Assembly (NCBI GenBank): GCA_029007035.1
Contig: JAQXHC010000005.1
Coordinates: 1-64,000, forward strand
DNA: 64,000 bases
Reading direction: 5' to 3'
Origin: Oscillospiraceae bacterium
GTDB lineage: Bacteria; Bacillota; Clostridia; Oscillospirales; Ruminococcaceae
In this document: positions 1 through 64,000 of the stretch, one piece after another
Layout: every line of letters begins with the position of its first letter
How positions within the stretch are numbered: the first letter of the stretch is position 1
Translations under genes and position numbers: made by a program
The notes under the pieces: generated by a model
Seen by the model: the letters and a program-made list of their open reading frames with translations, nothing else
Database searches by the model: none
Told to the model about the DNA's origin: nothing

Positions 1-971
1 TAAGGGATATATTTTTCGTTGGTTTCGGGGTCGAAATATTCAAGGGACTTGCCGCTTGTCTTCATGTGCTGAGTAAGGTCATAGTCGGTTCTGTCGGCAA
101 TGCCCCACAGCTCGCCCCAGCCAAAGGGGAAGAGATATTCAAAGTCGGTTGTAGCCTTTGAGTAGAAGCAAAGCTCCTCGGGGTCGTGGTCACGAAGACG
201 GAGGCGGTCCTCCTTAACGCCTAAGCTGAGAAGCCAGTTCTTGCAGTAGCTTCTCCAGTAATCGAACCATTCAAGGTCAGTGCCGGGCTTGCAGAAGAAT
301 TCAAGCTCCATCTGTTCAAACTCGCGGACGCGGAAGATGAAATTACCGGGAGTAATTTCGTTTCTGAATGATTTACCGACCTGAGCAACGCCGAAAGGCA
401 CTTTTTTTCTTGTTGTACGCTGGATATTGGCAAAGTTTACAAATATGCCCTGTGCTGTTTCCGGACGGAGGTAAAGCTCTGACTTGGAATCCTCGGTAAC
501 GCCCTGGAATGTTTTGAACATAAGGTTAAACTGGCGTATATCTGTGAAATTGGTCTTTCCGCAGTTGGGACAGGCAATATTGTGCTCGCGGATATAGTCG
601 GTCATCTGCTCGTTTGTCCAGCCGGCTACGTTTGTGCCGTCGAAATCCTCGATAAGGTTATCGGCTCTGTGACGTGTTTTGCACTCCTTGCAGTCCATGA
701 GTGGGTCGGAGAATCCGCCGATATGACCGGAAGCGACCCATGTCTGGGGATTCATGAGGATTGCGCTGTCGAGACCGACATTGTATTTGTTTTCCTGAAC
801 GAATTTTTTGAGCCAGGCTTTTTTAATGTTGTTTTTCAGCTCAACTCCGAGCGGACCGTAATCCCATGTATTTGCGAGACCGCCGTATATTTCCGAGCCG
901 GGATATACAAAACCTTTGGATTTACAAAGGTCGACGATTTTGTCCATAACTTTTTCGGTGTTTTTAAGCAT
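1..971 (-). CDS. glyQS: Glycyl-tRNA synthetase, alpha2 (GlyQS) type, 3' part missing
   Basis: Charges tRNA-Gly with glycine in the cytosol. The frame is open from an ATG at 971 to the window edge, giving the first 323 residues; the C-terminal catalytic part and anticodon-binding domain lie outside. The start [20 protein letters not shown], followed by [21 protein letters not shown], is the class II GlyRS N-terminus. Two Cys pairs (CKEC, CPNC) flank an insert, and the motif-2 segment [20 protein letters not shown] carries the class II arginine. A GAGG ribosome binding site lies about 11 nt upstream, and a sigma-A promoter precedes it. It is divergent from dpaA. Single-chain GlyQS rather than GlyQ/GlyS is seen directly. 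Confidence 0.96.
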
Positions 972-1009
972 AATAATAAACCTCGTTTCAAGTATAGTAT
1001 TCTTATTCT

Positions 1010-1038
1010 ATTTTACTTTATATCGGGGAAATTGTCAA
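1010..1038 (-). promoter_or_regulatory. Sigma-A promoter for glyQS
   Basis: On the minus strand, TTGACA (1038-1033) and TAAAAT (1015-1010) are separated by exactly 17 nt. The predicted start site is about 35 nt upstream of the glyQS ATG. Confidence 0.7.
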
Positions 1039-1205
1039 TAGGTCGGGAGCAATGAATTCAGAAATAATACTGATTCTCCAGACGCTGACAGATAAAACTG
1101 CGAGCAGAAATTCTGACAGTCAAGGAGTACACCTCAAGATGTGCGACGGCGAACGTCGGAATTAATGCCGCTGTTTTGTCTATTGTTGTTTTGAGGATTA
1201 GTATA

Positions 1206-1232
1206 ACATAATCACCGGAACGGCATATAATA
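1206..1232 (+). promoter_or_regulatory. Possible sigma-K type promoter for dpaAB
   Basis: An AC dinucleotide at 1206-1207 is followed 16 nt later by CATATAATA (1224-1232). This fits the known sigma-K pattern AC-N16-CATANNNTA. In Bacillus subtilis the equivalent spoVF operon is transcribed in the mother cell by sigma-K, so the match is plausible, but the motif is short and could be chance. The rest of 972-1282 shows no gene. Confidence 0.4.
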
Positions 1233-1282
1233 ATAAGGGTACGATGAGAATAATACCCATAGACATATAAAGGAGAAAATCT

Positions 1283-2146
1283 ATGAAATCTGATAAAAGA
1301 ATGCTCGTTGCAGGCGGAGATATGCGTCAGCTTTACTGCGCACTGCGCCTGTCGGAAAAATATGAAACATATATCATCGGCTTCGACTCTAAATACACCG
1401 CTCACTTTCCGCAGCTCGGAAAGGCAGATTTATCGGATAAATTCAGCCGCATTATACTCCCCGTTCCTCCCCTTGACGGCTGCGGAATGATCAACTGCCC
1501 GTGCTGTGCGGAATCTCTGTCAACCGATAACGCTGCGGAAATGCTCTCTCCGGACGGTACGGTTTTCGCAGGGAAAATCGACTGCAGTCTGAGAGAAATC
1601 TTCCCCCGCGCGGAGCTTATTGACTACATGAGCCGTGAAGAGCTTAGTCTTTTCAATGCCATTCCCACGGCTGAGGGCGCAGTTCAGATAGCTCTCGAGG
1701 AGCTTCCCGTCACTCTTAACGGACTTAAGGTTCTCGTTGTCGGCTGCGGAAGAATCGGAACTGCGCTGATTCATATTCTTAAAGGCTTCGGTGCTGATAT
1801 TACAGTGGCTGTACGCAATCAGAGCGGATTTGCAAAGGCAAAGATGCTCGGAATCAAGGCGTGTCTTACAGACGATATGCCCGACGATTCAGGTCTGGTT
1901 TTCAATACAGTTCCGTCGCTGATTTTCAGCAGGGGCAGGCTTATGAATTCCGATAAGAACACTCTGTATATCGACCTTGCATCCAAGCCGGGAGGATTTG
2001 ACTTTTCCGCCGCCGCTGAACTTGGTATCAAGGTAATATGGGCTCTCGGTCTGCCCGGAAGGACCGCTCCGATAACATCCGGCGAAATGATCGCCGAGAC
2101 GATTGACGGAATTCTGACCGAAAGGGGTGAAAACAATGGAATTTAA
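1283..2146 (+). CDS. dpaA: Dipicolinate synthase subunit A (SpoVFA)
   Basis: With DpaB it makes dipicolinic acid from dihydrodipicolinate in the mother cell during sporulation; the product is packed as a calcium chelate into the spore core. 287 residues, the usual family length. A Rossmann nucleotide-binding motif, VLVVGCGRIGTALI, begins near residue 150, and the N-terminal segment (about 1-140) resembles the DpaA N-terminal domain. Start ATG at 1283 follows AAGGAG. The stop overlaps the start of dpaB by 11 nt, so the two are probably translationally coupled. A candidate sigma-K promoter lies about 50 nt upstream. The gene implies a spore former. Confidence 0.93.
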   Translation: MKSDKRMLVAGGDMRQLYCALRLSEKYETYIIGFDSKYTAHFPQLGKADLSDKFSRIILPVPPLDGCGMINCPCCAESLSTDNAAEMLSPDGTVFAGKIDCSLREIFPRAELIDYMSREELSLFNAIPTAEGAVQIALEELPVTLNGLKVLVVGCGRIGTALIHILKGFGADITVAVRNQSGFAKAKMLGIKACLTDDMPDDSGLVFNTVPSLIFSRGRLMNSDKNTLYIDLASKPGGFDFSAAAELGIKVIWALGLPGRTAPITSGEMIAETIDGILTERGENNGI

Positions 2147-2747
2147 CTTTGAGGGAATTAAAATCGGATTTGCCGTAACCGGCTCGTTCTGTACATTCAG
2201 CAAAGTATTCAGGCAGGCTGAATTTCTTAAAAACTGCGGTGCGGAGCTGATTCCGATCATGTCGGAAAATGCCTCTTCGATTTCCACACGATTCGGCAGC
2301 GCTGAGGAAAACGTGATGCGTTTTGAAAAAGTCTGCGGAAAAGGCGCGATCATGACAATCGCTGATGCCGAACCGATCGGACCGAAATCGCTTACGGATA
2401 TTATGGTCGTTGCGCCGTGTACATCAAATACAGCCGCCAAGCTTGCCGGAGGAATTACCGATTCTTCGGTGACAATGGCGGTTAAATCTCATCTCAGAAG
2501 CGGAAAGCCCGTGCTTCTGGCGATAGCATCGAACGACTCGCTTCTTGGTTCAGCGGCAAATATAGGCTCGCTGTTCAATCGGAAGAATTACTATTTCGTG
2601 CCGATGCTCCAGGACGACTGCGTAAAAAAGCCGGCTTCGCTGGTAGCTGAATTCTCGATGCTTCCGCAGGCAATCGAAGCGGCAATGAACGGTATACAGC
2701 TCCGTCCGATAATATACCACAATACGCTCGCCGAGAGCGCTGTATAA
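2136..2747 (+). CDS. dpaB: Dipicolinate synthase subunit B (SpoVFB)
   Basis: Flavoprotein-like partner of DpaA in dipicolinic acid synthesis. The ATG at 2136 is preferred over the GTG at 2127 because AAAGGGG (2121-2127) sits about 8 nt in front of it; this gives 203 residues. The fold is shown by the N-terminal GIKIGFAVTGSFCTF, typical of the flavoprotein / phosphopantothenoylcysteine decarboxylase-like superfamily, and the later segment APCTSNTAAKLAGGITDS. It overlaps dpaA and ends about 30 nt before a strong hairpin, so dpaAB is a two-gene operon. Confidence 0.93.
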   Translation: MEFNFEGIKIGFAVTGSFCTFSKVFRQAEFLKNCGAELIPIMSENASSISTRFGSAEENVMRFEKVCGKGAIMTIADAEPIGPKSLTDIMVVAPCTSNTAAKLAGGITDSSVTMAVKSHLRSGKPVLLAIASNDSLLGSAANIGSLFNRKNYYFVPMLQDDCVKKPASLVAEFSMLPQAIEAAMNGIQLRPIIYHNTLAESAV

Positions 2748-2777
2748 CGGGAAGTATCAAAATCATTCCTTTAAAAA

Positions 2778-2817
2778 AATAACCTGAGAAGATTCTGTTC
2801 TTCTCAGGTTATTTTTA
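2778..2817. terminator. Bidirectional Rho-independent terminator between dpaB and atpC
   Basis: The stem AACCTGAGAAG / CTTCTCAGGTT has an 8-nt loop and is flanked by A-runs on the left and T-runs on the right. It can therefore end both the dpaAB transcript (+) and the atp operon transcript (-). The genes converge here. Confidence 0.85.
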
Positions 2818-2902
2818 CGGCCTTGGAAATTTAACAGGCAAACCATATCTTATTGTTCGTCTGCCTGAATCAGCAGTGAAAGAAGATTCGCACTGTATAT
2901 TC

Positions 2903-3313
2903 TTATTTAAATTTCTTCTGCGACAGCTTAAGGCGGTTTATTGCACGATTCAGTGCCGCCTGAGTGTGATAATACTCCATAATGCTCTGTTTTCCTCTGA
3001 GGAGCTCTTCGGCGCGCTGTCTTGCAGCTTCGGCGCGCTTTATGTCGATTTCCTCGGGAAGCTCGCAGTGGTCGGCGAGAATCACGGCAAATTCCGGCAT
3101 AACTTCCATGAAGCCCTCAGAAATTGCTGCATTGTGCCACTTGCCATTCACGCAGTATTTCAGCTCACCTGTGGGAAGCGATGTGACAAGAGCTTCGTGA
3201 CCCGGGAGAATTCCCAGCTGACCGTCAATTGCAGTGACCACAAGGTGCTCGCACTCGCCCTGATAGAACACTCTGTCGCTGGCGATTATATCAAGATGAA
3301 AGGTCTTTGCCAT
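2903..3313 (-). CDS. atpC: F1Fo ATP synthase epsilon subunit
   Basis: Small subunit of the F1 central stalk; regulates coupling and ATP hydrolysis. 136 residues, normal for the family. The N-terminal beta-sandwich is recognised from FHLDIIASDRVFYQGECEHL and the DGQLGILPGHEALVTSL segment; a two-helix C-terminal part follows and is rich in Arg/Ala/Glu (KRAEAARQRAEELLRGKQ). Start ATG at 3313 with GGAGGT upstream. Last gene of the operon, 15 nt after atpD and about 90 nt before the shared terminator. Confidence 0.95.
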   Translation of the reverse strand: MAKTFHLDIIASDRVFYQGECEHLVVTAIDGQLGILPGHEALVTSLPTGELKYCVNGKWHNAAISEGFMEVMPEFAVILADHCELPEEIDIKRAEAARQRAEELLRGKQSIMEYYHTQAALNRAINRLKLSQKKFK

Positions 3314-3328
3314 AACTGTACCTCCGCT

Positions 3329-4822
<1,494 letters not shown>

Positions 4823-5731
4823 TTACCCTCCGGAAACACCCTCGGCACCGCTGACGACCTCGGTGATTTCCTGAGTTATAGCAGCCTGCCTTGCACGGTT
4901 ATATACCAGTGACAGATCTTTTATCATATCCCTGGCGCTTGAAGTTGCAGCGTCCATTGCGGTCATTCTCGCCTGCTGCTCACAGCAGAAGGCTTCCACC
5001 ATCGCGCCGTAAATCAGTCCTTTGACATAGTTTGGGATAAGATAATCCATAACCTCTTTTGAGGACGGAACAAACTCGGCTTTGGGCAGCTTTTTCATTT
5101 TGCCGTCCTTGTCGAGACCGAAGTGGATTCGCTTGAAAGGCAGAATCTGAACGGTTTTCGGCTCAAATTCGCCTTTGCTGTCCATGGCGGTGTAGATGAG
5201 GTATACCTCGTCAAGCTCTTTTTTTACGAATTTATCGAGAATCAGCTCAGCAATGTCCCTTGCCCTGAAAAGAGTGGGATTCTGAGTTGTATACAGAAAC
5301 TCGCTGTCAATCGAAGAATGGTCAATATCGTTGTTACGATGCTGAAAATAGAGTCTGCCTACCTGACCGAGAATGTACATATAGCAGTTATTGTCAAACG
5401 CTTTTTTCAGCTCGACCTCGGTCTGTTTCAGGACGTTATGATTATAGCTTCCGCAGAGTCCCTTGTCGGCAGTTATGACGATATAGCCCTTTTTGCGCTT
5501 TTCTTCGGGAATCTCGGCGCGCTTGTTGAAATATCTCTGACGCGTTTCGGGAGTGTGGACGAGAATATCGCTCAGAGTCTCCTGAAGCTTATCAAAATAG
5601 GGAGTTGTGTCGTCAAGAGCCTTGCGCGCCTTTTTCAGCTTTGATGACGATATAAGATACATGGCGTTGGTGATTTTAAGGATCTGCTTAATACTTTCAA
5701 TACGCTCGCGTATTTCTCTGATATTTGGCAT
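4823..5731 (-). CDS. atpG: F1Fo ATP synthase gamma subunit
   Basis: Rotary shaft of F1. 302 residues, slightly longer than the usual 285-290. The N-terminal helix MPNIREIRERIESIKQILKI and the C-terminal helix ending RQAAITQEITEVVSGAEGV are the coiled-coil termini that insert into the alpha3beta3 ring. The central domain holds GYIVITADKGLCGSYN, the family signature. 13 nt downstream of the delta-alpha fusion gene; a 96-nt gap separates it from atpD. Confidence 0.96.
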   Translation of the reverse strand: MPNIREIRERIESIKQILKITNAMYLISSSKLKKARKALDDTTPYFDKLQETLSDILVHTPETRQRYFNKRAEIPEEKRKKGYIVITADKGLCGSYNHNVLKQTEVELKKAFDNNCYMYILGQVGRLYFQHRNNDIDHSSIDSEFLYTTQNPTLFRARDIAELILDKFVKKELDEVYLIYTAMDSKGEFEPKTVQILPFKRIHFGLDKDGKMKKLPKAEFVPSSKEVMDYLIPNYVKGLIYGAMVEAFCCEQQARMTAMDAATSSARDMIKDLSLVYNRARQAAITQEITEVVSGAEGVSGG

Positions 5732-5744
5732 ATACGCTCACCGC

Positions 5745-7772
5745 CTATTTCTTGAAATTCCTGATCACGATATCGAGTTTTTCGGCAAGCTCGTCGCTGA
5801 ACACCTTTTTGGTATCAATTTCCTCAAAGATTGCAGGCGAATAGGTCTTGATATAGCTCATAAGATCGCGGCAGAATTTCTTTACCTCCGTAACCGGAAC
5901 ATCCTTCAGATAGCCGTGTGAAACCACATACAGCAGCACGACCTCCTCATGATGAGAATACGGATTGTAAAGCGGCTGCTTAAGCAGCTCCATAAGCTTA
6001 TGACCATGGTCAAGCAGCTCGGCTGTAGACTGGTCAAGCTCCGAGGAGAACTGTGTGAATACCTCCATTTCCCTGAACTGGGCGAGGTCGATACGCAATG
6101 TTCCCGAAACCTTTTTCATTGCCTTCGTCTGAGCTGCGCCGCCTACACGGGATACCGAAAGTCCGACGTTAACCGCAGGTCTTACGCCCGAGAAAAACAG
6201 CTCGCTTTCAAGGAAGATCTGTCCGTCGGTTATAGAAATAACATTTGTCGGAATATAAGCCGAAACGTCGCCTGCAAGGGTCTCAATAATCGGCAAAGCC
6301 GTAATCGAACCGCCGCCGTGCTCGTCATCGAGACGGCTTGAACGCTCAAGAAGTCTTGAATGGAGATAGAAAACGTCGCCCGGATAAGCCTCACGTCCCG
6401 GAGGTCTGTGGAGAAGAAGCGACATTGCACGGTATGCAACCGCGTGCTTCGAAAGATCGTCATATACTATCAGAACGTCCCGACCCTTTGACATAAAGTA
6501 TTCAGCTATAGCCGTAGCTGAATAGGGCGCAATATACTGGAACGGTGCAGGCTCACTGGCAGAAGCCGAAACTACAACGGTGTAGTCCATGGCTCCGTAT
6601 TTGCGGAGATTTTCCACAACCTGTGCGACGGTCGAGGATTTCTGACCGATTGCCGCATAGATGCAGATAACGCCCTGCCCTTTCTGATTTATGATTGTAT
6701 CAATAGCGATAGAGGTTTTTCCCGTCTGACGGTCGCCGATGATAAGCTCACGCTGACCGCGTCCGATAGGGAACATCGAGTCAATGGCAAGAATACCTGT
6801 CTGAAGTGGAACGCTTACAGACTTACGGTCGGTTACACCGGGAGCTTCACGCTCAATGGGGAAATAGTCCTCCGCTGCAAATTCACCGAGTCCGTCAATA
6901 GGCGCACCAAGAGCGTCCACAACGCGTCCGAGCATTGCGTCACTTACGCCTATACCGGCACGCTTGCCTGTTCTTGTAACGGTTGAACCCTCGGTTAAAC
7001 CGTGGTCATCGCCGAGAAGAACAACACCCACCGATTTTTCTTCAAGATTCTGAACAATACCTCTGATTCCTGTTTCAAACTCGACAAGCTCGCCGTACAT
7101 TACGTTATTCATTCCGTAAACACGGGCAATTCCGTCGCCGAGGGTAATTATATAGCCTGTTTCCGTTGCTCCGGACTTTCTGTCGAAATCGTCGACTTCA
7201 CTTTTGAGGACAGATATGATATCGCTGTCACCGAAGCCGTGATTTCCGGAGGTTTCTTTATAATGAGCCGCCTTGTTCATAAGGCTCTCGCGCATCTGAC
7301 GGATTCCGGTGCGGTAGCTGCGGTCGTATTCGTAATCCCCTGCACTGAGTACAAATCCACCGATTATATCGGGGTCTTTTCTGTACTCGATTTCGACATG
7401 GACTTTGCCGAATTTCTTCATTATGAAATTTTCAAGCTCTTCCTGCTGTTTTCCGCTTAGGGGAGTAACATACCGCACGACAGCGCGTATGTTTCCAAGG
7501 CGCTCTATGCAGAGATTGATATACTCCGAAAGCACCTCGTCAAGAAGCTCGGCATTGTGCTCTTCACAGAGCTTATTCACAAACGGACGCAGTTCAATGG
7601 GAAAAAGCTCGTTTACGATATTCTGCTTTTCCTCTGCCGTGATCACCGGATTGCTCAGCGTCTGCGGAAGCTCTTCACAGGACGAAAGGACATACCTCGC
7701 CTCGCCCGCTGTTTCCTTAGCTATATTATGGCTTGTGAGGTAATTAAGATATTCCTTGATAACGTCGGTCAT
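5745..7772 (-). CDS. atpHA: Fused F1Fo ATP synthase delta-alpha subunit
   Basis: One uninterrupted 675-residue frame contains a whole delta (OSCP) subunit followed by a whole alpha subunit. Residues 1 to about 175 are delta: the C-terminal delta signature is visible in [20 protein letters not shown]. From about residue 182 (near base 7229) the alpha subunit runs to the end: [16 protein letters not shown], Walker A GDRQTGKT at 346-353, and [19 protein letters not shown]. The joining stretch is [18 protein letters not shown]. In-frame ATGs at residues 160 and 165 have no clear Shine-Dalgarno sequence. The start overlaps the atpF stop by 4 nt. In most bacteria atpH and atpA are separate genes. 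Both domains keep their key residues, so function is likely retained; a sequencing error at the junction cannot be excluded from one sequence. Confidence 0.9.
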
Positions 7773-8395
7773 TGCTCATTCGCTCCCTCCTGCGAAAGGA
7801 ATTCGTCGACAAGCTTTCTGTTCTTGGCGTCGTCCATATTTTCGCCGATAATTTTCGTCGCCGCAGCAATTGCGAGGTCGGCAATCTGTGCCTGTGCCTG
7901 CTGCATTGAACGCTTGCGCTCGTTTTCTATATTCTTGTTTGCCGTTTCGACGATTCTGTCCGCCTCGTCCTGTGACTGGCGGATTATATCCTGCTTTTCG
8001 GACGCAGCCTGCTCGTGGGCTTTCGCAAGTATCTGCTTAGCCTCGTCCTTCGCCTGCTGAATCGTACCCGCATACTGAGCTTTAAGCTCCTCCGCTTCCT
8101 CTCTGGCTTTCTTTGCACTGTCTATATCGTTTTGTATGGACGCTGTGCGCTCTTCCATCATCTTGTTAACCGGCTTGAACAGGAAAATTTTCAGCAGTAT
8201 AACAAGAAGCAGTATATTAACCACAGACCAGATTATATTCCATACGTTCACCGTAAGTATGCTCTGTTCCGATTCTCCGGTTGTTGCTGCGGCTGTCTCC
8301 GCCTCGGCAGAATCCGCGTCGGCAAGCTCGATACCTGCATCATCCGCGGCTTTCATAACCGACGCAAGTATTGCTCCCGATGAGAATATTTCCAT
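7769..8395 (-). CDS. atpF: F1Fo ATP synthase b subunit with long acidic N-terminal extension
   Basis: Peripheral-stalk subunit that ties Fo to F1 through delta. 208 residues against the usual 160-170. The single membrane helix is at about 49-70 ([20 protein letters not shown]), followed by a long charged helix typical of b. In front of it sits an unusual extension of about 45 residues rich in Ala, Asp and Glu. GGAGGTG about 9 nt upstream of the ATG at 8395 supports this start. The stop overlaps the start of the delta-alpha gene by 4 nt, so translation of the two stator parts is likely coupled. A 155-nt gap with a small hairpin (8527-8544) separates it from the c genes. Confidence 0.93.
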
Positions 8396-8550
8396 TGCTG
8401 TACACCTCCGTGTTTATATCGAACCGCTGTATTCCGGTAAAGCTCAGTCGCCGTTCATCTGCCAAAGAGCCGCTGAACCGTCTGAATCACGCTGAAGCCC
8501 TGACAATGTAGCAGAAAGCAAATCTCCCCGAAAACAGCTTCGGGTATATA

Positions 8551-8772
8551 TTATTTCAGGAAAAGAATAATGAGCAAAGCGATTACGAATCCGTAAATAG
8601 CTGTAGCTTCCGCAAGGGCACATCCCAGAAGCAGCGCCTTGTTGATGTCGCCCTTTGCCTCTGGCTGACGAGCGATAGCCTCAGCCGCTTTTGAAGTAGC
8701 AATACCGATTCCGATTCCTGCGCCGATACCGGTCAGAACCGCGATACCTGCACCGATTGCAATAAGTCCCAT
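8551..8772 (-). CDS. atpE: F1Fo ATP synthase c subunit, copy 2
   Basis: Rotor-ring proteolipid of Fo, 73 residues, a two-helix hairpin. The polar loop is ARQPEAKGD and the ion-carrying carboxylate is Glu55 in GCALAEATAIYG. The protein is identical to the one encoded at 8800-9021. By eye, 27 of 222 bases differ, all silent. Compared with Na+-type c subunits such as Ilyobacter, the helix-1 Gln is Ile22 and the Ser after the Glu is Ala56, which argues for proton coupling (inference). Start ATG with AGGAGG-like sequence upstream; 27 nt after copy 1. Confidence 0.96.
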   Translation of the reverse strand: MGLIAIGAGIAVLTGIGAGIGIGIATSKAAEAIARQPEAKGDINKALLLGCALAEATAIYGFVIALLIILFLK

Positions 8773-8799
8773 AATATACCTCCATGTATAATTGCTTTT

Positions 8800-9021
8800 T
8801 TATTTTAAGAAAAGGATAATAAGCAATGCTATAACGAAACCGTAAATAGCAGTAGCCTCCGCAAGGGCACAGCCCAGGAGCAGCGCCTTGTTTATATCGC
8901 CCTTGGCTTCGGGCTGACGTGCAATAGCCTCAGCAGCCTTTGAGGTTGCGATACCGATACCGATTCCCGCGCCGATACCGGTCAGAACCGCGATACCTGC
9001 GCCGATTGCAATAAGTCCCAT
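8800..9021 (-). CDS. atpE: F1Fo ATP synthase c subunit, copy 1
   Basis: First of two tandem c-subunit genes; 73 residues with the same sequence as the downstream copy. Two membrane helices (about 3-24 and 46-71) are joined by the RQPEAKGD loop; Glu55 is the ion-binding residue. Having two identical copies probably raises c-subunit output, as about ten or more are needed per rotor while other Fo subunits are needed once or twice. Located 17 nt after atpB. Confidence 0.96.
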   Translation of the reverse strand: MGLIAIGAGIAVLTGIGAGIGIGIATSKAAEAIARQPEAKGDINKALLLGCALAEATAIYGFVIALLIILFLK

Positions 9022-9038
9022 AATTAACCTCCATTAAG

Positions 9039-9719
9039 TTATTCCATTGCTTCCGACATAAACAGTGATGTAAGGAATACGAAAACGTATGCCTGGATCA
9101 GTCCGTCGAACACGTCGAAATAGAAGCTGAACACCAGCGGAATTCCCACAGGAACCAGCAGCTTTATAAGCTCCATAACTACAAATGCGCCGAGCACATT
9201 TCCGAAAAGTCGCATACAAAGCGACAGCGGACGTATAATAAGCTCCAGCAGGTTCATCGGGAGCATAAGTCCCATGGGTTCCTTGAAGCCTTTGAGCCAG
9301 CCGCCTACCCCTTTTTCCCTGATTCCGGATACCTGAACCAGAATGATGCTGATAAGCGCAAGCGAAAGCGTTACATTGAAGTCTTTCGTCGGCGGACGAA
9401 GACCGAACAGTCCGATGACGTTAGAAACGCCGATATAGATAATGAACGTTTCCAGTACCGGCAGATACTTCTTGCCCTTCGGGCCGAGAATATCAAGGAA
9501 AAAGCCGTTCAGCCAGTTTATGCCGATCTCAAGCAGGCACTGCGTTCCCGTCGGGACGGTTTTCATGTGCCTTACGAGTATTATCGAGGCGATTACAAGC
9601 ACCGCCATGATGACCCATGTCATAACGCAGGACTCCGGTACAGGAATTCCGCCGAAAATCGGGATTTCAAATGCAACCCGGCATTCAAGCTCCTCCATAA
9701 GCTTTTCGGCAAGGTCCAT
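9039..9719 (-). CDS. atpB: F1Fo ATP synthase a subunit
   Basis: Stator membrane subunit forming the ion half-channels. 226 residues from the ATG at 9719, preferred over an upstream TTG (9737) because AGAAGGTG lies in front of it. Multiple membrane helices; the essential arginine is in RPLSLCMRLFGNVLGAF, and IGLFGLRPPTKDFNVTLSLA is also typical. First gene of the operon; no atpI is seen upstream. The leader carries a terminator-like hairpin and a strong promoter. Confidence 0.95.
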   Translation of the reverse strand: MDLAEKLMEELECRVAFEIPIFGGIPVPESCVMTWVIMAVLVIASIILVRHMKTVPTGTQCLLEIGINWLNGFFLDILGPKGKKYLPVLETFIIYIGVSNVIGLFGLRPPTKDFNVTLSLALISIILVQVSGIREKGVGGWLKGFKEPMGLMLPMNLLELIIRPLSLCMRLFGNVLGAFVVMELIKLLVPVGIPLVFSFYFDVFDGLIQAYVFVFLTSLFMSEAME

Positions 9720-9753
9720 AAATACACCTTCTTTCAATGCTGTGATAATTCAA

Positions 9754-9781
9754 AAGGGATTCATGCGCTGCATAAATCCCC
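9754..9781 (-). promoter_or_regulatory. Terminator-like hairpin in the atp operon leader
   Basis: On the minus strand GGGATTTATG and CATGAATCCC pair around a 5-nt loop and are followed by TTTTGAATT. It lies between the predicted transcription start (about 9818) and the atpB start, so it could act as an attenuator. The U-run is short, so strength is uncertain. Confidence 0.45.
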
Positions 9782-9824
9782 TATTGATTTATTCTTATTG
9801 AGCGACATTTTTGTCATTACTAAT

Positions 9825-9853
9825 ATTATATAACAAAACCGCTTCTAAGTCAA
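9825..9853 (-). promoter_or_regulatory. Sigma-A promoter for the atp operon
   Basis: Minus-strand TTGACT (9853-9848), 17-nt spacer, perfect TATAAT (9830-9825). About 100 nt of leader before atpB. Confidence 0.75.
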
Positions 9854-9927
9854 GGGTATACATTTCTTTTTTTATGTCCGTTTTGTATAGCCGCCATATA
9901 AAATACATATTACCTGAACTCTGCTTA

Positions 9928-10086
9928 GAGTCTGTTTAATCGCTTGGCGTGCGCAGATTTTCAAGGTGATTTTCGCTGGTTTCAAGGCGGAATTCGCAGG
10001 CAGGCTGTCGTCCGGCAAGATTTTTTAATGCAGAAACCGGCAAAATTCACCGGAAAGATACGTGCGAAAAGATTCTGAACAGGCTC
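9928..10086. repeat. MITE-like palindromic element, family 1 copy A
   Basis: The ends GAGTCTGTTTAATC and (reverse) GAGCCTGTTCAGAATC form imperfect terminal inverted repeats. Read on the minus strand, the interior (CTTTCCGGTGAATTTTGCCG) closely matches elements at 52860-52955 and 55639-55747, and its centre (GCAGCCTGCCTGCG) matches 41192-41352. It abuts the stop codon of the 10087-10407 gene. No transposase is encoded. Confidence 0.6.
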
Positions 10087-10407
10087 TTACTCAGACGTAT
10101 CGTCCACAGCGTTGCTCATACGCTGGATCGCGCTTGTATTGAGCTTTGCGGTAAGCCTCAGACGATCAATTTCTGCCTTGGCGGAGGAAAGCTCGGAGGC
10201 GAGCTTTTTCATTGCTTCGGCATGGCGAAGCTGTTCGTCCTCAAGAGCACAAACGCGCCTGATAAGGTCATTTACGTTGGCTGCAAGAGCTTCGTTGGCT
10301 TCGTTCTGAGCATCGCCGAATTTTTTGAGAGCAGCGCCTGTTTTGAATGCTCCGGACTCGCCGTCAAAGGTTTTCATTTTTTCGTTGGTCAGCTTAATAT
10401 CCGACAT
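10087..10407 (-). CDS. Small coiled-coil protein at the end of the exopolysaccharide operon
   Basis: Not recognised as a named family. 106 residues, soluble, without signal or membrane segment. The middle and C-terminal parts (about 40-95) are heptad-like and rich in Ala, Leu, Glu and Lys, predicting a long coiled coil; the N-terminus contains FDGESGAFKTGAALKKFGD. Start ATG at 10407 follows GGAGGG. It lies 15 nt after the rmd-like gene and is probably co-transcribed. A role as an assembly partner of the sugar enzymes is only a guess. Confidence 0.7.
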   Translation of the reverse strand: MSDIKLTNEKMKTFDGESGAFKTGAALKKFGDAQNEANEALAANVNDLIRRVCALEDEQLRHAEAMKKLASELSSAKAEIDRLRLTAKLNTSAIQRMSNAVDDTSE

Positions 10408-10422
10408 TTAAAATCCCTCCGT

Positions 10423-11358
10423 TCAGACATTTTCACGCCAGTAATCCAGCGTGTCTCCGATAGTTTTTTCCATAGAAATCTCGGCTTTCCATCCGGTGTC
10501 GCCGCAGATTTCGGATGTATCAGGCTCAATAAGCGGAATATCCGAGGCACGCATTCTTGTGGGATCCTGCTTCACGGCGATTTCACACTTAGCCATAGAC
10601 AGCGCTGTTTCGAGTATTCTGTTGATTTCCACAGCCTTTCCTCTGCCGACATTGTAGGTCTTTCCGCTCACTCCGTGCTCCGCGAGCAGACGGTATGCCC
10701 TCACCACATCGCGCACATCGGTGAAATCCCTCTTTGCCGAGAGATTTCCCACACATATTTCCGCATCATGAAGTCCCTTTTCGATTTCGGCAATTTGTTT
10801 GCAGAAGTCGGAAATAACAAATATAGGAGCCTGAGCAGGTCCTGAATGGTTGAATGCCCTCACCATTACAGCGTCAATACCATAGGCACGGAAATATATT
10901 TCCCCGAGCATTCCCTGACAGGCTTTCGTAGCAGCATATATATTTCCGGGACGCAGCGGTTCATTTTCGCTGAGAGGACACGCTCCCGCGCGTATAAAAC
11001 CATACTCCTCACCCGAACCGATGAGAATGATCCGCGGTTTAGGATTTTGCAGCTCCCTTATCGCTTCAAGGACGTTGATCGTGCCGATCACATTGATTTC
11101 CGCCGTAAGCTGAGGCTTTTTCCACGATACCGAAACCGAGCTCTGCGCCGCAAGATGATAGATGATATCCGGGCGTACCTCGCCGAGCACAGCCGAAATC
11201 TCATCCTTATTGAGTATATCGAGGAAATGTATGCCGCAGCTTTCGGTAATTTTTTCGCCCGGCAGGCAGGTTGCCTGTACCTCGAAGCCGTTTGCGGCAA
11301 GCTCGCGGATAAGATAACCTCCCACAAAGCCTGCTCCGCCTATAATTAAAGCTCTCAT
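10423..11358 (-). CDS. rmd: GDP-6-deoxy-D-mannose (GDP-4-keto) reductase-like NAD-dependent epimerase
   Basis: Extended short-chain dehydrogenase, 311 residues. N-terminal NAD(P) motif GGAGFVGGYL, catalytic YAATK motif with an upstream Ser (LIGSGEEYG), and a C-terminal substrate domain. The family resemblance together with manC and gmd in the same operon suggests reduction of GDP-4-keto-6-deoxymannose to GDP-D-rhamnose. A GDP-fucose synthase (fcl) is less likely because the sequence resembles Rmd/UDP-glucose epimerase-like proteins; other 4-keto reductases remain possible. AGGAGG precedes the ATG at 11358. Confidence 0.82.
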   Translation of the reverse strand: MRALIIGGAGFVGGYLIRELAANGFEVQATCLPGEKITESCGIHFLDILNKDEISAVLGEVRPDIIYHLAAQSSVSVSWKKPQLTAEINVIGTINVLEAIRELQNPKPRIILIGSGEEYGFIRAGACPLSENEPLRPGNIYAATKACQGMLGEIYFRAYGIDAVMVRAFNHSGPAQAPIFVISDFCKQIAEIEKGLHDAEICVGNLSAKRDFTDVRDVVRAYRLLAEHGVSGKTYNVGRGKAVEINRILETALSMAKCEIAVKQDPTRMRASDIPLIEPDTSEICGDTGWKAEISMEKTIGDTLDYWRENV

Positions 11359-11483
11359 TTAAAGCCTCCTGTTGATTTGATTCCGGAATAATTTCAGTCT
11401 GATGAATACAGAGCCGGATTTTTCTTCGGATAATACCGCATAAAAATACCGTGCATTTATTTTATGTGAACGCGCTCCTGCCG

Positions 11484-12638
11484 TCAATTACGCAGTGCTG
11501 CCATAACTCTGCCGTCGGAGAGAACTCCGAGCAGCTGAGATATCACGTTTTCTTCATTAAAATGAGTTTTCACGCGTTCTGCCGCGGCTTTTCCGAACTT
11601 CTCCCTGAGCGCGACGTCCTCCGCAAGACGATTTACCGCTTCTGCAAGAGCCTTCGGATCTGACGGCGGAACGGTAATCCCTGTCTCTCCGTCCAGACTC
11701 ACATACGGCACTCCCGAGGGCAAGTCCGTGTTTATTACAGGCTTTCCGTAAACCATTGCTTCAAGCTGGACTATGCCGAACGCTTCGCTCCGCACGACCG
11801 ACGGAAGCACGAATATATCGCAGTCCGCATAAGCCTGACGAAGCTCTCTGTCGGGAAGGAATCCGAGAAAATGCACTTTTTTCTCCATACCGAAACGATG
11901 AGAATAAGCTTTCAGTTCATCCTCAAGCTCACCTGTGCCTGCGATGAAAAGCTCGCAGCCCTTAACCAGCCGGAACGCTTTCAGCAGCACATCCACTCCC
12001 TTATAATATACCAGCCTGCCGGTGAAAAATACCTTTACGCTGTCTTTATACGTACATTTTTCCGTGAGAATCGGCGCATTTTCAATTGAAAGATAGTCCG
12101 ACGGATTGATCCCATAGGGGATTATGCGGCATTTCTCAGCGTAGGGTGTCAGATATTCCGAGCCTTTAATGTGCCCCTCGGTAGCGGTGATGATGCAGTC
12201 CGCGCGTTTTAGCAGATGAGTCATGAACGGCTTATAAAAAAACATCAGCTTTTTCTGCTTGACTATGTCGCTGTGCCATGCAACCACAACTCTTCCCCTG
12301 TAGCCGGACAGCAGCAGCGCCGCATCCGCAAGGGGAAAAGGCACATGAATCTCCACAACATCGGAATTTTTTGCCATTTTCCGGAACAGCCTTATGAACG
12401 ACAGCGACAGCGGACATGAAAAATACGTTCCAAGGCTGCCAGCTCTCGTAACATCTACTCCGTTTACGGTCTCGCGGTATGTTCCGCCCCTGCCGTCACG
12501 GCATACGAGAGTTCTGACCTCAACTCCGCAAAATCGCCCCAGTTCCTCTGAATACTGCTTTACAAGGCTCTCTATTCCGCCTATATGGGGATAGTATGCC
12601 TTGTTCACCTGCAAAATTCTAAGCTTTTTTCCGCTCAT
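11484..12638 (-). CDS. Group 1 / GT4 family glycosyltransferase
   Basis: Retaining GT-B glycosyltransferase of 384 residues. N-terminal acceptor-side motif HIGGIESLV (Gly-rich loop after ILQVNKAYYP); C-terminal donor-binding region with VKVFFTGRLVYYKGVDVLLKA and the EAFGIVQLEAMVYGKPVI (E-x7-E type) motif. Start is the ATG at 12638, eight bases after AAGGAG; it overlaps the TGA stop of the preceding glycosyltransferase. It probably adds a sugar, perhaps mannose or D-rhamnose, to the lipid-linked polymer; the sugar is not readable from sequence. Confidence 0.88.
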   Translation of the reverse strand: MSGKKLRILQVNKAYYPHIGGIESLVKQYSEELGRFCGVEVRTLVCRDGRGGTYRETVNGVDVTRAGSLGTYFSCPLSLSFIRLFRKMAKNSDVVEIHVPFPLADAALLLSGYRGRVVVAWHSDIVKQKKLMFFYKPFMTHLLKRADCIITATEGHIKGSEYLTPYAEKCRIIPYGINPSDYLSIENAPILTEKCTYKDSVKVFFTGRLVYYKGVDVLLKAFRLVKGCELFIAGTGELEDELKAYSHRFGMEKKVHFLGFLPDRELRQAYADCDIFVLPSVVRSEAFGIVQLEAMVYGKPVINTDLPSGVPYVSLDGETGITVPPSDPKALAEAVNRLAEDVALREKFGKAAAERVKTHFNEENVISQLLGVLSDGRVMAALRN

Positions 12639-13786
12639 CAGCAAAGCTCCTTGTAAACATTGTATAATATCTCCGCAGATTTATCCCATGTAAAACCGCG
12701 TGCGCGCTCCAATCCGAGGCGGTTGAGCCTGCTCCGCAGCTCTCCGTCGGTGCACAGGCGATAAAGTCCGTCTGCGATGCTTTCTGAGCTGTAGGCGTCA
12801 CAGATTACTGCACAGTCTCCCGTTACCTCGGGCAGCGATGCGGCATCCGAAGCGAGAACAGGCACTCCGCACGCCATTGCCTCAAGCGGAGGCATACCGA
12901 ATCCCTCATAAATGGACGGAAAAACGAACGCCAGCGCGCCGCACATCAGTGGGTTCATGTCTTCGGAGGGAACATATTTAGTAAAGATGACCCTGTCTGC
13001 CAGTCCAAGCTCCGTGACCCTTGCAAAAATACTGTCGTAAAGCCAGCCCTTGCCGCCCGCAAGCACCAGCTTCGGCGGAGCTTCGGCAATTTTCTGCGTG
13101 AAGATATGATAGGCTTCTATCAGCCGTTCAAGGTTTTTACGCGGCTCGATAGTCCCGAGATAGAGAAAGTAGTCTCCGTCGATTCCAAGATTTTTTTTCA
13201 CCTCCGGAATCCTCTCCGGAGTCTCGCACGGGCGAAATCTTTCAAGGTCAACGCCGCATGGCACGACTCTGAGCTTTTTCTCATGCTGAGGGAAATATCT
13301 GATAATTTCGCGGCGGCTGAACTCCGAATCGGTAACGATCAGATCCGCACGCTTCATGGATTTTTTCAGTCCCGAATCGAGCATATATTTGGTTCTCGCG
13401 CGGACTGTTTCGGGAAATGCCTTATACACCATGTCATGGACGGTTGTAACCGTTTTTCCATGGACTCCGGGAGGGACAATATAATTGAAGAAATGCGTGA
13501 TATCGTCATTACTGCCGAAGCGGCCGCTGTAAGGAAGCGGAAGAAACGTTGAAACCGTGCGGTAAACAAATCCCGAGCCGTGAACAAGCCGTATTCCGAT
13601 ATTGTCTCCCGCAAAGGGTCTGATACGTCCGAGCTTGATTTCATCGTCCTTTCTGGAGAAAAAATTATAGGTATATTTATTCTCGGGATAAAGCCGCGCA
13701 AGAGCCATTGTCTGACCTGCCTCACACCAGCCGATTCCCGTGATTCTGTCGCTGATAAGCGGCAGCGCGTCGAATGCTATGTTCAA
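12638..13786 (-). CDS. Group 1 / GT4 family glycosyltransferase
   Basis: 382 residues from a TTG start at 13786, chosen because AAAGGAG sits 6-7 nt upstream and the typical start [20 protein letters not shown] follows; an ATG at 13852 lacks a ribosome binding site. The C-terminal half holds [20 protein letters not shown] and the donor motif [20 protein letters not shown]. It resembles WbaZ/mannosyltransferase-like GT4 enzymes that add mannose or rhamnose in polysaccharide operons. Overlaps the next glycosyltransferase start by one base. Confidence 0.88.
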
Positions 13787-13965
13787 GCCTTTCTCCTTTC
13801 TGTCCCGCAGGACGATGTCGTCATTCCCATGCCAGAGGGATAATCTCCCCATATCCGACTGCTATTCTCTCGGCATAGGCAGAGAGACAGGTTCTTCTGA
13901 ACCGAAAAAAATCATCCTGCCCCATAATAGACTCATAGGGGCGAACAGACTTCGCCCCCTGATTT

Positions 13966-14060
13966 AAGGCAATAACGCACAGTGATTGCGTATTGCAGCG
14001 GACAAGCTCCGGGCAGAACAGTCACAAAGCCATGGGACGGTCATTGTACAGTACTGCCTG
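13966..14060. repeat. REP-like palindromic element, family 3 copy 1
   Basis: The left end GGCAATAACGCACAGTGA and the reverse of the right end, GGCAGTACTGTACAATGA, are terminal inverted repeats. Related ends occur near 23343, 39154 and 41753. It lies in the 278-nt gap between gmd and the next glycosyltransferase, which also holds a separate hairpin GGGGCGAA/TTCGCCCC at 13938-13958. The hairpins may process or partly terminate the operon transcript. Confidence 0.5.
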
Positions 14061-14064
14061 AAAA

Positions 14065-15153
<1,089 letters not shown>

Positions 15154-15205
15154 TTACCATATCTCTGACACAGACTGAATTCAGGCAGCACCGTCCGGGT
15201 TTGCC

Positions 15206-16270
15206 TTAAACCAGCTCGTTCCGTCCGCTCTCCTTGAGCTGTGCGATAACCTTTTTAACGTCCTGTGTATTATTCTTTGAGCAGATAAGCACTGCGTCGT
15301 CGGTATCGACAATGATTATATCCTCGACTCCCACTGCCGCAATAAGACGCTTTCCTCCGCATATCGTCGCGCGCTCGGAGCCTATGGAAATAACATTGCC
15401 CTCAATGTAGTTTTTGCTGTCATCAACCTCGTTGATTCTCTCAACCGCAAGCCAGCTTCCAACGTCGTCCCAACCGAAGTTTCCGGGAATTGTATAGATA
15501 TCCGAAGCCTTTTCCATGATGCCGAAATCTATCGACTCGCTTGTAAACGCGGAAAATTCCCTGACAAGAACCTCCTCGAATCCGCTGCTGCCGAACGCCT
15601 CGCCGATTCTGATTGCTCCCTCGTATATCCCGGGCATGAATTCCTTTAAATTAGCCATTACAGACGAAATTTTCCAGACGAACATTCCGCTGTTCCAGAG
15701 ATATTTTCCTGAAGCAAGATACTCCTTTGCGGTAGGCAGATCGGGCTTCTCGACAAACCGCTTTACCTTGTAGGCACTGCCGCACTCTTCTCCGAAGTTG
15801 ATATAGCCGTAGCCTGTTTCGGGATAGTTCGGTGTAATTCCGATGGTTACAAGATTTTTACCCTCAAGGCTGACATCTACAGCCTTTTTCAGCGTAGAGA
15901 TATACATATCCTCGAATCCGATAAGGTGATCGGAGGGGAGCACGAGCATAACTGCGTCATCGTATTTTCTTCCGATAACCGCCGCTGCAAAGGCGATGCA
16001 CGGAGCGGTATTTCTTGCACAAGGCTCAGCGAGAATATTCTCTTCGGGAATTCCGGGAAGCTGCTCTTTAACAAGACCGATATACGCGGCATTGGTGACG
16101 ATGAAAATGTCCTCGTATTCCACAATCGGCAGAAGACGGTTAACCGTTTTCTGGATCATTGTTTCGCCGTCGGCGGTAAGCGAAAGGAACTGTTTCGGAC
16201 GGGAATTTCTGCTTTTCGGCCAGAAGCGTTCGCCTCTGCCGCCTGCCATGATAACTGCTGTTATTTTCAT
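15206..16270 (-). CDS. manC: Mannose-1-phosphate guanylyltransferase
   Basis: Makes GDP-mannose from mannose-1-phosphate and GTP, feeding Gmd. 354 residues. The nucleotidyltransferase signature MAGGRGERFWPKSRNSRPKQ is at residues 8-27, followed by the VMLVLPSDHLI metal/sugar site and FVEKPDLPTAKEYL. It lacks the C-terminal isomerase domain of bifunctional AlgA/ManC enzymes, so mannose-6-phosphate isomerase and mannomutase must be elsewhere. Only 3 nt after the sugar transferase gene. A 103-nt gap without recognised signals separates it from gmd. Confidence 0.95.
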   Translation of the reverse strand: MKITAVIMAGGRGERFWPKSRNSRPKQFLSLTADGETMIQKTVNRLLPIVEYEDIFIVTNAAYIGLVKEQLPGIPEENILAEPCARNTAPCIAFAAAVIGRKYDDAVMLVLPSDHLIGFEDMYISTLKKAVDVSLEGKNLVTIGITPNYPETGYGYINFGEECGSAYKVKRFVEKPDLPTAKEYLASGKYLWNSGMFVWKISSVMANLKEFMPGIYEGAIRIGEAFGSSGFEEVLVREFSAFTSESIDFGIMEKASDIYTIPGNFGWDDVGSWLAVERINEVDDSKNYIEGNVISIGSERATICGGKRLIAAVGVEDIIIVDTDDAVLICSKNNTQDVKKVIAQLKESGRNELV

Positions 16271-16273
16271 TAT

Positions 16274-17641
16274 TTATCCTCTTTTCTGTTGATCGGTCAG
16301 AATGCCCTCCTCGGTCTCGGCATTTGTCTTGCCGGGGAAAAACATCGTTTTAATTGTCATAAGGATTATCTGCAGATCCATTCTGAACGAGTAGTTCTCG
16401 ATATACATCAAATCCATTTTAAGCTTATCGTAGGGCGAGGTGTCATAGACACCGGTAACCTGAGCATAGCCTGTGAGTCCTGCCTTTACCTTCAGACGGT
16501 AGCCGAACTCAGGCATATCCTTTTTGTATTCATCGGCAAGCTCCGGACGCTCGGGACGCGGTCCTACCACCGACATATCACCTTTCAGTATATTAAACAG
16601 CTGCGGAAGCTCATCAAGACGGCATTTCCTGAGAAATCTTCCCACCGGAGTAATACGGCTGTCGTCATCGGTGCAGAGCTGCGGTTTTCCTTCCTTTTCT
16701 GCATTTACGATCATGCTCCGGAATTTATAGAGCTGAAACTCTCTGCCGTCGAGCGTCAGACGGGTCTGTCTGTACAGAACCGGACCTCCGTCGCAGAGCT
16801 TTATTGCTATTGCCGAGACAATCATAAACGGCGCTGCAATAACAAGGGTAATCAGCGTAAAAACAATGTCGAAAAGGCGTTTTATCAGCCTCTGCTCAAA
16901 ATCAAGACCGTAATTGCGGCACAGCAGAAGCGGAGTGTCGAAAAGACGGATATCGTCCGCTCCTCTTATTATAATATCCGAAATTTTAGGAGCAATATAC
17001 GCACGGACTGAATTTTCAAAGCAGAATTTAAGATAATTGTTTCTCATTTCCGCGGGAATATCACAGATGATTACACCTTCATATTTTAAAATCAGTTCCT
17101 GAATCTTTTCGGTATCCTCGTTAACACTGACCGATTCGCAAATCATATACTTGTCCACACGCTCGCTCATTTTCAGTACAAGCGCAGCCGCCTGATGACT
17201 TCCGTAGAGAATCATAAGCCGCCGCGGAGGATAAATCATGAAATACACCTTTCCGGAAACAAAGGTCCAGAAGGCGAGAAAGACAAAATCAGCGAGAGTC
17301 ATGAAAAATATCGGCATACCGCCCATAAAGTCACGTCCGATAAGACTGACGAGGAAATATGTGATAATATCCACACAGGCAATTGAAATCAGCTGGGAAT
17401 AGAACATATCTGTTTTTTTCAGATATCCCAGCTTGAATCCGCCGTAGGCTTTGAAGAAAACGGCGACCATAATGGCATAAATGGCTATAAGAACCCAGTT
17501 TCCGCGCCGGTAGAACGGAAGTACGATTTTAGCGCTGTAATATCTGTACCACACAAATCCGAAAATGGCAGTAAGCATCGCAAGGAGCATAAAAGCCGAT
17601 AATACGGAAATGAGTCTTTTATAACGGTCTCTTTTACTCAT
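16274..17641 (-). CDS. Polyprenyl-phosphate sugar-phosphate transferase (initiating enzyme)
   Basis: Starts exopolysaccharide assembly by moving a hexose-1-phosphate to undecaprenyl phosphate at the inner face of the membrane. 455 residues. Four or five N-terminal membrane helices (about 10-130), a central CoA-binding-like domain, a further membrane helix (about 268-290, FDIVFTLITLVIAAPFMIVS) and the bacterial sugar transferase domain with LYRQTRLTLDGREFQLYKFR, LDELPQLFNILKGDMSVVGP and RPERPEL. WbaP/CpsE-like. First gene of the operon, driven by a strong promoter at 17729-17757. The sugar (glucose, galactose) cannot be assigned. Confidence 0.92.
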   Translation of the reverse strand: MSKRDRYKRLISVLSAFMLLAMLTAIFGFVWYRYYSAKIVLPFYRRGNWVLIAIYAIMVAVFFKAYGGFKLGYLKKTDMFYSQLISIACVDIITYFLVSLIGRDFMGGMPIFFMTLADFVFLAFWTFVSGKVYFMIYPPRRLMILYGSHQAAALVLKMSERVDKYMICESVSVNEDTEKIQELILKYEGVIICDIPAEMRNNYLKFCFENSVRAYIAPKISDIIIRGADDIRLFDTPLLLCRNYGLDFEQRLIKRLFDIVFTLITLVIAAPFMIVSAIAIKLCDGGPVLYRQTRLTLDGREFQLYKFRSMIVNAEKEGKPQLCTDDDSRITPVGRFLRKCRLDELPQLFNILKGDMSVVGPRPERPELADEYKKDMPEFGYRLKVKAGLTGYAQVTGVYDTSPYDKLKMDLMYIENYSFRMDLQIILMTIKTMFFPGKTNAETEEGILTDQQKRG

Positions 17642-17728
17642 AGCATTTCCTGCGGTTCAGCGTTCAATCCGCAGTGTCTCCTTTATTTTTTCTTTATCTT
17701 AATAGGTATAAAAACACATTATAACGAC

Positions 17729-17757
17729 ATTATAACAAATCGGATAAGGTATGTCAA
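17729..17757 (-). promoter_or_regulatory. Sigma-A promoter for the exopolysaccharide operon
   Basis: Perfect TTGACA (17757-17752), 17-nt spacer, perfect TATAAT (17734-17729) on the minus strand. About 85 nt of leader. The remaining intergenic DNA, 17760-18038, is AT-rich and no other feature was recognised there. Confidence 0.85.
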
Positions 17758-18038
17758 TAGAATTTGCCGATATTTACAATTTTTATTGTCAAAAAACGTC
17801 ACATTGCACAATTTATAATAAGGGCATTATATACCGGTTACATCGGTTCCGGACACAGCCCCGGGATATAATCAGTAAACACAGATACTGTTTCATATTT
17901 TTAGTTATAATATGCGTCTTTCCGTTCTGATGATATCAGAATCTGCGGGTTCACACACTGTTTCCGGCTGCAATGTGCATTAAAGCAAGTGGATTTTCAC
18001 ACAATATTAGTTCAAAACGACGAAATTGTATAAAACCC

Positions 18039-18067
18039 TTGACAAAGCTCCATAATAGTGATAAATT
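18039..18067 (+). promoter_or_regulatory. Sigma-A promoter of the hrcA heat-shock operon
   Basis: TTGACA at 18039-18044, 17-nt spacer, TAAATT at 18062-18067, just upstream of the CIRCE operator. Confidence 0.8.
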
Positions 18068-18071
18068 ATAA

Positions 18072-18098
18072 TTAGCACTCAGGGAGATAGAGTGCTAA
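18072..18098 (+). promoter_or_regulatory. CIRCE operator (HrcA binding site)
   Basis: Perfect inverted repeat TTAGCACTC-N9-GAGTGCTAA, the textbook CIRCE element. It overlaps the expected transcription start of hrcA-grpE-dnaK-dnaJ, so HrcA bound here should block the operon until heat shock. Confidence 0.97.
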
Positions 18099-18121
18099 CA
18101 ATACGAAAGGTTGTGTTAATC

Positions 18122-19174
18122 GTGGACGACAGAAAGCTGAAAATACTTGCTGCTGTAGTTGACGAATATGTAAAAACAGGCGAACCGGTCGGATCAAAAG
18201 CAATCTCCAGACTTGCAGGCATTAACGTCTCTGCCGCTACGATACGTAACGATATGGCTGCTCTCGAACAGCTTGGCTACCTCGAACAGCCCCATACATC
18301 CGCAGGCAGAGTCCCCACTTATCAGGGCTATCGCCTCTATATTGACGAGCTTATGACGCTTCCCTCCCTTTCGGACGAGGAAAAAGCTCTGCTCGATGCC
18401 CGTCTCGGAGATAAATCAACCCCCGAGGAGATGCTTGTTCAGAACGCAGCCGCCGCCCTCACCGAGCTCACTCAGTGTGCCGCGGTCGTTTCAAACTCAG
18501 CTCCGAGGTTTTCAGTAATCTCTAAAGTCGAGGTTATCCCGACAGGCAAACGCCTGTATGTCATCCTGCTGATAACTTCCGACGGCAGCATTAAAAACAA
18601 GGCTTGCAGACTCGAATTCGACCTCAGCCATGAACAGCTTGACTTCTTTACACATTATATAGAGCAGAACCTCCACGGCGTTTCGGTTGACGAGCTTTCT
18701 CCGGAAATGCTCGACAAAATGGTAACATCGCTCAGCGCCTATATGGTTACTCTCGCGCCGCTGGTCAAAGGTCTTTGCGAAATATCCGAGGATCTGCGCC
18801 GCGACGAACTCACACTCAAAGGCAGCGAAAAGCTTTTGTCCTGCGAGGAGCTCGATAAAATGGAAGTTGTCCGATTCATCGAGCACAAAAACGAGCTTTC
18901 GGATTTCCTCGATGATACCTTTAACGGGATTCAGGTTAAATTCGGTATCGGCAGCGACAGCTTCGCAATCGGCAATTCAAGCCTGATCGTCTCGAAATAC
19001 CGCAAAGGCGGTCACGAGGCAGGCTCGCTCGGAATTATCGGACCGATGAGAGTCGACTACAAGCGCATTATCCCATACGTGGACTACCTCACTCAGAAAA
19101 TCAGCTTCCTGATGTCTGACGAGGACGACAATATAACTGCTGTGCCGGGAATTCCCGACGGCGAGCTGCCGTGA
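18122..19174 (+). CDS. hrcA: Heat-inducible transcription repressor HrcA
   Basis: Represses the dnaK and groE operons by binding CIRCE; needs GroEL for activity. 350 residues from a GTG start at 18122, giving the conserved start VDDRKLKILAAVVDEYVKTG; the frame is open earlier from a GTG inside CIRCE but that would be outside the transcript body. N-terminal winged helix with SAATIRNDMAALEQLGYLEQ and PHTSAGRVPTYQGYRLYID; C-terminal region with GSDSFAIGNSSLIVSKYRKG and LGIIGPMRVDYKRIIPYVDY. First gene of the operon and thus autoregulated. Confidence 0.95.
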   Translation: MDDRKLKILAAVVDEYVKTGEPVGSKAISRLAGINVSAATIRNDMAALEQLGYLEQPHTSAGRVPTYQGYRLYIDELMTLPSLSDEEKALLDARLGDKSTPEEMLVQNAAAALTELTQCAAVVSNSAPRFSVISKVEVIPTGKRLYVILLITSDGSIKNKACRLEFDLSHEQLDFFTHYIEQNLHGVSVDELSPEMLDKMVTSLSAYMVTLAPLVKGLCEISEDLRRDELTLKGSEKLLSCEELDKMEVVRFIEHKNELSDFLDDTFNGIQVKFGIGSDSFAIGNSSLIVSKYRKGGHEAGSLGIIGPMRVDYKRIIPYVDYLTQKISFLMSDEDDNITAVPGIPDGELP

Positions 19175-19206
19175 CAACAGCGGAACACGAAGAAAGGAGA
19201 AATCCG

Positions 19207-19806
19207 ATGGAAGAAAATAATAACGAGCTTTTCGATGAAACAGAGCAGAATACTCCCGAAACCGCAGTCGAGGAGGAATCCGTAACGGAGGAATCATCCG
19301 CGGCTGAGGAAACTGACGGCGATATCGATGAAGACGAGGCGGAGGCAAGCGAGTATAACGATACTGCTTTGCAGTATGAAGCCCTTGAAGAAGCTCTTCA
19401 GGCGGCAAACGACAAATATCTGCGGCTGTTCGCTGAATATGATAACTACCGTAAGCGCACTGCCCGCGAAAAGTCCGAAACCTATAACAATGCCGCGGCT
19501 AAATATGTGGAAACACTTCTGCCCGTGGTCGACAGCTTTGAGCGCTCCCTTGAATTTGAATGTACCGACGAAAATTTCCGAAACGGTATGCTGATGATTT
19601 TCAATCAGCTCAAGGAATCCCTCACTAAGCTCAACGTCACCGAAATCGAAGCTCTTGGAGCGGAATTCGACCCCAATGTCCACAATGCTATCAGCCAGCA
19701 AGCCGATACCGACTATGCCGCAGGCTATGTCTGTCAGGTATATCAGAAAGGCTATAAACTGGGTGATAAGCTCATAAGACCGGCTATGGTAGCGGTCGCT
19801 CAATAA
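19207..19806 (+). CDS. grpE: Nucleotide exchange factor GrpE
   Basis: Releases ADP from DnaK. 199 residues from the ATG at 19207, which has AAAGGAG upstream. The first 60 residues are very acidic and disordered, then a long dimerisation helix (ALEEALQAANDKYLRLFAEY) with DNYRKRTAREK and a C-terminal beta domain with the family signature GYKLGDKLIRPAMVAVAQ. 32 nt after hrcA and 51 nt before dnaK. Confidence 0.95.
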   Translation: MEENNNELFDETEQNTPETAVEEESVTEESSAAEETDGDIDEDEAEASEYNDTALQYEALEEALQAANDKYLRLFAEYDNYRKRTAREKSETYNNAAAKYVETLLPVVDSFERSLEFECTDENFRNGMLMIFNQLKESLTKLNVTEIEALGAEFDPNVHNAISQQADTDYAAGYVCQVYQKGYKLGDKLIRPAMVAVAQ

Positions 19807-19857
19807 GCATATCTCAATAAATTCAAATAAATAAAGATTACTCAGGAGGTAATTATT

Positions 19858-21717
19858 ATGGGAAAAATTATTGGTATTGACCTTGGTACTACAAACTCGT
19901 GCGTAGCAGTTATGGAGGGTGGCAACGCTGTTGTTATCCCCAATTCCGAAGGCGCAAGAACAACTCCGTCAGTTGTAGGCTTCACCAACAACGGCGAAAG
20001 ACTGGTAGGTCAGGTCGCTAAAAGACAGGCTATCACAAATCACGACAGAACAGTTTCATCAATAAAGAGACACATGGGTTCGGATTATAAGGTCGCAATC
20101 GACGGCAAGAACTATACTCCTCAGGAAATTTCGGCTATGATTCTTCAGAAGCTTAAAGCCGACGCTGAGGCTTACCTCGGCGAATCAGTTTCCGAAGCTG
20201 TTATCACTGTTCCCGCTTACTTCACAGACTCACAGAGACAGGCTACCAAGGACGCAGGTCAGATTGCCGGTCTTAATGTAAGAAGAATCATCAACGAGCC
20301 AACAGCCGCTGCACTCTCTTACGGCATCGACAAGGAAGAGGATCAGACAGTTATGGTTTACGACCTCGGCGGCGGTACATTCGATGTTTCTATCATCGAA
20401 ATGGGCGAGGATGTTCAGCAGGTTCTTGCAACAGCTGGTAACAACCGTCTCGGCGGCGATGACTTCGACCAGCGTATCATCGACTGGATGGTAGATGAGT
20501 TTAAAAAGGCTGAGGGTATCGACCTCTCAAACGACAAAATGGCTGCTCAGAGACTCAAGGATGCAGCTGAAAAGTCAAAGATCGAGCTTTCATCGACAAC
20601 AACTTCAAATATAAATATTCCGTTCATCACTGTTGACGCTTCCGGTGTTCCGAAGCACCTTGACCTCACACTTACTCAGGCTAAGTTCAACGAGCTTACC
20701 GCTGATCTGGTAGAGGCTACCATGAAGCCTGTCCGTCAGGCTCTCAGCGACAGCGGACTCAGCGCATCCGAGCTTGACAAGGTGCTCATGGTCGGCGGTT
20801 CTTCAAGAATCCCTGCCGTTCAGGAAGCTGTTAAGAAGTTCCTCGGCAAGGAACCTTTCAAGGGAATCAACCCCGATGAGTGCGTTGCTCTCGGTGCTGC
20901 ATATCAGGGCGGCGTTCTCGGCGGCGACGTTGAAAACGGTCTGCTTCTCCTTGATGTAACTCCGCTTTCACTCGGTATCGAAACAGCTGGCGGCGTCTGC
21001 ACAAGAATGATCGAGAGAAACACCACTATCCCGACCAAAAAATCGCAGGTATTCTCAACATATGCTGATAACCAGCCTGCCGTTGACATCAACGTTCTTC
21101 AAGGTGAGCGTGAATTCGCCCGCGACAACAAACAGCTCGGTACATTCCGTCTCGACGGTATTGCTCCCGCTCCGAGAGGAATTCCTCAGATCGAGGTAAC
21201 TTTCGATATCGACCAGAACGGTATCGTTCACGTATCGGCTAAGGATCTCGGCACAGGCAAGGAGCAGAATATCTCCATTACAGCTTCCACAAATATGTCC
21301 AAGGAGGACATCGACAAGGCTGTCAAGGAAGCTGAGCAGTATGCTGCTGAGGATAAGAAGCGCCGTGAGCAGGTCGACAATAAGAACGAAGCCGAGAACC
21401 TCGTATTCCAGTGCGAGAAGGCTCTTGCAGACTTCGGCGACAAGGTTTCGGCAGACGAGAAATCGGCTATCGAGTCCAAGTGTGCTGACCTCAAGGCTGC
21501 GATTTCTGCCGATAACAACGACGAGATCAAGACTAAAAAGGACGATCTCCAGAAAGCATTCTACGACCTTTCGGCAAAGATTTATCAGCAGTCTAATCCC
21601 AACGGCGACAGCATCGACCCGTCACAGTTCGCAAACATGGGCGGCGCTCAGCCGAACGGCGGAGACAGCAACGGCAAAGACGACGGAGTCGTTGACGCAG
21701 ACTTCACAGAGGTTTAA
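19858..21717 (+). CDS. dnaK: Chaperone protein DnaK (Hsp70)
   Basis: ATP-driven chaperone. 619 residues. ATPase domain with [17 protein letters not shown] near the start, [16 protein letters not shown] and [20 protein letters not shown]; substrate domain beginning around 375 with [20 protein letters not shown]; helical lid and a C-terminal tail ending [13 protein letters not shown], close to the usual EEVD-like acidic end. AGGAGGT ribosome binding site 7 nt before the ATG. Codon use is noticeably more biased than that of its neighbours, as expected for high expression. Confidence 0.98.
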
Positions 21718-21739
21718 TTAATCACAATAAAATATCATA

Positions 21740-21770
21740 TTTCAGGGCGGAAAATCCTTTCGCCCTGAAA
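21740..21770 (+). promoter_or_regulatory. Hairpin between dnaK and dnaJ
   Basis: Perfect 10-bp stem TTTCAGGGCG / CGCCCTGAAA with an 11-nt loop, not followed by a T-run. It may stabilise the dnaK 3' end or lower dnaJ expression relative to dnaK. Confidence 0.55.
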
Positions 21771-21846
21771 GTGTATTCCTATATAAGGAATTTTACCGGC
21801 ATCGCGGACAGGAATCGCTCAATGCCGCAGATTGGAGAAGAAACTT

Positions 21847-23010
21847 ATGGCTGATGAAAAAAGAGATTACTACGAAGTGCTCGGCTTGCAGAAGGGCGCA
21901 TCGGAGGACGAAATCAAAAAAGCATTCAAGAAAAAAGCAAGGGAGTTCCACCCCGATTTGCATCCCGATGATCCCACCTGTGAAGAGAAATTCAAGGAGG
22001 TCAACGAGGCTTACGGCGTACTATCCGACCCTCAGAAAAAACAGCGCTACGACCAGTTTGGTCACGCAGGGGTTGATCCGAATTACGGCGGCGGTGCAGG
22101 CGATATGGGCGGCTTCGGCGGTTTCGGCGATATGGGAGATATTCTTGAGGGTATCTTCGGAGGCGGATTCGGCTTCGGAGGCGGCAGCTCACGTTCCTCT
22201 GCAAATGCCCCAAAACGCGGCGCGGATATCAATGAATCGGTGGTTATCGACTTCATGGAAGCCTGCCGCGGCAAAAAACAGGAACTGAGAATCAACCGCA
22301 TGGCTCCATGCGATAACTGCCGCGGTACGGGCGCAGACGGCGGCACTTCCGCGGAAATCTGTCCCGACTGTCAGGGCAGAGGTACTGTTAAAGCAACTCA
22401 GCGTACGCCTTTCGGCATGATCTCATCCACCAAGCCCTGCACACACTGCGGCGGCAAGGGTAAAATCATCAAGAATCCCTGCAGCAAATGCCGCGGAGTC
22501 GGCAGAATCAGAACCGTTAAAACTGTGACCTTTGACATTCCCGAAGGCATCGCCGACGGACAGACTATGCGTCTTTCCGGTCAGGGTGACTGCGGTATTA
22601 ACGGAGGTCCGGCAGGCGATCTGCTTGTTACGATTTCAGTAAAGCCTCATAACCTTTTCACCCGTGAGGGCTACGATATTCACTGCGATATACCAATTAC
22701 TTACACTCAGGCGGTTCTCGGCGACAAGATTACCGTTCCGACTATCGACGGAAATGTTGAATACACAATCGGCGAGGGAACTCAGACCGGCACTGTTTTC
22801 AGACTGAAAGGAAAAGGCGTCAAGAAGCTCAACCGTGCTGACAGAGGAAATCAGTATGTCAGGGTTTACGTTGAAGTACCCAAGAATCTATCAAAGAAGC
22901 AGAAAGATCTGCTGAAATCTTTTGAAGCTTCACTTTCCGAAAAGAATTATGCAAAACGTCAGAGCTTTTTTGAAAAACTGAAAGAAACACTTTCATCGAA
23001 AAAAGACTGA
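21847..23010 (+). CDS. dnaJ: Chaperone protein DnaJ (Hsp40)
   Basis: Co-chaperone that delivers substrates to DnaK and stimulates its ATPase. 387 residues from the ATG at 21847 (TTGGAG upstream; an in-frame TTG at 21832 is part of that region). J domain 1-70 with YYEVLGLQKGASEDEIKKAF and the HPD motif (FHPDLHPDDP); Gly/Phe-rich linker about 75-125; four zinc repeats CDNCRGTG, CPDCQGRG, CTHCGGKG, CSKCRGVG; C-terminal beta-sandwich domains. Last gene of the operon. Confidence 0.97.
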   Translation: MADEKRDYYEVLGLQKGASEDEIKKAFKKKAREFHPDLHPDDPTCEEKFKEVNEAYGVLSDPQKKQRYDQFGHAGVDPNYGGGAGDMGGFGGFGDMGDILEGIFGGGFGFGGGSSRSSANAPKRGADINESVVIDFMEACRGKKQELRINRMAPCDNCRGTGADGGTSAEICPDCQGRGTVKATQRTPFGMISSTKPCTHCGGKGKIIKNPCSKCRGVGRIRTVKTVTFDIPEGIADGQTMRLSGQGDCGINGGPAGDLLVTISVKPHNLFTREGYDIHCDIPITYTQAVLGDKITVPTIDGNVEYTIGEGTQTGTVFRLKGKGVKKLNRADRGNQYVRVYVEVPKNLSKKQKDLLKSFEASLSEKNYAKRQSFFEKLKETLSSKKD

Positions 23011-23029
23011 CCTATGCAGAATAGACATA

Positions 23030-23076
23030 AAAGCACAGCCGGAGAAGACTTGATTCTTCTATGGCTGTGCTTTTCA
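23030..23076 (+). terminator. Rho-independent terminator after dnaJ
   Basis: AAGCACAGCC ... GGCTGTGCTTTT stem-loop with an inner GAAGA/TCTTC pairing and a T-rich tail, 20 nt after the dnaJ stop. Confidence 0.85.
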
Positions 23077-23211
23077 TTTCAGATGTAAGCATTAAATTTT
23101 CAGATTGATTATCCGGAATTTGGCGATGTCATGTTGACGATACAGGCGTATTTTCCGTATTTCTGTGTTATTTTTCCTTGAAACACGAAAAATCAATGAC
23201 AAAAAATTTGC

Positions 23212-23250
23212 AAAGCCGCTTTTGACACATACATCAAAAGCGGCTTTTAT
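23212..23250. terminator. Strong hairpin, probable terminator for the GH5 gene
   Basis: Perfect stem AAAGCCGCTTTTGA / TCAAAAGCGGCTTT with an 8-nt loop; on the minus strand it is followed by GCAAATTTTTT. It lies about 120 nt after the GH5 stop. The stretch 23077-23211 holds nothing recognised. Confidence 0.65.
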
Positions 23251-23339
23251 AGTACTTATTTCCCGCCTGATTTCCGGAGAGTAATATCTGCTGTTCCGGA
23301 GATCAGTTTCAGAGTAATCTGCATAATCCGCATAACCGT

Positions 23340-23368
23340 CAGACGGTCATTGTGCAGTGCTGCAACAA
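23340..23368. repeat. Family 3 REP-like half element
   Basis: The segment GACGGTCATTGTGCAGTGCT matches the right end of the element at 13966-14060 (GACGGTCATTGTACAGTACT) with two changes. It abuts the stop codon of the GH5 gene. No matching left end was seen, so it may be a remnant. Confidence 0.4.
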
Positions 23369-25276
23369 TTACTGCTTATATGATTCGGGAAGTGCCGAAA
23401 GAATTTTTGCAAGATATTTCTGGATAGATACAGCGTCGCTGCTGTTAACACCGTCGCCGCGGTTGAATACATCAGCAGCATTGATCTGCTCATCTGTGAA
23501 ACCGTTTCTGTCCGGATCGGACGAATAGCACATAATTGCTACAACATCGTTAACATTGATTTCGCCGCTGAGATCAGCATCGCCGTATTTTACGTCGGAT
23601 ACAGGTTCAGTAGTTGTATCAGGCTCTGTTGTCGGCTCGGTAGTTGTATCGGGTTCAGTTGTCGGTTCGGTAGTCGGCTCCTCGGGAACGATAACCGTGC
23701 CGTCGTCGTTGATATAGAACTTCTGGTCGAAAATAAGCGTAACCTTGTCGATCGAATAGCTTATATCCTTATCCTTATTTTCATTCGGGTCTGACCAGTC
23801 CCACCATTTAACGATGTTGAGATAGTCATACTCAAGCTCGTAGGTGGCTGTTACATTGCCGTCATCGTCGGTAAGCTCGCCGTCGATTGAAACGGTATGG
23901 GAGGTATCACCTGCATTGAGGAACCAGTTCTCGGCTGTATAGGAGCCTGTTGAATCTCCGTTCTGCTTTGCGGCAAATGCCACAGCTCCGCCAACTCCGT
24001 AAGCCTCGTCGGTACCCTTGTTTGATACAGAGCCCTCGATAACTACGGTTTTAAGGTTAACACCAAGCTCCTTATAGGGTTTGAGGTCGATGTTATAGCC
24101 GTCGTCAAGCACTTCCATAAGCTCGGGGGTATAAGAAACCTTATCCGTAAGCATAAGGCCCTCGGGAATTTCAATATCTCCTGTGGAGAGCTTGCTGTAG
24201 ACTGCCTCTACATTGGGGTCGAACCATGAGAGTGTCTTTCTGTCGAAGAACTGCATATCGCCGCAGTTTCCTGAATCCCAGAGGAATGCCGATATACCGT
24301 CGATATTGAGAGCTGCGGCAGCAACTGTATTGAGATATTCGGTTATATCAGTCTTGTCCTTGTAGTCGTTGGTGAGTACACCGTACTCTCCGACAATTAC
24401 CGGAACACCGTTGTCGACAAAGTACTGCTTAACTCTGTTGAAATCGTTATATACAGCCTGAACATCGCTGTCTGTGCCCCATGTATCGTAATATCCCCAT
24501 GAAGTGCCCTTTGTGGCAACGCACCACTGCGGAGGAGAATAATAATGGAGGTCAACGGCGAGCATATCATCGTCAGGAAGAACAAACTGACTATTACATG
24601 TATCGGTGAAGTCAGCGTTTTTACCTGCAAGCAGGAGGAGACGGTTTGCATTGTTTCCGCCTGTGCTTCTTACAATGTTTACGAAAGAAGCATTCAGTTC
24701 ATTGAGAACGCTGTAATCGAAGGTAACCTCGTTCATATCCTCGAATACAAGGTGGTTATCGTAGTCCTTGAAATAGTTGGCTATCTCTTTCCACATTGTG
24801 ACGAACTGCGTTTTAGCGCCGAGACCCTGATTAAGCCACAGCGAGCCGCCGCTTTCCCAGTCCCAGTGCATATTGATGATTACATAGAGGTCGTTGGCAT
24901 AACAGTAATCAATAACCTCCTTGATACGCGCGAGGTAAGCGTCATCAATGTCGTAATTTGTACTGTCGGTGTTTTCGTACCATGTAATCGGGATACGGAC
25001 GGACTTGAAGCCCGCGCTCTTGATACCGTCGATCATTGCCTGAGTTGTTTTCGGATTGCCCCAGCCTGTTTCGTTATCGTCGGTATAGCTGCTGGTATTC
25101 CAGCAATCGAAAGTATTGCCGAGGTTCCAGCCCATGCCCATGTCGTTAACAAGAGCAATCGCAGCGTTGTCTGATTCCGCAGCGACAGTGCCTAAACTGC
25201 CGAGAGAGCCTGCACAGACAACAGAGAGAACTGCTGCTGCAGAGCAAGCAGACAGTATCTTGTTGATTTTGTTCAT
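23369..25276 (-). CDS. Secreted GH5 endoglucanase with C-terminal module and type I dockerin
   Basis: Cellulosomal beta-glucanase, 635 residues from the ATG at 25276 (AAAGGAG 10 nt upstream). Signal peptide about 1-35. GH5 domain about 40-370: start GMGWNLGNTFD, acid/base Glu in FEDMNEV (about E183), nucleophile Glu in IVGEYGV (about E297). A beta-rich module at about 390-530 with WFLNAGDTSHTVSIDG and IVKWWDWSDPNE is probably carbohydrate binding. A Thr/Pro linker of TTEP repeats follows, then a dockerin (about 565-632) with two Ca-binding loops, GDADLSGEINVNDV and AADVFNRGDGVNSSDAV. The dockerin should dock it to a scaffoldin cohesin. Monocistronic with its own promoter. Confidence 0.93.
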   Translation of the reverse strand: MNKINKILSACSAAAVLSVVCAGSLGSLGTVAAESDNAAIALVNDMGMGWNLGNTFDCWNTSSYTDDNETGWGNPKTTQAMIDGIKSAGFKSVRIPITWYENTDSTNYDIDDAYLARIKEVIDYCYANDLYVIINMHWDWESGGSLWLNQGLGAKTQFVTMWKEIANYFKDYDNHLVFEDMNEVTFDYSVLNELNASFVNIVRSTGGNNANRLLLLAGKNADFTDTCNSQFVLPDDDMLAVDLHYYSPPQWCVATKGTSWGYYDTWGTDSDVQAVYNDFNRVKQYFVDNGVPVIVGEYGVLTNDYKDKTDITEYLNTVAAAALNIDGISAFLWDSGNCGDMQFFDRKTLSWFDPNVEAVYSKLSTGDIEIPEGLMLTDKVSYTPELMEVLDDGYNIDLKPYKELGVNLKTVVIEGSVSNKGTDEAYGVGGAVAFAAKQNGDSTGSYTAENWFLNAGDTSHTVSIDGELTDDDGNVTATYELEYDYLNIVKWWDWSDPNENKDKDISYSIDKVTLIFDQKFYINDDGTVIVPEEPTTEPTTEPDTTTEPTTEPDTTTEPVSDVKYGDADLSGEINVNDVVAIMCYSSDPDRNGFTDEQINAADVFNRGDGVNSSDAVSIQKYLAKILSALPESYKQ

Positions 25277-25314
25277 TTGAATCAAACTCCTTTGAAAAAT
25301 TTACTTGTAATTTA

Positions 25315-25343
25315 AATTTATCACAAATCCTGTAAATTGTCAA
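25315..25343 (-). promoter_or_regulatory. Sigma-A promoter for the GH5 gene
   Basis: Minus-strand TTGACA (25343-25338), 17-nt spacer, TAAATT (25320-25315). Leader of about 30 nt. Confidence 0.65.
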
Positions 25344-25444
25344 TGGATTTCAGGATTTTCATACAAAAGGTAATCCGATTTGTTTGTTATCACAATATAT
25401 CCGTGATTTTTTCGTACACTTTGACAATCCGTCTGCCTATAAAG

Positions 25445-25480
25445 TGAAAGCGACCCGTACAGAACGAGTCGCTTTCGATT
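25445..25480 (-). terminator. Hairpin after the GH11 multidomain gene
   Basis: GAAAGCGACTCG / CGGGTCGCTTTC stem on the minus strand, about 25 nt after the stop codon, with a modest T-rich tail. The stretch 25344-25444 shows nothing else. Confidence 0.6.
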
Positions 25481-25504
25481 TATAGGGAAATTACTATGAA
25501 GAAA

Positions 25505-28500
25505 TCAATTGCATTTGGTGTGAACCTGACCGCCTGCGAGAGTTTTGCCGTTTACAGCATACATCTCAGAGATGGTAACAATCTGCCAGCCCTGTGATTT
25601 GAGATAAGGACAAAGATATTCCATAGCCTCAGCAGTTGCATTGTAGGTTTCGTGGCAGAGTACGATAGAATTATCAAGTGAACCGTTATTCATTGCGTTG
25701 GTGATTGTGCTGATAATCTGATCCTTTGAAGCTCCGTTCCAGTCCTGAGTGTCGATAGCGCAGGAAATGAGCGGAACATCGCTGAGTGTAGACTGAACTG
25801 TGCTGTTGGAAGCAAGATAGGGCAGTCTCATGAGCTTAGACGGCTCAACACCGATAATAGCTTTCAGCTTGGAAGCGCAAGTATCGTATTCGCTGCGGAT
25901 TTCAGAAGCCGAAATATTCGTGAGATTCGGATGAGAATTTGTGTGGTTTGCAATCTCCATGCCCATATCAAATGCAGTCTTTACTTCTGCCTGATTGTTG
26001 CCGATCCAGTTACCTACATAGAAGAATGTAGCGTGGAATCCCGAATCGTTAAGAGCATTGAGGATTCTCATAGACGACGATGTGGGAGAAGTTCCTACTG
26101 CACCATCGTCAAACGAGATTGCAACCATAGGCTTTGACGGATCGATCCAGGAAATGTCAACCTCGCCTGTAGCAGGATTATTGTTGTTATTTCCGTTATC
26201 GCCGTTATTTCCGCTATTGCCGCTATTGCTTGATCCGCCTGTTTTGAATATGTTGCGGATGAAGTTGTACATCTGCGGAACGATACAGCTGTCGTCGTGA
26301 CCGCCGCCCTGGATTTCCTGCCAGATGTGATCCTGACCGTTAGTTGTAAGGATTTCGTGATACTGCTTCGGGAAAGTGCCGACTACGCTGTCATTTGTAC
26401 CGCCGGTAATCAGGAACAGATAGGGATTATAAGCGGAATCCTTGATTCTGAATTCGCTTTCCTGCATATTGCCGGGGTGTGTCATGAAGCTGTCCTGTGC
26501 GGGAGTAACACCCGGTGCCGGACAAGCTGCACCGATAAATCCGAACACATCGGGGCGTGAGATACCAATGTAAAGGGACTCTCTGCCGCCCATGGAGAAG
26601 CCGGTAATTGCTGTATTCTCTCTGCCGGTCTTGACTGAGAAGTTCTGCTCCATATAGGGCATAAGGTCCTCAGTCAGATCATAGAGGAAATTGTCATAAC
26701 CTGTTGTGGTTTCAACAGTAAATGAACCCATTGCAGGCTGTTCCTGAGTCTTGCTGGTGAACATCGAAGTGCAGACAATGATCATTTTTTCTGCTTCGCC
26801 GCTCTGCATGAGGTTTCCGCCGATATTCTTCATGGTGTTCACAAGGTCATTGTGACTGCCGAAGATACCGTGCTGAACATATACAACGGGATACTTCTCG
26901 TTCTCGTTGTAGCCGGGAGGAAGAATGACATTTGCCTTCTTGTTCCGGTTTGCGTTTGTTGAGAAATAAGTGATTTCCTTTACAGTGCAGGCATTGGAAT
27001 CTGCTGTTGCACTGGAGGGAACGTTTGATGTCAAATTGGCACGAACATTCTCCATGTATTCAGATGTACTTATTGTACCGGTATTGCCGTTGTCGCCGTT
27101 GTCACCCGAACCGCTGAACAAAGCCTTTCTGAGAAGAACAACGTCTATGCTGTTGAGAACACCGTCGGCGTTCATATCTGAAGACTCATAATTCGGAGAA
27201 GCCTTTCTTCCGATAATGTAATTCTGAAGTTCTTTAAGGTCAGCTGCATCAACTGTTCCATCAGCATTAACATCGCCGAGCTTAGCCTTTTTATCAGCCT
27301 CGCCTACGCAATCCTCAACACCGCCGATAGCCTCGTCGATATAGAAATTTGTAGTGGAATCAATTGTCTCAACATAGAGAATGAGGTTTGAAGCTCCCGA
27401 AGGGATAGTGAAGCTCGGATTGGAGAGCTGTACCCATTCACCCTTAGCTCCTGTGTTTTCGGCAACTGTGAGGTACTGATCCTCGCCGTCGATAGTACAC
27501 TGGAGAGTGAGCTTGAAATCCTCGGAGGCTGTTGCGTTCTGCATAGCCATAACGCTGAAGCCGTATTTGCTTCCGGGTTTAAAAACTGATGTGCTGAGCG
27601 AGCGTGCAACGCCGTTCCATGTATCGGTGCGTCCAGTAACGCTCATCATCTTCGAGCCGTCGTAGGCATTTCCGCCTGTTACGGAAACTGTTGCGTCACC
27701 GCGTCCCGACCAGCTGTCTTCGCCGTCCTCGTATGTCGAGTGGAAATAGTACCCGTTAACATCGGGTTCAACAGGCGTAGGAGGTTCAACGACTCCGCCG
27801 TCTCCGTCACCCTCGCCGATAACGAGACCGTTTTTATTAACACTGGCGCTGCCGTTTGACTGGTAGCCCTCGATGTTAAGTGCAACCTCATACATAGTTC
27901 CGCTCATGTCGAGACCGGCTGCTGCCCATGCATCGAAATGCTTGGATATGCTTATTCTTCCCTCAATATGGGTTTTGGCGTTGTTTACGGCAGGATTATC
28001 CTGACGAACACTCCAATACTGATAGAAAGTCTCTATGCCGTGGATTGACGGCTTATTTACTCTTTCGGTACGGTAAATGTCGTATTTGTGGCCATTAGCT
28101 TCGACAGTACCGAGAGAATTTGTAGCTCCGGGTGGTCTCCATGAGCCCCAGGCTTCTACGATGTAGTATTCGACGGTCGGGTTTTCGGTCCAGCCATAGA
28201 TACACATATAGGAGTTGCCTCTTGGCTCATAATCTACGTCATAATCAACGTACATTCCGTTGTAGTCGCCGTACTTCTTTGTGCTGCCAAGCTTCTTGCC
28301 GGTACGGAAAAGACAGTTTTCGATTCCGCTCCAGCTGCAGGTGAATGCGCCGTTGCTTCCCACATCCATGGTGGCTGTGCCCTGATAATTCTGATTCCAG
28401 AGCTCATAATCGTAGCCGTCCTTAGTGCCCATCTGCTGCTGGTCGGCGGCATGAGCAACGGGGATCGCAGGTGCACTCATTGCAAATACAAGTCCTGTCA

Positions 28501-28540
28501 GCAGTCCGCAGACGAACTTTTTGATTACACCTTTCTTCAT
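25505..28540 (-). CDS. Secreted multidomain xylanase/esterase: GH11-CBM22-dockerin-CE1-CE4
   Basis: Cellulosomal enzyme for substituted xylan, 1011 residues. Signal peptide about 1-32. GH11 xylanase about 33-240: nucleophile Glu in TVEYYIVEAWGS (about E124), acid/base Glu in NIEGYQSNGSASV (about E224). CBM22-like module about 262-408. Dockerin about 420-475 with GDVNADGTVDAADLKELQNY and SDMNADGVLNSIDVVLLRKA, placed internally. CE1 esterase about 500-765, catalytic Ser in TGFSMGGRE. Asn/Gly linker. CE4 deacetylase about 795-1005 with SFDDG, NHTNSH and LCHET metal/catalytic motifs. One protein could cut the backbone and remove feruloyl and acetyl groups. The start ATG at 28540 has only a weak GAGG site. 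Confidence 0.93.
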   Translation of the reverse strand: MKKGVIKKFVCGLLTGLVFAMSAPAIPVAHAADQQQMGTKDGYDYELWNQNYQGTATMDVGSNGAFTCSWSGIENCLFRTGKKLGSTKKYGDYNGMYVDYDVDYEPRGNSYMCIYGWTENPTVEYYIVEAWGSWRPPGATNSLGTVEANGHKYDIYRTERVNKPSIHGIETFYQYWSVRQDNPAVNNAKTHIEGRISISKHFDAWAAAGLDMSGTMYEVALNIEGYQSNGSASVNKNGLVIGEGDGDGGVVEPPTPVEPDVNGYYFHSTYEDGEDSWSGRGDATVSVTGGNAYDGSKMMSVTGRTDTWNGVARSLSTSVFKPGSKYGFSVMAMQNATASEDFKLTLQCTIDGEDQYLTVAENTGAKGEWVQLSNPSFTIPSGASNLILYVETIDSTTNFYIDEAIGGVEDCVGEADKKAKLGDVNADGTVDAADLKELQNYIIGRKASPNYESSDMNADGVLNSIDVVLLRKALFSGSGDNGDNGNTGTISTSEYMENVRANLTSNVPSSATADSNACTVKEITYFSTNANRNKKANVILPPGYNENEKYPVVYVQHGIFGSHNDLVNTMKNIGGNLMQSGEAEKMIIVCTSMFTSKTQEQPAMGSFTVETTTGYDNFLYDLTEDLMPYMEQNFSVKTGRENTAITGFSMGGRESLYIGISRPDVFGFIGAACPAPGVTPAQDSFMTHPGNMQESEFRIKDSAYNPYLFLITGGTNDSVVGTFPKQYHEILTTNGQDHIWQEIQGGGHDDSCIVPQMYNFIRNIFKTGGSSNSGNSGNNGDNGNNNNNPATGEVDISWIDPSKPMVAISFDDGAVGTSPTSSSMRILNALNDSGFHATFFYVGNWIGNNQAEVKTAFDMGMEIANHTNSHPNLTNISASEIRSEYDTCASKLKAIIGVEPSKLMRLPYLASNSTVQSTLSDVPLISCAIDTQDWNGASKDQIISTITNAMNNGSLDNSIVLCHETYNATAEAMEYLCPYLKSQGWQIVTISEMYAVNGKTLAGGQVHTKCN

Positions 28541-28624
28541 GTGAATCAAACCTCGCTTTCATTTTATTAAGATTTGCGGTCATAGAATTTCGTTACAGAT
28601 GACCGACACTTATCTTTGTATAAA

Positions 28625-28657
28625 ATTATATCACAGGTTTATTGAAGTTTTATTGAA
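28625..28657 (-). promoter_or_regulatory. Promoter of the GH11 multidomain gene with 11-bp direct repeats
   Basis: Minus strand: two TTCAAT hexamers at 28657-28652 and 28646-28641 (11-bp period), then TGTGATATAAT with -10 TATAAT at 28630-28625 and an extended TG. No TTGACA -35 is present, so an activator at the direct repeats is likely. The same arrangement faces the other way at 28832-28864. Confidence 0.6.
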
Positions 28658-28831
28658 TTATTTCTGAATTGTTAAGAAAATATGCACAAAGTTTTATATA
28701 AAATTTTGGCAATAAAGTGCAAAATAAATGATTTCAACGGCGCAAAACGTCGTCAGAACAGGCTTTTCCCATGCAGAGCTTTATAAAAGCATGGTCAAAA
28801 ATCTTTTAATAATTTAATTGTTTGTATAGAT

Positions 28832-28864
28832 TTCAATGAAACTTCAATAAATATGTGATATAAT
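28832..28864 (+). promoter_or_regulatory. Divergent twin promoter with the same 11-bp direct repeats
   Basis: TTCAAT at 28832-28837 and 28843-28848, then TGTGATATAAT with TATAAT at 28859-28864. Nearly identical to the xylanase promoter over about 35 bp. It points at a stretch with no protein gene before a strong terminator. Confidence 0.6.
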
Positions 28865-28870
28865 AAAAAA

Positions 28871-29011
28871 TGTAATGAAACTGCGGACGCATATCTGCAC
28901 AATAATGCGAAAGCAGGGGTAATAGAAATTCCTTTATTCCCTCGTTATGTTAATGGACCAATGGATAAAAATTTAAGGGCAGCTCCGGAAAGCTGTCCTT
29001 AAATTTTTTTG
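28871..29011 (+). ncRNA. Candidate small RNA, about 140 nt
   Basis: Bounded by the promoter at 28832-28864 and a strong Rho-independent terminator at 28969-29011. No start codon with a ribosome binding site and useful reading frame is seen inside. Internal hairpins are possible: CGCAT/ATGCG near 28888-28910 and AGGGGTAA/TTATTCCCT near 28915-28942. The family is not recognised. Sharing a promoter design with the xylanase gene suggests co-regulation. Confidence 0.4.
28969..29011 (+). terminator. Rho-independent terminator of the candidate small RNA
   Basis: 16-bp stem AAATTTAAGGGCAGCT / AGCTGTCCTTAAATTT with a 6-nt loop and one G-T pair, followed by TTTT. Confidence 0.85.
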
Positions 29012-29054
29012 TTTGCGGTCATAGCTCCGGAACATAAAAACATTCCCGGAAGTA

Positions 29055-29083
29055 TTGACTTTTGCGCCGGATATTGTTATAAT
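29055..29083 (+). promoter_or_regulatory. Sigma-A promoter for the TIM-barrel gene
   Basis: TTGACT (29055-29060), 17-nt spacer, TATAAT (29078-29083). It shows that translation must begin downstream of about 29090, which supports the GTG at 29128. Confidence 0.75.
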
Positions 29084-29127
29084 AAATGTATAAGCAAACT
29101 CTTATGATACAGCAGGAGGTGAGGTCA

Positions 29128-29931
29128 GTGGTCGCAGGCGTTTCAACAGCCTGCCTGTTTCCAAGACCGCTGGAGGACAGTCTTTATGACCTCGCAGTGA
29201 ACGGAATCGGCTGCGTCGAAGTTTTTCTCAATACCCACTCGGAACTGAAAAAAAGCTTTGCTGCAGGTATTGCCGATACACTTAACCGTTTCGACGTTAA
29301 ATGCGTGTCCGTCCACCCTTTTACCTGCGAAATCGAACAGCTCGCTTTCTTTTCCGAATACGAGCGTCGTTTCACCGACAGCGTTGAATACTATAAACAC
29401 TTTTTCAGCTTCATGAATACTGTCGGCGCGGATATATTCGTGTTTCACGGCGCAAAAGGGGCTTCTCCGGAGCTTTTCTGCGAACGCTTCTCAAAACTCA
29501 GCAGAATCGGCAGAGAATCCGGCATAACCGTTGCCCTCGAAAACGTTTCACGGTGCAGGAGCGGTTCTTCGGCATTTATCCGCGAAGCTGCGTCAATGCT
29601 CGGCAGTGAATTTGCGTTCGTCCTCGATACTAAGCAGGCAATCCGCGCAAAGGAAACACCTTTCGACTTTCTTGAAGCTGCCGGTTCGTCCACTGTTCAT
29701 GTTCATATCAGCGATTCCGGAGAACTGGGCGATTGTCTCAGAATTGGCAGAGGCAGATTCAGATTCAAACAGTTTTTCGCACGCCTGAACGAGCTTAATC
29801 CGCAGTGCAGTGTGATTTTAGAGCTTTATCGGAACGGCTTCGGCGGCATCAGCGACCTTGTTAATGATTATAATATACTATTAAATATGACCGAAAATGC
29901 AGGTCAGTCCACAAAGCATCCTCAACTCTGA
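29128..29931 (+). CDS. Xylose isomerase-like TIM-barrel protein (sugar phosphate isomerase/epimerase family)
   Basis: 267 residues from a GTG at 29128 with a strong AGGAGGT 7 nt upstream. AP-endonuclease-2 / xylose isomerase-like fold: GIGCVEVFLNTHSEL, CVSVHPFTCEIEQL, ADIFVFHGAKG, GITVALENVSRCRSG, FAFVLDTKQAIRA and HVHISDSGE follow the barrel strands and carry the His/Glu/Asp metal ligands expected of the superfamily. The exact substrate is not readable; sugar isomerase, epimerase or inositol catabolism roles are all possible. It sits alone between the small RNA terminator and nrdR. Confidence 0.8.
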   Translation: MVAGVSTACLFPRPLEDSLYDLAVNGIGCVEVFLNTHSELKKSFAAGIADTLNRFDVKCVSVHPFTCEIEQLAFFSEYERRFTDSVEYYKHFFSFMNTVGADIFVFHGAKGASPELFCERFSKLSRIGRESGITVALENVSRCRSGSSAFIREAASMLGSEFAFVLDTKQAIRAKETPFDFLEAAGSSTVHVHISDSGELGDCLRIGRGRFRFKQFFARLNELNPQCSVILELYRNGFGGISDLVNDYNILLNMTENAGQSTKHPQL

Positions 29932-30095
29932 TTTGAATAGTGCAGAACTGAATTTTATCAAGGAGCACGGCCGCAGGTTTACTGTCGTAAGTCAAGGGAG
30001 TGCAGCTCAGAGAAAATTCAGATATGTGCGAAGATATTGTGCGATTCGGACAGAGGAGAGTATAAAGACTGACATCATCGGATACGGAGGCAAAA

Positions 30096-30554
30096 ATGAA
30101 TTGTCCATACTGCGGCTTCAGCGACTCTAAGGTGGTAGATTCCCGGCCTGCCGACGAAAAAATCCGCAGGCGCAGGGAGTGCATAAAATGTCACGCACGC
30201 TTCACAACATACGAAGTTGTTGAAGTGCCGCTGCTGATGGTGGAAAAACGTGACGGAACCTATGAGCCGTTCAACAGAAACAAGCTGATACAAGGAATTT
30301 TTTCGGCTATCAAAAAAAGACCTGTCACTATTGACATGGTCTCGGAAATTGCCGACTATATTGAAAATTACTACGCAAACGAGCTGAAAACAATAGCTCC
30401 CTCAAGGGAAATAGGAAGCCTTGTACTTAACAAGCTCCGCGAAATCGACCCCGTTTCGTACATACGGTTTGCATCGGTATATAAGGATTTTACCGATATC
30501 AAGAGCTTCGTTGCGGCAATCAGCGAGCTTGACGATAACAACGGCAATAAATAA
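30096..30554 (+). CDS. nrdR: Transcriptional regulator NrdR
   Basis: Represses ribonucleotide reductase genes by binding NrdR boxes when dATP is high. 152 residues, the standard size. Zinc ribbon MNCPYCGFSDSKVVDSRP with a second pair in CIKCHARF (CxxC...CxxC), then an ATP-cone domain from about residue 50 (LMVEKRDGTYEPFNRNKLIQ) to 140. CGGAGG in front of the ATG at 30096. Followed 15 nt later by a small membrane protein gene. The 160 nt upstream hold nothing recognised. Confidence 0.96.
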   Translation: MNCPYCGFSDSKVVDSRPADEKIRRRRECIKCHARFTTYEVVEVPLLMVEKRDGTYEPFNRNKLIQGIFSAIKKRPVTIDMVSEIADYIENYYANELKTIAPSREIGSLVLNKLREIDPVSYIRFASVYKDFTDIKSFVAAISELDDNNGNK

Positions 30555-30569
30555 AGGGAGGATTTTACA

Positions 30570-30950
30570 ATGAATGCAATTCTCAATATACTCGAAAGCT
30601 TTAATGACAAAAAGGCGCAGAGCCGCTTTGACAGCAGGGATGTGAGAAACTATCGCATGATAGCGACAATACCCTATTTACTGCCGATTTTGTTTGTTCT
30701 GCCGTATCTTGCCGGCAAGAACTCGGAATACTGCCGCTTTCACGCGAATCAACAGCTTGCATGGTTCATCTGCACGCTGATCATGGCGATTATCGGACTA
30801 TTCGTCGGAATCGTTACTTCCGCAGGAACGATCGTGGGCTGGATTCTCTTTGTTCTGTGGCTGATCGTCAGCATCTGCCTTATGATCGGAGCTTACAACG
30901 ATCTGGCAGTTAAAATTCCGGGTGTAGGCACATTTGCGGAGATTTTCTGA
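30570..30950 (+). CDS. Small membrane protein, Tic20/DUF4870-like
   Basis: 126 residues with a soluble N-terminus of about 30 residues and three membrane helices (about 31-48, 63-88, 90-112). The FHANQQLAWFI segment and overall layout resemble DUF4870/Tic20-like proteins of unknown function. AAGGGAGG ribosome binding site; 15 nt after nrdR, so probably co-transcribed. No function is proposed. Confidence 0.75.
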   Translation: MNAILNILESFNDKKAQSRFDSRDVRNYRMIATIPYLLPILFVLPYLAGKNSEYCRFHANQQLAWFICTLIMAIIGLFVGIVTSAGTIVGWILFVLWLIVSICLMIGAYNDLAVKIPGVGTFAEIF

Positions 30951-31096
30951 GCAAGCCGCAGGGATTCCAGCCGGAATCAATCCGCCTTTTCCCTTTAACC
31001 ACTCAGCATCGCTGTGCTCTCATACGGCTTTGATACGTCGGCGTATCGGGCATCATCAGTCTTTCTTAGCAGAGCGGAAAACAGGAACTTTTATTA

Positions 31097-31519
31097 TCAG
31101 TTTACCGCAAGCCTGAGACTGCCTCCGTCCTCGCTGTAAATCATGGAGGCAACGGCGGTATCATCGCATACAAGCAGCTCCGCAAGCATTTTTCTGCTGT
31201 CGGGGCTGTAATTTTTAACTTCATAAACGTAAAGCTGAGCGTCTTCACCGGCATACTCGCGGAGAGGCATTCCCTGCTTATCCTGGAGCAACGCATACTC
31301 CTCGTAGGCGGCGGAAAAATCATCGGGAATTGCTACCGTTTTCGAGCAGATCTCCTCCACGTCCCAGCCGTGAAGTGCGAAATACGTTACTCTCTCCGAT
31401 ACAGTCGAAGCAGATACATAATCGCTTTCAGGCACGGGTGACTTTGCACTGTCATGCAGAATAACCGCCGATGCGGCAATGGCTGCGGATGCTAACATTA
31501 TTATTGCTTTTTTGTTCAT
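31097..31519 (-). CDS. DUF4830-like membrane-anchored or secreted protein
   Basis: 140 residues from the ATG at 31519, chosen because GGAGGC lies directly upstream. A single N-terminal hydrophobic segment (about 5-21) acts as signal or anchor. The rest resembles DUF4830: VTYFALHGWDVEEICSKTV, IPDDFSAAYEEYALLQDKQG, MPLREYAGEDAQLYVYEVKN. Function unknown. Convergent with the nrdR transcript; the 30951-31096 gap holds nothing clear. Confidence 0.65.
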   Translation of the reverse strand: MNKKAIIMLASAAIAASAVILHDSAKSPVPESDYVSASTVSERVTYFALHGWDVEEICSKTVAIPDDFSAAYEEYALLQDKQGMPLREYAGEDAQLYVYEVKNYSPDSRKMLAELLVCDDTAVASMIYSEDGGSLRLAVN

Positions 31520-31633
31520 AATTGCCTCCAGATGTAAATTTTCTGTGAACATTTCTGCTTGTTCAACACATGAAAGTTGAATGATTTCATTTTTCGGACC
31601 GTTGATGAAAATATTATTACGGAGGTCCCGAAA

Positions 31634-31906
31634 ATGAACGAAAAAAAGAGCTTTGTACTTTACGCAAACTATCTGAATCAGATTAAGGTTCTCAGTGACG
31701 AAGAAGCAGGTATTCTCTTCAAAGGACTGCTCGAATACGTAAAATACGGCGAATATCCAATGCTCAGCGGAGCGGCAATGATGGCGTTTTCATTCATCGC
31801 CGAGCAGATTGACCGCGATACCGAAAAATACTTGGAAATTACGGAAAAGCGCCGTAAAGCAGGCAGGGCATCTGCTGAAAAACGTCTCGCCGGCAAGATC
31901 GATTGA
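31634..31906 (+). pseudogene. Truncated DUF6291-type (phage replication-like) protein
   Basis: 90 residues from the ATG at 31634 (GGAGGT upstream). MNEKKSFVLYANYLNQIKVL and AFSFIAEQIDRDTEKYLEIT match the N-terminal domain seen in prophage and integrative-element replication proteins. Those proteins usually continue past the KRRKAGRASAEKR stretch into a polar low-complexity linker. Here a stop comes right after that stretch, and the following 210 bases hold the expected Asp-Asn rich linker in a shifted frame (stop at 32116-32118) after further stops. It is therefore probably a decayed gene; the short protein may still be made. Confidence 0.6.
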
Positions 31907-31970
31907 AACCGTAAACCCGATATGCGCCAACATGTGTTAACATATGTCAGCGATGTTAAGCACTGTCAAC

Positions 31971-32052
31971 TGATAATGTAAATGATAATGATAATGTTAA
32001 TGTAATTGATAATGAAAATGTAAGTGATAATGATAGTGATAATGGAAATGGG
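31971..32052 (+). repeat. Degenerate GATAAT-type tandem repeat
   Basis: Repeated GATAATG / GTAAATG hexamer-like units over about 80 bp. In one frame they encode alternating Asp-Asn/Val-Asn residues, which identifies them as the linker of the decayed DUF6291 gene rather than a regulatory repeat. Confidence 0.6.
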
Positions 32053-32143
32053 AATTTGCCCGAGGCGCTTCTGCGTCAACCGACCTGCTTTAATCATGCC
32101 CTGCATTTTCAGAGTTAATCAGTAAATTCAGCCAATCTAATAT

Positions 32144-32941
32144 ATGAATCGAAAGGAGTGCATATTCCTGATACGTCTCGACAAATTCATCTCGGAACGG
32201 ACGGAATTCTCCCGAAGTGAACTTAAAGCTCTCGCTAAAAAAGGAAAAATATCTGTCGACGGAACAGTCGTCAGGTCTGCGGACGCTAAAATCGACCCCG
32301 AAAAACAATCGGTGACCGTATGCGGAAAAACCGTAAGAGCTGAAAAATTCCGTTATATACTGCTGAACAAGCCGCAGGGATACGTGTGCTCCACCGACGA
32401 AAAGGACGGCGAAACAGTAATCGGACTCGTACCGCCTGAGCTCCGGACGAAAAATCTCTTTCCGGCAGGACGGCTTGACAAGGATTCGCTGGGCGCACTG
32501 CTGATAACCGATGACGGCGCTCTTGCTCACAGAATGCTCTCGCCGTCAAACCATATATCCAAAATTTATATTGTGAAACTTGCCAACGGGTTTAAAAGTG
32601 AATATATTAACAAATTCAAAAACGGACTGATGTTAAGCAACGGAGAGCAATGTCTCCCTGCACGGCTCCGACCCGTCGAAAACTGCGATAAACTGGTGTT
32701 TACGGAGCTTTTTGAGGGCAAATATCATCAGATTAAAAGAATGTTTGCCGCCGTAGGAGACCATGTCGAGGTTCTTATGAGGATTTCCCTCGGAGGACTC
32801 GTTTTGCCCGATAAACTGGGAATCGGAGAGTGTATGGAATTATTGCACAAAGATGTTGAAAGCTTGTTTCAAAAGACGGATTTTGATGATTTTTGCTCCC
32901 GTTTTTCCGTCGATTTTTCGGCATTTCACATAAACAAATAA
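32144..32941 (+). CDS. RsuA/RluB-family rRNA pseudouridine synthase
   Basis: Converts a specific uridine in 16S or 23S rRNA to pseudouridine. N-terminal S4 RNA-binding domain (IRLDKFISERTEFSRSELKA) and catalytic domain with the Asp motif AGRLDKDSLGALLITDDG, plus KIYIVKL and EGKYHQIKRMFAAVG. The start is unclear: the ATG at 32144 has no ribosome binding site, whereas AAAGGAGTG (32152-32160) lies inside those first codons, 7 nt before a CTG at 32168 that would give the usual short N-terminus. 265 or 257 residues. Function by family; which uridine is unknown. Confidence 0.88.
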   Translation: MNRKECIFLIRLDKFISERTEFSRSELKALAKKGKISVDGTVVRSADAKIDPEKQSVTVCGKTVRAEKFRYILLNKPQGYVCSTDEKDGETVIGLVPPELRTKNLFPAGRLDKDSLGALLITDDGALAHRMLSPSNHISKIYIVKLANGFKSEYINKFKNGLMLSNGEQCLPARLRPVENCDKLVFTELFEGKYHQIKRMFAAVGDHVEVLMRISLGGLVLPDKLGIGECMELLHKDVESLFQKTDFDDFCSRFSVDFSAFHINK

Positions 32942-32965
32942 TTCAAACTTTGTCAATTTAGTACC

Positions 32966-32994
32966 TTGAAATTTTCTCGAAAGTTTGGTATTAT
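32966..32994 (+). promoter_or_regulatory. Promoter for the MsmX-type ATPase gene
   Basis: TTGAAA (32966-32971), 17-nt spacer, TATTAT (32989-32994). Leader of about 55 nt. Confidence 0.5.
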
Positions 32995-33056
32995 ATTATT
33001 ATGGCTGATATGGGTTTATCTATCGGCAAAAATTTTGAACTGGAGGACTGGATTAA

Positions 33057-34196
33057 ATGGCAGGTTTAACACTTAAAGGTATTTATAAAAAATATCCGGG
33101 CGGAGTTGTTGCCGTTTCGGATGTTAACTTAGAAATCAGAGACAAGGAGTTCATCGTACTCGTTGGTCCGTCAGGCTGCGGTAAATCGACTACGCTCCGT
33201 ATGATCGCTGGTCTTGAGGAAATTTCAGAGGGCGAGCTTTATATCGGCGACCGCCTCGTAAATGATATTGCTCCTAAGGACAGAGATATCGCAATGGTTT
33301 TCCAGAACTATGCGCTCTATCCTCATATGACAGTTTTTGAGAATATGGCATTCGGACTCAAGCTCCGTAAGGTTCCGAAGGACGAAATCGAGAGAAAGGT
33401 TAACGAAGCTGCTAAGATCCTCGATCTTACACACCTCCTCGACAGAAAGCCTAAGGCTATGTCCGGCGGTCAGAGACAGAGAGTTGCTCTCGGACGTGCT
33501 ATCGTTCGTTCGCCTCAGGTATTCCTCCTCGACGAGCCTCTTTCAAACCTCGACGCCAAGCTCCGTGCTCAGATGAGAACCGAGATTTCCAAGATCCACA
33601 AGAAACTCGGTACTACATTTATCTACGTAACTCACGACCAGACCGAAGCTATGACCATGGGTGACAGAATTGTCTGCATGAAGGACGGCTTCGTTCAGCA
33701 GATAGATACTCCTCAGAACCTTTACGAGAATCCTACAAACAAGTTTGTTGCAGGCTTCCTCGGTTCTCCTCAGATGAACTTCATCGATGCTGTTCTTAAA
33801 GAAGAATTCGGTCAGTATATCGTTGAATTCGGCAGCAACGACTCAAGAACTCAGAAGGGCGTTAAGTATCAGATTATCGTTCCTGAATCAAAGGCTACTC
33901 CCGAGCTTGCTGACTATGTAAATAAGGAAGTTATCCTCGGTGTTCGTCCCGAGTCTATCCACGATGAGGAAATGTATCTCTCCAACGCTACAACAGGTAT
34001 CATCGATACACAGGTTGAAATCACCGAAATGATGGGTGCTGAGACTTATCTCTACCTCCTCTGCGAGGGTATTCCGCTTACAGCTCGTGTAAGCCCGAGA
34101 TCAACAGCAAGACCCGGTGATGAAATTAAGGTTGCTATCGACCCGAACAGAATCCACCTTTTCGACAAGGAAACAGAAAAGACTATTGTAAACTGA
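33057..34196 (+). CDS. msmX: Carbohydrate ABC transporter ATPase, MsmX/UgpC type
   Basis: Energises sugar uptake. 379 residues. ABC domain: Walker [10 protein letters not shown] at 37-45, Q-loop QNYALYPHM, signature [15 protein letters not shown], Walker [18 protein letters not shown]-loop [11 protein letters not shown]-terminal TOBE/OB regulatory domain (about 235-375) with GVRPESI. No permease or binding protein is nearby, and in Gram-positives MsmX-type ATPases serve several oligosaccharide permeases, so a shared role is likely (inference). Own promoter and terminator; strongly biased codons suggest high expression. GGAGG ribosome binding site. Confidence 0.93.
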
Positions 34197-34259
34197 TAAA
34201 AATTACTTTTTTCATATTCATCCTTTCTTTCCTATCTATGGTGTCCATATAACACCGCG

Positions 34260-34291
34260 AAATCGCAGCTTTCCGCTGCGATTTTGTTTTT
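34260..34291 (+). terminator. Rho-independent terminator after msmX
   Basis: Perfect stem AAATCGCAGC / GCTGCGATTT, 5-nt loop, then TGTTTTT. Confidence 0.88.
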
Positions 34292-34307
34292 GCAGAAATT
34301 TAGAGAC

Positions 34308-34505
34308 AAGTTTTCCACTTTTTGCAAACTGACTTTCAACATTATGTTGAAAAGAGTGTTCAGATACGCTTTTCATGTTGAAAGTTATGTTGAAACAGTG
34401 GAAAATTAACGTAAAACTCCTTGTTCTGCGCTGCAAAAAAGTTGAAAACTTGTGTGGATAATAGGGGAAAACCTGAGAATAATAAAATTACATTGTGGAA
34501 AACCT
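34308..34505. repeat. AT-rich cluster of ATGTTGAAA repeats and DnaA-box-like 9-mers
   Basis: ATGTTGAAA occurs at 34344-34352, 34375-34383 and 34387-34395, with an inverted copy TTTCAACAT at 34334-34342. DnaA-type 9-mers: perfect TGTGGATAA at 34453-34461 and near matches TTTTCCACT (34311), AGTGGAAAA (34397), TGTGGAAAA (34494). No gene is present. It could be a DnaA-responsive or iteron-like control region; dnaA is not in the window. Confidence 0.45.
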
Positions 34506-34541
34506 GTCCGCAATCAATTTAATTAGCAAAGGAATGATTTT

Positions 34542-34922
34542 ATGAAAAAGCTTCTTGCAGCGGCTGCGGTTATGACCGTGATGTGCGGTGTTTTAACAGG
34601 CTGCGGTAATGACAAGAATTCTTCTGTTTCCGATAACGGCGCGCCATCGGGAGCTTCCTCTGCCGCTGAAAAAACAACCGCGGCGGACAAAAGGGACGAA
34701 ACTTCAAACGAGAGCAAAACCGATAAAAAGGATGAAAGCTCCGCCGCCGATAAAACCGGGAGCACCGACGCCTCCGGGAATTACGTTAACGACGTTATAG
34801 ACGGTGTTGAATCCGCCGGCAAAGACATAGTTAACGGCGTAGGCGATGCTGCCGGCGATATTGCTGATGGTGTTATGGGCGAAAGCCGTACTGACTCGAC
34901 CGAGTCCGCCACCTCACGATAA
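34542..34922 (+). CDS. Small secreted lipoprotein of low complexity
   Basis: 126 residues. Signal peptide with lipobox LTGC (Cys at about 21), so a lipid-anchored surface protein. The mature part is nearly all Ser, Ala, Lys, Asp, Glu and Thr (disordered), followed by a short amphipathic Gly/Asp/Val region (about 80-112: NDVIDGVESAGKDIVNGVGD). No known domain. Start ATG at 34542 with a modest AAAGGA upstream. It lies just after the repeat cluster and 115 nt before the dipeptidase gene. Confidence 0.75.
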   Translation: MKKLLAAAAVMTVMCGVLTGCGNDKNSSVSDNGAPSGASSAAEKTTAADKRDETSNESKTDKKDESSAADKTGSTDASGNYVNDVIDGVESAGKDIVNGVGDAAGDIADGVMGESRTDSTESATSR

Positions 34923-35037
34923 CAGATTTTTCCGGTATTCCGCCAATTGTAAAAATAAACAGAATATGCGAGCGCTGTACTCCCGTTTTCCGAAAAGGCT
35001 TCGGGAGACAGCAGCTCTCATAAAAGCGAGGCAAATC

Positions 35038-36399
35038 ATGAAATATTCCGAAAAAATACATAATTTTATTGTGTCCGAAAAGGACAGCCTTATCAGTCTC
35101 GTCAGTGAGCTTGTTTCCGTAAGGAGCGTAATGTCTGACGCTGCGGAAAATGCTCCTTTCGGAAAAGAAAATGCCCGTGTGCTCGATATAATGCTCGGTC
35201 ACTGCCGGCATCTGGGACTGAAAACAGTTAACATCGGCAATGCCATCGGTTACGCTGATTTCGGCGATAATCCCGGACTTGCGGTTCTGTGTCACCTTGA
35301 CGTCGTTCCGGGGGGCGAGGGCTGGAAAGCTGACCCGTTTACTCTCCGATGCGAAAACGACCGTCTTATCGGACGCGGTACTTCAGACGATAAAGGTCCT
35401 GCCGCCGCAGCTTTATTTGCTGTGAAAGCGGTCATGGAGCTTGGTCTGCCGCTGAAAAAAGGAATCCGCCTGATTTTCGGCACGAATGAAGAAAACGGCT
35501 CTGCCGATCTGAATTATTATCTGCGCGAAGAAAAAATGCCTCCGATGGTGTTTACTCCCGATGGTGAATATCCTGTTATTAACATTGAAAAGGGTATGAT
35601 ACGGCTTCGGCTGAGCTGCGATATGCCCGATAATTCACCGGTTATAAGCTTCAGCGGCGGAAGCGTGATAAATGCTGTTCCTGCTTCTGCGGAGGCTGCG
35701 CTGAGAAATATTATACCCGTTCCGGAAGAAAAATTCGCGGGAACTTCTTTTGAATGCGCTCGGGAGAATGATTTTTTCTCGGTCAGAGCCAGGGGAGTAT
35801 CGGCGCACGCCTCCACTCCGGAAAGCGGAAAAAATGCAGTCACAGCTCTGCTGGGGCTTATTGCCGAAAGCTTTCCCGAATGTGAAGAAATCATTCGTCT
35901 CTCGGAGCTGTTCCCGTACGGCGAGACCGACGGCAGTTCCCTTAATGCTGCCGAAAAGGACGATATTTCCGGCGAACTGACGGCTGTGCTCAGCATTTTG
36001 GAGCTCAAGGATAACCGGCTTTCGGCATATGTTGACGTTCGGTTTCCCGTAAGCTGCACAAGCAGCCGTGTTATCGGAAATATCTCTCGGACTGCGGCTG
36101 AAAAAGGCTTCGGCTGTGAGGTGATTCTGGCTGACGAACCTCATCATACCGATGAAAATTCGCCGTTTGTCCGCACTCTGCTGAAAGTTTACGGTGAAAT
36201 CATGAACGTTGAAGCAAAGTGCATTGCTATCGGCGGAGGTACCTATGTTCACCATATAGACGGCGGAGTTGCGTTCGGAGCGCAGTTTCCGGGTGAAGAT
36301 GTAAACATGCATGGCGCAGAGGAATATATTACAATTGAGGGACTGCTGAAAAATGCAGAAATAATGGCAAACGCTATGACTGAGCTTTGCCTGGAGTAA
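35038..36399 (+). CDS. pepV: M20 family dipeptidase, PepV-like
   Basis: Zinc dipeptidase acting on unmodified dipeptides in the cytosol. 453 residues from the ATG at 35038 (GAGG upstream); the frame is open farther upstream but overlaps the lipoprotein gene. Metal and catalytic motifs: HLDVVPGGEGW, GRGTSDDKGPAAAALFAVKA, GTNEENGSADLNYYL, VFTPDGEYP, and the C-terminal GGGTYVHHIDGGVAFGAQFP, all typical of PepV. An inserted lid domain lies between about 180 and 330. Likely uses amino acids from imported peptides. Confidence 0.92.
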   Translation: MKYSEKIHNFIVSEKDSLISLVSELVSVRSVMSDAAENAPFGKENARVLDIMLGHCRHLGLKTVNIGNAIGYADFGDNPGLAVLCHLDVVPGGEGWKADPFTLRCENDRLIGRGTSDDKGPAAAALFAVKAVMELGLPLKKGIRLIFGTNEENGSADLNYYLREEKMPPMVFTPDGEYPVINIEKGMIRLRLSCDMPDNSPVISFSGGSVINAVPASAEAALRNIIPVPEEKFAGTSFECARENDFFSVRARGVSAHASTPESGKNAVTALLGLIAESFPECEEIIRLSELFPYGETDGSSLNAAEKDDISGELTAVLSILELKDNRLSAYVDVRFPVSCTSSRVIGNISRTAAEKGFGCEVILADEPHHTDENSPFVRTLLKVYGEIMNVEAKCIAIGGGTYVHHIDGGVAFGAQFPGEDVNMHGAEEYITIEGLLKNAEIMANAMTELCLE

Positions 36400-36408
36400 A
36401 AATTACAA

Positions 36409-36671
36409 CGTGTATACAACTGAAACCAATAAACGCAGCGACAACATTTTCTTCTCTGTTTTCTACGAAATGTAGATTTTGTGTATAAATATTTGTGAAA
36501 ATATACAATTGAAAAAAGAGGAGAAATATAGTATAATTTATACAGTTATGTACTGCATTTATATCTGTATACACGGTGCTCTGTAAGGATATCCCGAAGC
36601 GCCGTGTATACGTGGATAAAAGAGGCTGAGCCATATGTACCGGGCTCTGCCGTACCCGCTGCCGTGTATAC
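36409..36671. promoter_or_regulatory. Repeated GTATAC palindromes upstream of glgP
   Basis: CGTGTATAC at 36409-36417, GTATACACGG at 36567-36576, CCGTGTATAC at 36602-36611 and again at 36662-36671. The second and third form an inverted repeat able to fold into a hairpin. They may be operator half-sites or a structured leader for glgP. The rest of 36400-36724 is AT-rich. Confidence 0.4.
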
Positions 36672-36724
36672 CGGCTTGACGCGGCGGCTCCAACAACCAT
36701 TGATGCCGGAGAATGGAGAAGCTT

Positions 36725-39136
36725 ATGGCTACATCTAAAAAAACTGACAAGCTTATGGAACAGATAAAAAAAGAGTTCCCCGAAAAGCTCCAGACGCTCT
36801 ACAGCGTTTCCCCGGAGGAAGCCTCCGATAAACAGGTTTATCAGGTGCTTTCATCAATCGTAGTGTCAATTCTTGAAAAAAAGAGACAGAGCTTCATAAA
36901 CCACACTCACTCGGCAGGCGGCAAACAGATTTATTATCTTTCAATGGAATTCCTGATGGGCCGCTCCCTTAAAACAAATATCTATAATCTCGAGCTTGCC
37001 GACGGAATCCGCGATATGCTCAGGGCTTATGACATAAACCTTGATATGATTTACGAAAATGAACCTGATGCCGGTCTCGGCAACGGCGGTCTCGGCCGTC
37101 TTGCTGCCTGCTATCTCGACGCTCTCGCAACTGAGGGATTCCCCGCTATGGGTCATTCTATCCTCTATGAGTATGGTATCTTCCGTCAGAAGCTTGAGGA
37201 CGGCTGGCAGACAGAGCTTCCGGATAACTGGCTTCCCGGCGGTTCGGTATGGCTCGTTCCCAAGCCCGAGCTGTCTATCGAAATCCATTTTGAGGGCGAG
37301 CTTCAGGAATACTGGGATAATCAGTATCATCACATCTCTCACGTAAACTACAGCACCGTTATGGCTACACCATACGATATGTATGTTTCCGGATACGACT
37401 CGGAGGGAGTTTCCGTGCTCCGCCTTTGGTCGGCGAAAGCTCCGAACTTTGATATGAATATGTTCAATAAGGGCGATTATGCAAGCGCACTCGCTCAGAA
37501 CTCTATCGCCAACGCAATTTCAAAGGTTCTCTATCCGAACGACAACCACCTTGAGGGCAAGTCGCTCCGTCTGAGACAGCAGTATTTCCTCTGCGCAGCT
37601 TCAGTCGGCGACATCGTAAATACTCACATGAATGTTTACGGAACTCTCGACAACCTCCACGAAAAGGTCGCTATCCATATAAACGATACCCACCCGACTC
37701 TCGCAATCCCCGAGCTGATGAGAATTCTCCTCGACGACTGCGGATATACATGGGAAAAGGCATGGAATATCGTTATCCACACCTTTGCCTACACCAATCA
37801 CACAGTTATGGCAGAGGCTCTCGAAAAGTGGGACGTTAACCTCGTTAAGCACGTTATCCCGAGAATTTTCTCTATTATCGTTGAGATCAACAACCGCTAC
37901 TGCCAGTCTCTTATGGAGAAAAACGGCTACGACAGCGCAAAGACAACCCGTATGTCAATCATCAAGGATAATCAGATCCATATGGCTACCCTCTGCGTTG
38001 CGGTTTCTCACAGCGTTAACGGCGTTTCAAAGCTCCACTCCGAAATTATCAAGGAGTCGGTTTTCCACGACGAATTCTGCAATACTCCCGAAAAGTTCAA
38101 GAACGTCACCAACGGCATCGCCTACAGAAGATGGCTTTATCAGTCAAATCCCGAACTTACATCGCTCATCAGTAGCACTATCGGCGACAAGTTCATCAAG
38201 GACGGCTCGAACCTCTCGGCTCTTAAAAAATACGAAAACGATGAGGCTTTCCTCGAAAAGCTCATGGACGTCAAGAAAAAGAACAAGGAACGTTTCTGTA
38301 AATACGTCAAGAACAAGAGCAAAATCGTTCTCGACCCCGACAGCATTTTCGACGTTCAGGTAAAACGTCTCCACGAATACAAGAGACAGCACCTCAATGT
38401 TATGAATATCCTCGCCGACTACAGCTATCTGCTCAATAATCCCGATGCCGATTTCACTCCGAAAACCTATATTTTCGCAGCAAAGGCAGCTCCGGGCTAT
38501 TACCTTGCAAAACAGATCATCAAAATGATCTGGGCTATTTCCGAGGAAATCAGAAAGAATCCCAAAATCTCCAAAAAGCTTTCGGTTGTATTCCTTGAGA
38601 ACTACTGTGTTACCCTTTCCGAAATCCTCATGCCTGCAAGCGATATATCCGAACAGATCTCCCTTGCCGGAACAGAGGCTTCGGGTACAGGCAATATGAA
38701 GCTCATGCTTAACGGTGCGGTTACCCTTGGTACGCTCGACGGTGCAAATATCGAAATCAAGGACGCTGCCGGTGACGATAATATCATCATCTTCGGTATG
38801 ACAACGCCTGAGGTAAATGCTCTCAAGGCAAGAGGCTACAACCCCGGCGATTACTACAATAACAACGAAATAATAAGAAACTGCATCGATCGTATGTACA
38901 CAGGCATAAACGGCTGCACCTTCAACGATGTCGCATCTTCGCTCAAGGAGCGCGACCCATATATGGTGCTTGCTGATTTCGATTCCTACAGACAGGCTCA
39001 GAGATACTCAACCGAGTGCTACAACGATAAGATGAAGTGGGCGCGTATGTCCCTGAACAACATCGCAGGCGCAGGAATTTTCTCTGCTGACCGTGCTGTC
39101 AGAGAGTACGCCGAGAATATCTGGCACCTCAGATAA
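36725..39136 (+). CDS. glgP: Glycogen/maltodextrin phosphorylase
   Basis: Releases glucose-1-phosphate from alpha-1,4-glucans. 803 residues from the ATG at 36725 (TGGAGAAG upstream). GT35 family: MEFLMGRSLKTNIYNL, DAGLGNGGLGRLAACYLDAL, NDTHPTLAIPELMRILLDDC, and the PLP-lysine region TEASGTGNMKLMLNGAVTLG followed by TLDGANIEI. Highly biased codon use. Next to the GH13 enzyme gene, which could trim alpha-glucans for it. Confidence 0.97.
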   Translation: MATSKKTDKLMEQIKKEFPEKLQTLYSVSPEEASDKQVYQVLSSIVVSILEKKRQSFINHTHSAGGKQIYYLSMEFLMGRSLKTNIYNLELADGIRDMLRAYDINLDMIYENEPDAGLGNGGLGRLAACYLDALATEGFPAMGHSILYEYGIFRQKLEDGWQTELPDNWLPGGSVWLVPKPELSIEIHFEGELQEYWDNQYHHISHVNYSTVMATPYDMYVSGYDSEGVSVLRLWSAKAPNFDMNMFNKGDYASALAQNSIANAISKVLYPNDNHLEGKSLRLRQQYFLCAASVGDIVNTHMNVYGTLDNLHEKVAIHINDTHPTLAIPELMRILLDDCGYTWEKAWNIVIHTFAYTNHTVMAEALEKWDVNLVKHVIPRIFSIIVEINNRYCQSLMEKNGYDSAKTTRMSIIKDNQIHMATLCVAVSHSVNGVSKLHSEIIKESVFHDEFCNTPEKFKNVTNGIAYRRWLYQSNPELTSLISSTIGDKFIKDGSNLSALKKYENDEAFLEKLMDVKKKNKERFCKYVKNKSKIVLDPDSIFDVQVKRLHEYKRQHLNVMNILADYSYLLNNPDADFTPKTYIFAAKAAPGYYLAKQIIKMIWAISEEIRKNPKISKKLSVVFLENYCVTLSEILMPASDISEQISLAGTEASGTGNMKLMLNGAVTLGTLDGANIEIKDAAGDDNIIIFGMTTPEVNALKARGYNPGDYYNNNEIIRNCIDRMYTGINGCTFNDVASSLKERDPYMVLADFDSYRQAQRYSTECYNDKMKWARMSLNNIAGAGIFSADRAVREYAENIWHLR

Positions 39137-39153
39137 TTCAGACGCATATATTA

Positions 39154-39203
39154 AAGCAATACCGCACAGGGTCACTATGACTCTGTACGGTATTTGTGCG
39201 TAA
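39154..39203 (+). terminator. Hairpin between glgP and the GH13 gene (family 3 palindrome)
   Basis: AATACCGCACAGGGTCA and TGACTCTGTACGGTATT pair around CTA. It looks like a terminator or read-through hairpin; the ends (GCAATACCGCACA) also match the family 3 repeats. The T-run is short. Confidence 0.55.
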
Positions 39204-39237
39204 TCATATCATTACATTTTCAAGGAGTTTTCACATA

Positions 39238-41106
39238 ATGAAACCATTGTATGACAGCTGGGACCTTAAATACAAATCAATCTTCGGAGCTCTCAAGCAG
39301 TACGAGACCTGCCGCTTTTCAATCAGACTCCCCAAAGATGTCGTTCCTGATTTTCCGCCTGTTCTGGTGCTTTTCAGAACAGGCTTCAAGGAGCGTTTTC
39401 TCCCAATGAAGCGCATTGCCGAGGAAGATGACTGCATGGTTTATTCCACCGATTATGAGGCGCGCTACAGCGACGTTCACTATTATTACTTCTCATTCAC
39501 CTGCGGAGGAGTCCGCCGCTATATTAAAAAAGTCAACTGCCACGAGGGAAGTATCGACGGCGGCGATATGTTCCAGCTCACTGTCTACAGCAGGGAATAT
39601 GAGACCCCGGATTTCCTCAAAGGCGGAGTTATGTATCAGATTTTCCCGGACCGTTTCTGCAAAAGCGGCAAAGAGCATGATAATGTTCCCTCTGACCGCG
39701 TTTTGCGCGGGGACTGGGGCGGAACTCCTTTCTATAAGCCCGACCGGAACGGTCACGTATGGAACAATGACTACTTTGGCGGCGATTTCGAGGGAATCCG
39801 CTCTAAACTGCCGTATCTCAGCGAGCTGGGAGTGACCTGCATATATCTCAACCCGATTTTCGAGTCTCATGAAAATCACCGCTACAATACTGCCGACTAC
39901 ATGAAAGCCGATCCCCTGCTCGGTACGAACGAGGAGTTTGCCGGACTTTGTACAGAGGCGCGGAAGTACGGTATTTCAGTGATTCTCGACGGTGTTTTCT
40001 CACATACGGGAGCGGACAGCATCTATTTCAACAAATTCAACCGCTATCCCGGTCCCGGAGCTTATAACTCTACCGAAAGTCCGTATTACGACTGGTATAC
40101 TTTTATAAACTATCCCGATAACTACGAAGCATGGTGGGGTATCGACACTCTCCCCAATGTCTCTGAAAACAACGCAGACTACACCGAGTTTATCTGCGGA
40201 GATGAGGGCGTTCTGCATTACTGGCTGTCTCTGGGCGCAGCGGGCTTCCGTCTCGACGTAGCTGACGAGCTGCCCGACCAGTTCCTGATCAACCTGCGAA
40301 AGAGCGTTAAAAAATTCGATAAGGACAAGGTTATCATAGGAGAGGTCTGGGAAGATGCTTCCAATAAGGAAAGCTACGGCATCAAGCGGCGCTATCTCCT
40401 CGGAAACCAGCTGGATTCCGTTATGAACTACCCGTTCCGCGAGGCAATTATCAATTATGTCCGCGGAGGCAATCCCGATGATTTTGAAAATTCGGTTATG
40501 ACCATTATCGAAAATTATCCCAAACCAAGCATTGACGTATTGATGAATTTCGTCTCGACCCACGATATTGAGCGCGCAATAAACCGTCTCGGCGGAGAGA
40601 GCTGTGATGATAAAAGCAAGGACTGGATGGCGGAACGTTATCTTACACCCGACGAATACAGCCGCGGAAAGAATCTGCTCAAAACCGCAATGGCTCTGCA
40701 GTTTTTCCTCCCCGGCGTTCCGAGCATCTATTACGGTGACGAGGCGGGACTTCAGGGCTACAAAGATCCGTTCAACCGCCGCTGCTACCCCTGGGGCAGC
40801 GAGGATACCGAGCTGATCGGATATGTCAGACTCCTTTCGGAGACAAGAAAATCCCTCCCTGCATTGAAAAGCGGCAGAATCTACTTCATCTATAAAGACC
40901 AGAATGTTATTGGCTTCACGAGAACGGGCGATGTTGACGCAATTTTCTTCGTTAACCGCTCCGGCGGTGATGTCTGCATAGGCATTGATGAGATTTCGCA
41001 GTATTTCGACGACATCAGATGCGTCCGCGGCGAGGCGGACTGCCATACAGTTAAAATTCCGCCCTATGGCTTTACTGTGATGTCAGGAATTTTTATCGGA
41101 AAATAA
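39238..41106 (+). CDS. GH13 alpha-glycosidase (neopullulanase / cyclomaltodextrinase-like)
   Basis: Cytosolic alpha-glucan hydrolase, 622 residues from the ATG at 39238 (AAGGAG 10 nt upstream). No signal peptide. N-terminal beta domain about 1-125, then the (beta/alpha)8 barrel: VMYQIFPDRFCKSGKEHDNV, DGVFSHTG, nucleophile Asp in GFRLDVADELP, acid/base Glu in IIGEVWEDAS, and FVSTHDIERAINRLGG with the third acid. A PSIYYGDEAGLQGYKDPFNR segment is typical of GH13_20-like enzymes. Short C-terminal beta domain. With GlgP it would process maltodextrins or glycogen. Confidence 0.92.
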   Translation: MKPLYDSWDLKYKSIFGALKQYETCRFSIRLPKDVVPDFPPVLVLFRTGFKERFLPMKRIAEEDDCMVYSTDYEARYSDVHYYYFSFTCGGVRRYIKKVNCHEGSIDGGDMFQLTVYSREYETPDFLKGGVMYQIFPDRFCKSGKEHDNVPSDRVLRGDWGGTPFYKPDRNGHVWNNDYFGGDFEGIRSKLPYLSELGVTCIYLNPIFESHENHRYNTADYMKADPLLGTNEEFAGLCTEARKYGISVILDGVFSHTGADSIYFNKFNRYPGPGAYNSTESPYYDWYTFINYPDNYEAWWGIDTLPNVSENNADYTEFICGDEGVLHYWLSLGAAGFRLDVADELPDQFLINLRKSVKKFDKDKVIIGEVWEDASNKESYGIKRRYLLGNQLDSVMNYPFREAIINYVRGGNPDDFENSVMTIIENYPKPSIDVLMNFVSTHDIERAINRLGGESCDDKSKDWMAERYLTPDEYSRGKNLLKTAMALQFFLPGVPSIYYGDEAGLQGYKDPFNRRCYPWGSEDTELIGYVRLLSETRKSLPALKSGRIYFIYKDQNVIGFTRTGDVDAIFFVNRSGGDVCIGIDEISQYFDDIRCVRGEADCHTVKIPPYGFTVMSGIFIGK

Positions 41107-41191
41107 CCGACATTTTAAGGATATTTTAAGATTAGGGTGATATTATAAAAAACGGATAAGGGATACGTCCTTGATTCAGGCGCGTATTCTT

Positions 41192-41352
41192 ATACTAATC
41201 CCTTATCGTTCTATTGAGAGAAGTTGCCGGATAGCATTTTGTGGGTCAAGGCGACCAACCGCAGGCAGGCTGCCGCCTGTCAAGGACGGGCAACGCAGAA
41301 CCACGAAATGATAGCAGCAAATTCTTCAATAGGTTGATATGGGATTAGTATT
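41192..41352. repeat. MITE-like element with 30-bp terminal inverted repeats (element D)
   Basis: Left end ATACTAATCCCTTATC...CTATTGAGAGAAGTTGC; the reverse of the right end ATACTAATCCCATATC...CTATTGAAGAATTTGC. The interior GCAGGCAGGCTGCCGCCTG and CAAGGCG match the centre of element A (9928-10086), although the ends differ. 161 bp, no open frame. An adjacent GATAAGGGAT at 41156 can also pair with the left end. Confidence 0.6.
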
Positions 41353-41405
41353 ATTAAAATCCCCCCAATTCCCCCTCTAAATTCATTTTATATTCCTTGT
41401 GTCCG

Positions 41406-41438
41406 CGGCTGCTCTGTGCAGCCGTTTGTTTTTTTTAT
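41406..41438 (+). terminator. Rho-independent terminator downstream of the GH13 gene
   Basis: CGGCTGC / GCAGCCG, 5-nt loop, followed by TTTGTTTTTTTT. It lies 300 nt after the stop, beyond the MITE-like insertion. Confidence 0.85.
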
Positions 41439-41449
41439 CCATATACAGA

Positions 41450-41484
41450 AAAGGCGTCAGCCGTAAAGTTTACGGTGACGCCTC
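41450..41484 (-). terminator. Terminator of the small-protein/Nudix transcript
   Basis: On the minus strand AGGCGTCACCGTAAAC pairs with GTTTACGG-CTGACGCCT-like sequence and runs into TTTTCTGT. It is 11 nt after the stop at 41495. Confidence 0.7.
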
Positions 41485-41494
41485 AGAGCAAAGC

Positions 41495-41716
41495 TCAGTC
41501 CTTTTTGCCGAACAGGCCGCTGATTTTATCTTTTACATCATCAACCGAGATTTTTGCCTTGATTCCGTCGACAACCGACTTGATCTTATCGTCAGGCAGG
41601 TCGACCCCGACAACGCCCTCAACAGCCTTCACAGGATTTTCCTTGAACTGCTTTGAAAAATCCTTATCGTTTTTCACCTTGTCGGTAAGTTCTTCAATTT
41701 TTGCCTTGATGTCCAT
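41495..41716 (-). CDS. Small acidic-basic helical protein, unknown function
   Basis: 73 residues from the ATG at 41716 (AGAGG upstream). Sequence of alternating Lys/Asp/Glu and Val/Ile (KIEELTDKVKNDKDFSKQFK, then VDDVKDKISGLFGKKD) predicts two or three amphipathic helices; no membrane segment. It resembles the small uncharacterised cytosolic helical proteins common in Ruminococcaceae. The terminator directly after it suggests a short transcript. Confidence 0.7.
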   Translation of the reverse strand: MDIKAKIEELTDKVKNDKDFSKQFKENPVKAVEGVVGVDLPDDKIKSVVDGIKAKISVDDVKDKISGLFGKKD

Positions 41717-41752
41717 GTTAAATACCTCTTTCCATATTTTATTTCGGATTTT

Positions 41753-41815
41753 ACAGCAATACCGCATGATTTACGGCTGTACAGACACACAGCCGTTATT
41801 TGTGCGGTACTGCCC
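41753..41815. repeat. REP-like palindrome, family 3 copy 4
   Basis: GCAATACCGCA at the left pairs with TGCGGTACTGC at the right; an inner ACGGCTGT / ACAGCCGT stem makes a long hairpin. It fills the gap between the Nudix gene and the small protein gene. Confidence 0.6.
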
Positions 41816-41824
41816 TGAATCCGG

Positions 41825-42238
41825 TCAGGACGTGTGATCTTTGATAGCGGCGCGCGCTTTTGTAACAATATTTCTGTCATTCTCGTAGGAGAGAATGCTC
41901 GAAGCATAGGCGATATCGACCCATCTGATTTCGGAAATTTCATCTTCCTGCGGAATGAAATCGACATTTTTCGCCTTTGCGAGAAAATAAACGACAACCT
42001 TAATCGTGTCTTTTTTCGGCGAATAGCTTACCGTTTCGCGGAATGTCGGGTCGATTATTACGTCGATTGACGTTTCTTCCATAATTTCCCGGCGAGCGGT
42101 CTCTATTTCGGTTTCGCTGCCCTCAACGTGACCTTTCGGAAACGACCAGTGTCCGCTGTTTATATGCTTGATTAAAAGAATCTCGGTATTTCCGTGAAAT
42201 TTGCGGTACACTATTGCACCGCAGGACTTTTCATGAAG
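41825..42238 (-). CDS. Nudix hydrolase (Ap4A hydrolase / MutT-like)
   Basis: 137 residues from the ATG at 42238 (AAAGGAAC upstream). The Nudix box GHVEGSETEIETARREIMEE is complete except that the last Gly is replaced (EETSI), as in many bis(5'-nucleosyl)-tetraphosphatase-like members. N-terminus SCGAIVYRKF...EILLIKH and SGHWSFPKGHVEG also fit that subgroup. Likely removes toxic or signalling nucleotides; exact substrate not readable. Transcribed toward the small-protein gene. Confidence 0.9.
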   Translation of the reverse strand, partial: LHEKSCGAIVYRKFHGNTEILLIKHINSGHWSFPKGHVEGSETEIETARREIMEETSIDVIIDPTFRETVSYSPKKDTIKVVVYFLAKAKNVDFIPQEDEISEIRWVDIAYASSILSYENDRNIVTKARAAIKDHTS

Positions 42239-42328
42239 CATTTCAGTTCCTTTCTGCCGCATTGTACGGCTTATTTTGATATATCATTTTTATTATAACA
42301 CATTTTATCGTATTTGTCTATACCACAC

Positions 42329-42370
42329 AAAAAAATTTCCCGGCGCTCCGTTAAAGATAAGCCGGGAAAC
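42329..42370 (-). terminator. Rho-independent terminator downstream of the SseB-like gene
   Basis: Minus strand: TTTCCCGGC ... GCCGGGAAA followed by TTTTTTTGTG. It stops transcription before the Nudix gene. Confidence 0.85.
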
Positions 42371-42378
42371 AGAAATAT

Positions 42379-42474
42379 CAGACCTCCTTGAAAACTGAAG
42401 GAACGCTGAATGACGCAGGATTTTTTCGTTGTGCAAAGTCAGACAGTGCTTTTTCAGTTTCTGAGGAGGTCTGT
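42379..42474. repeat. 95-bp palindromic element with 20-bp inverted ends
   Basis: The left end CAGACCTCCTTGAAAACTGA and the reverse of the right end CAGACCTCCTCAGAAACTGA differ at three positions; weaker pairing continues inward. It lies 10 nt after the SseB-like stop codon. No second copy was seen in this window. Confidence 0.55.
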
Positions 42475-42483
42475 TATATATAC

Positions 42484-43290
42484 TCAGTCAGTTGTGTAAA
42501 AAGGCACGATTCCCGATTCCTCAAGACGTTTCTGAATACTCGAAAGAATCGTGAAATGAACGCGCATTCCTCCGGGAGCAAGATCCCTGACCATATCAAA
42601 TAGCTCTTTGAACAGTGTTCGCGGGTCATCTCCCTCAATATCTGCGGCAATGAGAATGCTGGAAACCTTTCCTTTTTTGGCTATGCAGGCGGCAGCTCTC
42701 TTAACCGAGGGACGTCCCCTGAAAAATTCAGCCGCCTTATCGGCAACAGGCTGTGCATCAACGTTTATGGGGAAAAAGCTGTCCGCCGAGCCCTTGCGCA
42801 GTCCCTCGCTGCCAACGGGAGACTGACCGACTGTATTTACAGTCTCGTCGGGAACAATAAATCTGCTCGTAAACGGATTCACAACGATACTATGCGCATG
42901 GATGTTATTCTTTGCCATTGTGCAGCACTGCGAAAAGCCGATAGTCACATAGGTGAATCTGCGGCGGTCTTTATCGGGAATCTGAGCCCTGTCGGTATAG
43001 ACGGGAATGTAATTGTTCCCGGAATCGTCGCGCATAATCGCAGGTCTGACCTTAAACGGGTCGGAGGCGCGGAACTTATTGGAGCTTGTATGATGCTCCG
43101 CCCTTTCTCTGTCGCGTTCGGAAAATTCAAAAACTGACGGCATGAACAATGCTGCATCTTTCAGCTCGTCAATAACTGCCCTGAGATTCTCAGAAGTCGA
43201 TTCACTGCGGAGAGCGTCTATCGCCGCGCAAATTTTTGCCGATTTAGTACCGGCGTTGTTTATTGTTTCCTCATTGCTGTTTATACTCAT
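42484..43290 (-). CDS. SseB-family protein
   Basis: 268 residues, soluble. The N-terminal part (about 30-185) resembles the SseB N-terminal domain: NLRAVIDELKDAALFMPSVF, a beta-rich middle with NYIPVYTDRAQIPDKDRRRF, and HAHSIVVNPFTSRFIVPDE. The C-terminal domain (about 190-268) has KVSSILIAADIEGDDPRTLF and GGMRVHFTILSSIQKRLEES, as in SseB C-terminal domains. Role unclear; the family was named from serine sensitivity in Escherichia coli. 12 nt after the leucine-rich-repeat gene, so likely the last gene of that operon. Confidence 0.8.
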   Translation of the reverse strand: MSINSNEETINNAGTKSAKICAAIDALRSESTSENLRAVIDELKDAALFMPSVFEFSERDRERAEHHTSSNKFRASDPFKVRPAIMRDDSGNNYIPVYTDRAQIPDKDRRRFTYVTIGFSQCCTMAKNNIHAHSIVVNPFTSRFIVPDETVNTVGQSPVGSEGLRKGSADSFFPINVDAQPVADKAAEFFRGRPSVKRAAACIAKKGKVSSILIAADIEGDDPRTLFKELFDMVRDLAPGGMRVHFTILSSIQKRLEESGIVPFYTTD

Positions 43291-43302
43291 GGTAAAACCT
43301 CC

Positions 43303-44715
43303 CTATTCATTATCGCTGTCGGACAGAATCGATTTATAATTCTTTTCCTCCTCGGCTTCCTCAAGCTTCTTCGCCGCTGCAGAACTGCCTTTTCCTCCTC
43401 TTTTCATGAGAACAACTGCTATTACAGCCGCCGCAAGGACTACGCCTGCTCCGATGATTATAAATGCCATTCCCGCAATGCTCTTATCAACTACGGTAAA
43501 TTCCAGTCCGCTTTTTTTGGCGTATTTTCCCGCAGCAGAGTCCGAATAAACGCTCATGGAGAAGCCGTCAAGCTTTTCTGCCTCTCCGTTATTTGCGATG
43601 TATCCAAGCGAGTAATCCCCCAGAGCTTCAACGCTCTTGGGAATGATTATCTTTTTCAGCGATGTACAGCCAAAAAACGCATATTTACCGATATTTCTGA
43701 CTCCCTCGCACATAATCGCACGCTCAAGCGAGGTGCAGTTATAAAATGCTCCGTCGCCTATATTCACAAGGGTAGTCGGCAGAGATACCGACACAAGCTT
43801 CTCACAGTTCTGAAAAGCCGCGGCATTTATGTCCGTAAGTCCCTCGGCAAAATCTACCGAAGTAAGCGATGTACAGAAATAAAACGCACTGTCGCCTATC
43901 GTTTTCACCGACGATGTAAGGAAAAGATTCGTAATGCCGGTGCAGTATTCAAACGCGCCTGCGCTGATTTCCTCAACATTGCTGCCGATATACACCGAAC
44001 CGCTGATTTTTGCAGGAGCAGCACGGAGAAGCTTGGTTCCGTCGCCGTTGAGGAGCATATCGTCCTTGACGGTGAAATTAGGATTATTGCCAACACTGAA
44101 GCTCTCGATAGAGGGACATTCAATCAGCGCGGAATCTGGCAGATTACTTACTTTCGGAGGAATATTGACCTCTCTGAGCGAATAACATTTCTGAAAAGCA
44201 TATTCGCCGATAGACGTAACGCTCGTCGGCAGACTCATCGTCTCGAGCGCTTCGCAGTCGTAAAATGCTGCATTTCCGACGGATTCAAGAGTGTCGGGCA
44301 GCTCGATTTCCGTCAGGTTGACGCAGGAGCTGAAAACTCCCTCTCCAAGCTCGGTAATTTTTGAATTGATCGTAACCTTTCTGAGTCCGCTGCAGCACGA
44401 GAACGCATAGTCGCCGATTGACCTTATACTGCCGGGAAGAGTAAGCTCGGTTAGAAAAGTACAGTCCGCGAACGCCTGATCTCCGATTGCTACAACGGAA
44501 TAGCCGTTTACAACTCCCGGAACTTTTGTGAAAACCGACTGGGTATCGACGTCAACAATCGTGTATTCGTTATTTTCGTTCAGTTCATAGGTGAATGTGC
44601 CGTCGGTCAGCTCCCCCTCATTGCCCGCGGTCAGAGCCGCAGCAGGAAGCACGGTCATTATCGAAGCTGACAGCGCAAAAGCCAGAGCAGCCGAAAGTAT
44701 TCTCTTAATTTTCAT
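43303..44715 (-). CDS. BspA-type leucine-rich repeat surface protein, membrane anchored
   Basis: 470 residues from the ATG at 44715, which starts a clear signal peptide (KRILSAALAFALSASIMTVL). About a dozen BspA/LRR_5 repeats of the kind SIGDYAFSCCSGLRKVTI and NIGDGAFYNCTSLERAIM form a solenoid that could bind host or substrate surfaces. A C-terminal membrane helix (about 412-436) is followed by a charged tail of about 30 residues, so it is held in the membrane rather than by sortase. It overlaps the preceding leucine-rich-repeat gene by 11 nt, so the two are co-translated. Confidence 0.88.
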   Translation of the reverse strand: MKIKRILSAALAFALSASIMTVLPAAALTAGNEGELTDGTFTYELNENNEYTIVDVDTQSVFTKVPGVVNGYSVVAIGDQAFADCTFLTELTLPGSIRSIGDYAFSCCSGLRKVTINSKITELGEGVFSSCVNLTEIELPDTLESVGNAAFYDCEALETMSLPTSVTSIGEYAFQKCYSLREVNIPPKVSNLPDSALIECPSIESFSVGNNPNFTVKDDMLLNGDGTKLLRAAPAKISGSVYIGSNVEEISAGAFEYCTGITNLFLTSSVKTIGDSAFYFCTSLTSVDFAEGLTDINAAAFQNCEKLVSVSLPTTLVNIGDGAFYNCTSLERAIMCEGVRNIGKYAFFGCTSLKKIIIPKSVEALGDYSLGYIANNGEAEKLDGFSMSVYSDSAAGKYAKKSGLEFTVVDKSIAGMAFIIIGAGVVLAAAVIAVVLMKRGGKGSSAAAKKLEEAEEEKNYKSILSDSDNE

Positions 44716-46939
44716 CTTTATCCGTCGCTCCTTTTTCAGTGACTTTTCTGCGTTTTTCAGCGGATTCTTCCTTACGCTTCTGCTCAGCCTTTTCAGCTTT
44801 TTTACGCTTAACGGAACGTCCGGCTGCAAATCCGGCAATCGCAATAATCGCTGCGGCTATTATTGCTCCTATTGCGGCAAACAGAGCTATATCCACGTTT
44901 ACACCGAAAAGTCCGATTGTCCCGGTAACAAGCTCCACTCCATGAGCGTCACAGTATTTCGCAGCAAGCGAATCCTTATCCGCATATAATTTAAAGCCCT
45001 TTATAAGATCGTCTTTCGGGGTTATTTCGTCCTCGCTCTGAGTCGTGGTCTGACCGAGAATATTGGTCGTTTCCTCCGGTTCGGGACTTGTGTTGTAGAA
45101 AAATCCGAATGCCTGATCGCCTATGGAATCGGTTTCGCTGTATACACGCACCTTCATGAGCGATGTGCAGCCGTAAAACGCGTAATTTCCGACTGTTTTC
45201 AGACTCTTTGAAAGCTTGACACTTTTCAGCGACGTACAGTTCTCAAACGCACTGTCGCCGATCGACTCGACTCCCGATAAATCAACGGATTCAAGTTTTT
45301 TGCAGTTCACAAACGAGAACAATCTGATCTCCCTGACAGAGGAGGGAACTTTGTATTTTTTTGTCTCCTTTGCCGGAGGATAGGCTAAAATCACCGATTT
45401 ATCGCCGTTAAAGAGAACTCCGTCCTGAGAGCTTACATCGCCGCCGCTGCCGTCGGTCACGACAATTTCTTTAAGACTTCCGCATCCGTAGAACGGCTCA
45501 AAGCCGATCTCCCTGCAGGTTCCTCCGATTGTGATTTTTTCAAGGGAAACGCAGTCCTCGAAAGCTTCATCTCCGATAGTCTCAATTCCGGCGGGGATTG
45601 TGATTTCCTTGACATACGTGCAGGCGAGGAATGCCAGTTCATCGATAGTTTTTATGGTTTCGGGAAGAATGATTTTCTCCGCCTGATTGCTGTAAAATGC
45701 CGATTTGAAAATTCTTGTAACTCTGAGTCCCTCGATTTCCGACGGAACCTCAATGGTCAGCTCAGCACCGTTATATGCCGTTATAACAGCCTCTCCGTCC
45801 ACTTCGGCATACATATAGTTTCCGCTTTCCTTAACGTCAAGAGATTCATATTCAGCATATGACTCCGACTGCTCGGGAGTCATGAACGTGAAATTGTTAT
45901 AATAATCGTATTCCTCGTCGGAATCGGTGGCATAGACCTGAGCCGCCGAGCCTGTTTCGCCTATGATACGGAAGTCCTCAATAGGCTGAAGCCCCGCGTC
46001 ATAGCCGAACGCACAGTAGCCGATGTTCTGGACAGAAGAAGGAATTTCCGCTTTCATAAGAGCTGTATCCGCAAAGGCATTCTGACCGATGCTGAGCAGT
46101 CCGTCCGGCAGCTCGATATCCTCAAGTGAATGGCAGCTTACAAATGCGCCTGCCCCGATCTGAGTCAGCGTCGCGGGGAACGTGATACGGCTGAGATTTT
46201 CGCATTCCGCAAAGCTCATGGTCTGAATATCCTCGACCTTTGTGCCGCTGAAATCGATTGATGTTAGTCCGCTGCATTCCGAAAACGAGTGTCTTTGCGT
46301 CTCTGTAAGGGCGGAAGAAAGCTTGATTTCCGTAAGCTGACATCCCGAAAATGCCGCAACGCCGATAATTTCAACGGTATCGGGAACTGTGAACGTGCTT
46401 CCCGATTTAGCTGCGGGATAGCATTTCAGCTCGGTTTTATCCTTGTTGTAAAGAATTCCGTCTTCGGAGCAATAGGATATATTTCCCGGATCTGCGTTTA
46501 TTTCTTTAAGAGCAGAAGCCGCACGGAACGGGTTGTTCCCGGAAATATAGTCCACGCTTGCGGGTATAGTAATGGAGGTTACCGTCCCGTCCAGCACAAA
46601 AGCGTTGCTGTCAATTTCCGAAACGGGAATTCCATCGATTTCAGCAGGAATTTCAACAACCGCACCGCTTCCCTTGTATGCACCGATCGATGCAGTTCCG
46701 CCGATGGTGAGCGAGTAACCGAAATCTCCTGAATAAATGAGATCATCGTCATCTTCCGGTGATTCAGTCCCGTCCCCGGAACCCTCGATAACCGTTCCCT
46801 CGCCGAAAACTGATTCTGCATAACTGTCAGTGACCGATTCCTCGTTGTCGGCAAAGACCGGCAGGCTCAACGGCATTGCCGCCGAAGCACTTATTATTAC
46901 GCTCATCGCAAATGCCGCTGCTTTTTTATAGTCAAACAT
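44705..46939 (-). CDS. Large BspA-type leucine-rich repeat surface protein, membrane anchored
   Basis: 744 residues. Signal peptide about 1-30 (AAAFAMSVIISASAAMPLSL). Two blocks of LRR_5 repeats (about 65-330 and 380-620), for example SIGDSAFENCTSLKSVKLSK, separated by a less regular stretch. C-terminal membrane helix about 690-712, then a strongly charged Lys/Glu tail (KRKKAEKAEQKRKEESAEKR) facing the cytosol. Likely displayed on the cell surface; partner unknown. First gene of an operon with the smaller leucine-rich-repeat protein and the SseB-like gene. Confidence 0.88.
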   Translation of the reverse strand: MFDYKKAAAFAMSVIISASAAMPLSLPVFADNEESVTDSYAESVFGEGTVIEGSGDGTESPEDDDDLIYSGDFGYSLTIGGTASIGAYKGSGAVVEIPAEIDGIPVSEIDSNAFVLDGTVTSITIPASVDYISGNNPFRAASALKEINADPGNISYCSEDGILYNKDKTELKCYPAAKSGSTFTVPDTVEIIGVAAFSGCQLTEIKLSSALTETQRHSFSECSGLTSIDFSGTKVEDIQTMSFAECENLSRITFPATLTQIGAGAFVSCHSLEDIELPDGLLSIGQNAFADTALMKAEIPSSVQNIGYCAFGYDAGLQPIEDFRIIGETGSAAQVYATDSDEEYDYYNNFTFMTPEQSESYAEYESLDVKESGNYMYAEVDGEAVITAYNGAELTIEVPSEIEGLRVTRIFKSAFYSNQAEKIILPETIKTIDELAFLACTYVKEITIPAGIETIGDEAFEDCVSLEKITIGGTCREIGFEPFYGCGSLKEIVVTDGSGGDVSSQDGVLFNGDKSVILAYPPAKETKKYKVPSSVREIRLFSFVNCKKLESVDLSGVESIGDSAFENCTSLKSVKLSKSLKTVGNYAFYGCTSLMKVRVYSETDSIGDQAFGFFYNTSPEPEETTNILGQTTTQSEDEITPKDDLIKGFKLYADKDSLAAKYCDAHGVELVTGTIGLFGVNVDIALFAAIGAIIAAAIIAIAGFAAGRSVKRKKAEKAEQKRKEESAEKRRKVTEKGATDKDEN

Positions 46940-47112
46940 TTTATGTATTCTCCTCTGTTACGATGCGATATTATTATTTTCATTATATCACGATTCCGCG
47001 GATATTGCAATAAATTTCACATACTTTTCAACTTTGCCGCACAGAATCCTACGCAAAGATTTCAAACCCGATAAACCGCTGTACCGATGCCGCACATTGC
47101 GGAAAATAAAGC

Positions 47113-47141
47113 TTGACATAATTGTAAATAAGATGTATAAT
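47113..47141 (+). promoter_or_regulatory. Sigma-A promoter for ppk
   Basis: Perfect TTGACA (47113-47118), 17-nt spacer, perfect TATAAT (47136-47141). It gives a leader of about 180 nt that includes the structured repeat at 47187-47290. Confidence 0.85.
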
Positions 47142-47186
47142 TAAAGTGATAAAATGTGATAATATGTGTAAAAAAATGACATAAAT

Positions 47187-47290
47187 GAGCCTCTGAAAAC
47201 TTGTTTTTAGAGGTGGAGGTGTGGGACAAAGTCCCGCAGGATCCACCTTTTATACTTTTTGGATTTCAAAAACAGGGGCTTTTAGAGATC
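47187..47290 (+). repeat. Structured 105-bp repeat, family 2 copy A, in the ppk leader
   Basis: Nested inverted repeats: outer GCCTCTGAAAAC with GCTTTTAGAGATC, next CTTGTTTTT with AAAAACAGG, next AGGTGGA (47211-47217) with TCCACCT (47242-47248), innermost TGTGGGAC with GTCCCGCA around AAA. A second copy at 55777-55884 shows changes that keep the pairing. Confidence 0.7.
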
Positions 47291-47326
47291 GCCATAAACA
47301 AAACGTTATATAATTCGGAGGTTTTT

Positions 47327-49513
47327 ATGGAATACCTTGCTAACCGGGAACTCTCATGGCTGAAATTCAACAAGAGGGTGCTGGAAGAGGCGGCTGACCC
47401 GAATGTGCCGCTGCTTGAAAGACTCACTTTTTCCTCGATTTATCAGAGCAACATGGACGAATTTTTCATGGTGCGCGTCGGTTCGCTGACCGATGAGGAA
47501 AAAATCAATAAAAACAAGCGCGACGGTAAAACAAAAATGACGCCAACCGAGCAGCTTGACGCGATTTTTACGCAGGTAAAACGTCTCCGTCCGCAGGTTG
47601 AGGACGCATACTTCTCTACGATGCGCGAGCTTGCCCCCTACGGCTTTGAACACGTTTCGTTCTCTACCGCTACCAAGGAGGAAATGACGTTTCTTGAACT
47701 CTATTTCAAGCGCGAGCTGAAGCCGTTTATCTCGGGACTCGTGGTCAATGACGCTCTGCCTTTCCCGTTCCTTAAAAATAAGGAGCTTTATGCCGTGGTT
47801 CAGCTCCAGACCAAGAAAAATGATATTACAGTAGGTATAATCCCGGTTCACCACGAACACAGCGAGAGGATAATTCCCCTCGGTGCGGGAGGAAAACGCT
47901 TTATTCTTGAGGAGGAGGTCGTTCTCCACTTCGCACACCTGCTGTTCAAGGGCTATAAGGTTACGGACAGAGTTATCATGCGTGTCACCCGGAATGCCGA
48001 TATTATGGTATCCGGCAGAGATTCCGAGTTCCGCGACCGCATGGAGGAGCTTGTTGTTAAACGTACAAAGCTTGCTCCCGTAAGGCTTGAAATATCCGAT
48101 GAATTCAGCCGCAGCGCCCTCGATTACATATGCAAAAAGCTGAAGCTCAAAAACGAACGGGTATTTGTTTCAAGAATTCCTCTCGACCTTTCATATCTTT
48201 TCAGTCTTGAAGAACTTGATATTCCCGAGCTTAAATATACTCCCCGTATACCTCAGAAATCCTCAGCGCTTGTGGATACACGCTCCGTTTTCTCGCAGGT
48301 TAAAGCAAAGGATATCCTGCTCAGCTATCCCTTTGAGTCTATCGACTCATCCTTTATCCGCCTGCTGAGAGAGTCGGCGGCAGACCCCAAGGTCACCTCG
48401 ATCAAGATTACCCTATATCGCCTTGCGCGCAACAGCAGAGTGATCGACGCTCTGTGCTCCGCCGCTGATAACGGCAAGGACGTGCTTGTTATGATAGAGC
48501 TGAGAGCACGCTTCGACGAGGCAAACAACATCGAATGGTCAAAAGTCCTCCAGCGTTCGGGAGTGCGCGTAATCTACGGTCCGAAAAATTTCAAGGCACA
48601 TTCCAAGCTCTTGCTCATCAAGAGAAAGGCGGCAGGAGGCAGCTTCGATTACGTTACCCAGATCGGAACAGGCAACTATAACGAAAAGACCTCGCGTCTG
48701 TATACCGACCTTACACTTATGACGGCTGACCGGGAAATCGCAGCCGATGCGGAAAAGGTTTTCGACTGTCTTGAAACCGACAGCTTCGTTCAGGAAACTA
48801 ACCGCCTGCTCGTTGCTCCGCTCTGCATGAGAGACCCTATCCTTTCCATGATGGACGAGCAGATAGAAATTGCCAGAAACGGCGGAAAAGGCTATATTGC
48901 TGCAAAAATCAATTCTCTTTCCGATAAGCCTATCATCATGAAGCTCGTTGAAGCATCGCAGGCAGGTGTGAAAATCGACCTCGTAGTCAGAGGTATCTGC
49001 TGCCTTATTGCAGGAGTCGAGGGCTATACCGAAAATATCACAGTCCGCAGCATAGTAGGACGATTCCTCGAACACAGCCGTATCTACATCTTCGGCAGCG
49101 ACCTGAAAAGCCGCAAAATCTACATAAGCTCCGCCGATTATATGACAAGAAATACTATACGCAGAGTTGAAGTTGCCGCGCCGATTCTTGATGAAAAGCT
49201 CAAAAAGCGTCTCAGCGATATGTTCGCAGTACTCATGAAAGACAACGTTAAAGCGCGTATAATGGGCAGCGACGGCGAATATGTTCGTGCCGCCGCAGCT
49301 GAGGGCGAAACTCTGCTCAACTCTCAGGAATATTTTTATGACGAAGCGTATAAAAAGCTTGAGGACAAAAAGGCACGCGCCGACCGCATGAGAGCCAACC
49401 GCGAAAAGGGAACCAAGGCAAAATCAGCGAAAGCTCCGGCACAAAAAAGCAGCAAAACAACAGCTGAAAAGCCTGCTGCAAAACGCGGACGTCCGCGCGC
49501 TAAAAAAGCATAA
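47327..49513 (+). CDS. ppk: Polyphosphate kinase 1 with a basic AT-hook-like tail
   Basis: Makes inorganic polyphosphate from ATP. 728 residues from the ATG at 47327 (CGGAGG 6 nt upstream). The four PPK1 domains are visible: N-terminal helical domain (ANRELSWLKFNKRVLEEA), head domain, and two phospholipase D-like domains with the catalytic His segments FKAHSKLLLIKRK and LEHSRIYIFGSDLKSRKIYI, plus YVTQIGTGNYNEKTSRLYTD. The last 35 or so residues are unusual: Lys/Ala-rich and ending AAKRGRPRAKKA, with the RGRP core of AT-hook DNA-binding motifs. The leader carries the family 2 repeat. Confidence 0.95.
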   Translation: MEYLANRELSWLKFNKRVLEEAADPNVPLLERLTFSSIYQSNMDEFFMVRVGSLTDEEKINKNKRDGKTKMTPTEQLDAIFTQVKRLRPQVEDAYFSTMRELAPYGFEHVSFSTATKEEMTFLELYFKRELKPFISGLVVNDALPFPFLKNKELYAVVQLQTKKNDITVGIIPVHHEHSERIIPLGAGGKRFILEEEVVLHFAHLLFKGYKVTDRVIMRVTRNADIMVSGRDSEFRDRMEELVVKRTKLAPVRLEISDEFSRSALDYICKKLKLKNERVFVSRIPLDLSYLFSLEELDIPELKYTPRIPQKSSALVDTRSVFSQVKAKDILLSYPFESIDSSFIRLLRESAADPKVTSIKITLYRLARNSRVIDALCSAADNGKDVLVMIELRARFDEANNIEWSKVLQRSGVRVIYGPKNFKAHSKLLLIKRKAAGGSFDYVTQIGTGNYNEKTSRLYTDLTLMTADREIAADAEKVFDCLETDSFVQETNRLLVAPLCMRDPILSMMDEQIEIARNGGKGYIAAKINSLSDKPIIMKLVEASQAGVKIDLVVRGICCLIAGVEGYTENITVRSIVGRFLEHSRIYIFGSDLKSRKIYISSADYMTRNTIRRVEVAAPILDEKLKKRLSDMFAVLMKDNVKARIMGSDGEYVRAAAAEGETLLNSQEYFYDEAYKKLEDKKARADRMRANREKGTKAKSAKAPAQKSSKTTAEKPAAKRGRPRAKKA

Positions 49514-49643
49514 AAATACTCTCAAAAAAACAAATTACCCGATAAAATCCGTAAAACCGGTATGATTAAATGCCGGGCGCAGATTACTGCATTATCACGC
49601 TGCTTTGAACGGCTTTCATATATAAGATACTGGAGATTTTTTA

Positions 49644-50288
49644 ATGATTGGTTACTATAATTATACCGTAATTCTGACCTACATGAGCCTTGTTTCGTCG
49701 GTTATCGGAATGTTTCTCGCGTCGGGAGTCGGCTGCTCCGGCTCTCACCCCGAATATGCGATAATCTGTCTCATGGTGTCGGGACTTTGCGATATGTTCG
49801 ACGGGAAAATTGCACGAACTAAGAAAAACCGTACGGACGCCGAAAAAAATTTCGGCATTCAGATAGATTCGCTCTGCGACGTGATCTGCTTCGGAGTACT
49901 TCCGTCGATTATCGGCTATTCCGTGGGCATGAACGACTGGATTGACATTCCCGTGCTGGTAATGTTTCCGCTTTGCGCCGTAATAAGGCTCGCATACTTC
50001 AACGTCGCCGAGGAAGAACGTCAGAAGCAAACCAGCGAGGTCCGCAAGGTCTATGAGGGACTTCCGGTCACCAGCGTGGCTTTGATTTTTCCCGTGCTTT
50101 ACAGCTTCCGCCGCGAAATCGGCGCGGACAGCTTCCCCATTGTTTACGAAGTGTTCCTGTTTCTCATAGCAATCGCTTTTATTACCCGTTTTAAGGTAAA
50201 AAAGCCTCAGATGAAAACAATGTTGTGGTTTATCGTTCTCGGGGTTGTAGAGCTGGTCTGGCTTCTCTATAAAACCAAAAACATCTGA
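49644..50288 (+). CDS. pssA: CDP-alcohol phosphatidyltransferase, PssA-like
   Basis: Membrane enzyme of phospholipid synthesis, probably CDP-diacylglycerol-serine O-phosphatidyltransferase. 214 residues with about six membrane helices. The family motif D-x2-DG-x2-AR-x8-G-x3-D-x3-D is present as DMFDGKIARTKKNRTDAEKN followed by FGIQIDSLCD (unusually long middle part, typical of PssA). Start ATG at 49644 with CTGGAG upstream. It follows ppk after a 130-nt gap without recognised signals. Confidence 0.88.
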   Translation: MIGYYNYTVILTYMSLVSSVIGMFLASGVGCSGSHPEYAIICLMVSGLCDMFDGKIARTKKNRTDAEKNFGIQIDSLCDVICFGVLPSIIGYSVGMNDWIDIPVLVMFPLCAVIRLAYFNVAEEERQKQTSEVRKVYEGLPVTSVALIFPVLYSFRREIGADSFPIVYEVFLFLIAIAFITRFKVKKPQMKTMLWFIVLGVVELVWLLYKTKNI

Positions 50289-50383
50289 GGGGTCTGTGTG
50301 CATTTTATCCCGCAGGAGAGTGCAGACAGCATGAAAATCTTACTGCAAAGGCTGTGCGCCGGATCTAAATCAGCGATTCTTTA

Positions 50384-50418
50384 ATTATTCGGGTGAACTG
50401 TGTTCGCCCGAATTATTT
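50384..50418 (+). terminator. Rho-independent terminator after the pssA-like gene
   Basis: ATTCGGGTGAAC / GTTCGCCCGAAT hairpin followed by TATTTTA. It separates pssA from the two-component genes. Confidence 0.75.
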
Positions 50419-50454
50419 TACACAGATGATTATATTATTCAGGGAAGTGATCTG

Positions 50455-52068
50455 ATGAAAGTGTTGTCGGCTGTATATATTTTTTCAATCATCTCAATGA
50501 CCGCCGAGATCCTTTGGATCCTTGCAAGGGGACAGCGAAGCAGACAGATGTTCACGTTTGTCGCGTGCCAGTTTTTTCTCAATATATGGTCGGTCTCTCA
50601 GCTTCTGATACTTGAATCCGTCAACAGCAGACAGCTTTTTCTGTCATATTGTATCGGCAACACAGGCATCTGCTTTATCGGCGCGTCTTGGCTGCTTTTT
50701 GCCTGCAGCACAGCCGGTGTCATACTTCCGAAATGGCTGAAAGCTTGCATTTTCCTGTTTTCTGCAGCAATGTGGACGGCGTCGCTGACCAATCCGCTCC
50801 ACGGACTTTTCTATACCGGATTCAGCCTTCCGTCAGTGGAACACGGAATACTGTTTTACGCAAATATCCTGTTTATCTATGCCTGTATAATTTCGGGAAC
50901 AGTCATACTCTGTGCAAATATCCGACGCGGCGCAAATCATCGTAAAATTACGGCTCTGCTTATTCTTTCGGCGGTTATTCCGCTGATTTCCAATATTCTA
51001 AGCCTTATCGGAGTTATCTCCACTCGCTACGACGTAACCCCTCTCGCGTTCTCTATGTCGAGCATTTTTCTCCTCCTCGCTACGAACCGATACGGCTTTC
51101 TCAACGTAAATGAGCTTGCATTTGACAAGGCTCTCGATGTAATTTCCGACGGAGTTGCAGTATTCGGAACAAACGGTTCAATGACCTATTCAAGTTCGGC
51201 TATGCGGAGCTTTTTCGGGATTTCAGAGGAAATCGAGCTTGCCGACTTCTATATGATTCTCGGCACAGAGCACGCTGAAAAGCTCTCTGCACCGGGTTCG
51301 TTCATCGAAACCGAGCTTGTCATGGATTCAAGGCGGCTCAGAATACGACAATACCGGATTCTCGGAAAAAACGGAAATACACTCGCAGTAACCTTTGTCG
51401 TATCCGATATTACGCGCTATTACGACGAAATTCTCCGCGAACAGGAGCTTTCATCGGTCAAGGAGCAGCTTGCCATTGAGAGCGAGCGCAACCGTATTGC
51501 ACAGGAGGTTCACGATACCGCCGGGCATACTCTCACGATGATTAATTCCCTCGCGCGGCTGATTTCGGTATCGCTGGACAGCGGCAATCCCGGAAAGGCA
51601 GCCGAATATTCAGAGGAAGCACAGGAGCTTTCAAGTCAGGGTATTGCTCAGCTGAGACTTTCGATTAACAATCTCAGAAAAAAATCAGAAATTTCGCTTA
51701 TTACCGACGGTCTGCGTCAGCTTGCCGATTCCGTCAGAGGAATGGAGACTGCTCTCTGCATTCAGGGAGAGGACAGTCAGCGATACTCTTTCTGCTCCAA
51801 CACGATTTATGAAAACACACGCGAAACTATCACAAACGCACTCAAATATTCGGGAGCGTCGCGTATGGATATTATCGTCAAGCTCCGCGATTCGTCGGCA
51901 GAGGTTTACATAATGGATAACGGCAAGGGATGCAACAACATTTCCGACGGCAACGGTCTGAGGGGCATGAGGGAAAGAACCGAAAAAATCGGCGGAAGCA
52001 TTGAATTCCGATCCTCTGAGGGCTGTGGATTTACAACGGTTATGAAATTTCCTATAGCAATCCAGTAA
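50455..52068 (+). CDS. Sensor histidine kinase with N-terminal 7TM domain (NarL-type partner)
   Basis: 537 residues. Seven N-terminal membrane helices (about 1-215, the histidine kinase 7TM sensor type), a PAS-like domain (about 225-335), then the HisKA_3 dimerisation domain with phospho-His in IAQEVHDTAGHTLTMINSLA and an HATPase domain (NTIYENTRETITNALKYSGA, DNGKGC, GNGLRGMRERTEKIGG). This type pairs with LuxR/NarL-family regulators, and one follows 143 nt downstream. Signal unknown. Confidence 0.9.
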   Translation: MKVLSAVYIFSIISMTAEILWILARGQRSRQMFTFVACQFFLNIWSVSQLLILESVNSRQLFLSYCIGNTGICFIGASWLLFACSTAGVILPKWLKACIFLFSAAMWTASLTNPLHGLFYTGFSLPSVEHGILFYANILFIYACIISGTVILCANIRRGANHRKITALLILSAVIPLISNILSLIGVISTRYDVTPLAFSMSSIFLLLATNRYGFLNVNELAFDKALDVISDGVAVFGTNGSMTYSSSAMRSFFGISEEIELADFYMILGTEHAEKLSAPGSFIETELVMDSRRLRIRQYRILGKNGNTLAVTFVVSDITRYYDEILREQELSSVKEQLAIESERNRIAQEVHDTAGHTLTMINSLARLISVSLDSGNPGKAAEYSEEAQELSSQGIAQLRLSINNLRKKSEISLITDGLRQLADSVRGMETALCIQGEDSQRYSFCSNTIYENTRETITNALKYSGASRMDIIVKLRDSSAEVYIMDNGKGCNNISDGNGLRGMRERTEKIGGSIEFRSSEGCGFTTVMKFPIAIQ

Positions 52069-52211
52069 AACAGCATGACACAAGACGGCAAGAGCAAATC
52101 CCATAGTGCAAGTCGGACGGCGAAAGCATACTGCCGTATGGTGAGGAGGACAGCTCAGAAATATGTGCTGCGGTATTTTTTTGAAATGCTATATTATCAG
52201 GGAGTGAGAAA

Positions 52212-52859
52212 ATGATCAGAGTTTTAATTGCAGACGACATAAAAATACTGCGTCAGGGACTGGAGGCGATTCTCAGTCTTGACAGCGATATCGAAATAGT
52301 CGGACTGGCGGCTGACGGCGACGAGGCTTACCGCCTTGCTGCCAAGCTTCAGCCCGACGTGGTGCTTATGGATATGCGGATGCCGGTATACGACGGCGAA
52401 TACGGCACGCGTAAAATCAAGGAAGTCTTCCCCGACATCAAAGTGCTTATTCTTACAACCTTTGATGATGACGAGAATATTTCCAAGGCAATGTCCGGCG
52501 GCGCTGACGGCTATCTTCTGAAAGAAACCGACAACGCAACTGTTATCGGCTCGGTCAAGGCGGCGGCTTCGGGTGTGGCTGTATTCGGGGGTAGTGCGGC
52601 AGCGGCTATTCAGCGTCGTTTCAGCGAAAAGAACTCCGACAGCGGCATCTATCGCCGTCAGGACGGTGTTACCCTCACTGCCCGCGAGCTTGACATAATC
52701 CGCCTTATTACCGACGGCTGCGACAATAAGGAGATCTCTGCCCGGCTCTTTCTCGCCGAGGGCACAGTCCGCAACAACATCTCACGTATGCTTGAAAAGC
52801 TCGGACTCAAAGACCGGACTCAGCTCGCCGTCTATGCTGTGAAAAACAATCTTGTCTGA
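52212..52859 (+). CDS. NarL/LuxR-family response regulator
   Basis: 215 residues. Receiver domain 1-120 with the acidic pair in VLIADDIKIL, phospho-Asp in VVLMDMRMPVYDGE and the Lys in GYLLKETD; C-terminal LuxR-type helix-turn-helix about 150-212 (LTARELDIIRLITDGCDNKE, FLAEGTVRNNISRMLEKLGL). Partner of the upstream histidine kinase. GGGAGTGAG ribosome binding site. A family 1 MITE-like element starts one base after the stop codon. Confidence 0.94.
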   Translation: MIRVLIADDIKILRQGLEAILSLDSDIEIVGLAADGDEAYRLAAKLQPDVVLMDMRMPVYDGEYGTRKIKEVFPDIKVLILTTFDDDENISKAMSGGADGYLLKETDNATVIGSVKAAASGVAVFGGSAAAAIQRRFSEKNSDSGIYRRQDGVTLTARELDIIRLITDGCDNKEISARLFLAEGTVRNNISRMLEKLGLKDRTQLAVYAVKNNLV

Positions 52860-52955
52860 GAGTCTGTTCACTCACATCTTTTCAGTGAATTCTGCCGTTT
52901 TCTGCGTTAAAAATTCTCTCGGAAATCTGCACATACCCGGATACTGAGCAAGCTC
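52860..52955. repeat. MITE-like element, family 1 copy B
   Basis: GAGTCTGTTCACTC at the left, GAGCTTGCTCAG (reverse) at the right. The interior CATCTTTTCAGTGAATTCTG followed by CCGTTTTCTGCGTTAAAAA parallels copy A read on the minus strand. It directly follows the response regulator stop codon. Confidence 0.5.
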
Positions 52956-52973
52956 TGACAATTCAAAAAAACA

Positions 52974-53009
52974 GAAAAAAACTCCCCCGTGAAAATTCTC
53001 ACAGGGGAG
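52974..53009 (-). terminator. Rho-independent terminator of rpsT
   Basis: Minus strand: CTCCCCTGTGA / TCACGGGGGAG hairpin followed by TTTTTTTCTG, about 30 nt after the rpsT stop. Confidence 0.9.
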
Positions 53010-53038
53010 CAAATTTATGCTGTATTTAAAAACCTAAA

Positions 53039-53299
53039 TCAGCCTGCAGCATTGAGCTTCTTAGCGAGCTGAGACTTCTTTCTTGCTGCGGCATTCTTGT
53101 GCATAAGACCCTTGGCACAAGCCTGGTCAACTCTCTTGATAGCAACCTTGATTGCCTCTTCCTTGTTTGCTGCATTTTCTGCGCAGGCAAGGTCGGCCTT
53201 CTTGAGGATAGTCTTGAGGTTTGACTTTCTTGCCTTATTGGCAGCAGCCTTAGTTGCATTAACCTTAACTCTCTTCTTAGCGGATTTAATATTCGGCAT
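53039..53299 (-). CDS. rpsT: 30S ribosomal protein S20
   Basis: Binds 16S rRNA early in 30S assembly. 86 residues, basic and helical: MPNIKSAKKRVKVNATKAAA at the start, RVDQACAKGLMHKNAAARKK near the end, both typical. AGGAGG 7 nt upstream. A GTATAC pair (GTATACA...GTATAC at 53366-53384 on the plus strand) lies in the promoter region. Monocistronic, divergent from gpr. Confidence 0.97.
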   Translation of the reverse strand: MPNIKSAKKRVKVNATKAAANKARKSNLKTILKKADLACAENAANKEEAIKVAIKRVDQACAKGLMHKNAAARKKSQLAKKLNAAG

Positions 53300-53528
53300 T
53301 TATTACACCTCCTTGGAATAAGCGCAGTCTGTTTGTATAATCGGCTGCGATTTACAAATAATAAAGTATACATGGGTTGTATACATTCGCAGATGCAACG
53401 CACACCTGCACTGAGACAATAATAATTTTACCATTTTCCGAGAAATATTTCAATAGGCAAAACGGAAATTTTATATCATGCTTTTCACGGTATTTATTGC
53501 AATGTGCACAAAAATTATGGAGGTATTT

Positions 53529-54380
53529 ATGGATATAAGAACAGACCTCGCCGTTGAACGGCTTTCCGGGTCGATCGAGGACGAAAAAGGAGTCCACCGC
53601 ACCACCCGCGGAAAGGCTTTCACCATTACGGAAATTGTCATCGACGACGACTCTCACCTTGACACGATCGGCAAGGGAAAAGGACGCTACATCACACTTG
53701 AGGGAAACAGTTTAAGCCGCTACTGCGACGATTACGAGCTTATGACCGAAGAACTTGCTCAGGAGCTCAGCCGGCTTATTCCCGACGGAGAAATTCTCGT
53801 TGTGGGGCTTGGCAATAACGATATTACTCCCGATGCTCTCGGCCCTCAGGCTGCTGCTAAAGTCCTTGCCACGCGTCATCTCCGCGACGAGCTTGACAGC
53901 GATGAGGAGAAATTCCTCACCTCGCTCCGCCGCGTCAGCGTTTTTGCAGGAGGAGTCCTCGGACAGACAGGCATCGAAACTGCCGAGATTGTCCGCGCAA
54001 TCTGCCGGGAGCTGAAGCCGAACGGCATTATCGCTGTTGATGCGCTTGCCTGCTCGGACACAAGCCGCCTCGGTACGACGATCCAGCTCTCTGACAGCGG
54101 TATTTCTCCGGGCAGCGGCGTTTCAAACACTCGCCGCGAGCTTTCTGAAAATCAGTTCGGAATCCCCGTTATTGCCGTCGGAGTCCCTACCGTAGTCGAT
54201 ATGCATACGATCGTCCGCAGTCTCACCGGCACTGAGCTGAACCGCGATATTCCCAATATGATGGTAACTCCCCGTGATATCGACCGTCTCACCGAACGCG
54301 CCTCACAGCTCATAGCTTTCGGAATAAACCTTGCTCTTCACCCCAAGCTCACTTTTGAGGACGTGAGAGGTCTTTTCTGA
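53529..54380 (+). CDS. gpr: Spore germination protease GPR
   Basis: Degrades small acid-soluble proteins when spores germinate. 283 residues from the ATG at 53529 (TGGAGG 6 nt upstream); somewhat shorter than the Bacillus protein of about 370. Hallmarks: MDIRTDLAVE at the start, ILVVGLGNNDITPDALGPQA, GVLGQTGIETAEIV, IIAVDALACSDTSRLGTTIQ and PVIAVGVPTVVDMHTIV. In Bacillus, GPR is made as a zymogen cleaved near its N-terminus after an EIRTDLA-like site. Supports a spore-forming host. spoIIP, its common neighbour, is not seen. Confidence 0.95.
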   Translation: MDIRTDLAVERLSGSIEDEKGVHRTTRGKAFTITEIVIDDDSHLDTIGKGKGRYITLEGNSLSRYCDDYELMTEELAQELSRLIPDGEILVVGLGNNDITPDALGPQAAAKVLATRHLRDELDSDEEKFLTSLRRVSVFAGGVLGQTGIETAEIVRAICRELKPNGIIAVDALACSDTSRLGTTIQLSDSGISPGSGVSNTRRELSENQFGIPVIAVGVPTVVDMHTIVRSLTGTELNRDIPNMMVTPRDIDRLTERASQLIAFGINLALHPKLTFEDVRGLF

Positions 54381-54644
54381 ATATCAAGAACCTGTCTTGA
54401 CCGTCACTTCCTTGACAAAAGGCTGTCATGGGCCGGCGCTACAGGCAAGCAGAATCATACCCATACCGGTATCACCACATTCCTCACGCTCTGCTCCGAG
54501 TCCGAAAATGCTTTTAATATAGTCCTCATGAAAGCCGGATATACCCGTGGAATAATGCAGAATTCATCGTCGCGCTCAAGCCGCCCGACTCAACATCACC
54601 TTCCGAAACACTCAGCCAGAAGTCTTTTCACCATAGTAATTCAC
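54381..54644. other. Gap with a possible decayed reading frame
   Basis: No intact gene. On the minus strand an ATG at 54636, just after the 54645 gene, begins VKRLLAECFGR then hits stops; in a shifted frame GFHEDYIKSIFGLGAERE and GDTGMGMILLACSAGP read like protein before a stop at about 54440. It may be a frameshifted remnant. AGAACCTGTCTTGAC at 54389 resembles a family 1 MITE end. Confidence 0.25.
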
Positions 54645-55568
54645 CTATTTGTTGAATTGTCCGTTGCCGATAAACTCGCAAATCAGCGAATCCGGAGTAA
54701 CATCGGCGGCATCGATTCCGCTCACCGCTTCAAGGAATTCAACCGCATCGGAAATCAGTCCGTTATCACGAATCGGGAGGAGACCGCTCATCAGAACCGG
54801 CTTATACGCGCACAGCTCATAAGCCATAAAGGTATCCACATCATACACAGAGCGGTGCTTATAGGGCATGATATATTTATTTTCGCCCTCCTCGACGCTT
54901 CTGAACATTTTTATCGTCTCGGCAAAGGAACGCTTGCGGAATATACTGTCACGCATAAGACGGCGCATAAGACGAATTTTTGAGGGATGCAGCGTCTTTC
55001 CGTCCATTGTAACACGGGTGCGGACGCTTACATAAATTCCTGCGGTTTTTTCCTCGGGTATGGTTACCACTGACGGATTAAGGCTGTGTATACCCTCGAG
55101 GATTACAAGTTCACCCGGTCTGCGAAGAAACTCCTCGGGTCGGAAGCTGCGTGACGACTCCTTGAAGTCGTAAATCGGCAGATGTACAGGCTCGCACTGC
55201 TCAATAGCCGTTAGCTGAGCTTCAAGCAGCTCCGAATCCATGCGTGCGGGGGTTTCAAGGTCGATTTTGCCCTCGGCGAAAAGCCGCCTTTCTTCGTCGG
55301 TGAACGGTTTAAAATAGTTATCCATCGACAGCGTGTGTGTTTCGATTCCTCGCTCGTCAAGGATTTTTTCAATCATCAGCGCGGATGTTGTTTTTCCCGA
55401 GCCCGAAGGTCCGGACAGCAGTATTATCGGACGCTTATGTCTGTTTGCGGCAATGTCGTCCGCAATTTCAAGCAGGCGGCAGTAATATGCCTCGTTGGTC
55501 CGCCTTACGAATTCACTGCCGCCGTTCAATGCAATTTCATTAATTTTTTTTATGTCTATCGTATTCAT
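54645..55568 (-). CDS. Uridine kinase / phosphoribulokinase-like P-loop kinase
   Basis: 307 residues. A preceding domain of about 45 residues, then Walker A LLSGPSGSGKTTSALMIE (near 49-56), HTLSMDNYFKPFTDEERRLF with the substrate-binding Asp and Tyr, PIYDFKESSRS and LVILEGIHSLNP. These are the uridine kinase superfamily motifs, but the protein is longer than Udk (about 210) and belongs to the larger Udk-like group often annotated only as nucleoside kinase. GGAGATG upstream of the ATG at 55568. Its probable promoter lies 320 nt upstream, beyond two inserted repeats. Confidence 0.85.
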   Translation of the reverse strand: MNTIDIKKINEIALNGGSEFVRRTNEAYYCRLLEIADDIAANRHKRPIILLSGPSGSGKTTSALMIEKILDERGIETHTLSMDNYFKPFTDEERRLFAEGKIDLETPARMDSELLEAQLTAIEQCEPVHLPIYDFKESSRSFRPEEFLRRPGELVILEGIHSLNPSVVTIPEEKTAGIYVSVRTRVTMDGKTLHPSKIRLMRRLMRDSIFRKRSFAETIKMFRSVEEGENKYIMPYKHRSVYDVDTFMAYELCAYKPVLMSGLLPIRDNGLISDAVEFLEAVSGIDAADVTPDSLICEFIGNGQFNK

Positions 55569-55638
55569 TGTATGTCATCTCCATTATATATTACACTTTG
55601 TATATTTTGCCAGGGGATATACCGCCGTATTCTGTGTA

Positions 55639-55747
55639 AGAACCTGTCTTCACAAGCAAATGCGCACATCTTTCCGGCGGATTTTTGCCTTGTCTGCAAC
55701 AAAATATGTCCGAAAACCCACACACATTTCTTATGAAAACAGGTTCT
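55639..55747. repeat. MITE-like element, family 1 copy C
   Basis: Excellent terminal inverted repeats: AGAACCTGTCTTCACAAG at the left, AGAACCTGTTTTCATAAG (reverse) at the right. The interior GCACATCTTTCCGGCGGATT and TTTGCC..TCTGCAAC match copies A and B. 109 bp, non-coding. Confidence 0.65.
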
Positions 55748-55776
55748 GATTGACAGCACCGACCCATTTTACTGTA

Positions 55777-55884
55777 GGAAACCTCTTAAAACCTTGTTTT
55801 TAGAGGTGGGGTGTGGAGCGAAGTCCCACAGAATCCGCCTTTTATACTTTCAGATTTCAAAAACATGGAATTCTTGGAGGTTAC
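55777..55884. repeat. Structured 105-bp repeat, family 2 copy B
   Basis: About 80-85% identical by eye to 47187-47290. Outer GGAAACCTCTTAAAAC pairs with the reverse of TTCTTGGAGGTTACC; AGGTGGG pairs with ATCCGCCT through G-T pairs; TGTGG pairs with CCACA. It lies between a minus-strand promoter (55889-55917) and the uridine-kinase-like gene. Confidence 0.7.
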
Positions 55885-55888
55885 CTGT

Positions 55889-55917
55889 ATTATAACATTC
55901 TATCATATAATTGTCAA
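55889..55917 (-). promoter_or_regulatory. Sigma-A promoter, probably for the uridine-kinase-like gene
   Basis: Minus-strand TTGACA (55917-55912), 17-nt spacer, TATAAT (55894-55889). Its transcript would begin at the family 2 repeat and run through the family 1 element to 55568. Confidence 0.75.
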
Positions 55918-55991
55918 CCGTATGACTGCCGGATAAAAACCGACGGACGAAGTAATTCGTCCGCCGTTAATATATCTTTATCTTCTTTTGT

Positions 55992-58181
55992 TCAGCCTGT
56001 TAATACAAGTTCCTTTTCCATGCCGAATCCAAATTCTTCAAGCTCTGCAACAAGCTCGTCATTTTTTTCCGATTTCGGGAAAAACAGCGGATAGCCGTCA
56101 ATCAGCAGAACGCCGGAAACCTCTGTATTGACCGCAACCGGTCTGCCTGCCTCAACGGCGCGTTCCATAAGATCTATAAGATTTTCGGCAAAGTCAGGAT
56201 CGGGTGTGTTATAATGCGGAATAAAGCCGGTTTCGTAGTAACCGAGTCTTCCGCGTGATGTGTAATTCAGCGTATCGGAATACCAGTGTACATTATCAGC
56301 GTCATATGTGTCATCATATAAATTGTCGGATTCTGAGCCGTAATCTACATAACATGAATAAACATCGCTGCATACCAGAATCTTGCCTGCATTATTGAAA
56401 ATATTCACTGCGTCCACGTCGAAGCAGCCCGGCTGACGCTCTTCAATAAATCCGATCGTATTTTCAAACGAGCGGTAAACCGGCAGCCGATAACAGATAT
56501 ATCCGATAATATCGCCATCGTCATACTGCTCGGGGGTAAGTGTTTTCATATCGGCAGCATAGATTTCTGCAAGCCTGTCGTTCTCGGATTTACTCATTGA
56601 ACAACTGTACATATTACCAAAGATATCATAAACATCGAAATTACCAATGTCACGGTCGTAATCGGATTCTGTTCTTTCCCAGTAACTGCGTATTACGCCT
56701 GCGGACTTGTCAGCATAATTGTCGCTGAGAGTGATTGCCTTTTTGAGTCCTGCGATTTCACTCTCGCATATGCTGTATTGCCTTACGGTAATGGTTCCGT
56801 TTTTCTTGTAATACTTGATAAACATTTCATTATCTTCCATAACGGCAATACCCCACGACGGCTCATTCTTAGTTCCGGGATATGTACCGCTTTTCCGGTG
56901 GTCAACAATTGTCTTATGAGCGGAAACAACCTCTTCAATAACTTCTCTGTCGTCGAAACACTGATAGTCGATATACATCATATCATAATTTCTGGAGGAT
57001 GTATCAATTCTCACGCTTGAAACCGAAGATGCCGAAGGAACATATTCTGTCATTCCGAAGCCGTCAGTATACTTGCAGAGATTAACAATCGCAAAAACTG
57101 CTGCCACCGAAGCCGCAAAGCGAATTGCCGAAAGCCACAGCTTCTTGAAACCGCGGTTGGAGATGACCTCAATAATGAAATAAATCACTGCACAGATGAG
57201 AATTCCTGCCTCAACAGCCGTGTTAAACTCAACAAACAGCGAAAGCAGAACAAATATTCCTATTGAGGTAATAATATAGTAGAACCATTTGTAAGGGTAT
57301 GGCTTTGAAACGTCCTCTGCCTTGCGGCGGCTGTAGAGCAGGAATGCACCGATAATGAACGCCGCAATTACAATAAGCGACGGAATAAGCCAGCGTACGA
57401 AGCCGCTCCACAGTTCGGCACTGCCATTATAATCGGTATAGTCTGCATCTTCCATAAAACTTACCAGAAATACCGCCATTCCAACGGGACTTGTGGAAGT
57501 AAACAACGGATTATAGAAAACTATTGTTTCATCCATACCGTAGTCCGCAGACAGGACGATAAGCAGCGAAACAAAATATATCAGCAGCGGAACCATAATC
57601 ACAGCCGCAACCGCTCCGAAAGTTGATTCAAAAGCTCTTCCGCAGCAAACAACCGCGAAAACAACAGTTGCATAGTAGAGAATCATTCCGAGGAGTATAA
57701 TAAATGCGGCGGTGAGCATATATGGCATTAAATCAAAAAAACCGTCTCTGTCAAAGGACACGAACTCAGCCCCGACAAGGAGCATGATAAAGCTCAGAAC
57801 AGCGGAAATTGCAATTGGTGCAATATAAGAAACAATTCCCGAAAGAAAATCGGCGAAAAAGCGCTGTTTCGAGGTCAGAGGGAGAGAGTAGTTCATATCT
57901 GCAAGGGATTTCCGGTAAAGATATTTAAAACTGTTCCGCGCAATGAAGATACCCGAAAGAATCGCAATGCAGAAAGCAAATACGCCAACCGACATAAGCG
58001 GCTCGCAGGTATCATAATCGGGATCGTCGGCAGAGAGGAAAAGTCCCATAAGCACGATGAGAGGCAGTCCCAGCAGGCTCAGCACCGAATTGATTATCAG
58101 ATAACGCCGCTGCTCACTGAAATTGGTTCTGAACCGCACTCCGAAACGGCTTTTTTTACTTGTTGATGTCACTGCTGTCAT
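55992..58181 (-). CDS. ABC transporter permease, large, with extracellular domain
   Basis: Membrane part of an ABC-2-like exporter. 729 residues from the ATG at 58181, preceded by GGAGGTG; it overlaps the ATPase gene by 26 nt. About six membrane helices in the first 270 residues, then three or four more helices (about 275-370) and a large C-terminal soluble domain of about 350 residues. The latter contains RYLIINSVLSLLGLPLIVLM-type helices only upstream, and is otherwise polar and acidic. Substrate unknown; in YtrA-type operons such exporters handle peptide antibiotics or cell-wall stress. Confidence 0.82.
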   Translation of the reverse strand: MTAVTSTSKKSRFGVRFRTNFSEQRRYLIINSVLSLLGLPLIVLMGLFLSADDPDYDTCEPLMSVGVFAFCIAILSGIFIARNSFKYLYRKSLADMNYSLPLTSKQRFFADFLSGIVSYIAPIAISAVLSFIMLLVGAEFVSFDRDGFFDLMPYMLTAAFIILLGMILYYATVVFAVVCCGRAFESTFGAVAAVIMVPLLIYFVSLLIVLSADYGMDETIVFYNPLFTSTSPVGMAVFLVSFMEDADYTDYNGSAELWSGFVRWLIPSLIVIAAFIIGAFLLYSRRKAEDVSKPYPYKWFYYIITSIGIFVLLSLFVEFNTAVEAGILICAVIYFIIEVISNRGFKKLWLSAIRFAASVAAVFAIVNLCKYTDGFGMTEYVPSASSVSSVRIDTSSRNYDMMYIDYQCFDDREVIEEVVSAHKTIVDHRKSGTYPGTKNEPSWGIAVMEDNEMFIKYYKKNGTITVRQYSICESEIAGLKKAITLSDNYADKSAGVIRSYWERTESDYDRDIGNFDVYDIFGNMYSCSMSKSENDRLAEIYAADMKTLTPEQYDDGDIIGYICYRLPVYRSFENTIGFIEERQPGCFDVDAVNIFNNAGKILVCSDVYSCYVDYGSESDNLYDDTYDADNVHWYSDTLNYTSRGRLGYYETGFIPHYNTPDPDFAENLIDLMERAVEAGRPVAVNTEVSGVLLIDGYPLFFPKSEKNDELVAELEEFGFGMEKELVLTG

Positions 58182-59082
58182 AGCCGAGCACCTCCAGTTC
58201 ATAGATAAATATTTCTTCAAGTGTAAGCGGGATCACCTCAAGAAGCAGGGGCTTTTTCGGAGCGAACGCGGCACGTATCGTCTCCTCATCGCCCTTTGCG
58301 ATGATGTAGTGAATACTTCCGCTTAGCTCGAAGTGCAGCACCTCAAGTCCCGTCCGCTCAATTTCCTCGCGGGTGTAGGTCTTGTTCCCGTTTTCGCCGT
58401 CGCCGCCGAATACAGCCTGAACCTTGTGGACACTGCTCTTGACGCTGTCAATTTCGCGTGAGAATACTATTTTCCCCTCATGGAGCAAAGCCGCCGTATC
58501 ACAGACCTCGTTGATCTCTTTCAGATTGTGAGAAGAGATGACCGTCGTTAAATTGCGGTCTATCATTGCGTCAATCAGCATTTTCTTGACGATAATCCGC
58601 ATAGTCGGGTCAAGTCCGTCGAAAGCCTCGTCGAGGAAAAGGTAATCAGTACGGCAGGCGAGTCCGATGATCACAATTGCCTGCCTCTTCATTCCCTTTG
58701 AGAAATCGCCGATTTTCTTATCCAGCGGCAGATTCACTTTTTTCCGAAGGTTCTCGAAAACCTCCTCGGAGAACGTGGAATAATAGCTTTTGTAGTAGTT
58801 TTTCAGCTTTTCCAGAGTATATGAGGTGTATTGAATTGTCTCATCGTTTATAAAGAAAATGCGCTCTTTCAGCTGAGCATCGTCATAGACAGGCTTTCCG
58901 TCAATCAGTACCTCGCCGCTGTCGGGACGGTAAATTCCCGTAAGAAGCCTTAATATGGTAGATTTTCCTGCTCCGTTGGAGCCGAGAAGTCCGAATGCCG
59001 TACCCGTTTCGATTTTCAGATTTGCACCGTCGAGAGCGGTAAAGCTGTCAAATTTTTTACTGGTATTTATAAGTTCGATCAT
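58156..59082 (-). CDS. ABC transporter ATP-binding protein (YtrB/BcrA-like)
   Basis: 308 residues. Walker A GLLGSNGAGKSTILRLLTG, signature IGDFSKGMKRQAIVIIGLAC (degenerate LSGG as FSKGM, common in YtrB-like exporters), Walker B YLFLDEAFDGLDP, H-loop VISSHNLKEI. A C-terminal regulatory segment of about 90 residues. Between the GntR regulator gene (4 nt upstream) and the permease gene (overlap), so the three form one operon. Confidence 0.92.
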   Translation of the reverse strand: MIELINTSKKFDSFTALDGANLKIETGTAFGLLGSNGAGKSTILRLLTGIYRPDSGEVLIDGKPVYDDAQLKERIFFINDETIQYTSYTLEKLKNYYKSYYSTFSEEVFENLRKKVNLPLDKKIGDFSKGMKRQAIVIIGLACRTDYLFLDEAFDGLDPTMRIIVKKMLIDAMIDRNLTTVISSHNLKEINEVCDTAALLHEGKIVFSREIDSVKSSVHKVQAVFGGDGENGNKTYTREEIERTGLEVLHFELSGSIHYIIAKGDEETIRAAFAPKKPLLLEVIPLTLEEIFIYELEVLGYDSSDINK

Positions 59083-59085
59083 AGG

Positions 59086-59457
59086 TTAACCGCCTTTCTT
59101 TTCGTTGTCATTAATATCGTCTATCCGTGTTTTAAGAGCTTCGGCGGTAATTCCTCTGCCCAATGCGTCATGCACCGCTCTGTCGAAATCGGCAAGTACG
59201 GCTGAATTGAATATTTTCGGGTCGGGACGTGCAATGAAGCTTCCTCTGCCCTGGAGAGAATAAATAATTCCGTTTCGCTCAAGCTCCTGATAAGCCTTGG
59301 CAACGGTATTCGGGTTGACTCCCGTGTCCTTGGCGAGATTCCGGACGCTGGGAATCTGATCGTTTTCGTGCAGAGTTCCCTTGATGATAAGCTCGATAAT
59401 TTTCTTGTATATCTGCTCATAAATCGGGACTCTGCTTGTTAAGTCTATTGAAAACAT
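59086..59457 (-). CDS. GntR-family regulator, YtrA subfamily
   Basis: 123 residues: an N-terminal winged helix (VPIYEQIYKKIIELIIKGTL, IPSVRNLAKDTGVNPNTVAK, AYQELERNGIIYSLQGRGSF) and a short helical C-terminus typical of YtrA proteins, which lack a large effector domain. Such regulators usually repress their own operon. First gene of an operon with the ABC exporter. AAAGGAG ribosome binding site before the ATG at 59457. Confidence 0.92.
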   Translation of the reverse strand: MFSIDLTSRVPIYEQIYKKIIELIIKGTLHENDQIPSVRNLAKDTGVNPNTVAKAYQELERNGIIYSLQGRGSFIARPDPKIFNSAVLADFDRAVHDALGRGITAEALKTRIDDINDNEKKGG

Positions 59458-59588
59458 TGCCGCTCCTTTCTTTCAGTGGTTTTTTTGACTGAGCATATTC
59501 CGGTAAACGGTCCGGCGGATCTTTATGCAGCCGATGTAGAGAGTAAACAATTCTGTAGCAAGTGTACTATATCAAGTATTACAGCTAT

Positions 59589-59617
59589 ATAATATCACAC
59601 ATAAAGAGGTTTGTCAA
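59589..59617 (-). promoter_or_regulatory. Sigma-A promoter of the GntR-ABC operon
   Basis: Minus-strand TTGACA (59617-59612), 17-nt spacer, TATTAT (59594-59589). A leader of about 125 nt follows, where a repressor site would be expected. Confidence 0.75.
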
Positions 59618-59720
59618 TAGATTTCCGGGATTTTTTCCGACATATATTTTCAGAATTCACCATCCTCTCTGCGGTGCTGTCTCTTTTTTGTACAAAAACG
59701 AGAAAAAAATGAAAAAATTA

Positions 59721-59749
59721 CTGACAAATCTGAAAAAATATGTTATAAT
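59721..59749 (+). promoter_or_regulatory. Sigma-A promoter of the OmpR-type two-component operon
   Basis: CTGACA (59721-59726), 17-nt spacer, perfect TATAAT (59744-59749). Confidence 0.75.
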
Positions 59750-59795
59750 AACATACAGAGAATTCAAATGAAATCAATTCACCGGAGGTCAGAAT

Positions 59796-60473
59796 ATGAA
59801 AGTTCTTATTATAGAGGACGAAAAAAACCTTTCCATGGCGTTAAAGGAGCTTCTCGTCTGCGAGGGTTTTCTTGTAGATACCGCGTATAACGGCACGGAC
59901 GGTCTTGATAACGCCCTGAGCGGTATTTACGACATCATTATCCTCGACATTACACTGCCGAAAATGAACGGCATCGAGGTTCTCCGCGAAATACGCAAAA
60001 ACGGAATCACCTCTGCCGTGCTTCTGCTCACCGCAAAATCCGAAACCGAGGATAAGCTTACCGGCTTCAAATCGGGAGCGGACGACTATATGACCAAGCC
60101 TTTTGTCTCCGAGGAGCTTATCGCACGCGTATGGGCGCTCTCGCGGCGGAATACAATGGAATATGTCGACGAGACTCTCCGCTTCGGCGATATTGAGCTT
60201 GACCGAACTCACCATATGCTAAAAAAAGGTGAAAAAGGCATAAAGCTCAGCGCGAAGGAATTTCAGCTGATGGAGATCCTTATGCTCAGCAAGGATTCAG
60301 TTGTCAAGAGAGATTACTGCATCTCAAAAATATGGGGCTTTGAATCGGATATTGAGTATAACTCAACAGATGTTTACATATCATTCCTGCGCAAAAAGCT
60401 CACCGCGCTCAAATCAAATACGGTCATCAAATCAGTCAGAGGAATAGGCTATGCGCTGGGTGAAAACGAATGA
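59796..60473 (+). CDS. OmpR/PhoB-family response regulator
   Basis: 225 residues. Receiver domain 1-115: acidic pair in LIIEDEKNL, phospho-Asp in IIILDITLPKMNGIE, Lys in GADDYMTKPF. Winged-helix effector 125-222 (IKLSAKEFQLMEILMLSKDS, VYISFLRKKLTAL, IKSVRGIGYALGE). CGGAGG upstream. Overlaps its kinase gene by 4 nt. Divergent from the GntR-ABC operon. Confidence 0.95.
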   Translation: MKVLIIEDEKNLSMALKELLVCEGFLVDTAYNGTDGLDNALSGIYDIIILDITLPKMNGIEVLREIRKNGITSAVLLLTAKSETEDKLTGFKSGADDYMTKPFVSEELIARVWALSRRNTMEYVDETLRFGDIELDRTHHMLKKGEKGIKLSAKEFQLMEILMLSKDSVVKRDYCISKIWGFESDIEYNSTDVYISFLRKKLTALKSNTVIKSVRGIGYALGENE

Positions 60474-62218
60474 ACAGCTCACTGCGCAGACTACGGAATA
60501 AATATATCCTTACCGCCTCGACTATCGTTTTTGCTGTAATCCTGCTTATGATTTTCATTCTGAATCTGCTTATGCGCATAACATACCGCAGCGAAGAAAA
60601 TATGCTCGAAAGCATAATCGGTCAGGCAGCAGTTACTCATGTCAATCAGCCGAACACCGAATATTTCTCGCTCAGCGAAGCGGCAAAAACCGACAACGGT
60701 GACTATATTATTCCAAGAAATGTCCGCGATATAGCCAATATCACCGTATACGGACACATCGAAAGCAAAAATCCCGCAATCTGGTACAGCGCTGGCGGAG
60801 GTCTGATGTTTGAAGCCGATACGGGCGGAGCAAGCCCCGAGATGGTCTATAAGGACTACACCTTCAACCGTGATACTTCCAACGTTTCCATTGATTTCAC
60901 CGATTACAACAACATAAAATGCGGAATCAATACCCTGTCTATCGACGAATCACAGATTGTCAGCGACTATTTTCTCGTCTCGGTAGTTTGGTGGAAAAAC
61001 TCCAGCAATGTCCCCTTCGGCACAGACGAGGATATTTCACTGGATATCGACAGCATTGAAATTCACTATAAGGAAAGCCGCACTATTTCCTCGTCGTCCC
61101 AGCCGCTCGTTTCGCATATAACCTTTTCGGATATTTTTGATAAAAATATCCCCGAGGCTCTAAACACCACGGGCGCGTTTTATCTTATCACTGATTCGCA
61201 GAATCAGCTTATATCGGTAAACGACGGCAATCTCATGAGTCCGGTCAGCAACGGCGATGCAAGGGATTATGCTGCACGCGCACTCGGCTCGGACAGAGAA
61301 ACCGGCAAAATCAAAAAAGACGGCACGGTCTACAGCTACACTGTACGCGAAACCGACGGACTTAAAGTGATAATCTTCGTCAACGACAGCTTCACCGACA
61401 CCGCAAACGGCAACCTGCTGCGGATTTCACTGCTCGTAGGCGGAATGATCTGGCTGATTCTGACTGTGCTTATCGTAATAGTCTCGGGCTTCGTAATCAA
61501 GCCTGTCGCGGAGAATATGGAGCGCCAGAAGCAATTCATCTCCAATGCAAGCCATGAACTGAAAACACCTATCACCGTTATATCCGCAACTATTGACATC
61601 ATCAGCGCAAAAAAAGGCAGCGATCGCTGGACGGACTGCATAAAAGAACAGGTCAAAAAGATGCAGACCCTCGTCACCGAACTGCTTGATCTTTCAAAAC
61701 TGCTTGAGGCACGCTCAGAACGAAGCGGCTTTAAGCTCTGCGACATTAGCGGAACGATCACCCAATCACTGCTTTATTTTGAAAGCCTTTTCTTCGAAAG
61801 CGGAAAAACTCTGCGGCAGGACATCGAGGAAAACATCATATTCAGCTGCGACGAAAACAAGATTTCACGGCTTGTGGGAATCCTCATGGACAACGCACTG
61901 AAATATTCCGATGCGGCAAGCACTATCGATTTTTCGCTTCATCGTGAAAGGGACGGCATAATCATCCGCTGCTCGAATTTGTGCTCCGACTTTGAGGGAA
62001 ACGACACCTCAAGACTGTTCGACCGCTTTTACCGGAGCGATAACGACCGTATTCACGAGCAGGAGGGCTTCGGACTCGGACTCTCGATAGGTCAGGCAAT
62101 CGCAGAGCTTCACGGCGGCACGATCAAAGCAGAGGTTCACGACAAAGTTATTACCTTTACAGTAACTCTCCCTCAGGGCAGAGCAGTTAAGATGAATGAA
62201 GACAGCACAGCAAAATGA
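60470..62218 (+). CDS. Sensor histidine kinase (OmpR-type partner)
   Basis: 582 residues. Membrane helix about 13-35, a large extracytoplasmic sensor region about 40-318 rich in Asp/Asn/Ser, a second membrane helix about 320-345, then HisKA with phospho-His in FISNASHELKTPITVISATI and HATPase with the N box (LVGILMDNALKYSDAASTID) and G box (EGFGLGLSIGQAIAELHGG). The very large sensor domain suggests a ligand outside the cell. Co-translated with the regulator (ATGA overlap). Confidence 0.94.
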   Translation: MNSSLRRLRNKYILTASTIVFAVILLMIFILNLLMRITYRSEENMLESIIGQAAVTHVNQPNTEYFSLSEAAKTDNGDYIIPRNVRDIANITVYGHIESKNPAIWYSAGGGLMFEADTGGASPEMVYKDYTFNRDTSNVSIDFTDYNNIKCGINTLSIDESQIVSDYFLVSVVWWKNSSNVPFGTDEDISLDIDSIEIHYKESRTISSSSQPLVSHITFSDIFDKNIPEALNTTGAFYLITDSQNQLISVNDGNLMSPVSNGDARDYAARALGSDRETGKIKKDGTVYSYTVRETDGLKVIIFVNDSFTDTANGNLLRISLLVGGMIWLILTVLIVIVSGFVIKPVAENMERQKQFISNASHELKTPITVISATIDIISAKKGSDRWTDCIKEQVKKMQTLVTELLDLSKLLEARSERSGFKLCDISGTITQSLLYFESLFFESGKTLRQDIEENIIFSCDENKISRLVGILMDNALKYSDAASTIDFSLHRERDGIIIRCSNLCSDFEGNDTSRLFDRFYRSDNDRIHEQEGFGLGLSIGQAIAELHGGTIKAEVHDKVITFTVTLPQGRAVKMNEDSTAK

Positions 62219-62260
62219 CCGCTTTGCAGCATCAGCCGCTGTAGCCGGCGGTATGATGTA

Positions 62261-62299
62261 AAATCAAAACCACCCGTTAAACGGGTGGTTTTGATTATT
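62261..62299. terminator. Bidirectional Rho-independent terminator
   Basis: Near-perfect stem AATCAAAACCACCCGTT / CGGGTGGTTTTGATT with a 3-4 nt loop. It ends the kinase transcript and can also serve the opposing 62359 operon. Confidence 0.9.
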
Positions 62300-62358
62300 T
62301 ATGGTTATTTCACATACTGCGCCATTTATTATATTTTCTGCCAAAGTTGGAGATCTGT

Positions 62359-62757
62359 TCAGTCATTCGCTGATTTTTCCTTCTTTATAACGGTTCTTTT
62401 AACAATTGTTTTAAGCCGTTCGCAGGTCTCATGAGGAAATTCGGTTATAAACTTCACTGCCTGCTCATGCGCCTCGTCGTGAGGGAGCTTCAGGAACTTC
62501 CGGAAAAATACATAAACCTCTCCGAATACGCTGAAAATCTCATCGACCGCCGCACGTCCCTCGTCGGTAAGCCGCACGCTGTTGCAGAAATCGTCAAAAA
62601 CCAGTCCCGAAGCCGAAAGACATCTGAGCATCTTGCTCACGCTCGGTCGTGATACGCCGAGATGACGCGAAATATTTACGCATCTCACAAGTTCATTCTG
62701 CTCGGATAACTCCTTTATCGCAATAAGATATTTGATTTGACCGGCACAATGCTTCAT
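62359..62757 (-). CDS. DtxR/MntR-like metal-dependent regulator
   Basis: 132 residues, the size of MntR-type proteins. Winged helix about 8-65 (YLIAIKELSE, CVNISRHLGVSRPSVSKMLR), then a dimerisation domain with FRKFLKLPHDEAHEQAVKF and PHETCERLKTIV where family metal ligands sit. The N-terminal Asp ligand of MntR is not obvious (GQIKYLIAI), so metal use may differ. Probable repressor of metal uptake. 9 nt after pgsA, so it is in the same transcript. Confidence 0.82.
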   Translation of the reverse strand: MKHCAGQIKYLIAIKELSEQNELVRCVNISRHLGVSRPSVSKMLRCLSASGLVFDDFCNSVRLTDEGRAAVDEIFSVFGEVYVFFRKFLKLPHDEAHEQAVKFITEFPHETCERLKTIVKRTVIKKEKSAND

Positions 62758-62766
62758 AAAAACCTC

Positions 62767-63351
62767 CTACTTATCTGAATCAATCAGATGCCAATAGCCT
62801 TTCAGATAAACTCCGCCCGATATAACCGTAAGCGCGGCGGAAATCCACACAAGAACCGGCACAGCAATACTGTCGGCAAAAAAGCGTATTCCGTCGGTCA
62901 TATATCCGCCAAAATCGTCTTTCAGGAAAAGCCAGAAGAGAATGGCGATAATCGTTACCATTGTGAAAGCGGTTTTAAGCTTGCCCCATATTCCTGCGGC
63001 AACAACGACTCCGCTGTCCGCAGCAAGCAGTCTCAGTCCCGAGACCATGAATTCACGGGCAATTATGATTATAAACGGTATCGCATTCATATTCACCTCG
63101 TCAAGCTCCACAAAAACTGCCAAAGCCGCCATTACAAGAGCTTTGTCGGCAAGAGGATCGAGGAATTTTCCGAAATTCGTGACAAGATTGTTTTTTCTCG
63201 CAATATGACCGTCAAGAGCATCCGTAATTGATGCAGCGGCAAATACAGCCAGTGCTGCCAGATAGTGAAAGGGAAACTTTAAATAAATCAGCAGCAGGAA
63301 AAACGGAATCAGAATTACTCTTGCAAGAGTCAGCTTATTCGGCAGATTCAT
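62767..63351 (-). CDS. pgsA: CDP-diacylglycerol-glycerol-3-phosphate 3-phosphatidyltransferase
   Basis: Makes phosphatidylglycerol phosphate. 194 residues, four or more membrane helices. Starts MNLPNKLTLARVILIPFFLL; family motif D-x2-DG-x2-AR-x8-G-x3-D-x3-D seen as DALDGHIARKNNLVTNFGKF followed by LDPLADK. The start overlaps the rimO end by 17 nt, a gene order often seen in Clostridia. Confidence 0.95.
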   Translation of the reverse strand: MNLPNKLTLARVILIPFFLLLIYLKFPFHYLAALAVFAAASITDALDGHIARKNNLVTNFGKFLDPLADKALVMAALAVFVELDEVNMNAIPFIIIIAREFMVSGLRLLAADSGVVVAAGIWGKLKTAFTMVTIIAILFWLFLKDDFGGYMTDGIRFFADSIAVPVLVWISAALTVISGGVYLKGYWHLIDSDK

Positions 63352-64000
63352 TGTCGGTCACCTCTCCAATCAAATCGTAATCAAGCGTATCCGTAATTCG
63401 TATGTTTACATAATCGCCTATGTTCAGACGTTTTTCACTTGTAAAGAAAACCTTTCCGTCAATATCCGGAGCGTCCGCGGCAGTCCGTCCGAACCAGCAT
63501 TCGCCAAAGCGGTCGAAGCCCTCGACAACAGCTGTTGTCTCGGTTCCCATAAGCCTTTCATTATTTTCCGAGCTTATAAGCATCTGCTGCTCCATTATTA
63601 TATCCGCGCGGTGTGCGGCAGTTTCGCTGTCTATCTGATCCGGAAATTCCGCCGCCTTCGTACCGTCCTCCTGCGAATATGCAAAACAGCCGAGGCGGTC
63701 GAAGCGTACTCTTTTTACAAACTCCGCAAGCTCATTGAACTGCTCCCCGGTTTCGCCCGGAAAGCCCGTAATCAGCGTCGTTCTGAGAATAATTCCCGGA
63801 ACTCTCTCACGTATGTGATTCATCAGGGCTTCAAGCTGCTGCTCATCACCCCAGCGGTTCATACGGCTGAGAATCTCTCCGCTGCAGTGCTGTATCGGTA
63901 TATCAAGATATTTGACGATTTTTTCCTCGCGTGCCATAAGGTCGAGCAGCTCATCGGTAATCCGCTCGGGGTAGCAGTAAAGCACCCGGATCCACCGTAT
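63335..64000 (-). CDS. rimO: Ribosomal protein S12 methylthiotransferase RimO, C-terminal part
   Basis: Radical SAM enzyme that adds a methylthio group to the conserved Asp of ribosomal protein S12. Only the last 221 or so codons are in the window; the frame stays open to base 64000. IRWIRVLYCYPERITDELLD, KYLDIPIQHCSGEILSRMNR, TLITGFPGETGEQFNELAEF, GCFAYSQEDGTKA and a C-terminal TRAM domain (VVEGFDRFGECWFGRTAADA ... GDYVNIRITDTLDYDLIGEV) identify RimO rather than MiaB. The iron-sulphur Cys motif lies outside. Confidence 0.95.
   Translation of the reverse strand: MRWIRVLYCYPERITDELLDLMAREEKIVKYLDIPIQHCSGEILSRMNRWGDEQQLEALMNHIRERVPGIILRTTLITGFPGETGEQFNELAEFVKRVRFDRLGCFAYSQEDGTKAAEFPDQIDSETAAHRADIIMEQQMLISSENNERLMGTETTAVVEGFDRFGECWFGRTAADAPDIDGKVFFTSEKRLNIGDYVNIRITDTLDYDLIGEVTDNESAE

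Follow-up and report, generated by a model that had tools for sequence, protein, structure and literature searches.

How many delta subunits, and how many peripheral stalks, does an F-type ATP synthase carry when delta and alpha are encoded as one protein? The F1 head contains three alpha subunits, whose N-termini carry a single delta on top. Textbooks treat one delta and a single peripheral stalk for each F1 as fixed, and differences in H+/ATP ratio are normally put down to c-ring size alone. In the 64,000-nucleotide stretch of DNA analysed here (the window), a single open frame runs through delta and alpha. Our analysis suggests that the Ruminococcus enzyme to which this gene belongs can carry several side stalks, which would change the number of protons moved per ATP.

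An ATP synthase operon with a delta-alpha fusion gene

The fusion gene and its neighbours all lie on the minus strand of the window:

5745..7772, minus strand: delta-alpha fusion gene, one frame of 675 codons plus stop, predicted product 74.8 kDa
7497..7772, minus strand: delta N-terminal domain, residues 1-92 (AF2 models; alignment with 10 separate deltas)
7278..7496, minus strand: delta C-terminal domain, residues 93-165 (Pfam OSCP at 23-164; PDB match)
7224..7277, minus strand: linker, residues about 166-183 (low pLDDT, variable)
5748..7223, minus strand: F-type alpha, residues 184-675, N-terminal helix first (TIGR00962 and three Pfam domains)
7783..7793, minus strand: Shine-Dalgarno sequence of the fusion gene, GCAGGAGGGAG (duplex energy -11.8)
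7769..8395, minus strand: atpF, stalk subunit b, 208 codons, start uncertain (Pfam ATP-synt_B at 54-183)
8551..8772, minus strand: atpE copy 2, ring subunit c (Pfam ATP-synt_C)
8800..9021, minus strand: atpE copy 1, ring subunit c (protein sequence identical to copy 2)
9039..9737, minus strand: atpB, subunit a, start codon uncertain (Pfam ATP-synt_A)
4823..5731, minus strand: atpG, subunit gamma (Pfam ATP-synt)
3329..4801, minus strand: atpD, subunit beta (TIGR01039 from residue 28)
2903..3313, minus strand: atpC, subunit epsilon (Pfam ATP-synt_DE_N and ATP-synt_DE)

Domain profiles confirmed the original prediction that a complete delta and a complete alpha share a single 675-codon frame. The fusion scores above the curated cut-off of PF00213 (ATP synthase delta/OSCP) with both delta domains present, and reaches 780.8 bits against a cut-off of 484.45 for the F-type alpha equivalog TIGR00962, with the Walker A motif DRQTGKT in place. 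One open frame stands where separate delta and alpha genes would have a stop and a start between them. The helix-1 motif YxxALF occurs in 0 of 33 Ruminococcus fusions and in 48 of 55 separate deltas, a motif that is a habit of the compared delta set and no formal criterion for PF00213. Membership of the N-ATPases, an alternate F1F0 type (TIGR03324), was rejected at 611.4 bits against a cut-off of 750.5.

The delta N-terminal domain is predicted by AF2 to form a six-helix bundle and is shorter than in most of the 10 separate deltas aligned, while residues 170-193 have pLDDT below 50 and are predicted to be disordered. Among 60 sequences the linker measures 11-20 residues between the chosen anchors; it is rich in S, E, A, G and K, and its mean column identity is 0.40, compared with 0.89 in the N-terminal helix of alpha. 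In the AF2 model of the whole chain (mean pLDDT 61.7, pTM 0.40), the alpha body is predicted too poorly for the alpha N-helix to be placed on delta.

The operon has a single b gene and a single a gene, as is usual. The start of the fusion gene overlaps the atpF stop in the sequence ATGA, and directly after the fusion atpG has a strong Shine-Dalgarno sequence of its own (-10.7). In the window, the b frame extends about 40 residues further ahead of its Pfam domain than in the genus members L034, L035 and L037, where the frame is 166-173 residues long, and the true atpF start may be internal. The listed TTG start of atpD probably lies too far upstream.

Conservation of the fusion in Ruminococcus

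The delta-alpha fusion is a real, genus-wide trait of the gut bacterium Ruminococcus, the genus being taken in the sense of R. flavefaciens; this agrees with the family Ruminococcaceae named in the original prediction. A search of related genomes, which had been proposed as a check on the fusion, found the frame intact in 31 of the 35 further Ruminococcus genomes compared, in a collection that includes many draft bins. In G033 the frame spans the junction and is broken later inside alpha, G016 has separate genes instead, and the incomplete genomes G017 and G022 gave matches to distant ATPases only. Two of the 32 genomes with a fusion across the junction (G021 and G034) have a second, separate operon too. 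A scan of named genomes, in which 80 loci were kept of 121 relatives, showed fusion across the junction at all 80: 77 were classed by script and two on inspection (L128 and L135), and the frame of L141 breaks later inside alpha. Seventy-five of the 80 loci are titled Ruminococcus, the others Alistipes (L124 and L196), Bacillota (L148), Clostridia (L159) and Oscillospiraceae (L160). Cultured strains with the fusion include FD-1, 007c, ATCC 19208 and MC2020; two of the loci, L129 and L131, are contigs of R. flavefaciens FD-1 that encode the same protein over the 660 residues compared. A sequencing or assembly error that deleted the stop between two normal genes has a negligible chance of explaining these data, being refuted by the counts in both samples, cultured strains included, and by linkers that differ in length and are all in frame, and we found no point in its support.

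Fused architectures across the phylum

Fusion of delta is more widespread than the genus. A search of 297 genomes of the order with the OSCP profile placed delta within a frame of 588-784 residues in at least 28. A fused-junction profile served to count genomes whose fused frame runs uninterrupted for 570 residues or longer; there were at least 12 among 118 genomes in the family, at least 26 among 293 in the class and at least 21 among 398 in the phylum. These four samples share genomes with one another, and those of family, class and phylum each include the window's own genome. We annotated 121 loci and eight more, setting six types by hand and telling alpha from beta frames by motif, since the alpha profile also matches beta; a few of these loci repeat one operon. 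Four architectures recur: separate genes; full-length delta-alpha; a fusion that lacks the delta N-domain (delta-CTD-alpha); and b-delta-CTD-alpha beside a separate b gene.

Full-length delta-alpha fusions were found in Ruminococcus and at L085, L086/L087, L088, L205, L221/L222 and L250, as well as in all four genomes examined of genus g526 (family f172), in which six genomes have a 679-residue frame. The b-delta-CTD-alpha chain, 737-784 residues long, occurs at 10 of the 121 loci (L042, L043, L090, L091, L096, L097, L099, L100, L102 and L219) and at L249. Eight of the 10 genomes with this form that were searched show no other F-type alpha, which would give them three membrane-anchored half-stalks per F1 by construction. 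Seven genomes (G255, G687, G749, G761, G766, G810 and G819) have both fused and separate F-type operons, the locus pairs being L223 with L225, L219 with L226, L221 with L227, L205 with L228, L222 with L229, L224 with L230 and L231 with L232; L231 was classed as fused by hand, and two operons in one genome may sometimes reflect mis-binning.

On an alpha tree of 117 rows, made by a quick method without bootstraps and with some long branches, the starred branches require a minimum of four switches between the fused and the separate state, and likewise a minimum of four between a delta that has the N-domain and one that lacks it, figures that count change and not gain. The ten b-delta-CTD-alpha rows form one group (SH-aLRT 100).

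Other arrangements were also seen. At L044, L110, L111, L112 and L113, all that is left of delta is an unfused C-domain of 73-77 residues, encoded upstream of an alpha gene that is itself separate; L093 has a b-delta-CTD fusion and a separate alpha, L092 two delta C-domains before alpha, and L114 a delta with an extra C-domain.

Possible sources of free alpha and delta

The original prediction held that such a fusion gives three deltas per F1 unless the chain is cleaved, an internal start makes free alpha, or the stator is rearranged. This puzzle is real. A search of the window's own genome (87% complete) found no F-type alpha or delta besides the fusion gene, its one OSCP and its one F-type alpha both lying within that gene, and a second gene that supplies free subunits was accordingly rejected. 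Among 14 other fused genomes, a second, separate alpha (E 1e-60 or better) was present only in G819 and G120; the full-length-fusion genomes G687, G761 and G810 have a second, separate operon. On contig C27 of the window's own genome there are two further rotary-ATPase-like frames, L002 and L004, of 473 and 598 residues, with 31% and 26% identity to parts of the fusion alpha; they are probably V/A-type B and A subunits.

Internal initiation would yield two free alphas per fused chain and restore one delta per F1. We scored ATG, GTG and TTG codons against a single anti-Shine-Dalgarno tail; for the fusion junctions, the separate alphas and the start of the fusion gene itself, the value given is the best of several. 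At the junction just one in-frame start codon is conserved, in 31 of 33 genus fusions. It encodes a Met in the final helix of delta, and its duplex energies run from about -5 to +1 and are mostly near 0, whereas gamma starts score -8.5 to -13.3 at the 25 of 33 genus loci where the motif found gamma. Across lineages, we took as a threshold a score of -8.5 or lower within 45 codons before alpha. It is reached by 52 of 63 separate alphas but by only 1 of 11 full-length fusions (four of the 11 being from Ruminococcus), and in that one, L085, the start lies inside delta. Gamma starts in fused operons reach -8.5 or lower at 43 of 56. Junction starts at four loci of genus g526 score -5.9 to -7.6, the threshold is reached by 2 of 10 b-delta-CTD-alpha fusions, and the full-length fusions L086, L088 and L250, like the loci L040, L217 and L233, have no ATG, GTG or TTG at all within this 45-codon stretch. 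What speaks for internal initiation is that ATG160 and ATG165 are in frame in the window gene, that L023, alone among the 33 genus sequences, carries a GTG scoring -10.1, and that elsewhere 10 of 31 delta-CTD-alpha fusions and L251 (ATG, -8.9), alone among the eight later-annotated loci, have a start at the threshold.

Two sets of controls indicate that a needed internal start would be visible. In L235, the nearest separate-gene relative, the delta stop, the Shine-Dalgarno sequence GGAGGTGA and the alpha ATG are all in place before an alpha N-helix very similar to that of the fusion. The second set comes from read-through frames of gamma and beta, which should not work as fused proteins because gamma turns inside the F1 head; in two of them, L093 and L101, an in-frame start before beta scores -12.3 and -13.4, and to judge from these signals beta is probably made separately. 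(Gamma and beta share one open frame of 776 residues at L093, 649 at L101, where there is also a frame break in beta, and 802 at L251.) No such start is visible at the Ruminococcus junction, and the signals present in L235 are gone. The earlier claim of no internal ribosome binding site at the junction therefore stands, given the strong sites at nearby true starts and in the gamma-beta controls; the start scores disfavour internal initiation as a way out, and we consider it very improbable. A junction without a ribosome binding site, together with the lack of another F-type alpha or delta gene in the genome as searched, suggests that each alpha probably carries a delta.

Alternatively, a protease could cut the linker to give ordinary free delta and alpha, with the surplus delta being degraded. 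The linker is long enough for this, is predicted to be disordered and is rich in S, E, A, G and K, but its variability in sequence and length leaves no conserved site visible, two of every three deltas would be wasted, and the more constrained delta C-domain described below would be left unexplained. Cleavage, another way out in the original prediction, may occur, but it found no support in the sequence and we regard it as improbable.

Comparison with known enzymes

The closest counterpart in the PDB is an engineered one. Ueno and colleagues (PMC12229609) removed the delta N-domain of Bacillus PS3 and joined the C-domain to alpha. The resulting enzyme had a mean of about two stalks and two a-subunits, cryo-EM showed as many as three, and the H+/ATP ratio was 5.8 versus 3.0. 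According to these authors the N-domain, which lies on the three-fold axis, restricts stalks to one, and Acidaminococcus fermentans and the UniProt entries G4Q3K6 and A0A1I2C5T3 are given as natural counterparts; these share with the window gene a natural delta and alpha in one frame and, by that account, lack the N-domain. A delta-alpha fusion without the N-domain is thus already in print. In the open literature, searched by title and abstract start and with most subscription papers outside its scope, we found neither a full-length delta-alpha fusion nor an account of fixation in Ruminococcus or of the b-delta-alpha form; a search on R. flavefaciens, ATP synthase and proteomics, judged by title, returned nothing about this enzyme.

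The best PDB match of residues 93-286 of the window fusion is the engineered chain 9jc1_I, which is present in three copies in its entry, and residues 93-166 align to its residues 2-75. Among the 23 PDB sequences listed for residues 1-287, the 9jc1 chain is the sole match across the junction. This agrees with the original prediction in placing the junction where delta and the alpha N-terminus can join. Both proteins have the delta C-domain joined in frame to the alpha N-terminus, but the engineered one (delta-DeltaN-alpha) is man-made, has a short linker and lacks the N-domain, whereas Ruminococcus keeps it. Thus, the window gene may work like the delta-DeltaN-alpha multi-stalk FoF1, yet it is not a member of that class because its predicted six-helix N-domain is kept.

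Other comparisons come from enzymes whose subunits are arranged differently. In the Chloroflexus aurantiacus 9itj series, mean chain counts per entry are 3 for alpha and 2 for delta (6 entries) and 4 for b and 2 for a (18 entries). Judged from these counts and the titles, an F-type enzyme that naturally has several deltas and stalks seems to have been deposited in the PDB. Its delta is a separate chain of 157 residues, and our search of the open literature found no paper on it. In mycobacteria, delta is likewise fused into another stator subunit (PDB 7jg5_d, a single chain in each entry), but there the partner is b and no conflict of stoichiometry arises. V-type ATPases have three peripheral stalks, according to PMC6131620, and so several stators per head, as the b-delta-CTD-alpha relatives would; their stalk subunits are E and G, whereas the genes here are F-type.

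Constraint on the delta domains

As a measure of constraint, we divided delta-domain distance by alpha distance in leaf-disjoint pairs, close pairs having an alpha distance of 0.05-0.35 and distant pairs 0.2-0.6. The values for the C-domain are given below with numbers of pairs in brackets and p for comparison with separate deltas (Mann-Whitney for close pairs); pairs from one lineage are not independent, and a slight bias may be present because a motif set the limits of the C-domain in Ruminococcus and the profile end set them in the other groups.

Separate deltas: close 5.39 (24); distant 4.36 (28)
Ruminococcus fusions: close 2.25 (16), p 2e-7; distant 1.89 (4), p 6e-5
delta-CTD-alpha: close 2.92 (7), p 9e-4; distant 3.41 (14), p 4e-4
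b-delta-CTD-alpha: close 1.85 (3), p 7e-4; distant 1.85 (5), p 8e-6
Other full-length fusions: close 2.74 (2); distant 3.39 (3), p 0.02
Free, unfused C-domain deltas: close 2.44 (1); distant 3.78 (2)

In close pairs, the C-domain of fused deltas evolves relative to alpha at about a third to half of the usual rate. The effect is weaker in distant pairs, as seen for delta-CTD-alpha, and this, together with the single close pair of free C-domains, means that the constraint may not stem from the fusion. The C-domain is the part of delta that meets b, and its constraint is what would be expected if every alpha relied on a functional C-domain attached to it. Cis contact that brings no additional stalk could also constrain it, and so could losing the N-domain.

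The N-domain behaves differently. Its distance relative to alpha is 6.1 in Ruminococcus versus 6.05 in separate deltas (p 0.40), and the ratio of N-domain to C-domain is 2.9 versus 1.1, a high ratio that arises because the C-domain is slower and not because the N-domain is faster. We do not infer decay of the retained N-domain, its rate relative to alpha being unchanged and six helices still being predicted. In one pair of other full-length fusions, the N-domain/C-domain ratio was 1.40 and the C-domain/alpha ratio 2.5.

Number of deltas and stalks per F1

We consider the best reading of these results, at slightly better than an even chance, to be three deltas per F1 with a capacity for more than one stalk; this corresponds to the rearranged stator among the ways out in the original prediction. 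One 75-kDa delta-alpha chain would be made and stay whole and, the searches having turned up no further gene for F-type alpha or delta, every alpha in the head would come with a delta attached. The delta C-domain would sit on the N-terminal helix of its own alpha via the loose linker, like the engineered Bacillus PS3 fusion, so that F1 would offer three docking sites for b2 stalks and not one. There would be room for no more than one of the three N-domains on the central axis, and the C-domains could bind more than one b2. Some complexes at least would then hold more than one stalk and a-subunit per enzyme, which would raise the H+/ATP ratio, a likely benefit for an anaerobe whose proton gradient is weak. 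In favour of this reading, the fusion is fixed in the genus, and the engineered fusion and the Chloroflexus chain counts point to a multi-stalk precedent. The fusion with its conservation, the lack of start signals at the junction, the failure to find a second gene and the constraint on the C-domain come from the sequences themselves; an uncut chain, three deltas per F1, extra stalks and an altered H+/ATP ratio are inferred from them. The chief objection to more than one stalk is the retained N-domain, whose rate relative to alpha is no higher than that of separate deltas; the usual single b and a genes of the operon also count against the reading.

The retained N-domain underlies a rival model with three deltas and one stalk, in which only the delta whose N-domain is axial binds b2 and the other two are passengers. 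A kept N-domain that is predicted to be folded fits this model, as do the ordinary single a and b genes in the operon and the rule, stated in PMC12229609, that an axial N-domain limits stalks to one. However, idle copies would not need the more constrained C-domain that is seen in each fused group, subject to the caveats from distant pairs and free C-domains, and deltas without the N-domain are common among other fusions. We therefore judge a single stalk with two passenger deltas to be rather unlikely.

Wider implications

More broadly, we propose, tentatively and at somewhat less than an even chance, that the phylum repeatedly turned its F-type ATP synthase multi-stator by joining stalk parts to alpha. 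In such a multi-stator series, the full delta-alpha of Ruminococcus would be one grade and b-delta-CTD-alpha the extreme. More protons per ATP would then amount to a heritable gear change, and genomes with fused and normal operons would look as if they kept two gears; both the low proton gradient in anaerobes and the two gears in dual-operon genomes enter here as suppositions.

Because Ruminococcus keeps the very domain said to forbid extra stalks, its enzyme tests that rule, and with the fusion fixed in a genus that has long-cultured strains, the question of a natural multi-stalk F-type enzyme becomes directly testable. The recurring series of separate genes, full fusion, fusion without the N-domain and b-delta-alpha provides natural replicates.

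A minor observation concerns the c-ring genes. The tandem atpE copies of the window encode the same 73-residue protein, yet 27 of their 222 bases differ, which indicates that the c protein is held constant; two c genes are also present in L034 and L037.
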